A stretch of 36,598 nt of DNA from Clostridia bacterium (GTDB lineage: Bacteria; Bacillota; Clostridia; Christensenellales; Aristaeellaceae). The DNA lies in NCBI GenBank assembly GCA_017938795.1, contig JAGBAV010000007.1, positions 1-36,598 on the forward strand. The letters run 5' to 3'. The notes under the pieces are model-generated. The model did no database searches. It saw only the letters and a program-made list of their open reading frames with translations, and had not been told where the DNA came from. How positions within the stretch are numbered: the first letter of the stretch is position 1; each line of letters begins with the position of its first letter. The position numbers were made by a program, and so were the translations under genes. This document shows positions 1 to 36,598 of this stretch, piece by piece.

Positions 1-81
1 TACATTCATTTCTACAACTACGAACGTATTAACTTAAAAGACGGCCTCACTCCTGTTGAAATCAGGAGCAAGGCCGCGTAA
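1..81 (+). CDS. IS3-family transposase, C-terminal fragment (5' end outside window)
   Basis: The frame is open from base 1 and stops with TAA at 79-81, giving 26 residues. It reads YIHFYNYERIN, then the GLTPVE segment, then a short basic tail. This is the classic carboxy end of the IS3-family DDE integrase (rve) domain, in which the YNxxR and LTPxE motifs follow the last catalytic glutamate. In the full protein this enzyme would cut and join the element ends during copy-out, paste-in transposition. Only the tail is visible, so whether the rest is intact cannot be judged. The match rests on these two motifs, but they are distinctive. Confidence 0.8.
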   Translation, partial: YIHFYNYERINLKDGLTPVEIRSKAA

Positions 82-140
82 TGTCACGTAATTCTATAAC
101 AGGCTCTTATTTTCGTGTCCGTTGATCGGGAAACAGTCCA
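1..140 (+). mobile_element. Right end of an IS3-family insertion sequence (partial)
   Basis: The window opens inside an insertion sequence. Bases 1-81 encode the last 26 residues of an IS3-type integrase. They are followed by a short non-coding tail that ends around 140 in a sequence (TTTTCGTGTCC followed by GGGAAACAGTCCA) resembling the right terminal inverted repeat of IS150-like elements, whose outer ends commonly read TGGACTG on the other strand. The left end, and therefore the inverted-repeat partner and target duplication, lie outside the window. The exact boundary at about 140 is an inference. Base use here is more AT-rich than in the neighbouring genes, which fits a mobile element. 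Confidence 0.75.
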
Positions 141-154
141 GAAAGGGGGATGCC

Positions 155-526
155 TCAGGGCTGCACATAGGGATCAAGGGGAATGTACATGGTGAAGGCA
201 TGAGCCTGCCCGCCATCGTCCTTTCCCCTGAGCATCACGCCCAGTCTCGTGGGATGAGACGGCCTGCTGTCCTTGGGCGTATAGCCCTCGCTGAACATCA
301 TCAGGCCGTAGCCGTTGAGATGGGAGGTCTGGTTGATGCGCGCGATCTCCGCCGCATCGTAGACCTTCGTGTCGGAATTGCCGTCCGCGAGAAAACGCAC
401 AAACTGCAGCTCCTCCATCTGGAAGCCAACGCCGTGATCCTCCCTCAGATAGATCTTGTAATGCCATGTGGGATGGTTCTTGCCGCTCAGGCGGTTGACC
501 CTCAGGTTCTTGGCATAGAGGGTCAC
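155..526 (-). CDS. Hypothetical 123-residue protein translationally coupled to the glycosyltransferase
   Basis: I do not recognise a family. The frame opens with GTG at 526-524, which overlaps the TGA stop of the upstream glycosyltransferase (GTGA). It has no strong ribosome binding site of its own, which suggests translational coupling. The product begins MTLYAKNLRVNRL and is hydrophilic, rich in charged and aromatic residues, without a signal peptide or membrane span; its even spread of hydrophobic residues suits a small beta-rich domain. The TGA stop (157-155) lies only about 15 bp from the inferred end of the insertion sequence, so the IS landed just downstream and may have removed a terminator or further operon genes. 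It could assist the glycosyltransferase, but that is based on position only. A competing antisense frame covers 122-745, so some doubt about coding remains. Confidence 0.6.
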   Translation of the reverse strand: MTLYAKNLRVNRLSGKNHPTWHYKIYLREDHGVGFQMEELQFVRFLADGNSDTKVYDAAEIARINQTSHLNGYGLMMFSEGYTPKDSRPSHPTRLGVMLRGKDDGGQAHAFTMYIPLDPYVQP

Positions 527-3500
527 CAGCGCCTGATCCCGCGCAGGATCTCCCTCGCCTTCCTCGGGATCGCCGTCAGCACGCGGCCAACCCGGAAGGA
601 GACGGAGCCGCGGATGCTCCGCAGGTCGCTCCTCAGCTTTCTTTCCTGGCTCTTCAGCTCGCGGATCTCGCGCTTCAGCGCCCGGATATCGCGCCTGAGC
701 CTTTCGGATTCGCGCCTCAGCTCCCCGGCCTCGCTTCTGAGCTGACCGTTTTCGCTCTTCAGCGTCTGAGCCTCGCCTCTGAGCTGATCCATTCCGCTCT
801 TCAGCTTCTCCGTCTCGCTCTTCAAGCGGCTGTTTTCGCCCTTCAGCCGATCTGTTTCGCTCCTGAGCTGACTGTTTTCACCCTTCAGCGCCTGAGCCTC
901 GCCTCTGAGCTGATCCATTCCGCTCCTCAGCTTCTCCGCCTCGCTCTTCAGACGGATGCTTTCGCCCTTGAGCCGCTGCTCTTCCTGCTTCATCCTCGCG
1001 GAGTCGCTGCTCATCTGGCGCTTGAGGCGGTCGGCCTCTTCCGCTGCCTTTTTGGCCTGCTCGCTTGCCTTTGCGCGCTCCATCTCGGCCTTTGCCGGGC
1101 GATAGACGAGGCTCTGGAATGCGCTGCACTCCTCGGGCGGCAGCGCATAGAAGCAGAACCGTTCCTCCACCGGCACGCTCTGCAGCTTCATAATCGCACT
1201 GTTCAGGCACTTGCCGGCCTCCGTGCGCATTACGCTTGCCTGCCGGTCGGTCAGCCCCTGCAGCCCGTCCAGAATCTGCAGCATCCCCATATAGCACGAA
1301 AAGTAACCATAGCTGTGCTTGAAGCGGACGGCCTGCGTCACGATCGAATCCCTGCGCAGTCTTCTGCGATAATACGGCTTATTGATATGACACACACGTT
1401 TGGCATGCGCCAGTATGTCAAACGTATACAGATTGTCCTCGTGGACAATGCCGCTGCGGAAGCAGAGGTTATGCTGCAGCCACATTTCGCGCCGAATCAT
1501 CTGCATGCATGCGTTGGCACGATACTCCGCATTCCCCACGGTACGGACGATATACTCCGGTCCCGTGCAGACGGCGCTGTAATCGTGACGTCTGGTGTAG
1601 TAATCCAGCCGCATGAAGCGCTGCGCCGCGCTTACGTCAAACTCATTGGAGAAGACGCCGCCGTCAAAGAAGACCGCATCCAGCTGCGCCTTGTCCGCGC
1701 AGGCGGCAAGCTCCTCCAGCGTCTCGGCCGCGATCATATCGTCGCTGTCGATGAAGTGGATATAGTCGCCCTGCGCCACGGATACGCCGTGGTTGCGCGC
1801 ATTGGACAGCCCCGCATTGGGCTGATCAATCACGCAGACACGCTCATCCTTCTTCGCGTAGTCAAGCATGATCTCAAGAGACCCGTCCGAAGAGCCGTCG
1901 TTGACCAGAATCAGCTCCAGCTCCGCAAGGCTCTGCCCAAGAATGCTGTCAATGCACTCCGCCAGATAGTTCCCGGTGTTGTACGCCGGCACAATGACGG
2001 ATACCCTCGGCTTCTGCAGGCCGCGGTACGGCAGCACAACAGAGAACACCCCGGACCGTTTCATCCTCTCCTGATCCGCGACCCACTCACGGGCAAGCAG
2101 GATGCCCCTGATCTTGTCCCTCAGCTCGATATCGCGGTATACATGCTCAGGCAGCTGCAGCAGGCTGCGCAGGCCGATCGGCGACCAGTCCAGCATATCG
2201 GCCAGCTCCATCCGTTTCAGCGGATCCGGGATCATATCCAGCGCGCTGTTGATCACCGGCAGCGCAAAATTAATGAACTCCGCCTCGATGTCTCCCTCCT
2301 GCAGCTCCGCCCGCAGGACCGAATACACGCCCTCCAGATTCCCGACAGTCTCCAGCCTGTCCTGCATATGATAGCGGACAGCGTCCCTGTTGGACACCAG
2401 CAGCTGGTCATGGATCGCCGCGATGCCCTGCGCGGACACCGCCGCCGCCACCCCGAAGGGCACATTGCGCCTGAGGACGTCGGGGCAGACGGAGGGATGG
2501 CGCTCCAGCACATCCGCAAGGAACTCCCTGCGGTACGCGGCAGCCCAGATCTCAAAGTTAAAGAAGGTCATCCGCTTCGCCGGATCCAGATCCGCGAAGG
2601 TTCTGCTCCCATCCTTGGGCAGCACCCATGAATTGAAATAGAGTGATCTTGGCGCATCCAGATGAACGGGATCATAGCTCCACCCGTGGAAGGGGATCAT
2701 ATCCGCCCCGCTCTGCTCCGCCCGGTCAATAATCCGTCTCGCGGCGTCCCGGGCGAGGACGTTCATGCCGTTGAACGGGAGAATATACGCCGCCCTCGCC
2801 TCGCGCAGAGCCTGCTCCCACGCCTCGCGCTTCGTCGCCGCCGGCGCAAGCAGGCGGACACGCCCGTCCTTCTGCGCAAAGGCGCGGATGATCTCCTCCG
2901 AGGGATTCTCGCCCTGCACGCTGATGCAGAGGATCTCGATCTCGGGCATGGTCTGCCTGACAAGGCTCGTCAGTCCCGTATTCAGGCTGTACTGCGCACC
3001 GTCATAGTCAAAGACGACAATGCTCAGCCTCGGCGCATCGCAGGCCTCTGCCTGCGCGATCACAGGAGGCTGCTCCGGCCGGATCTCGCCGCGATTGGCA
3101 TAATAGACCAGCTCCGGGAGATCCATCACCTGCCGGATGAAATCCCCCGGCCACCCCGTCAGGACATCCGTCACCTCCGGGCGCTCCCCTGCGTCCCGCA
3201 GAAGCTCCTCGCGGACATGATACAGGAAGTCAAGGCGGAATTCGTCAGCCAGCCGCTTATAGTTCCAGATATAGGCATGCCCCTTGCGCTTGAAGAGGAT
3301 CGACGCAAACTTCTCCCCCGCCTCAGGGTGCGCCAGCGTGTATTCCCGCACAGAGTCAAACTCGTCACACAGGCAGTACACCTTAGCCCCAGACTTGACG
3401 GAGGAATTCTCGTTGTCCGTCCTGTAGCGGTACAGCGGCTGCCTGAGCAGCAGCACGCGCTTCGCAGCCATCCACACCTTCAGGATAAAGCCCGTATCCT

Positions 3501-5064
3501 GATACGACGCGCCCGGCGTCTCGGCGAACAGCACGCCGCCGTCCACCAGCATCTCCCTCAGATACAGACCGCTCCAAATGGCGGGCGGGGTCATGAAGAC
3601 ATGCTGGCGCTCCTCCGGGGCGAAGACCGTGTTGTACGGCAGGCCTGCAAGGCTCTCTGTGTATTCATCGCCCGCCTCAGAGGTGCGGATATGGTTCGCC
3701 TTGACGACCTGCGCGCCGTACTGCTCCGCCGCACTATACAGGATAGCATACATATCCTCCGGCGCATAGTCGTCCGTCTCGATGATACCGATGTATTTGC
3801 CCGTCGCTGCCGCAAGGCCCAGATTCATCTGATAGCCATAGCTCTTGCGGTCCGAGCGGATCAGGCGGATTCTGCTGTCCTTCGCCGCGCACTCCTCAAT
3901 GATCTCCAGCGTCCCATCCGTCGATCCCGCGTCCACGCAGATGATCTCGATGTCGCGCAGCGTCTGGTTCATCACGCTCTTAAGGCACTGGCGCATGTAC
4001 CGGCCGACATTCAGCGAGGGCATGATCACAGAGACCATGGGCACATCCTGCGCACGGGCATTGAGCGCGTCCGCGTCGACGACCAACTCATCCGGGAGCA
4101 TGGGCTCAGCGAGAATCCTCTGGATCTGCTCGTACTCCTTCGGGTTAAAGAAATCCGCCTTCTTCGCCCCGACAAGCCCAAGCTGCGCAAAGCCTGTCTT
4201 CCTCAGGTGCTCATAGGCGTCCGCATACGGCGCGCCGTGCATGGTGTTCATCTGCCAGAGGGAGAGATTCGCACACAGATTCAGGTACGCCTTCGCATAG
4301 GTCTCATACAGCCCGCAGCGGACGAGTTCCTCCTTCATGGCGGCAAACGCAATCAGGAAATTGTCCCACGACTTCACGCGCGTGCTGGAGATGGACGTGG
4401 GGATGTTGATGCGCTGATGGACGAAGATTCTGTCAATGGCGATCACGCGCTCCGCCTTGGCCAGCGCGATATAGGTGAAGTACATGTCGTTCGTGGAACG
4501 CAGCCCCTGAAAGAGCAGGCCGTGCCTGAGCACAAAATCGCGGCGGAACATCTTGTCCCATGCCCAGCCGCTGAACATGCGGAAGATATTGTCGCTATAC
4601 GGCGGCTGATGGGGGTCGAACACGGTGTTCAGCCTGAAGAACTCCTTGCGGAAGGCCCATGCGCAGGGCTTATAGGTATTCTCCTGCACATCATAGAGGT
4701 TGCAGCCGAATACGCAGACCTCCGCCCCGCTGCGCTCCAGCGTCTCGTATGCCTCCTCCAGCATATTCGGCTCGAAATAATCGTCCGCATCCAGAAAGAT
4801 CACATACTCACCGGTCGCCGCCGCAAGGCCCTTGTTGCGCGCCGTGCCTGCATACTGATTCTGCTGGTGCAGCACGGTCAGGCGGCTGTCCCGCTGTTCA
4901 TAGGCGCGCAGGATAGCCAGCGAATCATCCGTGGAGCCGTCGTCCACGCAGATGACCTCGATCTCAGTAAGCGTCTGCCCCAGCACGCTGTCAAGGCATG
5001 CCTCCAGATACTGATCCGCGTTGTATACCGGGATCACCACAGATACCTTCGGCTGTGCATTCAT
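523..5064 (-). CDS. Giant multidomain family-2 glycosyltransferase with coiled-coil tail
   Basis: The 1513-residue protein probably transfers sugars from nucleotide-sugar donors to a cell-surface polymer in the cytoplasm or at the inner membrane face. Four GT-A/GT2-like modules are visible. Module 1 (about residues 6-300) has VSVVIPVYN, DDGSTD (41-46) and DADD (92-95). Module 2 (from about 341) has VSVIMPSLN, VDAGSTDG and ETDD. Module 3 (from about 678) begins LSIVVFDYDG but lacks both the DDGS and DxD residues, so it is probably inactive. Module 4 (from about 1020) has VSVIVPAYN, NDGSSDG and DSDD. Residues about 1325-1480 form a heptad-rich coiled coil with a repeated SGMDQLRGEAQ block. The end (SVSFRVGRVL..IPRKAR) matches a tail often seen on GT2 proteins. 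A good site, AAGGAG, lies nine bases before the ATG. The donor and product are unknown. Confidence 0.9.
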   Translation of the reverse strand: MNAQPKVSVVIPVYNADQYLEACLDSVLGQTLTEIEVICVDDGSTDDSLAILRAYEQRDSRLTVLHQQNQYAGTARNKGLAAATGEYVIFLDADDYFEPNMLEEAYETLERSGAEVCVFGCNLYDVQENTYKPCAWAFRKEFFRLNTVFDPHQPPYSDNIFRMFSGWAWDKMFRRDFVLRHGLLFQGLRSTNDMYFTYIALAKAERVIAIDRIFVHQRINIPTSISSTRVKSWDNFLIAFAAMKEELVRCGLYETYAKAYLNLCANLSLWQMNTMHGAPYADAYEHLRKTGFAQLGLVGAKKADFFNPKEYEQIQRILAEPMLPDELVVDADALNARAQDVPMVSVIMPSLNVGRYMRQCLKSVMNQTLRDIEIICVDAGSTDGTLEIIEECAAKDSRIRLIRSDRKSYGYQMNLGLAAATGKYIGIIETDDYAPEDMYAILYSAAEQYGAQVVKANHIRTSEAGDEYTESLAGLPYNTVFAPEERQHVFMTPPAIWSGLYLREMLVDGGVLFAETPGASYQDTGFILKVWMAAKRVLLLRQPLYRYRTDNENSSVKSGAKVYCLCDEFDSVREYTLAHPEAGEKFASILFKRKGHAYIWNYKRLADEFRLDFLYHVREELLRDAGERPEVTDVLTGWPGDFIRQVMDLPELVYYANRGEIRPEQPPVIAQAEACDAPRLSIVVFDYDGAQYSLNTGLTSLVRQTMPEIEILCISVQGENPSEEIIRAFAQKDGRVRLLAPAATKREAWEQALREARAAYILPFNGMNVLARDAARRIIDRAEQSGADMIPFHGWSYDPVHLDAPRSLYFNSWVLPKDGSRTFADLDPAKRMTFFNFEIWAAAYRREFLADVLERHPSVCPDVLRRNVPFGVAAAVSAQGIAAIHDQLLVSNRDAVRYHMQDRLETVGNLEGVYSVLRAELQEGDIEAEFINFALPVINSALDMIPDPLKRMELADMLDWSPIGLRSLLQLPEHVYRDIELRDKIRGILLAREWVADQERMKRSGVFSVVLPYRGLQKPRVSVIVPAYNTGNYLAECIDSILGQSLAELELILVNDGSSDGSLEIMLDYAKKDERVCVIDQPNAGLSNARNHGVSVAQGDYIHFIDSDDMIAAETLEELAACADKAQLDAVFFDGGVFSNEFDVSAAQRFMRLDYYTRRHDYSAVCTGPEYIVRTVGNAEYRANACMQMIRREMWLQHNLCFRSGIVHEDNLYTFDILAHAKRVCHINKPYYRRRLRRDSIVTQAVRFKHSYGYFSCYMGMLQILDGLQGLTDRQASVMRTEAGKCLNSAIMKLQSVPVEERFCFYALPPEECSAFQSLVYRPAKAEMERAKASEQAKKAAEEADRLKRQMSSDSARMKQEEQRLKGESIRLKSEAEKLRSGMDQLRGEAQALKGENSQLRSETDRLKGENSRLKSETEKLKSGMDQLRGEAQTLKSENGQLRSEAGELRRESERLRRDIRALKREIRELKSQERKLRSDLRSIRGSVSFRVGRVLTAIPRKAREILRGIRRW

Positions 5065-5097
5065 CGCGCATGTCTCCTTGCTTTTTTATACAATGCT

Positions 5098-5126
5098 ATT
5101 ATAGCTTCTCTGCGATTTCTTGTCCA
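5098..5126 (-). promoter_or_regulatory. Sigma-A promoter of the glycosyltransferase gene
   Basis: On the minus strand, TGGACA (5126-5121) and a perfect TATAAT (5103-5098) are separated by exactly 17 bp. The -10 box ends about 33 bp before the ATG at 5064, leaving a short leader that carries the AAGGAG ribosome binding site. This is a near-consensus housekeeping promoter. No operator-like palindrome is obvious around it. Confidence 0.8.
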
Positions 5127-5172
5127 TCGTTCGCGTTATACATGTCCTGTTTATCATTTATCAGGGGAAACG

Positions 5173-5204
5173 AGAAACGCGCGGGATCACTCCCGCGCGT
5201 TTCT
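5173..5204 (-). terminator. Hairpin terminator after the 1451-residue wall protein gene
   Basis: A perfect 14-bp inverted repeat (5173-5186 with 5191-5204) with a TCAC loop lies about 35 bp past the stop of the wall-protein gene and before the glycosyltransferase promoter. The minus-strand sequence after it is not a clean run of T, so termination may be imperfect. The stem is very GC-rich and stable. Confidence 0.7.
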
Positions 5205-5238
5205 GCTCATTGTCCGTATCCTGTTCTGCGATCAGCGC

Positions 5239-8200
5239 TTACGCCTCGTCCCGCCTGCGCATCGCGAGCGCACCCGCGCCGCAGAGCATGAGCATCGCCG
5301 CCCAGAGGGCGAGGCTGCTGGCGTCGCCGGTCTGCGGGAGGTCGTCCCTCGGCTCCGGCGTGGGCTCGGGCGTGGCGGTCGGCATCGGCGTAGCGGTCGG
5401 CTCCGGCGTGGCTGTCTGCTCGGGGACGACGGTCAGCGCGAAGCGGACGGTGTCGCTGCCCGCGCCGTTGCTGGCCTCGCAGCGGAACACAAGGCCGTCC
5501 ATGTCAAGCGGAACGCCCGCAATGGTCAGGGTGTCCGTGTCCGTGCCGGTGCAGCGGTCGTTGTCGCTGAGCCGGACAGGCGTGCCGTCCTCGCCGACCA
5601 CATACCACGCATAGGCGATCTCCCGGCCCTCCGCATTCACGCTGAGCTGAAGAGTCTCGCCCGCGGTGACGCTCACCTGCCGCATGTCCTCGCCGTCGAT
5701 GACCGGCGCGCCCCAGATCTCCACATCCGCAGGCACGTCAGCCGGGGTATCAACCGTGTAGTACGGCGCATACCTGCCGGCAAGCGGGACGCTGCCCAGC
5801 GTCAGCATGTCATACGCGCCGGCTGCGTCGCTGCCGACGTCGCCCGTCAGCGGCAGGGCGGGCTGCGCATCCTCGCAGCCATCCGCATAGCCGGCAAGCA
5901 TCAGGACGGTGACCTCCACCGTGCTGTCGCCCGCGGCATAATAACGGCTGGTCGCCTCCGCCGAGATGGGCGTCAGCGCCGTCGGCAGAATGGTGACGGT
6001 GAAGTCCTGCTCGCTGCCGTTCAGGCTGCCGCTGCCGGAGAAGCGCGCCGTGAAGGTCACGCTGCCGATAAGGATATCCTCCGTGAGCGCGGCTGCCGCA
6101 GCCGTATCGATCGACGCGGCATACTCGCCGTCGCCGATGCCGATGTCGCTCACCAGCGTATCGCCGTAGTAGAGCGCCATGGTGTCATCGCCCGCCGTCT
6201 GCGCGCGGCGGAAAAGCGACGCAGCGCGCTCTGCGACCTGCGCATGCACCGTGACGATGATCGTCTCGCCGAAGGTATACACGCCGTCCGGCTGATTCAG
6301 GGTGATGGCAAGGCTGCTGTCCGACGGGGTGATCGTGTACTCCGCGGCGGCTTCGCCGCTGTAATTGCCGATGAAGCTGATCTGCACCGTCTTCGTGCCG
6401 CCGCTGGTGCAGTCCTCCGGCCATGTGATCTGGTAATCGACGCCCTCGGTCAGCTCCGTCCGCCCGTCCCTGACGGTGACGCCGGGCTTCTGCTCCGCGC
6501 CGCTGTAGATGAAGGCAGTCTGAGAGAGCTCAACCGTCGGGGCGGTCAGCGCCTTGGGGATGATCTGCACAGCCGGGATGACCGGCGTCTCCCCCTGGCC
6601 TTCCTGCGGGCCGGCGACGCTGTAATACGCCGCGTTCGGGCCCATCAGGCTGAGCGCGCCAAGCTTCGCCGCGACGTAGGAGCCCGCGGCGTCGCTGGCC
6701 AGCTGCGCGGTCACGCCCTGCTCATCAGGCGCGACGTTGTCGCTGCCCTCGATCCCGCTCAGCACAACGCTGGTGACGTCCACCCGGTCGTTGCCCGGCT
6801 CATAGACGCGGTCCTGCGCGCTGATGCTCTCCACGGTCAGCGGCTTGGGCGAGATGGTGATCTCAAATTCCTTCTCCGCGAAGAGGAGATCGCCGCTGCC
6901 GGCAAACATCGTGATGAGCGTATGGCTGCCGATGGGCAGCTCCTTCTTCGTCGTGTCATAGGTGAGGGTGTATACGCCGGTCTCCGGGTCCTTCGCGACG
7001 GACTCGATGATATGCCGCTTGATCGGGTTGCCGACGTCGTCCACATCATACACATACAGCGACGCCATGTCCGGCTCCGGCGCGTTATAGTAGCCCGACC
7101 GGGCATACAGGCCCGCGCCGTCCGTCTTTGCCGCCTCCGGCTTCATCGTCACGACGATCTCCTCGCCGTAGACATACGCGCCGCCCTCGCGGTCGAGCTT
7201 CGCCCCCAGCTCCGCGTCCGCGCGCCGGATGGTGAACGGCCTGCGCGCAGAGCCGTAGAAGTTGCCGCCCTCAACGGCGGTGATGATCACAGCCGCCGTA
7301 TTCTCGCCCGCGTGGATATTGCTCTCGTACGCGTATTCAAAGTCGACGCCCTCGAAGAGCTCGCGGGAATTGTAATGCACCTGCGGCGCGGGCGTGATCG
7401 CCTCGCCGGTATAGGTCAGCGGCGGGATCTCGTCGATCATCGCATCCTCCAGCGCCTTGGGCTGGATGATAAAGTCCGCGCTGGCGGCTCCGGTGAAGCT
7501 GCCCGCGCCGGTGACGATGACGGTCGCCTTGCCGGCATTCACGTTGTTCACGAAGGAAACGGTATAGTCCGTGCCCGCGGTCAGCGCGCCGAAGCCGCCC
7601 AGCTGCACGAGGACGGTCGGCTCGACCGCATTGCCGGTATAGGTAAAGACGTCGCGGTCCAGAATCACCGCCGCGGTCGTGATATCCGCCGGGAGGATGG
7701 TGAACGGCAGGGCCGCCGTGCCGGTGAAATTGCCCATGCCGGTGATCACGGCCTTCGCCGCGCCGGCGCTCACGTTATCCTGATAGCCGACGGTATAGTC
7801 CGTGCCCGGGACGAGCTCCCTGCCGCCGAACGTCACGGTCACGCCCGGCTCCAGCGCAGCGCCGGTATAGGTCATCTCCGCATCGGAGAGCTGCGCCCAT
7901 TCCGCCTGCAGCGCCGCGGGCGCAATCGTCACCTCGATGCTCTGCGGCTCGGAGTCAGCGTGCATCGCATCGCCCTCGGCCTTATACCAGACGGTATAGG
8001 TATCCGCAGCCTCCCCCATGGGGATGTCCGGGGAATAGGTGCCGTGCTGCGCCATGCTGTAGACCATCGTGCCGCCCTCCGCCTCGCCGGCGGTGAGCAG
8101 CGCCACCGGGCTGCCGGTGTAGGTCTGCGCGTTCGCCGTCGGGGCGGTCACGACCTTCGCCTGCTCCTTGATGATGGCGGCGGCGACGCTCTGCGGCTCG

Positions 8201-9594
8201 GTGTCTTTGTGGTTCTTGTCGCCCCAGACCCTATACCAGATGGTATAGTCGCCCGCAGACGCCGCCTGGGGGACTTCCGAGTCGTAGACGCCGTCCTTCT
8301 CCGTGCTGTAGCGCATCGTGCCGCCCTCCGCCTCGCCGGCGGTGACCAGCGCCTGCGAGGCGCCGGTGTAGGTCAGGGTGTACCCCGTCGGGGCGGTCAC
8401 GACCGCCGCCTGCGCCTTGCCGATCGAGGGAAAAGTGTTCATGGGATCGGTGTCGCTGTGCGTCAGGTCGCCCTTGACCTTATACCACACCTTGTAAGTG
8501 CCCGCGTCCGTCGCCGTGGGGATCGCCGCGCTGTAGGCGCCGTCCCGCTCCATGCTGTAGACCATCGTGCCGCCCTTCGCCGCGCCGCCATCGGAAAAGA
8601 GGTTCAGCGGTTCGCCGGTATAGATCGGCTCAGCAGCCACCGGGTGCCTGATCACGGAGGCGAGGGCCTTTATGATCTCCTTCGCCTGAAAGCCATTGGG
8701 CGCGCTCAGCACGACCGCATTCTCGCCGAAGGTGATCTTGCCCATGTCCGCGCTGCCGCCGATGGAGACGCCCTCCGGATAGTACTCGCTGGCGTCCTTC
8801 GTCTTGCCGATGGTCACAATGCCGCCGTCGATCACGATTTCGCCCGGGGATTCATATTCGCGTGTCACTTTCGGAAGGATCCCGCCGCCGAACATCTCCC
8901 CATTGACATAGTCGATGACCTGCAGCATGCCGCTGCCGATGCCGACCAGGGGAATATGCTCCGGATTATTCTTCGCGACATAGATCACACCGCCATGGAT
9001 GCGGATCGTGCCCGCCGATGCGGAGCTGTGTTCGGTGGTGCCGTCCGCGTTGATCGTCTTGCTGCCCCGCGGGCCGCCGATCACCGTACTGAGGTTTTTA
9101 TCAAGCGCCTCTGCGCTCAGCGTGGGGCAGCCCGCATTGCAGACATGGGACGAATCCGTCAGCTGGCTGCTGCAATAGATCTCCAGCGTCGCGCCCTCGG
9201 GCACGGAGATCGCAGAGCCGGTGTAGGAGCCCAGCGTGTTTGCGCCCTTGAGATAGAGCTTCAGCGCTGCGCCGCTGGAAATGGAGATCGCGGCCGTCTC
9301 GTAATCATAGTAATTCGTCCGGATACGCACGCTATCCAGTATCACGCTGTGCGCGCCGCTCTTTACATCCACGCGGTACTGCCCGTAATCCGCTGCCGCC
9401 TTCAGCGTCAGGGTGCCGCTGTAGCTGGTCGTCACGCCGTCCTTGGTATAGGTCAGGCTGCCGTTCTTCTCCTCCAGCGTCAGGATCGTGTTCATCCCGA
9501 GTTCCACCAATACATCCGCCGCGGCGCAGCCCGGCAGGCACAGCGCGAGGCAGAGCAGCAGCGCGGCAAGCAGCATCCTCATCCTTCTGGTCAT
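5239..9594 (-). CDS. LPQTG-anchored surface protein with Ig-like repeats
   Basis: This is a probable sortase-anchored cell-wall protein of 1451 residues. I chose the ATG at 9594, two codons inside the longest frame, because the GGGGGA upstream is better spaced to it than to the ATG at 9600. A signal peptide (basic MTRRMRM, then a leucine-rich core ending LPGCAAA) opens the protein; the LPGC could also be read as a lipobox. Residues about 30-310 contain a beta-rich repetitive region with GAALKLYLKG-like strands. Three tandem modules (about 318-565) share the pattern YTG..GGTM.YS..G.Y...P....Y.VWYKV.GD..H.D..P. They are followed by further Ig-like modules built on YTG...P.V motifs. A PT/PE-rich wall spacer precedes LPQTG (1419-1423), a hydrophobic span and a basic tail. 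It is divergent from the gene at 9955, which carries the same modules. The ligand is unknown. Confidence 0.88.
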   Translation of the reverse strand: MTRRMRMLLAALLLCLALCLPGCAAADVLVELGMNTILTLEEKNGSLTYTKDGVTTSYSGTLTLKAAADYGQYRVDVKSGAHSVILDSVRIRTNYYDYETAAISISSGAALKLYLKGANTLGSYTGSAISVPEGATLEIYCSSQLTDSSHVCNAGCPTLSAEALDKNLSTVIGGPRGSKTINADGTTEHSSASAGTIRIHGGVIYVAKNNPEHIPLVGIGSGMLQVIDYVNGEMFGGGILPKVTREYESPGEIVIDGGIVTIGKTKDASEYYPEGVSIGGSADMGKITFGENAVVLSAPNGFQAKEIIKALASVIRHPVAAEPIYTGEPLNLFSDGGAAKGGTMVYSMERDGAYSAAIPTATDAGTYKVWYKVKGDLTHSDTDPMNTFPSIGKAQAAVVTAPTGYTLTYTGASQALVTAGEAEGGTMRYSTEKDGVYDSEVPQAASAGDYTIWYRVWGDKNHKDTEPQSVAAAIIKEQAKVVTAPTANAQTYTGSPVALLTAGEAEGGTMVYSMAQHGTYSPDIPMGEAADTYTVWYKAEGDAMHADSEPQSIEVTIAPAALQAEWAQLSDAEMTYTGAALEPGVTVTFGGRELVPGTDYTVGYQDNVSAGAAKAVITGMGNFTGTAALPFTILPADITTAAVILDRDVFTYTGNAVEPTVLVQLGGFGALTAGTDYTVSFVNNVNAGKATVIVTGAGSFTGAASADFIIQPKALEDAMIDEIPPLTYTGEAITPAPQVHYNSRELFEGVDFEYAYESNIHAGENTAAVIITAVEGGNFYGSARRPFTIRRADAELGAKLDREGGAYVYGEEIVVTMKPEAAKTDGAGLYARSGYYNAPEPDMASLYVYDVDDVGNPIKRHIIESVAKDPETGVYTLTYDTTKKELPIGSHTLITMFAGSGDLLFAEKEFEITISPKPLTVESISAQDRVYEPGNDRVDVTSVVLSGIEGSDNVAPDEQGVTAQLASDAAGSYVAAKLGALSLMGPNAAYYSVAGPQEGQGETPVIPAVQIIPKALTAPTVELSQTAFIYSGAEQKPGVTVRDGRTELTEGVDYQITWPEDCTSGGTKTVQISFIGNYSGEAAAEYTITPSDSSLAITLNQPDGVYTFGETIIVTVHAQVAERAASLFRRAQTAGDDTMALYYGDTLVSDIGIGDGEYAASIDTAAAAALTEDILIGSVTFTARFSGSGSLNGSEQDFTVTILPTALTPISAEATSRYYAAGDSTVEVTVLMLAGYADGCEDAQPALPLTGDVGSDAAGAYDMLTLGSVPLAGRYAPYYTVDTPADVPADVEIWGAPVIDGEDMRQVSVTAGETLQLSVNAEGREIAYAWYVVGEDGTPVRLSDNDRCTGTDTDTLTIAGVPLDMDGLVFRCEASNGAGSDTVRFALTVVPEQTATPEPTATPMPTATPEPTPEPRDDLPQTGDASSLALWAAMLMLCGAGALAMRRRDEA

Positions 9595-9834
9595 ATCCAT
9601 TCCCCCATCATATCGAATCCCGCTCCCGGCTTGCCGGGGCGAAAAAGGTACAAACCCCCATATTTAACATGGCATATTTCGCCGCGGGCAGGGCGGTTTC
9701 CTGTCATTGCGGCGCGGGCGGATTCATTAACTTTTCGTCACATTTTCCCTCTGTCCCGCGTCTCCGCGCCAAATTGTTACAAAGAATTAACACTGCATTT
9801 CACAAGTTATGTGTCCATGCATACCTGCCGTTTC
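9595..9834. other. Intergenic region between the divergent wall-protein genes
   Basis: This stretch is more AT-rich than the flanking genes and holds no convincing gene. It must contain the minus-strand promoter for the 5239-9594 gene, but I see no clean TATAAT-type pair; the TTAAAT near 9662-9667 (minus strand) is only a weak candidate. A small perfect hairpin (9625-9630 with 9633-9638) would sit in the leader of the minus-strand transcript. Confidence 0.5.
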
Positions 9835-9863
9835 TTGCGCTGCAGTTTTCTGTGCTGTATAAT
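9835..9863 (+). promoter_or_regulatory. Sigma-A promoter of the 2511-residue wall protein gene
   Basis: TTGCGC (9835-9840), a 17-bp spacer and a perfect TATAAT (9858-9863) form a strong plus-strand promoter. Transcription would start near 9870, giving a leader of about 85 bases before the ATG at 9955. Confidence 0.75.
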
Positions 9864-9916
9864 AAGTTGATTGACTGTGCGGCCCTGTCCGCAGGGCTGA
9901 TTCATATACATACGCA

Positions 9917-9933
9917 GGGGGGCTGCGCCCCCC
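9917..9933 (+). promoter_or_regulatory. GC hairpin in the leader of the wall protein gene
   Basis: A perfect 7-bp stem (GGGGGGC paired with GCCCCCC, loop TGC) sits in the 5' leader, ten bases before the GGAGG ribosome binding site at 9944-9948. It could slow ribosome loading or stabilise the 5' end of the message. It lacks a T-tract, so it does not look like a terminator. Regulatory function is inference. Confidence 0.4.
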
Positions 9934-9954
9934 GATCACAACGGGAGGTAACCG

Positions 9955-12900
9955 ATGATGAAACCGATTGCCAACAAGACCAGAATGCTCCTCGCATGGC
10001 TGCTGCTGTGCGTGCTCTTTGCGTGCCTGCCCGCGCTCGCCACGGCGGCGGATGCGGTCAGCTACGTCGAGCGCAGCTGGAGCGGCAGCGCCGTCACCAC
10101 GGCGGCAAAGTCCGAGACGGACTATACCCTCGTCGCCGCGGACACCACCGCGATGAGCGCGGGCTTCTATGTCGTAGCCAGCGACGTCACCATCACGGAG
10201 CGCATCACCGTCACCGGCGATGTGAAGCTCATCCTCGCCGACGGCAAGACGCTCACCGCGGAGAAGGGCGTCCGCGTCGACAAGGGCAATTCCCTGACGA
10301 TCTACGGCCAGACGAATGACAGCGGTACGCTCGTCGCCGGCGGCACGCTCGCCAGCTACAATGAGACGCAGAAAGCGGCGATCGGCAGCGACAACAGCGT
10401 GGATTCCGGCCTCATCATCATCTGCGGAGGCACGGTCAACGCCTCCTTCCCCTCCTCAAGCTACAGCTCGGCCGCGGCCATCGGCGGCGGCAACAAAGGC
10501 AGCGGCAATGTCACCATCATCGGCGGTACGGTCAACGCAACCGCCGTCAACAACAGCGACGGTGCGGCCATCGGCAGCGGCGGCGTAGGCAGCAGCGGCG
10601 ACGTCACCATCTACGGCGGCAACGTCAACGCGACCTCCTCCGGCAACGGTGCGGCCATCGGCGGCGGCAGCATAAGCGGCGGCAGCGTCACCATCAACGG
10701 CGGCACCGTCACCGCAAACGGCACCCTCAACGGCGCGGCCATCGGCGGCGGCTCCAGAGCCAGCGGCAGCGTCAGCGTCACCATCAACGGCGGCACCGTC
10801 AACGCGACCGACACCCGCAGCGGCGCGGCCATCGGCAGCGGCTACAACGCCAGCGGCAGCATCACCATCACCATCAACGGCGGCACCGTCACCGCAACCG
10901 GCTACAGCGGCGCAGGCGTCGGCAGCGGCGGCAGCTACACCGGCAGCAACAGCTCCGTCACGCTGGGCAGCGGCGCGCACCTGAAGGCGACCAGCTACAG
11001 AGGCGCCGTCGACAAGCCCGTCCTCGCCAGCGGCGCGAACGGCATGAACCGCACAAATCAAAACGCCAGCTTCACCAATGCCGTCACCTATGAAGCGGGA
11101 GACTACTATTACGAGTTCATCGGCTCGGCGCACCTGACCGGCGACCCGACCTCCAACGGCGACGGCACGCACAGCTATCCGCACCCGGAAGACTGCGTCA
11201 TCCCGTTCAGCGACGGCGTGACGGCCGCCTGCTCCGGCGGCCCGGCGGACTGCCAGAGCGGGGCGATCTGCTCCGAATGCGGCGGGGAATACGGCGAGAA
11301 GGACCCGGATAACCACACGGGCACGCTTTTCTGCACCCCCAATGCGGACGGCCTGACGCACGAGGTCGCCTACGCCTGCTGCGGCGTCGTCAATGCGGCG
11401 GAGAGCCATACCTTCTCCGGCGACGAATGCGCTAAGTGCGGCTATACGCCGCTGCCTGCGGTCCCCTACGTCGAGCGCGGCTGGGACGGCAGCAAAGTGA
11501 CTGAGACAGAGAAGTCTGTGACGGTCTATACCCCCGTCACCTCCGCGACGACCGAGATGAACTCAGGCTTCTATGTCGTGGACGGCAGCGTCACCATCGC
11601 GGAGCGCATCTCCGTCTCCGGCAATGTGTGGCTCATCCTCACCGACGGCGCGGAGCTCACCGCACCGAAGGGCATGGAGGTCAATACGAACGCATATCTG
11701 TCTATCCACGGCCAGACGAATGACACCGGCGCACTGACCATCACAAGCACCGAGGAGAACAACGCAGGCATCGGCAGCAACAGCGGAGCAATGGGGCTCG
11801 GCAACCTCTATATCCACGGCGGCAGCATCACCGCAACCGGCGGCAAATACGGCGCAGGTATCGGCGGCGGCAAAGGCGCCAACGGCGTGGTCACCATCTA
11901 CGGCGGCACGGTCGACGCTACCGGCGGCAGATACGCAGCGGGCATCGGCGGCGGCTATAACGCCACCAGCAGCAGCGATGTCACCATCTACGGCGGCACG
12001 GTCAACGCAGCCGGCGGCGAAGACGGCGCGGGCATCGGCGGCGGCAAAGACTCCAGCAACACGAACCGCGTCACCATCTACGGCGGCACGGTCGACGCTA
12101 CCGGCGGCGAAAACGGCGCGGGTATCGGCGGCGGCGAAGACGCTTCCGACCGGAGCCGAGTCGTCATCTACGGCGGCACCGTCACCGCTGCCGGCGGCGA
12201 TAACGGCGCAGCCATCGGCGGCGGCAACAAAGGCAGCGGCACCGTCGCCATCGACGGCGGCACCGTCACCGCAAACAACGGCAGCTTCAACTACGGCGCG
12301 GCCATCGGCGGCGGCAACCTGGGCCGCGGCGACGTCATCATTAACGGCGGCACCGTCACCGCAACCGGCTACTTCGGCGCAGGCATCGGCGGCGGCGGCA
12401 AGAACGGCAACGACGGCAGCGGCGGCAACGGCATCCTCAACGGCAGCGTCATCATTAAAGGCGGCACCGTCACCGCGTCCAGCGAATACGGCGCAGGCAT
12501 CGGCGGCGGCCAGAACGGCACAAGCCTCGTCACCATTAGCGGCGGCGCCATCAGCGCGACCGGCAACTACGGCGCAGGCATCGGCGGTGGCCAGAGCGGC
12601 ACCGACGACATCACCATCGGCACCGTCACCATCACCACCGGCACCGTCACCATTAACGGCGGCACCGTCACCGCAAACGGCGGCACATACGCAGCGGGCA
12701 TCGGCGGCGGCTACGGAGGACGCGGCACCGTCACCATTAACGGCGGCGCCGTCAAAGCAACCAGCATGTTGAGCGCGGGCGTCGGCAGCGGTTTCAGCAA
12801 CAGCGGCAGCGACAGCACCATCAAGCTGGGCAGCGGCGCGCATCTGATGGCAACCGGCAGCAAAGGCATCGGCGGCTCCCTCTCCCTCGTCAGCGGCGCG

Positions 12901-15900
12901 AAGGGCGTGGACCGCACAAAGAATAATGCCAACTTCACCAATGCCGTCAACTACAATAATGAAGGATATTACGAGTTCATCGGCATGGATCACCTGACCG
13001 GCGACCCGACCTCCAACGGCGACGGCACGCACAGCTATCCGCACCCGGAAGACTGCGCCATCCCGGTCAGCGACGGCGTGACGGCCGCCTGCACCGGCGG
13101 CACGGCGGACTGCCAGAACAAGGCCGTCTGCTCCGTCTGCAATCAGGCATACGGCGAGAAGGACGCGGACAACCACGTGGAGGGCTGCGCGCCCGAATAC
13201 ACTGACATCGGCGACGGCACGCACAAGGAGGCATACAGCCTCTGCGGCGCGATCGTCAAGGAGAAGGAGAACCACACCTTCTCCGGCAGCGACACCTGCG
13301 TCTGCGACGCGAAGGCGCGTGTCATGGTCACCAATACCGACGGCAGCGGCACGCCCGAGTATGCGTGGGATTTCCCTCTCCATGGCTGGAATGCCGGCGA
13401 GACGGCGACCCTGCTCGCCGACGTGACCGTCGGATTGGGCGGCGGGTATACAACAGCCAGAGGCGAAATCACGCTCGATCTGGGCAGCTATACGCTCTCT
13501 TTCCCCCGGATGACGGTGACCGTCCCCGATAACGCTGAAATGACCCTCACCGGCAGCGGCACGCTCGACCTCGGCTCCTCCAGCCTCGTGCTCGACGGCG
13601 ATCTGATCCTCTCCGGCGGCGTGATCAAATCCACCGGTACGCATATCGAGTACGCGCTCGCCACGGCCACGGTCACCGTCACCTCGGCGGACGCCATCCC
13701 CGAGAGCGGCGTCACGATCCGCAACGTCACCCCCGCGGTCATCCACGTCGGTGAACAGATTCTCCTGCCGGAGGGCGTCTGCGTCTTTGACGAAGACAAT
13801 GAGTATGCCGCGGAGCTGGGACCCAACGAGGATTACACGTACACCATCAAGAAGCACACGCACAGCCCGGCCTATCAGGCTGACGACGATGAGGATATCA
13901 TCTCCCTCGCCTGCGCCTGCGGCTGGAAGCCCGGCAAAGTGAAGCTGACCGTTCCGCAGGGCGCGGTCTATGACGGTCAGCCGAAGCCGGCAACCGTCAC
14001 CGGCAGCATCGACGGCGTCACCCCGGCGCTCGCCTACACCAAGAAGGACGGCACGCCGGTCGATGAGCCCATCGACGCGGGCGATTACACCGTCACCATG
14101 ACCGTGGGCGATAAGCGCGTCAGCGCGGACTGCACCATCGCTAAGGCCACCGCCCCCGCCCCGAGGCAGACCCGCTTAAATGTCTCCAATGGATACGCCG
14201 GCGACTATGTCATCGACCTGAGCGATCTGCTGGCCGAGCTGCCCAATCCATGCAGCTACGGCGAGATCAGCTTTGCGATCAAAGATATCGACTTCTCCGC
14301 GGACCGCTATTACGACACGGCAAACCCGGCTGTCCTCACCCCCGACACCAGGACGCTGACCCTGCCCATCAGGGCTGTGGACAGCAACATAGAGGGGAAT
14401 ATCGGCCAGATCATCCTGGGCGTCACCACGACGAACTACGTCGTTACGGACATCACCCTCCCCGTGTTCACCGTCAACAGGTCCGTCCCCGATATCACTC
14501 CGACCATCACCCCGGAAATCATCACCTACGGCCAGCCGCTGTCCGATATCGAGATCTCCTTCACGGCGCCCAGCGGCGTCTCCGGCGTCATCGCATGGGA
14601 TCAGCCGGATACCGTCTATGACGCGGGCACGCAGGACCCGGCGTGGACCTTCACCCCGGCCGCCCTGTGGCTCTACGCCCCGGTCAGCGGCACGGCGGAG
14701 ATCACCGTCCTCAAGGTCTATCCGACCTGCACCGCGCCGACCGCCGTCGAGGGCCTTGCCTATACCGGCGCGGCGCAGGCGCTGGTCACCGGCGGCACGG
14801 CGGAGGGCGGCACGCTCGTCTACAGCCTCACGCAGGACGGCGAGTATACCGTCGCCATCCCGACCGGCACGGACGTGGGCGACTATACCGTCTGGTATAA
14901 GGTCATCGGCGACGCGAACCACAACGACACCGAGCCGCAGTGCCTCACCATGAGCATCGCCAAGGCGGCGGCAACCCTCATCTACCCGCCGGCCGGCGCG
15001 GAGGATCTCGTCTACGACGGCACGGCGCAGACTCTGCTCGACGGTTTCGGCAAGGCGGAGGGCGGCAGGCTCGCCTTCAGCCTCAGCGAGGATGACGGTT
15101 ATACTTACACTATGTTCCCGACCGGCACGGACGCGGGCGACTACACCGTCTGGTATAAGGTCGACGGCGACGCGAACCACAGCAGCATCCCGCCGCAGAG
15201 CCTCACCGTGACCATCGCCAAGGCGGATTCCACCCTCACCCCGCCGACCGCCGTCGAGGGCCTCACCTACACCGGCGCGGCGCTGGAGCTGGTCACCGGC
15301 GGCGAGGCGCAGGGCGGCACGCTCGTCTACAGCCTCACGGAGGACGGCGAGTATACCGATACGATCCCGACCGGCACGGACGTGGGCGACTACACCGTCT
15401 GGTATAAGGTCGTCGGCGACGCGAACCACAACGACACAGTGCCGCAGAGCCTCACCGCGGCCATCGCCAAGGCGCAGGCCGCCATCACAGAGGCGAACAT
15501 CCTCGATATCGTCAACGGCTACGCCAACGTCTACACCTATGACCTGAAGACGCTGCTGCCGGCGCTTGGCGAGGGCCAGAGCTACGGCGAGGTCAGCTAT
15601 ACGCTGGAGACGGTCGCCTTCGTGGTGAACGGCTATTACGACGAGGCGAACCCGGCTGCCGTCAGCGGCGAAACGCTGACCCTGCCCATCCTCGCAGCGG
15701 ACACCTATGAGGAGCAGGAAGTCGGCTCGCTCACGTTCGCGGTCACATCGGCGAACTTCGACTTCCCGGACGGCGTCACCCTGACGCTGCACAGCGTCAA
15801 CAGGCTCATGCCCTATGGCCTGCCGACGCCCACCCCGGGAATCATCACCTACGGCCAGCCGCTCTCCGACGTCGTGCTCTCCGGCACGATGACCGGGCCC

Positions 15901-17490
15901 AGCGGCGAAACCGTCACCGGCGTCTTCACATGGAAGCAGCCGGATACCGTCTATGACGCGGGCGAGCAGTCTCCGGCGTGGGTCTTCACCCCGGACGACC
16001 TGAAGACCTATTCCGCGGTGGAGGGCATCGTGGGGCTCACCGTCGACAAGGCCGACCCCACCCTCACCCCGCCGACCGGCGCAGAGGGCCTTGTCTACAC
16101 CGGCGAGGCGCTGGATCTGCTCACCGACCCCGGCACGGCGGAGGGCGGCACGCTCGTCTACAGCCTCACGCAGGACGGCGAGTATACCGAGACCCTTCCC
16201 ACCGGCACGGACGCGGGCGACTATACCGTCTGGTATAAGGTCGCCGGCGACGCGAACCACAGCGACACCGAGCCGCAGAGCCTCACCGTGACCATCGGCG
16301 TGAGCGATACTGTGTTTACGCTCTTTGAGGTTCTCAACGGCGAAACCCCGGCGACCGTCTTCACCTATGGCGATGTGATCATCGTGCGCGTGAAGCCCGG
16401 CCTTGCGCAGGCAGCGGACGGCGAGCCCGGCGCGAACCAGATGGCGCTCTACTACGGCGACGTCCAGATCAGCGAACCGGCCAGCCCGGACGGGGACGGC
16501 GTCTACACCATGGTCTGCCTCACCAGCGACAAGGCGCTGCCCATCGGCCAGTCGCAGATCACGGCGGCCTACACCGGCACCGGCAATCTGGCGGGCAATG
16601 CCCAGTCCGCAAACATCACCCTCAACCCGAAGCCGCTGACCGCCTCCTATGCGGAGGCGCAGAGCCGCCTGTACGAGGCCGGCAACAGCAGCGTGACCGT
16701 CACCGGCGTGACGCTGACCGGCGCGCTGATCGCGGACGACGTATCCGTCGATCTCTCCTCCGGCCTGACCGGCACGCTGGCGAGCGACGAGCCCGGCGTC
16801 TACGCCGAGGTGACGCTGCCCGACCCGCTGCCGCTCACCGGCGCGGACGCGCAGTACTACACGCTCGCCGGCGGCGCGGTCCCGACGCAGGTCGAGATCA
16901 TGGGCGACCCGTCCGAGGTCGTCCCGATGACCCGCCTGAACATCAGCGACGGTCTGCGCGACGAGGACATCCCGGAGACCCTCCGCGCGAAGTACCCCAA
17001 CGCGGCGGCGGTCGAGGATGAGCTCCGCAGCAGGCTCGAGGCGAGCTATAAGGAGCTCGCGGGCACGGCGATGTACAACGTCGTGATCGAGGTCAGCCTC
17101 GATGGCGGCGACACATGGACCCCCGCCGGGCCGGAGGACTACCCCGAGGGCGGCATGGTCAGCATGATCGTCGCGCTCCCCGAGGGCTCGCAGCTTGACA
17201 GGCACAACTTCCATGCAGCGCACATGTTCACCAACGACTACTTCGGCCAGACCCCCGGCAGCGTCGAGCTGCCGCCGGTCACCCTCACCTACGACGAGGA
17301 GGGCGCGCCGATGCTGAGCCTCACGCTCAACGGCCTCTCCCCGGTGATGATCGGCTGGACGTATGTGGACGGCCCCGACGACCTCCCGCAGACCGGCGAT
17401 ACCAGCAGCGCGGCCCTGTGGCTCCTGCTCCTCGGCGTGAGCGGCGCGGGCGCGGCGATCATCGCAAGGCGCAGGCGCGAGGAGAACTGA
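9955..17490 (+). CDS. Giant LPQTG-anchored surface protein with glycine-rich beta-helix repeats
   Basis: This 2511-residue secreted protein is probably attached to peptidoglycan by sortase. Start: ATG 9955, six bases after GGAGG. A signal peptide (MMKPIANKTRMLLAWLLL..ATAADA) is followed by two homologous halves. Each begins YVER.W.GS.VT, continues through a run of strands of the form GAAIGGG..G.VTI.GGTV.A (about residues 130-345 and 595-960), and ends with LTGDPTSNGDGTHSYPHPEDC and a cysteine-rich GGEYGEKD.DNH-type segment. From about 1310 come Ig-like modules, including four copies of the YTG..GGTLVYSLT..YTVWYKV.GDANH unit (about 1596-1840 and 2036-2115) that are also found in the divergent neighbour. 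LPQTG lies at 2477-2481, before a hydrophobic span and RRRREEN. The repeats suggest a long stalk or right-handed beta-helix; adhesion is likely but unproven. Confidence 0.9.
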   Translation: MMKPIANKTRMLLAWLLLCVLFACLPALATAADAVSYVERSWSGSAVTTAAKSETDYTLVAADTTAMSAGFYVVASDVTITERITVTGDVKLILADGKTLTAEKGVRVDKGNSLTIYGQTNDSGTLVAGGTLASYNETQKAAIGSDNSVDSGLIIICGGTVNASFPSSSYSSAAAIGGGNKGSGNVTIIGGTVNATAVNNSDGAAIGSGGVGSSGDVTIYGGNVNATSSGNGAAIGGGSISGGSVTINGGTVTANGTLNGAAIGGGSRASGSVSVTINGGTVNATDTRSGAAIGSGYNASGSITITINGGTVTATGYSGAGVGSGGSYTGSNSSVTLGSGAHLKATSYRGAVDKPVLASGANGMNRTNQNASFTNAVTYEAGDYYYEFIGSAHLTGDPTSNGDGTHSYPHPEDCVIPFSDGVTAACSGGPADCQSGAICSECGGEYGEKDPDNHTGTLFCTPNADGLTHEVAYACCGVVNAAESHTFSGDECAKCGYTPLPAVPYVERGWDGSKVTETEKSVTVYTPVTSATTEMNSGFYVVDGSVTIAERISVSGNVWLILTDGAELTAPKGMEVNTNAYLSIHGQTNDTGALTITSTEENNAGIGSNSGAMGLGNLYIHGGSITATGGKYGAGIGGGKGANGVVTIYGGTVDATGGRYAAGIGGGYNATSSSDVTIYGGTVNAAGGEDGAGIGGGKDSSNTNRVTIYGGTVDATGGENGAGIGGGEDASDRSRVVIYGGTVTAAGGDNGAAIGGGNKGSGTVAIDGGTVTANNGSFNYGAAIGGGNLGRGDVIINGGTVTATGYFGAGIGGGGKNGNDGSGGNGILNGSVIIKGGTVTASSEYGAGIGGGQNGTSLVTISGGAISATGNYGAGIGGGQSGTDDITIGTVTITTGTVTINGGTVTANGGTYAAGIGGGYGGRGTVTINGGAVKATSMLSAGVGSGFSNSGSDSTIKLGSGAHLMATGSKGIGGSLSLVSGAKGVDRTKNNANFTNAVNYNNEGYYEFIGMDHLTGDPTSNGDGTHSYPHPEDCAIPVSDGVTAACTGGTADCQNKAVCSVCNQAYGEKDADNHVEGCAPEYTDIGDGTHKEAYSLCGAIVKEKENHTFSGSDTCVCDAKARVMVTNTDGSGTPEYAWDFPLHGWNAGETATLLADVTVGLGGGYTTARGEITLDLGSYTLSFPRMTVTVPDNAEMTLTGSGTLDLGSSSLVLDGDLILSGGVIKSTGTHIEYALATATVTVTSADAIPESGVTIRNVTPAVIHVGEQILLPEGVCVFDEDNEYAAELGPNEDYTYTIKKHTHSPAYQADDDEDIISLACACGWKPGKVKLTVPQGAVYDGQPKPATVTGSIDGVTPALAYTKKDGTPVDEPIDAGDYTVTMTVGDKRVSADCTIAKATAPAPRQTRLNVSNGYAGDYVIDLSDLLAELPNPCSYGEISFAIKDIDFSADRYYDTANPAVLTPDTRTLTLPIRAVDSNIEGNIGQIILGVTTTNYVVTDITLPVFTVNRSVPDITPTITPEIITYGQPLSDIEISFTAPSGVSGVIAWDQPDTVYDAGTQDPAWTFTPAALWLYAPVSGTAEITVLKVYPTCTAPTAVEGLAYTGAAQALVTGGTAEGGTLVYSLTQDGEYTVAIPTGTDVGDYTVWYKVIGDANHNDTEPQCLTMSIAKAAATLIYPPAGAEDLVYDGTAQTLLDGFGKAEGGRLAFSLSEDDGYTYTMFPTGTDAGDYTVWYKVDGDANHSSIPPQSLTVTIAKADSTLTPPTAVEGLTYTGAALELVTGGEAQGGTLVYSLTEDGEYTDTIPTGTDVGDYTVWYKVVGDANHNDTVPQSLTAAIAKAQAAITEANILDIVNGYANVYTYDLKTLLPALGEGQSYGEVSYTLETVAFVVNGYYDEANPAAVSGETLTLPILAADTYEEQEVGSLTFAVTSANFDFPDGVTLTLHSVNRLMPYGLPTPTPGIITYGQPLSDVVLSGTMTGPSGETVTGVFTWKQPDTVYDAGEQSPAWVFTPDDLKTYSAVEGIVGLTVDKADPTLTPPTGAEGLVYTGEALDLLTDPGTAEGGTLVYSLTQDGEYTETLPTGTDAGDYTVWYKVAGDANHSDTEPQSLTVTIGVSDTVFTLFEVLNGETPATVFTYGDVIIVRVKPGLAQAADGEPGANQMALYYGDVQISEPASPDGDGVYTMVCLTSDKALPIGQSQITAAYTGTGNLAGNAQSANITLNPKPLTASYAEAQSRLYEAGNSSVTVTGVTLTGALIADDVSVDLSSGLTGTLASDEPGVYAEVTLPDPLPLTGADAQYYTLAGGAVPTQVEIMGDPSEVVPMTRLNISDGLRDEDIPETLRAKYPNAAAVEDELRSRLEASYKELAGTAMYNVVIEVSLDGGDTWTPAGPEDYPEGGMVSMIVALPEGSQLDRHNFHAAHMFTNDYFGQTPGSVELPPVTLTYDEEGAPMLSLTLNGLSPVMIGWTYVDGPDDLPQTGDTSSAALWLLLLGVSGAGAAIIARRRREEN
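10430..10960 (+). repeat. First glycine-rich coding repeat array
   Basis: Inside the wall-protein gene, units of roughly 22-30 codons recur with the pattern G-A-A-I-G-G-G followed by S-V-T-I-N-G-G-T-V-T-A. The DNA repeats strongly too (many copies of GGCGGCACCGTCACCG-like stretches), so slippage or recombination could change the copy number between strains. Confidence 0.8.
11755..12800 (+). repeat. Second, longer glycine-rich coding repeat array
   Basis: This second block has the same unit as the first but roughly twice as many copies, with G-A-G-I-G-G-G more common than G-A-A-I-G-G-G. It belongs to the second half of the internal duplication. Some adjacent units are almost identical at DNA level (for example the units around 11970 and 12070, sharing CACCATCTACGGCGGCACGG), which points to recent unit duplication. 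Confidence 0.8.
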
Positions 17491-17509
17491 ATAACCTGAT
17501 CATGTGAAG

Positions 17510-17545
17510 CATCGGGCAGCCCGCAGGGGCTGCCCGATGTCTGTA
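17510..17545 (+). terminator. Terminator of the 2511-residue wall protein gene
   Basis: A perfect 13-bp inverted repeat (17510-17522 with 17527-17539, loop GCAG) begins 20 bp after the stop codon and is followed by TCTGTATATAT. The T-run is interrupted, but the stem is strong and well placed. Confidence 0.8.
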
Positions 17546-17645
17546 TATATAAGGAAAGGACGCCGCACAGTGGGGAGAATGGAAAGGACGGAGTTATCCT
17601 TCTCTTTTCATCTTGCAAATAACGGAACCGCAGGCCTTGGCTGGC

Positions 17646-17675
17646 TTGCAGTTCTGCGCACTGCTGTGATAGAAT
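17646..17675 (+). promoter_or_regulatory. Extended -10 promoter for the small membrane protein
   Basis: TTGCAG (17646-17651), an 18-bp spacer and TAGAAT (17670-17675) preceded by TGA form an extended -10 promoter. It ends 35 bp before the ATG at 17711, and GGAGGT lies in between. Confidence 0.6.
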
Positions 17676-17710
17676 AAAAGCGATAAACTTGAATTTGTGG
17701 AGGTAAGAAA

Positions 17711-17908
17711 ATGGATTCAAAGAAAGTGAATGCCATGTGGTCAATAAGCTTACTTATAATAGGTGTTTCAGCATTTATACTGGCAGGAGCTAATGTTATT
17801 GGATTGGAGCTTCCTGATATTGCAGTAAGAATCTTAGGGATAATAGATTTAATTGCACTTCCCGTTTTGGGATTTTCAACTGTAAAAAAATTGAAAAACA
17901 GTAAGTAA
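17711..17908 (+). CDS. Small two-span membrane protein, unknown function
   Basis: The 65-residue product has two hydrophobic segments (about residues 9-31 and 37-55), separated by a short loop containing GLELPD, and a lysine-rich tail (VKKLKNSK), which suggests a hairpin in the cytoplasmic membrane. The GGAGGT site at 17698-17703 is well spaced from the ATG, and the gene has its own promoter and terminator, so it is very likely real despite its size. Its codons are markedly AT-rich (TTA, ATA, AAA, GTT) compared with the GC-rich genes on both sides, which suggests recent acquisition. I do not recognise a family. It could be a short membrane-active peptide or an accessory subunit, but nothing nearby supports a specific role. 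Confidence 0.75.
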   Translation: MDSKKVNAMWSISLLIIGVSAFILAGANVIGLELPDIAVRILGIIDLIALPVLGFSTVKKLKNSK

Positions 17909-17999
17909 AATTCAATTTGGCGAGCAGCCCAAAATCCACAGGAGGGCGCAAATATACGCACCATTCCGGTGCATTGCGTTCGTACTTCTGCATAAGCAA

Positions 18000-18034
18000 A
18001 CGAGCATCCAGCAAACGCCGGATGCTCGTCTTTT
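18000..18034. terminator. Probable bidirectional terminator
   Basis: A perfect 10-bp stem (18000-18009 with 18020-18029, ten-base loop) is followed on the plus strand by CTTTTTCGTTTT, a good T-tract, so it ends the small membrane protein transcript. On the minus strand it is followed by TTTGCTT and lies about 75 bp past the stop of the 18104-18316 gene, so it may also end the flavodiiron operon. Confidence 0.8.
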
Positions 18035-18103
18035 TCGTTTTGGGATATATTCATCCTGAAGAACTTCCCCGCGCGCAGCAGCGTCCTTCTTTCTTTATCC
18101 GTG

Positions 18104-18316
18104 TCAGTAGATGATCCGCACCTCGTCCGTGCCGACGCTGCGGCAGAAGGCGTCCAGCCCCTTCTGCCCGTCAAGGCGCATCACGTCGGTGAACTGCCCC
18201 GTCTGCTTATCGATGAAGCCGGCGGTCATCTCGCCCGTGCAGATGCTCCTGCGGACGGCGGGCTCCTGCGTCTGCGGGTCATAGGCGATCCGCTGCTCAC
18301 GCCGGAAGAGCGCCAT
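18104..18316 (-). CDS. Small conserved-looking protein of unknown function
   Basis: This 70-residue soluble protein lies last in the operon with the desulfhydrase and flavodiiron genes, 15 bp after the desulfhydrase stop. It starts MALFRREQRIAYDP and contains ICTGEMTAGFIDKQTG..F..VM. That pattern resembles a widespread small clostridial family with a CxIC.GE..AGF core, sometimes carrying misleading enzyme names; I recall this from general knowledge and could not check it. In the relatives I have in mind there are usually two cysteines before the GE; here the first is replaced by arginine (RRSICTGE), so metal or thiol chemistry may be lost. The G-rich stretch upstream of the ATG is a poor ribosome binding site, and coupling to the upstream gene is possible. 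Function unknown. Confidence 0.75.
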   Translation of the reverse strand: MALFRREQRIAYDPQTQEPAVRRSICTGEMTAGFIDKQTGQFTDVMRLDGQKGLDAFCRSVGTDEVRIIY

Positions 18317-18331
18317 ACCCCCGCCCCCCTC

Positions 18332-19276
18332 TCACACGCCGACGGCGAACAGGCCGCCCGCGCCGCCGGTATGGATGAAGAGCACGCGCTCCTGCGGGGC
18401 GAACGCGCCCTCCCGCGCCATCGCGGCGAGGCCGGCGAAGGCCTTGCCGGTATACACGGGGTCGAGGAAGAGCCCCTCCTGCTGCGCCATCATGGCGACG
18501 GCGGCGTTTCCCTCCTCCGACGGGATGGCATAGCCCGGGCCACACATATCGCGCAGGGTGAAGTCATCCGCGCTGACGCTGACCTGCGCGCCCAGCAGCG
18601 CAGCCGCCCCGCGCATCAGGTCGACGGTGATCTGCTCGAACGGGTCGGTGTCCACCATCATGCCGTGCACGCGCGCGCCGGGCATGAAGAGCTTCGCGCC
18701 GAGGGCGACGCCCGCCATCGTGCCGCCGCTGCCCTCCGCCACGACGATATGATCATACTGCCCCTGCTGCGCGATCTCGCGCACGCAGTCCACATACCCC
18801 AGCGTGCCCAGCGCATTGGAGCCGCCGCAGGGGATCTTGTAATACGGCACGCCCAGCTCCGCGCCGACGCGGTCCATCTCCGCGTAGATATCGGCATAGC
18901 TGTCCGTATCCATGAAGCGCACGTCCACGCCCATCAGGTGCTCGAGCAGCTGGTTGCCCTGCCGGGCGGTGACGCCGCGCTTTTTGAGGATGAGGATCGG
19001 CGTCATCCCCAGCCGCCTCGCCGCCGCGGCGGTGAGCATGGCGTGGTTCGACTGCGCGCCGCCGGTGGTGAAGACGACCTGCGCGCCCTGCGCCTTCGCC
19101 TGCGCCATCAGGTATTCGAGCTTGCGCACCTTATTGCCGCCGAGGCCGAGGCCCGTCAGGTCGTCGCGCTTGATGTCGATCTGCGCGCCGAGCAGGCGGC
19201 TGATGTTATGAAGCCTGTGGATGGGCGTCGGGAAGACGCCGAGGGACACCTTATCGAATGCATCCAGTCCGTTCAT
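18332..19276 (-). CDS. dcyD: D-cysteine desulfhydrase / ACC deaminase-family PLP enzyme
   Basis: This 314-residue enzyme belongs to the fold-type II PLP family of D-cysteine desulfhydrases and ACC deaminases. The most likely reaction is D-cysteine to pyruvate, ammonia and sulfide in the cytoplasm. The Schiff-base lysine should be K49 in LGLGGNKVRKLEYL. GGAQSNH (72-78), the phosphate-binding GSGGTMAG and the C-terminal HTGGAGGLF are all present. Length and motif order fit the family. AAAGGAGG lies eight bases before the ATG, and the gene follows the flavodiiron gene by 19 bp, so the two are co-transcribed. Telling D-cysteine desulfhydrase from ACC deaminase or L-cysteate lyase relies on a few active-site residues I cannot align with certainty, so the gene symbol is tentative. 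Confidence 0.85.
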   Translation of the reverse strand: MNGLDAFDKVSLGVFPTPIHRLHNISRLLGAQIDIKRDDLTGLGLGGNKVRKLEYLMAQAKAQGAQVVFTTGGAQSNHAMLTAAAARRLGMTPILILKKRGVTARQGNQLLEHLMGVDVRFMDTDSYADIYAEMDRVGAELGVPYYKIPCGGSNALGTLGYVDCVREIAQQGQYDHIVVAEGSGGTMAGVALGAKLFMPGARVHGMMVDTDPFEQITVDLMRGAAALLGAQVSVSADDFTLRDMCGPGYAIPSEEGNAAVAMMAQQEGLFLDPVYTGKAFAGLAAMAREGAFAPQERVLFIHTGGAGGLFAVGV

Positions 19277-19295
19277 CGGCTGCGCCTCCTTTGTT

Positions 19296-20450
19296 TTATG
19301 CCATGAGCTCCTGCGCCAGCTGCGCGACCTGCGCGCGGCTCTCGTCGCTGAGCGCGGCGCTGATCTTCACCGCCGTCGGCGCGAAGGTCAGCTCCTTGCA
19401 GCCCTCGAGCATGCCGCGCATCACCTTCGCCGCGACCGGCGCCCACGAGCCATTCTCCATCAGGCCGACGGTGCGGCTGCGGTAGCCGCGCTCGGTGAGG
19501 TGATGGATGAATTCCTTCATGAAGGGGAAGATATCCGCGTTATAGGTGGTCGTCGCCAGCACGAGCCTGTCATAGCGGAAGGCGTCCTCCACCGCCTCGG
19601 CCATGTCCGTGCGGGCGAGGTCATGGACGGCGACCTTCGGGCAGCCCATGTCGAGCAGGGTCTTTTCAAGCAGCTCCACGGCCTCCTTCGTATGCCCGTA
19701 GACGGAGGTATACGCGAGGACGACGCCCTTGCTCTCCGGGCGGAAGGACGACCACGTGTCATACAGGCTGAGATACCCGCTCAGGTCGCCGGTGAGCACG
19801 GGGCCGTGCAGCGGGCAGATCGTGCGGATATCAAGCGCGGCGGCCTTCTTAAGCACATTCTGCACCTGCTGACCATACTTGCCGACGATGCCGAAGTAAT
19901 AGCGCCGCGCCTCGCACGCCCAGTCCTCCTCGACGTCCAGCGCGCCGAACTTGCCGAAGGCGTCCGCGGAGAAGAGCACGCCGTCCTGCGCGTCATAGGT
20001 CATGACGACCTCCGGCCAGTGCACCATCGGCGCGGCGATGAAGGACAGCGCGCGCCCGCCCAGATCAAGCTGCGCGCCCTCGGCGACGACGAGCCTGCGC
20101 TCAGCGAAGTCCGTGCCGAAATACGCCTTCATCATCGCGAACGCCTTCGCGGAGGCGACGATCACCGCCTGCGGATACGCCTCCGCAAACGCCATGATGC
20201 TCGAGGAGTGATCCGGCTCCATGTGCTGCACGACGAGGTAATCCGGCGCGCTGCCCTCAAGCGCGGCGCTGATCTTGCCCAGCCACTCCTGCGCGAAGCG
20301 GTGATCCACGGAGTCCATGACGGCGGTCTTTTCGCCGGAGACGATATAGGAATTATACGCCATGCCGTTCGGGACGACATACTGCCCCTCGAACAGGTCG
20401 ATCTCATGATCGTTCACGCCGACATAGCGGATGCTGCTGCTGATATTCAT
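19296..20450 (-). CDS. fprA: Flavodiiron protein (FprA-type A flavoprotein)
   Basis: This 384-residue soluble enzyme reduces oxygen to water, or nitric oxide to nitrous oxide, using electrons from rubredoxin or a related donor, and so protects an anaerobe. The N-terminal metallo-beta-lactamase domain carries the complete diiron ligand set: H76, E78, D80 and H81 in QHMEPDH, then H144, D163 (SADAFGKFG) and H215 (PLHGPV). The flavodoxin domain begins about residue 243, with the FMN phosphate loop TSVYGHT. I start at the ATG at 20450, not the longer frame opening at 20540, because AGGA lies just upstream and the homologous region begins here. It is the first gene of the operon with the desulfhydrase. 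No fused rubredoxin or flavin reductase domain is present. Confidence 0.93.
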   Translation of the reverse strand: MNISSSIRYVGVNDHEIDLFEGQYVVPNGMAYNSYIVSGEKTAVMDSVDHRFAQEWLGKISAALEGSAPDYLVVQHMEPDHSSSIMAFAEAYPQAVIVASAKAFAMMKAYFGTDFAERRLVVAEGAQLDLGGRALSFIAAPMVHWPEVVMTYDAQDGVLFSADAFGKFGALDVEEDWACEARRYYFGIVGKYGQQVQNVLKKAAALDIRTICPLHGPVLTGDLSGYLSLYDTWSSFRPESKGVVLAYTSVYGHTKEAVELLEKTLLDMGCPKVAVHDLARTDMAEAVEDAFRYDRLVLATTTYNADIFPFMKEFIHHLTERGYRSRTVGLMENGSWAPVAAKVMRGMLEGCKELTFAPTAVKISAALSDESRAQVAQLAQELMA

Positions 20451-20508
20451 CTTGCTTTTCCTCGCATTTCTCTGAATGTTCCGCCGCGCATGCGCGCAGC
20501 CTGTGTTC

Positions 20509-20517
20509 ATTATACCA
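20509..20517 (-). promoter_or_regulatory. Extended -10 promoter of the flavodiiron operon
   Basis: The minus strand reads TGGTATAAT, a perfect extended -10 element, about 60 bp before the ATG at 20450. There is no good -35 box at 16-18 bp; an extended -10 can work without one. The promoter sits between the operon start and the terminator of the upstream chaperone operon. Confidence 0.65.
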
Positions 20518-20557
20518 CGGAACTGCGCAAAAGTGTACACGCCGTATAGCGGCAGGC

Positions 20558-20587
20558 AGAAAAAGGGAGGAGCCGCGCTCCCCCCTT
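20558..20587 (-). terminator. Terminator of the five-gene chaperone operon
   Basis: An 11-bp stem with one G-U pair (20563-20573 with 20577-20587) and a three-base loop lies 16 bp past the stop of the last operon gene. On the minus strand it is followed by a run of T corresponding to the A-tract at 20560-20562. This separates the operon from the flavodiiron genes transcribed in the same direction. Confidence 0.8.
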
Positions 20588-20603
20588 CGCTCTGTTCTCT
20601 TTG

Positions 20604-21626
20604 TCAGGTGATCCTGCCCATGGCCGTCATCTGCTTCTGGCGGATCTCCTCCAGCTGCCGGATCAGGTCATCCACAACCGGCGTCGCCCGCGGGAGATCG
20701 AAGAACACCTTCTTCATCTCATTCGCGGCCTCGATGGAGCAGGTGAGCACCCTGTGCTGATTCTGCATGTCGATGACATACTGATGCATCACCTGAAAGA
20801 CCTTCACCGTCCCCGGGCTCTCATAGCCCTTGACCAGCTGGATCCGGCGGACAGGCTCGGTGACGGTATGCCACTGCTGCAGCGCCGCCATGACCTCGCG
20901 GTGGAGCACCATGCACGCATGGTATTCCATGGTCGCGGCGAGCCTGCCGCAGGCGGCGGCCACAGCCTCCGCAAGGCGGCCGCTCTCGTCCTGATGGCGC
21001 AGCTCATACTCGCCGACCAGCGCGTCGAGCATGGGGCTTCTGGTCTTGTCATAATGGCGGGCGACGAGGGCGATGACCCCGCATGTCTGCGCGCCGGGCA
21101 TGGCGTCCAGCCGCTCGAGCAGGCGATGGACGACCGCGCGGCGCAGCGCGGCGAGCCTGTCCGCGATATCAGCGATATCCGTCAGCAGCTGCATGCCGGC
21201 GCGGCGGCGGCTGTCGTTGATCTCCGCCATGATGCGCTCCGCCGTCGCCTCGTCCGATGCGATCGCGATGCTCGCGCAGAGCGCATAGCCCGCGGCGGCG
21301 TTGGGCAGCTCCCACGCCTCCAGCAGCACGCGGCAGGCATTGAGCCGCGCGAGCGCGCCCATGCCGTCAAGCGGCGGGAAGGGCGCGGGCTCCGCCGAAT
21401 CGCCATAGGCGAGCAGCGCCTCCGCCCGTTCGCTCCCCACCCCGGGGAACCAGCTCATCTCCGCATCCAGCCTGCGCTGGGAATTGAGCAGCGCGGTGAG
21501 CGCCGCCTCCGCCCCCTCCGTGCCGAAGAGCGCCGCCTCGTCCGCCAGCGCAATCAGCCGGCGGCGCTCGTCGTCCGTGGATGCGCCGAGCGTGCGGAAG
21601 GGATTTTCATGAATCGATTTCAGCAT
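20604..21626 (-). CDS. Helical protein with a J-like N-terminus, last gene of Hsp70/AAA+ operon
   Basis: This 340-residue soluble protein has no family I can name with confidence. Residues 1-60 (ENPFRTLGAS..., then RRL.AE..WFPG) recall the first part of a J-domain or a PFR-LG domain that accompanies Hsp70-like genes, but the HPD tripeptide that activates Hsp70 is absent. The remainder looks almost entirely alpha-helical, with many alanine- and leucine-rich amphipathic segments and no signal peptide or membrane span. A GGAGGA site precedes the ATG. It follows the zinc-ribbon membrane protein by 22 bp and is the last gene before the terminator. An adaptor that delivers substrates to the Hsp70 or AAA+ partner is a reasonable guess based on context, not proof. 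Confidence 0.8.
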   Translation of the reverse strand: MLKSIHENPFRTLGASTDDERRRLIALADEAALFGTEGAEAALTALLNSQRRLDAEMSWFPGVGSERAEALLAYGDSAEPAPFPPLDGMGALARLNACRVLLEAWELPNAAAGYALCASIAIASDEATAERIMAEINDSRRRAGMQLLTDIADIADRLAALRRAVVHRLLERLDAMPGAQTCGVIALVARHYDKTRSPMLDALVGEYELRHQDESGRLAEAVAAACGRLAATMEYHACMVLHREVMAALQQWHTVTEPVRRIQLVKGYESPGTVKVFQVMHQYVIDMQNQHRVLTCSIEAANEMKKVFFDLPRATPVVDDLIRQLEEIRQKQMTAMGRIT

Positions 21627-21648
21627 ACGTCCTCCTCCGTCCCCGGCG

Positions 21649-23376
21649 TCAGCGGGCGATCTGATCCAGCGCGTCGTCCAGCGCGTCCATCATATCCGCC
21701 GTATGGAACGCCCCGACGCGGTTCTCCACCATCATGGTCATCATCCGGTTGTCGCCGAACGCCAGCCTCCATTTCGGGTCCGCGCAGGGCGCGGCCTCCG
21801 TCACGGCGTACGTAAGATGGCGCGCAGCCGGGTCGGCCGTGCTGTAGGCGGCGATGGCGTTGATCGCGGTGAAATACGGGTAGCTCGTCTTGATATCGTG
21901 CTTCTTCCCGTCCATGGAGATATAGGTGGTAAACGAATACCTGCCCGCATGCCGGTAGACCGCGTCCGCGATGATGACCGCCGTCGCCTCCTCCATGCTG
22001 CGCGCAGGCGTCATGCCCTCCTGCGCGAAGAGCGGCCCCGGCAGCAGCCGGACGGTGTATTTGCCCGCATCGCTGCGCTTATGCACGGGGGCGATGAGAT
22101 CAAATCCATAGAGCTCCTCATACGGCACCTCGTCCCGGGCGAAAAGCAGCGCCGCAGACAGATCCGCCCGGCCGGTCTTTGCGTCCTCCGCGTCCGGCCA
22201 GTAGGCGGTCAGGTCGGCGTCGGTGACGGTCACGCCGTCCGGATAGACGGCGGACAGGTCGAGCCCCGCCTCATGCAGCGCATGGCAGTAGATCAGCTGC
22301 GCGTCGATCAGATGGAGCTCCTCGCCCAGCCTGCGGGCATGCGCCGCCCGGTCGCTGCCGGTGTAGCCGATGGCCGCCTGCGCATGCTGCAGCGCCAATC
22401 CGCTCATCAGCTCCCTGTGCCTTGCCGTGCGCGCCTCGCCCTCCGGCGTCAGCATCAGGCGCTCCATCGCGCCGGCATAGTCGCCCGCCGCCTCCAGCGC
22501 GGCGACCCACGCCCCGCAGACCTGAGCGGCCGCCTCCCGCGCATCATCCGCGAGCAGATGCAGCGGCGCGCTGTTCGTGCGCTCCCCGGCGTCCTGCTCC
22601 GCATGCTCCGCGACGGACATATACAGGGCGTACGCCTGCTCATAGTTTTCCTGCTCAGAGAGCGCCTTCGCCTTCGCCATCTGCGCGTTATAGCTGCCCA
22701 TCAGCCCGCGCCTCGTGTGCGTCAGGTGCGCGTTCTTTTCATAGATCGCCTGCGCCTCGTCATAGCCGCCGGCGGCGAGCAGCGCATCCGCCTGCCTGAA
22801 CCGCATCGGGATGACCACATACTCAAACAGGAGCAGCAGCAGCGCGACCGACGCGGCCACGGTGAGGCAGATCCTGTTCCGCCTGCGCCGGGCGCGCTTA
22901 GCCTCAGCCTGCCGCTCGGCGCGGGCCTTCTCCTCCCGCTCCTTCATCTCCCGCAGGCGCTCCTCGCCCAGCCGCACCAGCTCCGCCGCCTCGGGATGGA
23001 CGGACATCGCCTGCATGGCGATCACGGCGGACTGGATGCGCCCGCCATAGATCTGCTCCTCCCGGATGGTCTTCGCCGCCTCGGCAAAGGCGGCGTCCGC
23101 CTTCGGCGCGATCACCGCAAGGCGCTTGTCCGCATCGCGATAGCCGCCAAGGCGGGCAAATGCCAGCCTCGCGGCGAAGAGCCCCTCCGTCCTCCGGCTC
23201 TGCTCCTGCTGCACGGCGTACTGATACAGCGGCTCGCGCCAGTCGCTGACGGGATTGCGCTGCTCCGGCTCAGCCCCCGGCTCCGGCTCACAGCGGCACA
23301 TCGGGCACAGCCCCTTCGGGTGCTCCGCATCCGCCGCATAGGAGCCCCCGCATTTCCGGCACACATATACCATCAT
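21649..23376 (-). CDS. Zinc-ribbon, single-span membrane protein with TPR-like external region
   Basis: This 575-residue protein begins with a rubredoxin-like zinc ribbon (C6, C9, C24 and C27 in CRKC...CPMC). A helical region with highly charged KEREEKARAERQAEAKR repeats follows, then one membrane span (about 168-190, preceded by RARRRR). By the positive-inside rule the ribbon should be cytoplasmic and the 380-residue C-terminal part outside. That part starts with TPR-like helical pairs (ADALLAAGGYDEAQAIYE, KALSEQENYEQAYALYM) and ends in a mixed alpha/beta segment with no motif I recognise. AAGGGG precedes the two adjacent ATG codons. The gene lies 23 bp after the AAA+ gene. It could anchor the chaperone complex to the membrane and sense the cell exterior; that is inference. 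Confidence 0.82.
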   Translation of the reverse strand: MMVYVCRKCGGSYAADAEHPKGLCPMCRCEPEPGAEPEQRNPVSDWREPLYQYAVQQEQSRRTEGLFAARLAFARLGGYRDADKRLAVIAPKADAAFAEAAKTIREEQIYGGRIQSAVIAMQAMSVHPEAAELVRLGEERLREMKEREEKARAERQAEAKRARRRRNRICLTVAASVALLLLLFEYVVIPMRFRQADALLAAGGYDEAQAIYEKNAHLTHTRRGLMGSYNAQMAKAKALSEQENYEQAYALYMSVAEHAEQDAGERTNSAPLHLLADDAREAAAQVCGAWVAALEAAGDYAGAMERLMLTPEGEARTARHRELMSGLALQHAQAAIGYTGSDRAAHARRLGEELHLIDAQLIYCHALHEAGLDLSAVYPDGVTVTDADLTAYWPDAEDAKTGRADLSAALLFARDEVPYEELYGFDLIAPVHKRSDAGKYTVRLLPGPLFAQEGMTPARSMEEATAVIIADAVYRHAGRYSFTTYISMDGKKHDIKTSYPYFTAINAIAAYSTADPAARHLTYAVTEAAPCADPKWRLAFGDNRMMTMMVENRVGAFHTADMMDALDDALDQIAR

Positions 23377-23399
23377 CGCTTATCCCCTTGATGCATCGC

Positions 23400-24803
23400 T
23401 CAGTCAAAGCCCATGCGCCGCTTCGGCTTGGTGTCCCCGCCGAGGCCGTCGCACGCCGTCTCCAGCAGCTTAACATCCACAGACGCCCTGCCGCAGCGCA
23501 CGGCCAGACGGCCGGCCTCCTTGACGACGAAGGCCACGTCGGCGATCTGCCTGCCCGTCAGCCTGCGCGCCAGCGCATCCAGCCGCAGATCCCCCGTCGT
23601 GGGGATCTTCTCCAGCATGCCCTCCAGCAGGCTGCGCACCTCCTGCGTGGAGGGCATGCCGACCTCGATGATATGATCGAAGCGGCCCCTGCGCAGGATG
23701 GCCTTGTCGATGGAATCCAGCATATTCGTCATGCCGAAGAGGAGCACGCGGTTCTTCGACGCATCCGGGATGCGGCGCAGGAACTCCGCAACCTCCTCCA
23801 TATGGATCTCGCCCGCGCCCCTTGCGCTCTCACGCGAGGAGAGGAACGCCTCCAGCTCGTCGATGATGATCACCGACGGGGCGTTGGCGATCGCCTGATC
23901 GAAGACCTCCGAGACCTTCTTGCTGGTCTCGTGGACATACTTGCTGCCGATCGTGCCGGAGGTCACGCGATAGACCGGCCAGCCCAGATACTCCGCCAGC
24001 TGATCCACGGCATACGTCTTGCCGCAGCCGGGCGGGCCATAGAGCAGCACCGCGCCGGGGAAGCCCACGCCCATGCGGCGGTACGCCTCCTCGTTATCGA
24101 TGACATGCAGCAGCTCCTCGCGGATGAACCGCTCCAGCGCGGGGCGGCCGGACAGGCAGAACGGCCCCTCAGCCCGCTCCCTGCGCGGCGCGATGGCGGC
24201 GGCAGCCTTTGCCTCCTGCTCCATCGTGGGGATGACGCTCGCCGCGCCGGCGTCCGCCGTCAGATCCAGCCGGGCGAGGATGCTGCTGAGCACGCCCTCC
24301 GTCAGCCACGGCGCATAGCGGCGCACGCGCTCCGTATCCGTCACGGGGATATTCACCCCGCCCGTCAGCCAGCGCCCCAGCACGCGGGCGTCGTCCTGCC
24401 CCTGAATGCCGGTGAAGGTCGGCAGCAGGACGGAGAACTGCGCGATATACAGCGCATCCCCGAAGGAGACGCGCCCGAAGCGCTCGCGCGTGCGCAGCAG
24501 CGTCTGCAGGAAGGCCTCGGCCTGCTCCCGCCGGGAGGGATAGGGCCCATGCTCCACGGAGGAGATCATCGACCCGGCAGGCGCACACCAGACGAGCAGA
24601 TCCTCCCCGGTCTCCATGAACAGCCCCGGCTCCAGCCAGTCGCGGTCCAGCCATGTCTGATGCAGCCGCGCCCGCACGGCGAGCGCATAGCCGCCCTCCT
24701 TCGTGGTGTACAGCTGCCACCGTTCGCCGCGGACGTACAGCCCGCTCACGCTGCTCCCGTCCGGGAGGACGTCGTTTGCCGCCAGCCAGCGTTCCTCTGC
24801 CAT
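23400..24803 (-). CDS. AAA+ ATPase of the Hsp70-linked operon
   Basis: This 467-residue protein has a C-terminal AAA+ domain (about 225-440) of the classic substrate-remodelling type. Walker A is GPPGCGKT with K262, Walker B is VIIIDELEAF with D315 and E316, and a likely arginine finger lies in RRGRFDHIIEVG. The domain resembles those of FtsH, proteasomal and spastin-like ATPases, but there is no protease domain. The first 200 residues are a separate domain without recognisable motifs and probably bind partners or substrates. An AGGAG site lies within the end of the Hsp70 gene, only 5 bp upstream, so the two are translationally linked. It probably forms a ring that unfolds or disassembles substrates handed over by the Hsp70; the partnership is inferred from the operon. 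Confidence 0.88.
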   Translation of the reverse strand: MAEERWLAANDVLPDGSSVSGLYVRGERWQLYTTKEGGYALAVRARLHQTWLDRDWLEPGLFMETGEDLLVWCAPAGSMISSVEHGPYPSRREQAEAFLQTLLRTRERFGRVSFGDALYIAQFSVLLPTFTGIQGQDDARVLGRWLTGGVNIPVTDTERVRRYAPWLTEGVLSSILARLDLTADAGAASVIPTMEQEAKAAAAIAPRRERAEGPFCLSGRPALERFIREELLHVIDNEEAYRRMGVGFPGAVLLYGPPGCGKTYAVDQLAEYLGWPVYRVTSGTIGSKYVHETSKKVSEVFDQAIANAPSVIIIDELEAFLSSRESARGAGEIHMEEVAEFLRRIPDASKNRVLLFGMTNMLDSIDKAILRRGRFDHIIEVGMPSTQEVRSLLEGMLEKIPTTGDLRLDALARRLTGRQIADVAFVVKEAGRLAVRCGRASVDVKLLETACDGLGGDTKPKRRMGFD

Positions 24804-24808
24804 ATCAC

Positions 24809-27286
24809 TCAGCTCCTGACTATATTCACGTCGTCGTACATGTCCTCGCCGCTGCTTCCCGTCCTCTTCTCCTGCAGCGCAAAGAGCTTTGAGAGGACGC
24901 CGCGCAGGGCGTCGATATTGCCGTTCTCCATATGGGCGATGCCGTCCGCGCGCAGGCGGTCAAACGCTGCCCTGTCCGCAAACCGCTCCGGATGGGAGAT
25001 CTGCTGCGTGAAGTTAAAGCGGATGATATTGTCCTGCCGCCAGAGGATATTGGAGATATGCCCGCGCATCTGCTCCATATGCGCGTCAAAATCGGGCGAG
25101 TCGCGCTCGATCGCCATGCGCGCCTCCGCGATCAGATTCTCGAATGCGGCGATCTCGTAGGCCTGCGCGTGGCTGCGCTCGGACTCAAACTCGGCGATCC
25201 GCTTCTCCAGATCGATGCTGCGGATGGCCTTGCGATTGCTCTGGCGCAGGCGGGCAAGCCTGCGGCGGCAGTCGAGCAGGTCGTTCGCGGCGGCCGCAAT
25301 CGCCTCCGGATCGGCGCTCTGGGCGGCGTACCTCGCCTCCACCGCGGCGGTGCGCACGCGGTCCAGCTCCGGATCGCTCACGCGCATGCGCATCTCGACC
25401 GTGCGGCGCAGGATCTCCTCCGCCTCGGCGAGCACGCGGGAGGGGTCCTGCACGTCGGTCTGCCCGTCCGCGCGGCTGTAGAAATTCTGCCCGGTGAGGC
25501 TGATGCCCGCGCACGGGACGGAAACGCCCAGATGCAGCGTGCCGGATTCATTCATCTCATACTCGCAGATGATCTCCGCGCCCGCGGGGATCACGCCGGA
25601 ATAGAAGCTCGTGCCGGGGATGCGGAAGGTGCCGATATAGCGGTTATCCTCGATGGGCTCGCGGATCGCGCCCTCCCAGAGGGAGAAGACGAGCGCGCCG
25701 TTCGACCCGGCGACCAGCGACTCCCCCGCGCGGAAGGTGACCGTGCCGCGCTTGGGCAGCAGGTCATTCTCCTCCACCAGATAGACCGGCACGGGCACGC
25801 CGCCGATCCTGTCCAGCGCCTTGACCGCGATGGGATGCGAGGCGGGGATGGCGCTGACCGTCGCCAGCGTGCGCACGATGGCAAGACGGCTCTCCGGGAT
25901 GGTCACGGGCATGCCGTCCGCGCCGTAGACGTCCACGCGGAAGAAGTTCTCGCCCTTATACATCAGCGGCACCTCGATGATCACGCGGCGGCCGATCTTC
26001 GTCCTACCGGAGACCCAGCCCGTATCCTCGCAGGTGATCTCCGCGCTCAGCCCCTCCGCGCCCGCGCCCGCGACGAACGCCACGCGGCCCTTATCCGCGC
26101 TGGTGCGCTTCTCATAGCTGATCTTCAGCGCCTCCAGCGCGTTCATTTCATCGCGCGCGGCCTTGCGCTCATGGCGCTCGCTCGACCAGTCGATGGACTC
26201 GGCATAGATCGCCGCGCCCTCGGCGACGGCGGTCATCGGGTTGACCTCCACGCCCGCGCTCACGCCCAGCGCCTGCGTCACCTGATCGCGCAGGGGCTTA
26301 TAGCAGGTCGGGCCGCCGACGAAGACGATCTGCTCCACGGCGTCGGGGGTGAGGCCGGCCTTCTTCATGGTCTCGCGCGTGACCTCGATGGTATCGTTGA
26401 TCATCCCGGCGATGAGCCCGTTGAGGATATCGCGGGTGAGCGGCACGTCCAGATAGATCTCCTCGCCGTCCAGATCCAGCGCACCCAGCCGCGCTTCGTC
26501 CATGCGCACGGCGGACGTCTCCGCGGCGGAGAGCTCGATCTTCGCCTGCTCCACGGCGAGCATCGCAAGGCGCGTCACCTTGCGCACGGTCGGGTCGGTC
26601 GGGTCATCCGGCAGGCGGAAATGGCCGCGCAGCCACGGCTCGACAACCTTGCGGAAGATCATGCGGTCCCAGTCGCGCCCGCCGCACATCTCCTTGCCGC
26701 CCTGCACGAGCAGGCTCACGCGGCCGGCGACGCTCTCGGCGACGGTGATATCGAACGTGCCGCCGCCCAGATCGTAGATCAGGAAGACCTTCTCCCGGTC
26801 ATCCTGCTTCATGACGCTCATCACCGCGGCGACCGGCTCCTGCATCAGCGCGACGCGGCCAAGCCCTGCAAGGCGCGCCGCCTCGAGGGTGGCGTCCTTC
26901 TTCATCTGGTTGAACGCGGCGGGCACGGTGATGACCGTCGCGGTCTCCTCGCCTGTGCGGACCTCCTCGGGGAGATAGCCGTAGAGCACGCGCAGGATCT
27001 CCGCGCTGCAGGCCTCCGGCGTGAGCTCGTCGCCCGTCGCCTCGAAGGTGAAGATCTTGCCCGTGCCCATATAGCGCTTGAAGAGGGTGGCCGAGTTCTT
27101 TTCATTCATCGGGGCCATCTCATAGGCGCGGCGGCCGTAATAGCGGCGGCCCCGCTTATCCACGCAGATCGCGGAGGGGGTGACGTCGCTCTGCTCCGGG
27201 CTCTTGAGGATCTGGGTGTTCCTGCCGTCGTAGGCGCAGATGACGCTGTTGGTCGTGCCCAGATCGATGCCGATATAGTGATCCAT
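24809..27286 (-). CDS. Divergent Hsp70 (DnaK-like) chaperone with extended helical C-terminus
   Basis: This 825-residue Hsp70-family ATPase is longer than housekeeping DnaK (about 610-640). The start at 27286 follows GGAGGAC; the longer frame from 27301 adds only five residues. The nucleotide-binding domain is complete: DLGTTNS at 8-14, the phosphate-2 loop YDLGGGTFD near 172 and the adenosine motif FVGGPT near 322. A degenerate linker region follows. About 505-590 matches the beta substrate-binding domain (NDLLPKRGTVTF, then DNRYIGTFRIPG). A long helical, partly coiled-coil tail (about 615-818) replaces the normal lid and ends YDDVNIVRS rather than the usual acidic EEVD-like tail. It is probably a specialised chaperone, not the cell's main DnaK, since no normal grpE-dnaK-dnaJ order, HrcA or CIRCE element is seen. 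Confidence 0.92.
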   Translation of the reverse strand: MDHYIGIDLGTTNSVICAYDGRNTQILKSPEQSDVTPSAICVDKRGRRYYGRRAYEMAPMNEKNSATLFKRYMGTGKIFTFEATGDELTPEACSAEILRVLYGYLPEEVRTGEETATVITVPAAFNQMKKDATLEAARLAGLGRVALMQEPVAAVMSVMKQDDREKVFLIYDLGGGTFDITVAESVAGRVSLLVQGGKEMCGGRDWDRMIFRKVVEPWLRGHFRLPDDPTDPTVRKVTRLAMLAVEQAKIELSAAETSAVRMDEARLGALDLDGEEIYLDVPLTRDILNGLIAGMINDTIEVTRETMKKAGLTPDAVEQIVFVGGPTCYKPLRDQVTQALGVSAGVEVNPMTAVAEGAAIYAESIDWSSERHERKAARDEMNALEALKISYEKRTSADKGRVAFVAGAGAEGLSAEITCEDTGWVSGRTKIGRRVIIEVPLMYKGENFFRVDVYGADGMPVTIPESRLAIVRTLATVSAIPASHPIAVKALDRIGGVPVPVYLVEENDLLPKRGTVTFRAGESLVAGSNGALVFSLWEGAIREPIEDNRYIGTFRIPGTSFYSGVIPAGAEIICEYEMNESGTLHLGVSVPCAGISLTGQNFYSRADGQTDVQDPSRVLAEAEEILRRTVEMRMRVSDPELDRVRTAAVEARYAAQSADPEAIAAAANDLLDCRRRLARLRQSNRKAIRSIDLEKRIAEFESERSHAQAYEIAAFENLIAEARMAIERDSPDFDAHMEQMRGHISNILWRQDNIIRFNFTQQISHPERFADRAAFDRLRADGIAHMENGNIDALRGVLSKLFALQEKRTGSSGEDMYDDVNIVRS

Positions 27287-27315
27287 GCTGCTGTCCTCCA
27301 TGGTGATTGATGATC

Positions 27316-27693
27316 TCAGCGGGCGGGGGCGAGCATGACGCTGCCCGTGCGCAGGACGGCCCCGTCCTTCATGATGACGGGCTCCACCATCTGCGCGACG
27401 ACGAGCTCCTCCTCGTCGAATTCATCCGCATTGAGCGCGGTGACCGCCATGCCCACGCTGTAGGGCTGGCCGGTGAGGTCAACCGTCTGCATGCCGGCAG
27501 AGGCGAGCGCGGCGTCCACCCGGCGCTGGAACCAGTTATACTGCCCGGCGAACCGTTCCGCATCCATCGGGGCCATGCGAAGAGTCGCCTTCTGCGCCAC
27601 GCGGGCGAGCCTGTACGCCTCCACGGCGATATCCGCCAGCGCCTGCACGGTATCCGCACCCTGCGCGTCCTGATTCTTCCTGCCAAAGAGCAT
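27316..27693 (-). CDS. Small GrpE-like protein, first gene of Hsp70/AAA+ operon
   Basis: This 125-residue protein starts MLFGRKNQD. I chose the ATG at 27693 because AAGGAG lies nine bases upstream; the frame is open to 27801, but that would run into the promoter. The N-terminal half (to about residue 65) is helical. The C-terminal half follows a pattern (GQPYSVGMAVTAL..., E-E-L-V-V-A, PVI..GAVLRTGSVMLA) reminiscent of the beta-domain of the nucleotide exchange factor GrpE, in which a conserved FDP/H region is followed by a terminal G-x-V strand. The match is weak and the usual GrpE signature is not fully met. Its place directly before an Hsp70 gene (29 bp gap) supports a nucleotide-exchange role, but this remains a hypothesis. 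Confidence 0.72.
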   Translation of the reverse strand: MLFGRKNQDAQGADTVQALADIAVEAYRLARVAQKATLRMAPMDAERFAGQYNWFQRRVDAALASAGMQTVDLTGQPYSVGMAVTALNADEFDEEELVVAQMVEPVIMKDGAVLRTGSVMLAPAR

Positions 27694-27766
27694 TGCGCCA
27701 CACTCCTTTATTCCATGCTCCGCCGGCTGTTTTTGGGCCGGCGCGCCATAACGATGTATCCCTATT

Positions 27767-27795
27767 ATTATACACGACGGCGTATAAAAACTCAA
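27767..27795 (-). promoter_or_regulatory. Sigma-A promoter of the five-gene chaperone operon
   Basis: On the minus strand TTGAGT (27795-27790), a 17-bp spacer and perfect TATAAT (27772-27767) lie about 75 bp before the first ATG. A perfect 7-bp inverted repeat (27721-27727 with 27737-27743) sits in the leader just upstream of the ribosome binding site. No CIRCE or CtsR heat-shock operator is visible, so heat-shock control through those known repressors is not supported. Confidence 0.8.
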
Positions 27796-27802
27796 TGTCA
27801 TC

Positions 27803-27832
27803 TTGCGCCGGCGGCATGTTCCATGCTATAAT
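27803..27832 (+). promoter_or_regulatory. Strong plus-strand promoter firing into the repeat block
   Basis: TTGCGC (27803-27808), an 18-bp spacer and perfect TATAAT (27827-27832) with TGC in front (extended -10) point to the plus strand. It lies back to back with the chaperone promoter, only 7 bp apart. Its transcript would cross the whole palindromic repeat block before reaching the CoA-transferase at 28437, giving a leader of about 600 bases or a separate non-coding RNA. Confidence 0.7.
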
Positions 27833-27850
27833 ACCGCCCACATGCGGGCA

Positions 27851-28347
27851 GGCGGGCAGTGCCCGCACCCACTTCCGGCGGGCGGTGCCCGCACCCACTT
27901 CCGGCGGGCAGTGCCCGCACCCATTTCCGAACCGCTCTGCTATTCGTCATACTCTGTGCCCGCTGCACGATGCCATGCTGCGTTCGCGCGGAGGGCGCTC
28001 CGCAGCGCGGCGGGCGATGCCCGCGGCCATTTCCGAACCGCTCTGCTATTCGTCATACTCTGTGCCCGCTGCACGATGCTGTGCTGCGTTCGCGCGGTGG
28101 GCGCTCCGCAGCGCGGAGGGCGAGAACGGCGGGCGGAGCCCGCGGCCATTTCCGACAGGCGGAGCCCGCACCCGCTTCCGACGCGGCTTTGCCGGGCGGC
28201 GGTACGTTTATACGCGAGGCCGATGCCATGCTGCGTTCGGCGGGCAGTGCCCGCACCCATTTCCGAACCGCTCTGCTATTCGTCATGCTCTGTGCCCGCT
28301 GCTCGATGCTGTGCTGCGATAGGCGGGCGGGGCCCGCACCCACATCT
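27851..28347 (+). repeat. Eight interspersed copies of a 26-bp palindromic repeat
   Basis: The unit GGCGGGCAGTGCCCGCACCC plus ACTTCC occurs at 27851, 27877, 27903 (three in tandem), 28009, 28128, 28154, 28239 and 28322. Each has the inverted repeat GCGGGC/GCCCGC or a close variant. Between copies lie longer modules; one, starting GAACCGCTCTGCTATTCGTC, follows the units at 27929, 28035 and 28265. Gaps between units are 0, 0, 80, 93, 0, 59 and 57 bp, so this is not a CRISPR array. The first seven copies keep the period of exactly 26 with substitutions only. All three plus-strand frames remain open through parts of it, but the predicted peptides merely echo the repeat, and I see no ribosome binding sites. 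It occupies most of the 630-bp gap between genes. Confidence 0.85.
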
Positions 28348-28436
28348 GATTCACCCGATGATCTGAAGAAGCCCTGCGCCTGCGGCAAGGGGGTTCACAC
28401 GATTTCCCATAGACAAGAAAGGCGGCGATCATCCAT

Positions 28437-29969
28437 ATGTATCGCATCATGACGGCGGACGAGGCGATCAGCCTGATCCGCGACGGGGACTGCATCTGCG
28501 TCAATTCCTTCGTCGGCATTGAGAACCCCGTGGAGCTGCACGAGGCGCTCGAGCGCCGCTACCAGCAGACCCACTCCCCCAAGCACCTGACCATCGTCTC
28601 CAGTGCGGGCTTCGGCGTATGGGACGAGAACAGGAACGCCGAGGGCTACATCCGCGCCGGCGCGGTGGACAGGCTGATCTGCGGCCATTTCGGCGCGATG
28701 CCCAGCACGAAGAAGATCATTCTGGAGAACCGTTTTGAAGCGTACAACCTGCCGCTGGGCTGCATCTCCCACGCGATCCGCGCGCAGGCCGGCGGCATCC
28801 CCGGCGCGCTGTCGAAGGTCGGTCTGGATATCTTCGTGGACCCGAGGCGCGAGGGCCCCGGCATCAACCAGATCTCCACGGATTCCTCGCTGGTGAAGAT
28901 CGCCGTCGTGGACGGCGAGGAGTTCCTTTACTACAAGCTGCCCAGGATCACCGTCGCGCTGATCAAGGGCACCGCCGCCGACCGCCGCGGCAACATCTCC
29001 TTTGACGACATGTACATGTCCGGCGACGCGCTCTCCATCTGCCAGGCGGCGAAATCCAACAACGGCATCGTCATCGTGCAGGTCGACCGCATCGTGGACA
29101 TGCCCGCCCGCCCGAGAAACGCCATCATCCCCGGCTGCCTCGTGGACGCGATCGTCGTGCAGGAGCCGGAGGCGCGCGACGAGGCGCTCACCGCACTGAC
29201 CGGCAGCTTCGAGATCCGCTATGAGGAGTGGGACGAGTGGACCGGCAGGCTCGAGGCGCTGACCTCCGGGCAGAAGCCGCGCAGCCTCGCCAGCCATATC
29301 ATCGGCGAGCGCGCCTCCCGCGAGCTGCGCAAGGAGGACATTGTCAACATCGGCATCGGCATCCCGGAGATGGTCTCCCAGTATGCGCGCCGCAGCGGCA
29401 TGCTCGACCACATCACCCTGACCGTCGAATCCGGCGGCATCGGCGGCTTCCCGGCCTCCGGCCCGGTCTTCGGCGCGATGATCGGCGCGGCCTCCGTCTA
29501 CGACATGGCGAACCAGTTCGACCTGTACAACAGCGGCGGGCTGGATATCTGCTTCATGGGCGCGCTGGAGGTCGACCGCTACGGCAACGTGAACGCCCAC
29601 CGCGGCCCGGGCGCATACGCCGGCATCGGCGGCTTCGCCAACATCACGGCGCAGACCTCCACCGTCGTCTTCTGCCTGACCTTCAACACGAAGGGCCTCG
29701 CCGTCTCCCGCGATGAGGACGGAACCATCACCATCGACCACAACGGCTCCGTGCCCAAGTTCGTGGACGAATTGCAGAGCGTCAGCTTCTCCGCCCGCAA
29801 GGCCATCGCCAACGGGCAGAAGGTGCTCTACGTCACCGAGCGCTGCGTCTTCATCCTCACCGCGCGCGGGCTGAAGCTGCTGGAGGTCTACCCCGGCGTG
29901 GACGTCGAGCGCGACATCCTCTCGCTGCTCCCCTTCCCGGTGGAGACGGGCGCGGGGCTGACCGTCTGA
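28437..29969 (+). CDS. Propionate CoA-transferase-like acyl-CoA:acetate CoA-transferase
   Basis: This 510-residue class I CoA-transferase moves coenzyme A between short-chain acids, typically propionate, acetate, lactate or acetoacetate, through a glutamyl-CoA thioester. The two fused alpha and beta halves span about 1-245 and 270-505. The catalytic glutamate is E331 in TVESGGIGGFPASG, and the oxyanion-type glycine motif GIGIPEMV precedes it. Length and one-chain architecture match Pct/YdiF-like enzymes, in contrast to the split AtoDA type. The ribosome binding site (AAAGG) is weak and far from the ATG at 28437, so the structured leader upstream may influence translation. No acrylate-pathway genes lie nearby, so the real substrate is uncertain. 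Confidence 0.88.
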   Translation: MYRIMTADEAISLIRDGDCICVNSFVGIENPVELHEALERRYQQTHSPKHLTIVSSAGFGVWDENRNAEGYIRAGAVDRLICGHFGAMPSTKKIILENRFEAYNLPLGCISHAIRAQAGGIPGALSKVGLDIFVDPRREGPGINQISTDSSLVKIAVVDGEEFLYYKLPRITVALIKGTAADRRGNISFDDMYMSGDALSICQAAKSNNGIVIVQVDRIVDMPARPRNAIIPGCLVDAIVVQEPEARDEALTALTGSFEIRYEEWDEWTGRLEALTSGQKPRSLASHIIGERASRELRKEDIVNIGIGIPEMVSQYARRSGMLDHITLTVESGGIGGFPASGPVFGAMIGAASVYDMANQFDLYNSGGLDICFMGALEVDRYGNVNAHRGPGAYAGIGGFANITAQTSTVVFCLTFNTKGLAVSRDEDGTITIDHNGSVPKFVDELQSVSFSARKAIANGQKVLYVTERCVFILTARGLKLLEVYPGVDVERDILSLLPFPVETGAGLTV

Positions 29970-29995
29970 TCAGGCCGCATCACAGCCAAATACAG

Positions 29996-30029
29996 CGCAC
30001 CCTCCCGGACAAGCAGGAGGGTGCGTTTT
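29996..30029. terminator. Terminator between CoA-transferase and convergent MATE gene
   Basis: A perfect 10-bp stem (29996-30005 with 30016-30025) with a ten-base loop is followed by TTTT on the plus strand, 26 bp after the CoA-transferase stop. It also lies about 20 bp past the MATE stop on the other strand and may serve both, although the minus-strand tail is less T-rich. Confidence 0.85.
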
Positions 30030-30049
30030 GTATTCAGTTGATCAAGCCG

Positions 30050-31453
30050 TCACGCGGCCTGCCCGTCCTCCATCTGCCGCGCGAGGCGGCCAATCTCCCG
30101 CCAGCGCGCGCTGCGCAGGAAGGCCAGCATGCACAGCATGCCGAAGACGAAGGAGACGGAGATCGCCGCGCTGACGTAATAGCCGCCGAAGACATTGGCG
30201 ATCAGGTGGCCGACGGGGATGCGCACCGCCCAGAGCATCAGGACGTTGACGATGGTCGGGTAGCGCATCTCGCCCACGCCGTTGGCGAGGCTGATCAGGG
30301 CGTTGAAGACCGCGTAGCACCATGTGAACGGCTGCAGCAGGCGCAGATAGGTCACGCTCAGATCGAGCACGGCGGGGTCCTGCGTGAAGAGCGAGAGCAG
30401 CGGGCGGGCGAAGGCAGTCACCACCAGACCGGCGGTCAGCGTGATCGCGCCGGAGATGAACGGGATCGCCGCGCCGCGGCGCAGGCGGTCGTATCGCTTC
30501 GCGCCGTAATTCTGCGCGGCGTAGGTTGCCGTCGCCATGGACAGGGAGGAGATCATCAGGTTCGCGATGCCGGTCAGCTTGCTGCCCACGGCGCAGGCCG
30601 CGATGAACATGGAGCCCTGCGCGTTGACGAGCGACTGCATCAGCAGATGCCCGACGGAATAGAACGAATTATTGACGCCCAGCGGCACGCCCACGCGCGC
30701 CATCTCCTTCAGATCGGACAGCACAAGCGCGCGCGGCAGGAGCGTGAAGCCCAGCTCCGGATACTTCCTGCGGATATAGAACACGCTGAAGAGCCACGCC
30801 GCGTACTGCGCGATGATCGTCGCCAGCGCCGCGCCCCATACATCCATATGGAAGCCCGCGATGAACAGCACGTCCATCACGATATTCGCCGCGCAGGAGA
30901 GCATCAGGAAGAGCAGCGAGGAGCGGCTGTCCCCCAGCCCGCGCAGGACGCCGGCGTTCATATTATAGCCGAGGTTCGCCAGCGTGCCGGCAAAGAGGAT
31001 GCGCATATAGCCAAGGGCGTAGGGATAGGTGTCCGGCGGGACGTTCATCATCCGCAGCAGATACGGCCCGACGAGCATGCCCAGCACGGTCATCGGGATC
31101 GCCGCCAGATAGAGGAAGCCGACCGCCGTGCGCAGAATCGCCGTCACGCGATCGCGCTTGCCGCCGCCCGTATACTGCGCCACGAGGATGGACAGGCCCG
31201 AGCCCATGCCGACGAAGAGCGTCAGCAGGATCTCCACCGGCTGGCCGCTCGTGCCCAGCGCGGAGAGGGAGACCGGGCTGCAGAAATTGCCCACGACCAA
31301 TGTATCCACCGTCAGATACATCTGCTGAAGAATATTGCCCACGCACAGCGGCAGCGCAAAGCGCAGCACCAGCGGGAGCATGCGGCCCCTTGTCATGTCA
31401 ACCTTGACCGCGCGTCTTTGCCCGGCAGGCATCACAATCGCCTCCTGTTTCAT
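30050..31453 (-). CDS. MATE-family multidrug/metabolite exporter
   Basis: This 467-residue inner-membrane antiporter of the MATE family exports drugs or metabolites in exchange for sodium or protons. The hydrophobicity pattern fits 12 spans in two six-span halves. Typical signatures are present: LPLCVGNILQQMY in the first helix, VGNF and the LGTSGQP stretch, GVLRGLGDSRSSL in the middle, and VGVPLGVNNSFYSVG opening the second half. Length matches the family (about 450-470). AGGAC lies nine bases before the ATG. It is a single-gene unit with its own promoter and is convergent with the CoA-transferase. The substrate cannot be read from the sequence. Confidence 0.92.
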   Translation of the reverse strand: MKQEAIVMPAGQRRAVKVDMTRGRMLPLVLRFALPLCVGNILQQMYLTVDTLVVGNFCSPVSLSALGTSGQPVEILLTLFVGMGSGLSILVAQYTGGGKRDRVTAILRTAVGFLYLAAIPMTVLGMLVGPYLLRMMNVPPDTYPYALGYMRILFAGTLANLGYNMNAGVLRGLGDSRSSLLFLMLSCAANIVMDVLFIAGFHMDVWGAALATIIAQYAAWLFSVFYIRRKYPELGFTLLPRALVLSDLKEMARVGVPLGVNNSFYSVGHLLMQSLVNAQGSMFIAACAVGSKLTGIANLMISSLSMATATYAAQNYGAKRYDRLRRGAAIPFISGAITLTAGLVVTAFARPLLSLFTQDPAVLDLSVTYLRLLQPFTWCYAVFNALISLANGVGEMRYPTIVNVLMLWAVRIPVGHLIANVFGGYYVSAAISVSFVFGMLCMLAFLRSARWREIGRLARQMEDGQAA

Positions 31454-31469
31454 GTGTTATGTCCTGCCT

Positions 31470-31498
31470 ACTATACACCCATGCAGGGGATTGCGCAA
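31470..31498 (-). promoter_or_regulatory. Promoter of the MATE exporter gene
   Basis: On the minus strand TTGCGC (31498-31493), a 17-bp spacer and TATAGT (31475-31470) lie 16 bp before the ATG, so the transcript would start close to the ribosome binding site. It is back to back with the arabinanase promoter. Confidence 0.6.
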
Positions 31499-31529
31499 GG
31501 TCAATTTTGTCCGAAAAGACCCGTAATTG

Positions 31530-31558
31530 TTGCACATGAACGTTCATGATGCTATACT
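31530..31558 (+). promoter_or_regulatory. Promoter of the arabinanase gene
   Basis: TTGCAC (31530-31535), a 17-bp spacer and TATACT (31553-31558) give a good plus-strand promoter about 58 bp before the ATG at 31616. The spacer is occupied by a perfect palindrome (31535-31548), so repression by a bound protein is likely. Confidence 0.75.
31535..31548. promoter_or_regulatory. 14-bp palindromic operator in the arabinanase promoter
   Basis: CATGAACGTTCATG is a perfect palindrome placed between the -35 and -10 boxes. The central ACGT with flanking TGAA/TTCA is the style of LacI/GalR-family operators, which fits sugar-controlled repression of a polysaccharide hydrolase. No regulator gene is seen in the window, so the cognate protein is unknown. 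Confidence 0.6.
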
Positions 31559-31615
31559 GAACGCATCAAAGGCGTTCCCCCCACAGACGGCGGGACGCGG
31601 AAAGGACGAACCCCC

Positions 31616-33031
31616 ATGCTCAAACGCATTCTGACTGCCCTTGCGGCGCTGTGCCTCGCCCTCTGCCTCGTCCCCGCCTGCGCGCAGGAGGAGGTCAAGT
31701 TCCGCAATGCCTCCGTCCATGACCCGTCCGTCATGCGCGCAGAGGACGGCACCTTCTACATCTATGGCAGCCACATGCAGGCCGCGGTCAGCCCCGACCT
31801 GATGCAGTGGAAGATGATCAGCCGCAATGCGGAGAACGGCTGCTCGCTGGTTGAGAACGTGCAGGAGGAGATGCGCGAGGCGCTCTCCTACGCGAAGACC
31901 GTCACCTTCTGGGCGCCGGACGTCATCCGCCTCGCCGACGGGCGGTACTACATGTATTACTGCACCTGCGAGGGCAGCTCGCCGCTGTCCGCGCTGGGCC
32001 TCGCCGTGAGCGACAGGCCGGAGGGCCCGTTTGAGAATATCGGTATCATGCTCAAGTCCGGCGGCCCGGGCTACGACGCCACGCAGCTGCCCAACGCCAT
32101 CGACCCGAATGTCTTCTACGACAAGGATGGGAAGCTCTGGATGGTCTACGGCTCCTACTCCGGCGGCATCTACATTCTGCAGATGGACGAGGACACCGGC
32201 TTCCCCCTCGAGGGGCAGGGCTACGGCAAGAAGCTGCTGGGCAAGAACCACGCCCGCATCGAGGCCCCCTACATCACCTATAACCCGGAGACGGGCTACT
32301 ACTACCTCTTCCTCTCCTTCGGCGGGCTGAACGCCGCGGACGGCTACAACATCCGCGTCTGCCGCAGCGAGAACCCGGACGGCCCCTATGTCGACGCGCT
32401 CGGTCAGGACATGATCGACTGCGGCGGCAGGAACGGCACCTACTTCAACGACCCGGACTACGAGCCCTACGGCGTGAAGCTGATGGGCGGCTACGTCCTG
32501 AGCGCAGCCGAGGGCGAGGCCAAGAGCAAGGACATCATCTACCGCTCCCCGGGGCATAACTCCGTCTACCGCGACGAGGAAACCGGGCAGTACTTCCTGA
32601 TCTTCCACACCCGCTTCGTCGGCCGCGGCGAGAGCTACTATGTCCGCGTGCATCAGATGTACTTCAACGACGCCGGCTGGCCGGTCGTCAGCCCCCTGCG
32701 CTACGCCGGGGAGACGCTCACGCCGGTGGACGAGGCGCAGCGCGCGGGCAGCTACAAGATCCTGCTGCATGAGCGCGACATCAACCTGACCGAGCATGTC
32801 TCTCAGCTGTGCGAGCTGCACGGGGACGGCACCATCACCGGCGCACACAGCGGCAGCTGGACGATGCTGGACGGCAATCGCATCGAGCTCACGTTGGACG
32901 GCACGACCTACAACGGCGTGATGAACCTCGGCTACGACAACGACTACAATCAGGCCTTCGTGACGACCATCACCGCGATGGACGCGACCGGCCTGTGCCT
33001 CTGGGGGCAGCGCATCCCGGACGGCGAATAA
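31616..33031 (+). CDS. Secreted GH43 endo-alpha-1,5-L-arabinanase (probable)
   Basis: This 471-residue secreted glycoside hydrolase of family 43 probably cleaves the alpha-1,5-arabinan side chains of pectin. The signal peptide MLKRILTALAALCLALCLVPAC ends in a possible lipobox (VPAC, cysteine 22), so it may be a surface lipoprotein. The inverting GH43 triad can be placed: D36 in VHDPSVM (base), D163 in AIDPNVF (pKa modulator) and E216 in EAPYITYN (acid). A C-terminal beta-sandwich (about 365-471) of the type found in Abn2-like arabinanases follows. AAAGGAC precedes the ATG. The gene stands alone, without transporter or arabinose catabolic genes. An exo-acting or xylan-active GH43 cannot be excluded. 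Confidence 0.87.
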   Translation: MLKRILTALAALCLALCLVPACAQEEVKFRNASVHDPSVMRAEDGTFYIYGSHMQAAVSPDLMQWKMISRNAENGCSLVENVQEEMREALSYAKTVTFWAPDVIRLADGRYYMYYCTCEGSSPLSALGLAVSDRPEGPFENIGIMLKSGGPGYDATQLPNAIDPNVFYDKDGKLWMVYGSYSGGIYILQMDEDTGFPLEGQGYGKKLLGKNHARIEAPYITYNPETGYYYLFLSFGGLNAADGYNIRVCRSENPDGPYVDALGQDMIDCGGRNGTYFNDPDYEPYGVKLMGGYVLSAAEGEAKSKDIIYRSPGHNSVYRDEETGQYFLIFHTRFVGRGESYYVRVHQMYFNDAGWPVVSPLRYAGETLTPVDEAQRAGSYKILLHERDINLTEHVSQLCELHGDGTITGAHSGSWTMLDGNRIELTLDGTTYNGVMNLGYDNDYNQAFVTTITAMDATGLCLWGQRIPDGE

Positions 33032-33599
33032 GAAGAGGATCGGCAAGGGAGCTCTGGAGACGGCAATCCCTTAGCCTGCCTTCTCCCACCACAGGCGGCG
33101 GCAGGCTCCGGTGCCCTTTACACAAGGGAGCCTCAGGATGCGTCTATGGATTGCAGGTATGCGGTAGCCGGAGCTGCCTCCGGCGGGGCACTCCTTCCGT
33201 CTGCCTGCGGCAGCCACCTCCCTCAGCGAGGGAGGCTTGGGCTCCACGAAGCAGTTGGAGGTTCATCCGCAAGAAGCCATGATTTGAGCGTACTCGCAGA
33301 CAAATCTAACGCCCGCCCAACCTGCATCAAGCCGAAGCCCGGCAGTAAAACGCATTTATGCGGTGCCGGGCCCCTGCCGACGTGCAGAGAACCAACAGGG
33401 CATCGCTTTTCAACACAGACACGAAGGATTGCTTACTTCGCTCAGAGCCACCCCCGTATAGGGTAGGGTGGGATTGGAGGTCGTAGGAGGGAAGGGAGGG
33501 AGGGATCCTGCGTCCCTCCCTTCGCCTCCTACATCACATTCCCCGCCGGATTGTGCTACCATCACATCACTGGATATGCATGAACAGGGAGGCAGAACC
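33032..33599. other. Non-coding intergenic mosaic of palindromic repeats
   Basis: I see no gene in these 568 bp; the open frames here lack ribosome binding sites and follow the repeat sequence. The stretch 33105-33240 has the look of dispersed repeats common in gut clostridia: CCCTTTACACAAGGGAG, CTGCCTGCGGCAG and the perfect hairpin CCTCCCTC-AGC-GAGGGAGG at 33217-33235. A nested hairpin occupies 33337-33371 (8-bp outer stem, 5-bp inner stem). A long hairpin at 33483-33532 precedes the nitroreductase. Together these look like remnants of small mobile or repetitive elements. The family likeness is from memory and could not be searched. Confidence 0.65.
33483..33532. repeat. Long near-perfect inverted repeat (19/20 bp arms)
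   Basis: The arm 33483-33501 pairs with 33513-33532 along its whole length apart from a single-base bulge, around an 11-base loop. It is strongly purine on one arm and pyrimidine on the other. It has no T-tract on either strand, so it does not look like an ordinary terminator; a miniature mobile element or an mRNA-stabilising hairpin are alternatives. Confidence 0.75.
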
Positions 33600-34139
33600 A
33601 TGAACTTCACAGAGATCGCTCTGGCGCGGCAGTCCTGCCGCAGCTATGACAGCGCGCGCCCCGTGGAGGAAGCCGCGCTGCGCGCCGTGCTGGAGGCCGC
33701 GCGGCTTGCGCCGTCCGCCTGCAACGGGCAGCCGTATCATATCACCGTATGCCGCGGGGAGCTGGCCGCGCAGGTCGCCGCCGCGACGGTCGGCCCCGCG
33801 GGGATGAACCGCTTCGCCGCGCAGGCGCCGGTGCAGCTCGTCCTCTCCGAGGCGCCGTATGTGAAGACGGCTGCGCTGGGCGCGAAGGTCAAGGGCAACG
33901 ACTACCGCTCCATCGACATCGGCATCGCCGCCGCATACCTCACGGCGGAGGCCGCCGCGCAGGGGCTGGGCACATGCATCCTCGGCTGGTTCGACGATGC
34001 GCGCATCCGCAGCCTGTGCGGGCTTGACGCGCCGGTGCGTCTGGTCATCACGCTGGGATACCCCGCCGAGGGCGATGTGCTCCGCGCCAAGCGGCGCAAG
34101 GACATGGAGGAGCTGGTTACCTTCCTCCCCGCAGAATAA
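33600..34139 (+). CDS. Nitroreductase-family FMN oxidoreductase
   Basis: This 179-residue FMN-dependent oxidoreductase of the nitroreductase superfamily works in the cytoplasm, using NAD(P)H. I start at ATG 33600, ten bases after GGGAGG, although the frame extends upstream to 33468 through a hairpin that is clearly non-coding. FMN-binding signatures are R10-SCRSY near the N-terminus, LAPSACNGQPYH and, in the second half, GTCILGWFDDARI. Family members of this short type often reduce quinones, nitro compounds or enones, and the physiological substrate is unknown. It is a single gene followed by a strong terminator. No candidate partner lies beside it. Confidence 0.88.
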   Translation: MNFTEIALARQSCRSYDSARPVEEAALRAVLEAARLAPSACNGQPYHITVCRGELAAQVAAATVGPAGMNRFAAQAPVQLVLSEAPYVKTAALGAKVKGNDYRSIDIGIAAAYLTAEAAAQGLGTCILGWFDDARIRSLCGLDAPVRLVITLGYPAEGDVLRAKRRKDMEELVTFLPAE

Positions 34140-34149
34140 GCATCACCAC

Positions 34150-34180
34150 AGCCGGCCGCCGATAAGCGGCTGGTTGTTTT
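34150..34180 (+). terminator. Terminator of the nitroreductase gene
   Basis: A 10-bp stem with two G-U pairs (34150-34159 with 34166-34175, loop CGATAA) lies 11 bp after the stop and is followed by GTTTTG. This is a typical intrinsic terminator. Confidence 0.8.
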
Positions 34181-34194
34181 GCTGCGCGGGGACA

Positions 34195-34224
34195 GGAAAA
34201 GCACCCGGCATCACGCCGGGCGCT
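34195..34224 (-). terminator. Terminator of the PfkB kinase gene
   Basis: On the minus strand a 10-bp stem with one G-U pair (34215-34224 with 34200-34209, five-base loop) is followed by TTTTCC. It lies 17 bp past the kinase stop and faces the nitroreductase terminator. Confidence 0.8.
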
Positions 34225-34241
34225 CTGTTTATATAACGCTG

Positions 34242-35174
34242 TCAGTCCATGTGCGCGGCGGGGAGGCCGAATTCCTCCGGCCGGAAGCGCGGGCAGACAT
34301 TCTCCGAAGAGGAGATGACGGAGGCCGCGAGGGAGGAGCCGATCTCGATGGCCTCGGCGAGGGTCTTGCCGTAGGTGAGGCCGATGGACACGCCGGCGCA
34401 GAAGGCGTCGCCCGCGCCCGTGGTGTCCTTCACCTGCACGTTCTTCGCCGGGCAGACGCCGCTCTCGCCGGAGAGGCTGGCGTAGACCGCGCCCTCGCCG
34501 CCCATGGTGACGACCATCGCGGGGATGCGCGCCACGGCGACCTTCTTCGCGAGGATATCGCGCATCTGCTCGCGGTTCATGCCGGTATAGTCGTCGATGA
34601 AGAAGAGGCCGGCCTCCTGCTGGTTGCAGATGAAGCAGTCGAAAGACTGCAGGAAGTCGCGCCGCTCGACGGCGATGCTCATGTTGGAGACGAGGGCGAA
34701 GAGCTTCTTGCCGTGGCGCTTCGCCAGCGTGATGACCTTCTTGACGATGGCCTTGTCCAGATCGACCTCCAGCACGACGGCGTCGCAGGCGGCGAAGATC
34801 TCGTCGCCCTTCTCCTCCATCAGCCCGACGAGGGGCAGCATGTTCGGCCGCTTGGAGATGGAGCCGGCGACGTCGCCGTTATTGTCAAAGACGGCGAGCC
34901 ACGTGCCCATGCCGTCCGGGAGGGTGAGGACATAGTCGCAGTTCACCTTGTGATCGCGCAGCTTGCCGACGACCGCCGCGCCCATGGGCGTATCATCGAC
35001 GATGCCCATGTAGGTCGGCCGCAGCTCGACATTGGCGATATCCTCCACGACATTGCGCGCGACGCCGCCGTGAATGTACTCGATCCTGCCGACATTGCGC
35101 CCGTTGGGAAGGTAATTATCCAGCGGGAACCCCTTGATATCCATAAACGCTGCGCCGATGACCAGAATGCCCAT
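34242..35174 (-). CDS. PfkB/ribokinase-family carbohydrate or nucleoside kinase
   Basis: This 310-residue cytoplasmic kinase of the PfkB family phosphorylates a sugar or nucleoside with ATP. The start at 35174 (MGILVIGAAFMD) fits the family N-terminus; the upstream extension to 35300 would cross the promoter. The first signature is GGVARNVVEDIA; the second, DTTGAGDAFCAG, contains the catalytic base D256. The GGVARN wording resembles pseudouridine kinase (PsuK), but no pseudouridine glycosidase (psuG) lies nearby, so I leave the substrate open. GGGGGT upstream is a modest ribosome binding site. The gene has its own promoter and terminator and is divergent from the esterase gene. Confidence 0.85.
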   Translation of the reverse strand: MGILVIGAAFMDIKGFPLDNYLPNGRNVGRIEYIHGGVARNVVEDIANVELRPTYMGIVDDTPMGAAVVGKLRDHKVNCDYVLTLPDGMGTWLAVFDNNGDVAGSISKRPNMLPLVGLMEEKGDEIFAACDAVVLEVDLDKAIVKKVITLAKRHGKKLFALVSNMSIAVERRDFLQSFDCFICNQQEAGLFFIDDYTGMNREQMRDILAKKVAVARIPAMVVTMGGEGAVYASLSGESGVCPAKNVQVKDTTGAGDAFCAGVSIGLTYGKTLAEAIEIGSSLAASVISSSENVCPRFRPEEFGLPAAHMD

Positions 35175-35208
35175 ATGCCTGACCCCCGTATATGCCTGTA
35201 TTTTCTCT

Positions 35209-35236
35209 ATCATATCATAAATCGCGGGAAAATCAA
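35209..35236 (-). promoter_or_regulatory. Promoter of the PfkB kinase gene
   Basis: On the minus strand TTGATT (35236-35231), a 16-bp spacer and TATGAT (35214-35209) precede the ATG at 35174 by about 35 bp. Spacing and position are plausible for a moderate sigma-A promoter. Confidence 0.55.
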
Positions 35237-35260
35237 GGGCGGTCGGCTGCACAAAAGGGC

Positions 35261-35288
35261 TTGACACGGGGCGCGGCGGATGTATCAT
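35261..35288 (+). promoter_or_regulatory. Promoter of the esterase gene
   Basis: A consensus TTGACA (35261-35266), a 16-bp spacer and TATCAT (35283-35288) lie 36 bp before the ATG at 35325. The -10 box lies in the first copy of a direct repeat (35282-35302), which may be a regulator site. Confidence 0.7.
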
Positions 35289-35302
35289 GATAGGTATCAT
35301 GA
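35282..35302 (+). promoter_or_regulatory. Direct repeat overlapping the esterase -10 box
   Basis: GTATCATGA occurs twice (35282-35290 and 35294-35302) with a 12-bp period. Within it, ATGATA and TATCAT also form an inverted repeat. Since the first copy contains the -10 box, a bound protein would block transcription. No regulator gene is adjacent. Confidence 0.45.
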
Positions 35303-35324
35303 CAGGATGTCAAGGAGGATGCAT

Positions 35325-36173
35325 ATGGCTCTGATTCAAGCGACCATCTACGCGCATACGCTGTACAGGACGGTTCCGATCCGCGTAATCCTGCCAGCGG
35401 ACAAGCGCAGGCCGGACGGCACGTTTATGTCCGGCGGCCCGTATAAGACGCTGTACCTGCTGCACGGGCTGCTGGGCAGCAGCAACGACTGGATCAACGG
35501 CACGCGGATCCTGCGCTGGGCGGAGGCGAAGGGGCTGGCGGTGGTCATGCCCTCCGGCGACAACAGCTGGTATATCGACCACGCGGGCACGCGCAACCGC
35601 TACGGCGAATTCATCGGGCGGGAGCTGGTAGAGGTCACGCGGCGGATGTTCCCGCTGTCGCACCGGCGGGAGGATACGTTCATCGGCGGGCTGTCGATGG
35701 GCGGCTACGGCGCGCTGCTGGCGGGGCTGAAGTATCATGAGACGTTCAGCCGGATCATCCCGTATTCGGCGGCGGTGGCGATGTTTGAGCGCGGGCCGCG
35801 CAGCGAGGCGACGAGTGACGGATACATGGAGAGCCTGTTCGGCGACCTGAGCGCAGCGGCGCGGACGGAGAACAACCCGCGCGTGCTGATCGCGAAGCTG
35901 GCGGCGCTGAAGAAGGAGCGGCCGGAGACGGCGCTGCCGACGATCCGCCTGTCCTGCGGGAAGGACGACGGGCTGGTCGGGGTGAACAGGGTGTACCGCG
36001 ATCTGCTCACGGAGAATGGGTTTGACGTGACGTATGAGGAGACGCCGGGCGGACATGACTGGGATTTCTGGGATGAACAGATCCGCCGGACGATCGACTG
36101 GCTGCCGCTGGAGGAGAAGGCCGAGGGCCTGAGCAGCGGTAATGTGGATACAGGCAAGGCGGATGCAGAATAA
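35325..36173 (+). CDS. Esterase D-type alpha/beta hydrolase
   Basis: This 282-residue serine esterase of the putative-esterase family (EstA/tributyrin esterase, S-formylglutathione hydrolase-like) has no signal peptide and so probably acts in the cytoplasm. The start at 35325 is six bases after GGAGG; earlier in-frame ATG codons lie on or before the ribosome binding site. The nucleophile is S124 in GGLSMGGYGA, the acid is probably D214 or D215 in CGKDDG, and the histidine is H244 in GGHDWDFWD. The oxyanion-hole segment LLHGLLGS (45-52) is present. Such enzymes remove short acyl groups, including acetyl groups from plant glycans, which would suit the nearby arabinanase; this link is inference. 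Confidence 0.9.
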   Translation: MALIQATIYAHTLYRTVPIRVILPADKRRPDGTFMSGGPYKTLYLLHGLLGSSNDWINGTRILRWAEAKGLAVVMPSGDNSWYIDHAGTRNRYGEFIGRELVEVTRRMFPLSHRREDTFIGGLSMGGYGALLAGLKYHETFSRIIPYSAAVAMFERGPRSEATSDGYMESLFGDLSAAARTENNPRVLIAKLAALKKERPETALPTIRLSCGKDDGLVGVNRVYRDLLTENGFDVTYEETPGGHDWDFWDEQIRRTIDWLPLEEKAEGLSSGNVDTGKADAE

Positions 36174-36187
36174 GGGATAGCCCCTTC

Positions 36188-36598
36188 AAGCCGCCGCGAA
36201 GCGATGAAGGGTCAAGGGATGAAATCCCTTGGCGGGTTTGGGCGGCAGCCCTTATCGTTTCCCCCATGCGCCACAGGCGGTGGTTCGCGCACGCCGCAGC
36301 GGGAGCGGAGCGACCTATTGCGGCGGCGGCTGGAATGGTTTAAGCCGCTGCGAAGCGATGAAGGGAGTCTGAGGGAGGCATCCCTCAGGCGGGATCTTAA
36401 GGGCGGCAGCCCTTATCGTTTCCCCCATGCGCCGCAGGCGGTGGTTCGCGTACGCCGCAGCGGGAGCGTCAGCGACCTATTGCGGCGGCGGTATAACTTC
36501 TTTAAGCCGCCGCGAAGCGATGAAGGGAGTCTGAGGGTGGTATCCCTCAGGCGGGATCTTAAGGGCGGCAGCCCTTATCGTTTCCCCCATGCGCCGCA
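36188..36598. repeat. Tandem structured intergenic repeats (154 and 162 bp, third copy truncated by window end)
   Basis: Three copies begin at the AAGCCGC motif: 36188, 36342 and 36504. The third continues past the window. Each copy contains three potential hairpins: one with a stem such as CTGAGGGA/TCCCTCAG, one around AAGGGC-GGCA-GCCCTT, and one pairing CGCCGCA with TGCGGCG. Between copies the first stem differs by paired changes that keep it folded. There is no credible coding frame. The block starts 14 bp after the esterase stop, and the upstream CCCTTCA can pair with TGAAGGG in copy 1, so the first hairpins may also act on the esterase transcript. The total length of the array is unknown. 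Confidence 0.85.

Follow-up and report, generated by a model that had tools for sequence, protein, structure and literature searches.

The window, a 36,598-nucleotide stretch of a Clostridia bacterium contig, contains a cassette of five genes that all lie on the minus strand in the ORF list, as do the features described below. In the order of transcription, they encode a GrpE-like protein of 125 aa (gene 1, 27316–27693, with an RBS-like AAAGGAG), a divergent Hsp70 (gene 2, 24809–27286, or to 27301 with the longer start), an AAA protein (gene 3, 23400–24803), a zinc-ribbon membrane protein (gene 4, 21649–23376) and an all-helical protein with a J-like N-terminus (gene 5, 20604–21626). The ATG at 27286 is taken as the Hsp70 start, being preceded by GGAGG and in agreement with the Hsp70 starts in relatives. 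The intergenic gaps are then 29, 5, 23 and 22 bp, and the ORF coordinates confirm the layout that an earlier reading of this DNA from its letters alone (the sequence-only reading) had described. That reading also proposed a clear promoter at 27767–27795 and a terminator at 20558–20587. Both sites are found, the former as a sigma-70-type TTGAGT-17-TATAAT (10/12 consensus matches) and the latter as a terminator-like hairpin with a T run at 20566–20585. As bare consensus matches, from a scan that returned three promoter-like sites against 0.9 expected and eight terminator-like sites against 2.6 expected, both are weak. The GC content does not distinguish the cassette (0.63–0.69 compared with 0.58–0.67 elsewhere), and Pfam assigns its three scanned neighbours to metabolism or transport. 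A Pfam scan of the five proteins places Hsp70 and AAA above the cut-off and gives no match above it for the other three. A chance gene cluster is rejected, since the same order recurs across phyla. The anatomy of the cassette is well supported.

The Hsp70 is 825 aa long from the ATG at 27286 and 830 aa from 27301; residue numbers follow the 830-aa form. It matches PF00012 (E 9.5e-54) over residues 10–368, and Foldseek relates its AlphaFold2 model (pLDDT 85.8) to DnaK and BiP, for example to BiP with AMP-PNP (6zmd, 4.0 Å, 641 columns). Its score against the NCBIfam DnaK equivalog is 196 bits, below the curated cut-off of 648. The nucleotide-binding motifs had been called complete, and indeed the equivalents of six ATPase-related residues (D10, K70, P143, E171, T199 and D201) are each present in 83/83 family members. 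The place of DnaK R167, the contact for the J domain, is occupied by Ala-151 (26849–26851); alanine is found here in 78 of the 83 members and arginine in none, while R167 is present in all 30 housekeeping DnaKs that yielded the motif in a scan of 34 loci. The place of DnaK N170 is Gln in 83/83. The HPD motif of J proteins and R167 of DnaK are described as an interacting pair in two papers (PMC7289447, PMC13012618).

Between the two domains of the Hsp70, a beta-sandwich insert (residues 383–477, 25871–26155) is observed within the linker region, from DSSP of the model and alignment with the genome's own DnaK. It breaks the short linker (V389-L391-D393) that is uninterrupted in DnaK, and residues 372–480 give no hhalign match to the DnaK substrate-binding domain. 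The V389 place holds Leu, Ile or Val in 83/83 members and the L391 place is a gap in 82/83. The D393 place is Asp in 71/83, Glu in 6/83 and Ser in the window copy; being acidic in 77/83, it indicates that the J-linked network is only partly lost. The insert is followed by a substrate-binding beta domain (residues 481–605, 25487–25861), found by hhalign and Foldseek; residues 478–612 score 26.5 against the DnaK substrate-binding domain, and the highest of 100 null runs is 20.8. A helical C-terminal region (residues 620–813, 24863–25444) is seen in the AlphaFold2 model, and the protein ends with the tail NIVRS (24812–24826), which comparison of tails shows to be conserved in the family.

Gene 1 is devoid of the long N-terminal helix of GrpE. 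Compared with 29 GrpE proteins in hhalign, it reaches a probability of 92.9 and a score of 46.7, and 100 shuffled controls peak at 19.4. Pfam GrpE (PF01025) is the commonest weak match of its family (12/43 members, best E 0.0047, below the cut-off); the window copy has no PF01025 match, and a PDB sequence search with it was empty. Judged by profile homology, gene 1 is a minimal GrpE homologue with predicted nucleotide exchange, in line with its proposed role as a GrpE stand-in. Gene 5 is modelled with high confidence (AlphaFold2 pLDDT 94.5), and its residues 8–57 (21456–21605) resemble a J domain. Against 48 more varied J domains hhalign gives a probability of 43 and a score of 23.2, with 200 shuffles peaking at 15.3; an earlier and narrower comparison with 27 DnaJ-type rows gave 17.3, exceeded by one of 100 shuffles. 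The HPD motif is found in none of 80 J-like partners. No J protein is matched in Pfam, nothing is significant in a PDB sequence search, and Foldseek yields no match of any kind at E <= 0.001, with J proteins absent from the 50 matches listed. The N-terminus of gene 5 is probably a degenerate J domain, with moderate confidence from sequence comparison. The description of the last gene as a J-protein without HPD holds fully for the missing motif and moderately for the J homology.

Gene 3 matches PF00004 with E 1.6e-31, and its best PDB profile matches are the VCP-like ATPase and Cdc48. It shows the features of the classic AAA clade, namely Walker A and B, sensor, arginine fingers and best profile matches; Walker A/B, N360, R371 and R374 are invariant in 32 aligned members, which substantiates the Walker motifs noted before. 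The nearest AAA domain by profile is that of Cdc48/p97, but gene 3 has one AAA module. With this single AAA match in 467 aa, the two-module architecture of ClpB/Hsp100 with its middle domain is absent. Among the matches listed, those to Cdc48/p97 begin at about residue 208–246, so that the N-terminal part of gene 3 is unmatched and its own. A conserved (I/M)GF tail is found at the C-terminus.

Gene 4 carries CxxC...CxxC at residues 6–27 and a hydrophobic span at residues about 166–187 (22816–22881), the two CxxC pairs and the one membrane span that had been read from the letters. The positive-inside charge suggests an N-in orientation. No homologue of gene 4 is found among the ORFs of 91 tabulated sequences or in the 891-aa protein of locus L184. 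At L184, a zinc ribbon, a gene-5 homologue and a membrane span are fused in one protein, and from this fusion gene 5 and its complex would be tied to the membrane via the zinc-ribbon protein. A membrane protein of another family, g4p, is present in 52/63 loci and was not found in 11/63. In 35 g4p-family ORFs, an N-terminal tag of the type GFxGLSxLVSxV precedes the span. The window membrane protein is unrelated to g4p by profile, and visual inspection of its sequence reveals no tag of this kind.

Relatives of the cassette occur in named genomes (96, of which 80 were kept), on five viral contigs and in 11 plasmid records. The sequence-only reading had raised conservation of gene order, HMM searches of the five proteins and a separate housekeeping locus as points to examine. 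The order small gene–Hsp70–AAA–J-like is kept in 62/91 tabulated sequences, across phyla, and contig ends cut several others. HMM searches matched the Hsp70 nucleotide-binding domain and AAA, and the GrpE homology of gene 1 came from the profile comparison. This genome has a separate grpE-dnaK-dnaJ locus, and the cassette Hsp70 is therefore not its only DnaK. Of the three outcomes named beforehand as refuting the sequence-only reading (an order kept in no relative, small flanking proteins of unrelated families, or a sole DnaK), none was obtained, and its interpretation is supported. In loci with enough flank, the small gene is found in 79/80, AAA in 68/78 (absent from 10/78) and the gene-5 homologue in 63/63. 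The distribution is rare and sporadic over several phyla: 1/29 genomes of the genus, 2/398 genomes of the phylum and, by DNA search, 1/5426 E. coli. Close relatives are rejected as the source, as only 1/60 carries the cassette, namely the window's own genome. Both flanking genes (FprA-like and CoA transferase, E <= 1e-60) have matches in 21 same-genus genomes, but never on a shared contig, and the assemblies are fragmented, which makes an empty-site comparison impossible. The window copy is long-branched in the tree, and its placement was therefore left unused.

Several relatives lie among defence genes; these neighbourhoods and the mobility of the cassette lay beyond what the sequence-only reading could see. 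At L184, cas3-cse1-cse2-cas7 of a type I-E CRISPR-Cas system is about 150 bp downstream of the cassette. One relative has zorA, brxD and pglZ (Zorya/BREX) in its neighbourhood, another lies in a tRNA-Phe island together with rdrB (RADAR) and a fragment of dptF, and particular relatives sit in Tn7-like elements. Ordinary genes are present in many flanks. Two sets of flanking proteins, 123 and 115 in number, yield 36 and 66 PADLOC families, compared with 13 from 111 control proteins; these tallies count families, not proteins, and the enrichment is therefore no formal test. PADLOC has no model that describes this cassette; within it, PADLOC models match only the AAA domain (IetA 5.4e-32, TRIP13 and weaker), the rest giving none below E 0.005, and Pfam recognises no nuclease or other toxic effector among the five proteins. 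No description of such a cassette was found among the matches listed in the open-licence PubMed Central literature. By guilt by association, the cassette is most likely an undescribed conflict or defence system.

A comparison with known systems shows likeness in parts. DnaK-DnaJ-GrpE with ClpB shares an Hsp70 with a beta substrate domain, a GrpE homologue, a J-like partner and an AAA unfoldase; the cassette differs in the loss of HPD-R167 on both sides, the linker insert, one Cdc48-like AAA module, a membrane protein, a single operon and its mobility. The predicted GAP1-N2 GTPase conflict systems (Kaur et al. 2020, PMC7159879) include a subset with HSP70, GrpE and DnaJ-fused partners. At the core of those systems is a GTPase, accompanied by FNIII-repeat proteins, whereas the cassette has an AAA ATPase and a J-like protein without HPD; general domain models, not specific to GAP1-N2, recognise no GTPase or FNIII-repeat protein among the five. 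CoCoNuT (PMC11090510) places the Hsp70-like CnuD in predicted restriction systems, fused or linked to McrBC-type genes. At most weak ATP hydrolysis is predicted for CnuD, but the ATPase residues of the cassette Hsp70 are intact, and no McrB or McrC is recognised. IetA is the closest PADLOC match of the gene 3 AAA domain, over residues 229–445 only, and the protease domain of IetAS was not found by Pfam among the five cassette proteins.

In the proteins compared, the HPD-R167 contact is lost on both sides, while the ATPase residues and the gene order are retained. We propose, at roughly even odds (about 0.5), that the five genes form a dedicated remodelling machine, a mobile accessory module most likely directed against phages or other mobile elements. 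The beta substrate domain of the Hsp70 would bind the client, and the minimal GrpE-like protein would reset the nucleotide of the Hsp70. Anchored to the membrane protein with its single span, the J-like partner without HPD would recruit or activate the Hsp70 via a rewired contact, and the Cdc48/p97-like AAA ring would thread the bound protein through its pore. Either an invader's protein would serve as client, or the membrane protein of the cassette itself, with its variable outer domain then executing the response. Weighing against this proposal are the metabolic or transport neighbours of the window copy, the lack of a recognisable toxic effector, the loci devoid of AAA, the flanks with ordinary genes and the acid that most members retain at the D393 place. 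Complex formation, unfolding, membrane tethering and the defence role are what we infer from these parts. More tentatively, and with somewhat less than an even chance, this could be a new type of immunity based on unfolding and spread by transposons and islands. The Hsp70, its J contact altered on either side, would deliver proteins of the invader, or a membrane effector once activated, to the AAA ring.

Chaperone islands on mobile DNA exist, as in the transmissible heat-resistance loci. A mobile quality-control locus that disaggregates or refolds stress-damaged proteins, like a transferable DnaK-ClpB pair, would account for the homology of the Hsp70, the small gene and the AAA protein to chaperones or unfoldases. 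However, small Hsp, FtsH and Clp are all absent by name from the gene annotations of the retrieved records, defence genes are abundant in some neighbourhoods, and a one-family membrane protein is usual, which makes this explanation unlikely, about one chance in a few. The tag on the g4p proteins suggests another role, in which Hsp70 and AAA would act on this cytosolic N-terminal stretch so that a peptidoglycan-binding structure in the periplasm is built or switched on, as an envelope assembly or signalling machine. Two proteins opening with a similar GFKGL stretch come after the cassette at L084, and a peptidoglycan-binding protein and an RDD-family protein are annotated in L012 and L013. Against it, the window membrane protein is tagless and unrelated to g4p, itself missing from some loci, and we consider this role less probable still. 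An ordinary DnaK/GrpE/DnaJ/ClpB paralogue set serving the housekeeping system would explain the same homologies, but is very improbable in view of R167 lost in 83/83, HPD absent in 80/80, the insert that splits the linker and a single Cdc48-like AAA module instead of ClpB.

If the reading of the neighbourhoods as defence is true, a machine of chaperone and unfoldase joins the bacterial immune repertoire. The Hsp70 family keeps its ATPase residues without the J-trigger arginine in 83 members, next to a partner without HPD, which makes it directly testable how an Hsp70 can work when the HPD-arginine switch is gone and its linker holds an extra domain. The cassette is rare, yet it is found in several phyla and on lab-tractable plasmids.

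ORF calls in the window recover the five minus-strand genes of the cassette (20604..27693) with gaps of 29, 5, 23 and 22 bp, in agreement with the sequence-only reading. RBS-like motifs precede the gene 1 ATG at 27693 (AAAGGAG) and the Hsp70 ATG at 27286 (GGAGG). The promoter-like and terminator-like sites are found where they had been proposed (27767-27795 and 20558-20587), but as bare consensus matches they are weak. GC-rich direct repeats are observed at 27833-28349, between the promoter and the CoA-transferase gene, as families of 46- to 106-nt units with 4-7 overlapping copies, often 26 nt apart. Only the Hsp70 nucleotide-binding domain (NBD, residues 10-368) and the AAA domain score above the Pfam cut-off among the five proteins. 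The window's own genome assembly (79% complete, 156 contigs) contains a separate housekeeping locus with grpE, dnaK and dnaJ on contig 127, for which a search had been proposed. Thus the cassette Hsp70 is an extra one, and the products of genes 1, 3, 4 and 5 are candidates for its dedicated partners. Another DnaK-type Hsp70 in this genome, besides the DnaK on contig 127, appears to be divided between two contig ends (C109:3-1280 and C149:1-414).

In a search of 60 related genomes, the Hsp70 part beyond the NBD is found (E <= 1e-5) in the window's own and not in the other 59. A plasmid tblastn search identifies homologues in Shewanella, Aeromonas (two pieces), Polaromonas and Vibrio that cover at least 97% of the protein and are 45-47% identical to it; those in Sinorhizobium are more distant. 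Scanning with a four-sequence alignment gives 96 relatives in species genomes, of which 80 are kept, and a viral-contig scan gives 5; the 96 and the 5 are minimum counts, each scan having relied on two peptide patterns. Going by record titles, Pseudomonadota make up most of the 80, and the rest include Bacillota, Thermodesulfobacteriota, Nitrospirota, Poribacteria and a cyanobacterium; many of the 80 are metagenome bins, which can contain foreign contigs.

Gene order, for which a conservation test had been proposed, was tabulated with iterated profiles over 91 sequences (the window and 90 loci) and is conserved in other genomes. The order small gene, Hsp70, AAA and gene-5 homologue on one strand is present in 62/91, several of the remainder being truncated by contig ends. 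Where flanking DNA suffices, the small gene adjoins the Hsp70 in 79/80 loci, the AAA gene does so in 68/78, and a gene-5 homologue lies within 7 kb on either strand in 63/63. The small gene and the Hsp70 overlap by 4 bp in 57/79 loci, and a membrane protein of the g4p family, which often fills the gene-4 slot, is nearby in 52/63. The 10/78 loci with no AAA gene beside the Hsp70 (L016, L058, L064, L073, L080, L083, L092-L095) include Poribacteria, a Prochlorococcus genome and Sinorhizobium. Mesosutterella multiformis (L083 and L088) has several small-gene/Hsp70 copies at two places on one contig, with no AAA match and with one copy broken in L088. In 13 loci (L018:16259-16903 and 12 others) the cassette contains or is followed by a member of one recurrent protein family, about 214 aa long.

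The AlphaFold2 model of the Hsp70 (29 sequences, pLDDT 85.8; numbering of the 830-aa form) begins with the NBD, which is followed by a beta sandwich (383-477), another beta domain (481-605), a helical region ending at 813 and a strand at the C-terminus. The best 50 Foldseek matches are all Hsp70 or Hsp110 chains or complexes. DnaK models rank best by E-value (1.5e-33 and up) with an overall rmsd of 15-24 Å, and therefore the domain arrangement differs from theirs; superposition is better, for example, with BiP bound to AMP-PNP (6zmd; 4.0 Å over 641 columns, gaps counted). Residues 478-612 match the DnaK substrate domain (26.5 against a maximum of 20.8 in 100 shuffles), and no match to this domain is found for 372-480. 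Judged by sequence, the beta insert is in the interdomain linker region.

Alignment of 83 Hsp70 members with the own genome's DnaK shows that the ATPase-related residues D10, K70, P143, E171, T199 and D201 (DnaK numbering) are retained in 83/83. At the V389 place L, I or V is found, and the L391 place is a gap in 82/83. R167 is replaced throughout (A 78, E 2, S 1, T 1, V 1), N170 is Q and T173 is V in 83/83. Of 34 other loci scanned for the motif, 30 have it and are regarded as housekeeping DnaK; R and N are present in 30/30. According to excerpts of PMC7289447 and PMC13012618, D35 of HPD contacts DnaK R167, DnaJ D35N suppresses the DnaK R167A defect, and D393 is another member of the J-contact network. 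Unlike R167, the acid at the D393 place is mostly retained in cassette Hsp70s (D 71/83, E 6/83, S in the window). None of 80 gene-5 homologues has HPD in its N-terminal segment, and therefore both sides of the D35-R167 contact are changed.

Gene 5 was proposed to be a J-protein without HPD; the loss of HPD is clear, but the evidence for J-domain homology is moderate. The N-terminus scores 23.2 against 48 J domains (maximum 15.3 in 200 shuffles and 16.0 for other gene-5 stretches), while 1/100 shuffles scored higher in an earlier, narrower comparison, and Pfam, PDB-sequence and Foldseek searches return no J protein. The fold is predicted to be all-helical with confidence (pLDDT 94.5), and the short helices of its first 57 residues could be those of a J domain. 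A zinc-ribbon pattern is present near the N-terminus in 27/85 gene-5 homologues.

The GrpE likeness of gene 1 is confirmed by hhalign. The family (81 sequences) matches 29 GrpE sequences with a probability of 92.9 and a score of 46.7, against maxima of 19.4 for 100 column-shuffled controls and 18.0 for the cassette's other families. With a looser setting the alignment is collinear through to the GrpE end, and the GrpE N-terminal part has no hhalign counterpart in gene 1. PF01025 matches weakly in 12/43 members (best E 0.0047), every other Pfam family matches one member only, and a PDB sequence search finds nothing. Gene 3 is a classic AAA protein, and Walker A, Walker B, N360, R371 and R374 do not vary across 32 aligned members; its best matches among solved structures are VCP-like ATPases and relatives, including Cdc48.

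Gene 4 of the window is composed of a zinc ribbon, a helical-looking part, an arginine-rich stretch, one span and a large outer part, and searches of the ORFs from the 91 tabulated sequences and of L184, a locus from the window's own phylum, detect no relative. Many relatives have g4p in this slot, often with an N-terminal GFxGLSxLVSxV-type tag followed by a span. The tag occurs in 35/6091 ORFs and in none of the shuffled ORFs, all 35 being g4p members and hence not independent. In Acidaminococcus (L084) the cassette is followed by two proteins that begin with a similar GFKGL sequence. In L184 a single 891-residue protein combines a zinc ribbon, a gene-5 homologue (E 4.8e-84 for that one sequence), a span and an outer part. 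Such a fusion points to joint action of the J-like protein and the membrane anchor.

The simplest account would be an Hsp70 machine tethered to the membrane, served by a dedicated exchange factor, a J-like partner with a rewired contact and a Cdc48-like unfoldase. It would work in a way alike in kind to the bichaperone system, yet the cassette fails tests that define the DnaK-DnaJ pair and ClpB. GAP1-N2 systems with HSP70 and GrpE and CoCoNuTs with CnuD are the closest predicted systems; as described in excerpts of their reports, their core genes differ from those of the cassette. No model in Pfam, NCBIfam or PADLOC describes the cassette, and no description is among the matches listed in searches of the open-licence PubMed Central literature.

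Its distribution is sporadic: 1/29 genomes of the window's genus, 2/398 of its phylum (gene-1 profile) and 1/5426 E. coli genomes (DNA search with a Serratia gene, which would miss divergent copies). The gene-1 profile has exactly one match per genome in 20 genomes checked. A tRNA-Phe island carries the E. coli copy together with an integrase, the RADAR gene rdrB, a fragment of dptF and cbtA. In Shewanella and Aeromonas the cassette comes after TnsA, Mu-type transposase, ATP-binding, TnsD-family and TnsE genes. The Polaromonas cassette has a zorA cluster on one side and helicase/ATPase, brxD and pglZ genes on the other, and in L184 a cas3 ORF starts about 150 bp downstream, with cse1, cse2 and cas7 after it. 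At 1e-20, PADLOC matches 36 families from 123 flanking proteins and 66 from 115, against 13 from 111 control proteins (encoded at a distance of about 17 kb or more on the same contigs, in 16 of those genomes); since families rather than proteins are tallied and Gabija helicase models are counted many times, this excess is an indication, not a test. The families listed for the flanks (25 per scan) include Hma, Gabija, SoFic, DRT, Hhe, type IIG restriction, BilD and AbiEii; the complete list for the control consists of AbiEi, mads, DinG, BrxH, SspA and DndA models. Phage integrases account for 5/123 and 6/115 flanking proteins and at most 1/111 in the control (none among the 25 listed).

Because the distribution is sporadic, mobile and partly defence-linked, a conflict role is the most likely purpose of the cassette, with a probability of about one in two. 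Two other readings are less likely: the cassette may be transferable quality control or an envelope assembly machine. Judged from three scanned neighbours, metabolic and transport genes surround the window copy. The two genes flanking it are on separate contigs in 21/21 same-genus genomes matching both, the assemblies being fragmented. On an Aeromonas caviae plasmid (L013:9013-11510) the Hsp70 is interrupted into two ORFs, and mer genes and a Tn7-like element are present on the same stretch. A large serine recombinase near the cassette in a Clostridia bin (L074:10109-11728) resembles cassette chromosome recombinases, below their cut-offs.
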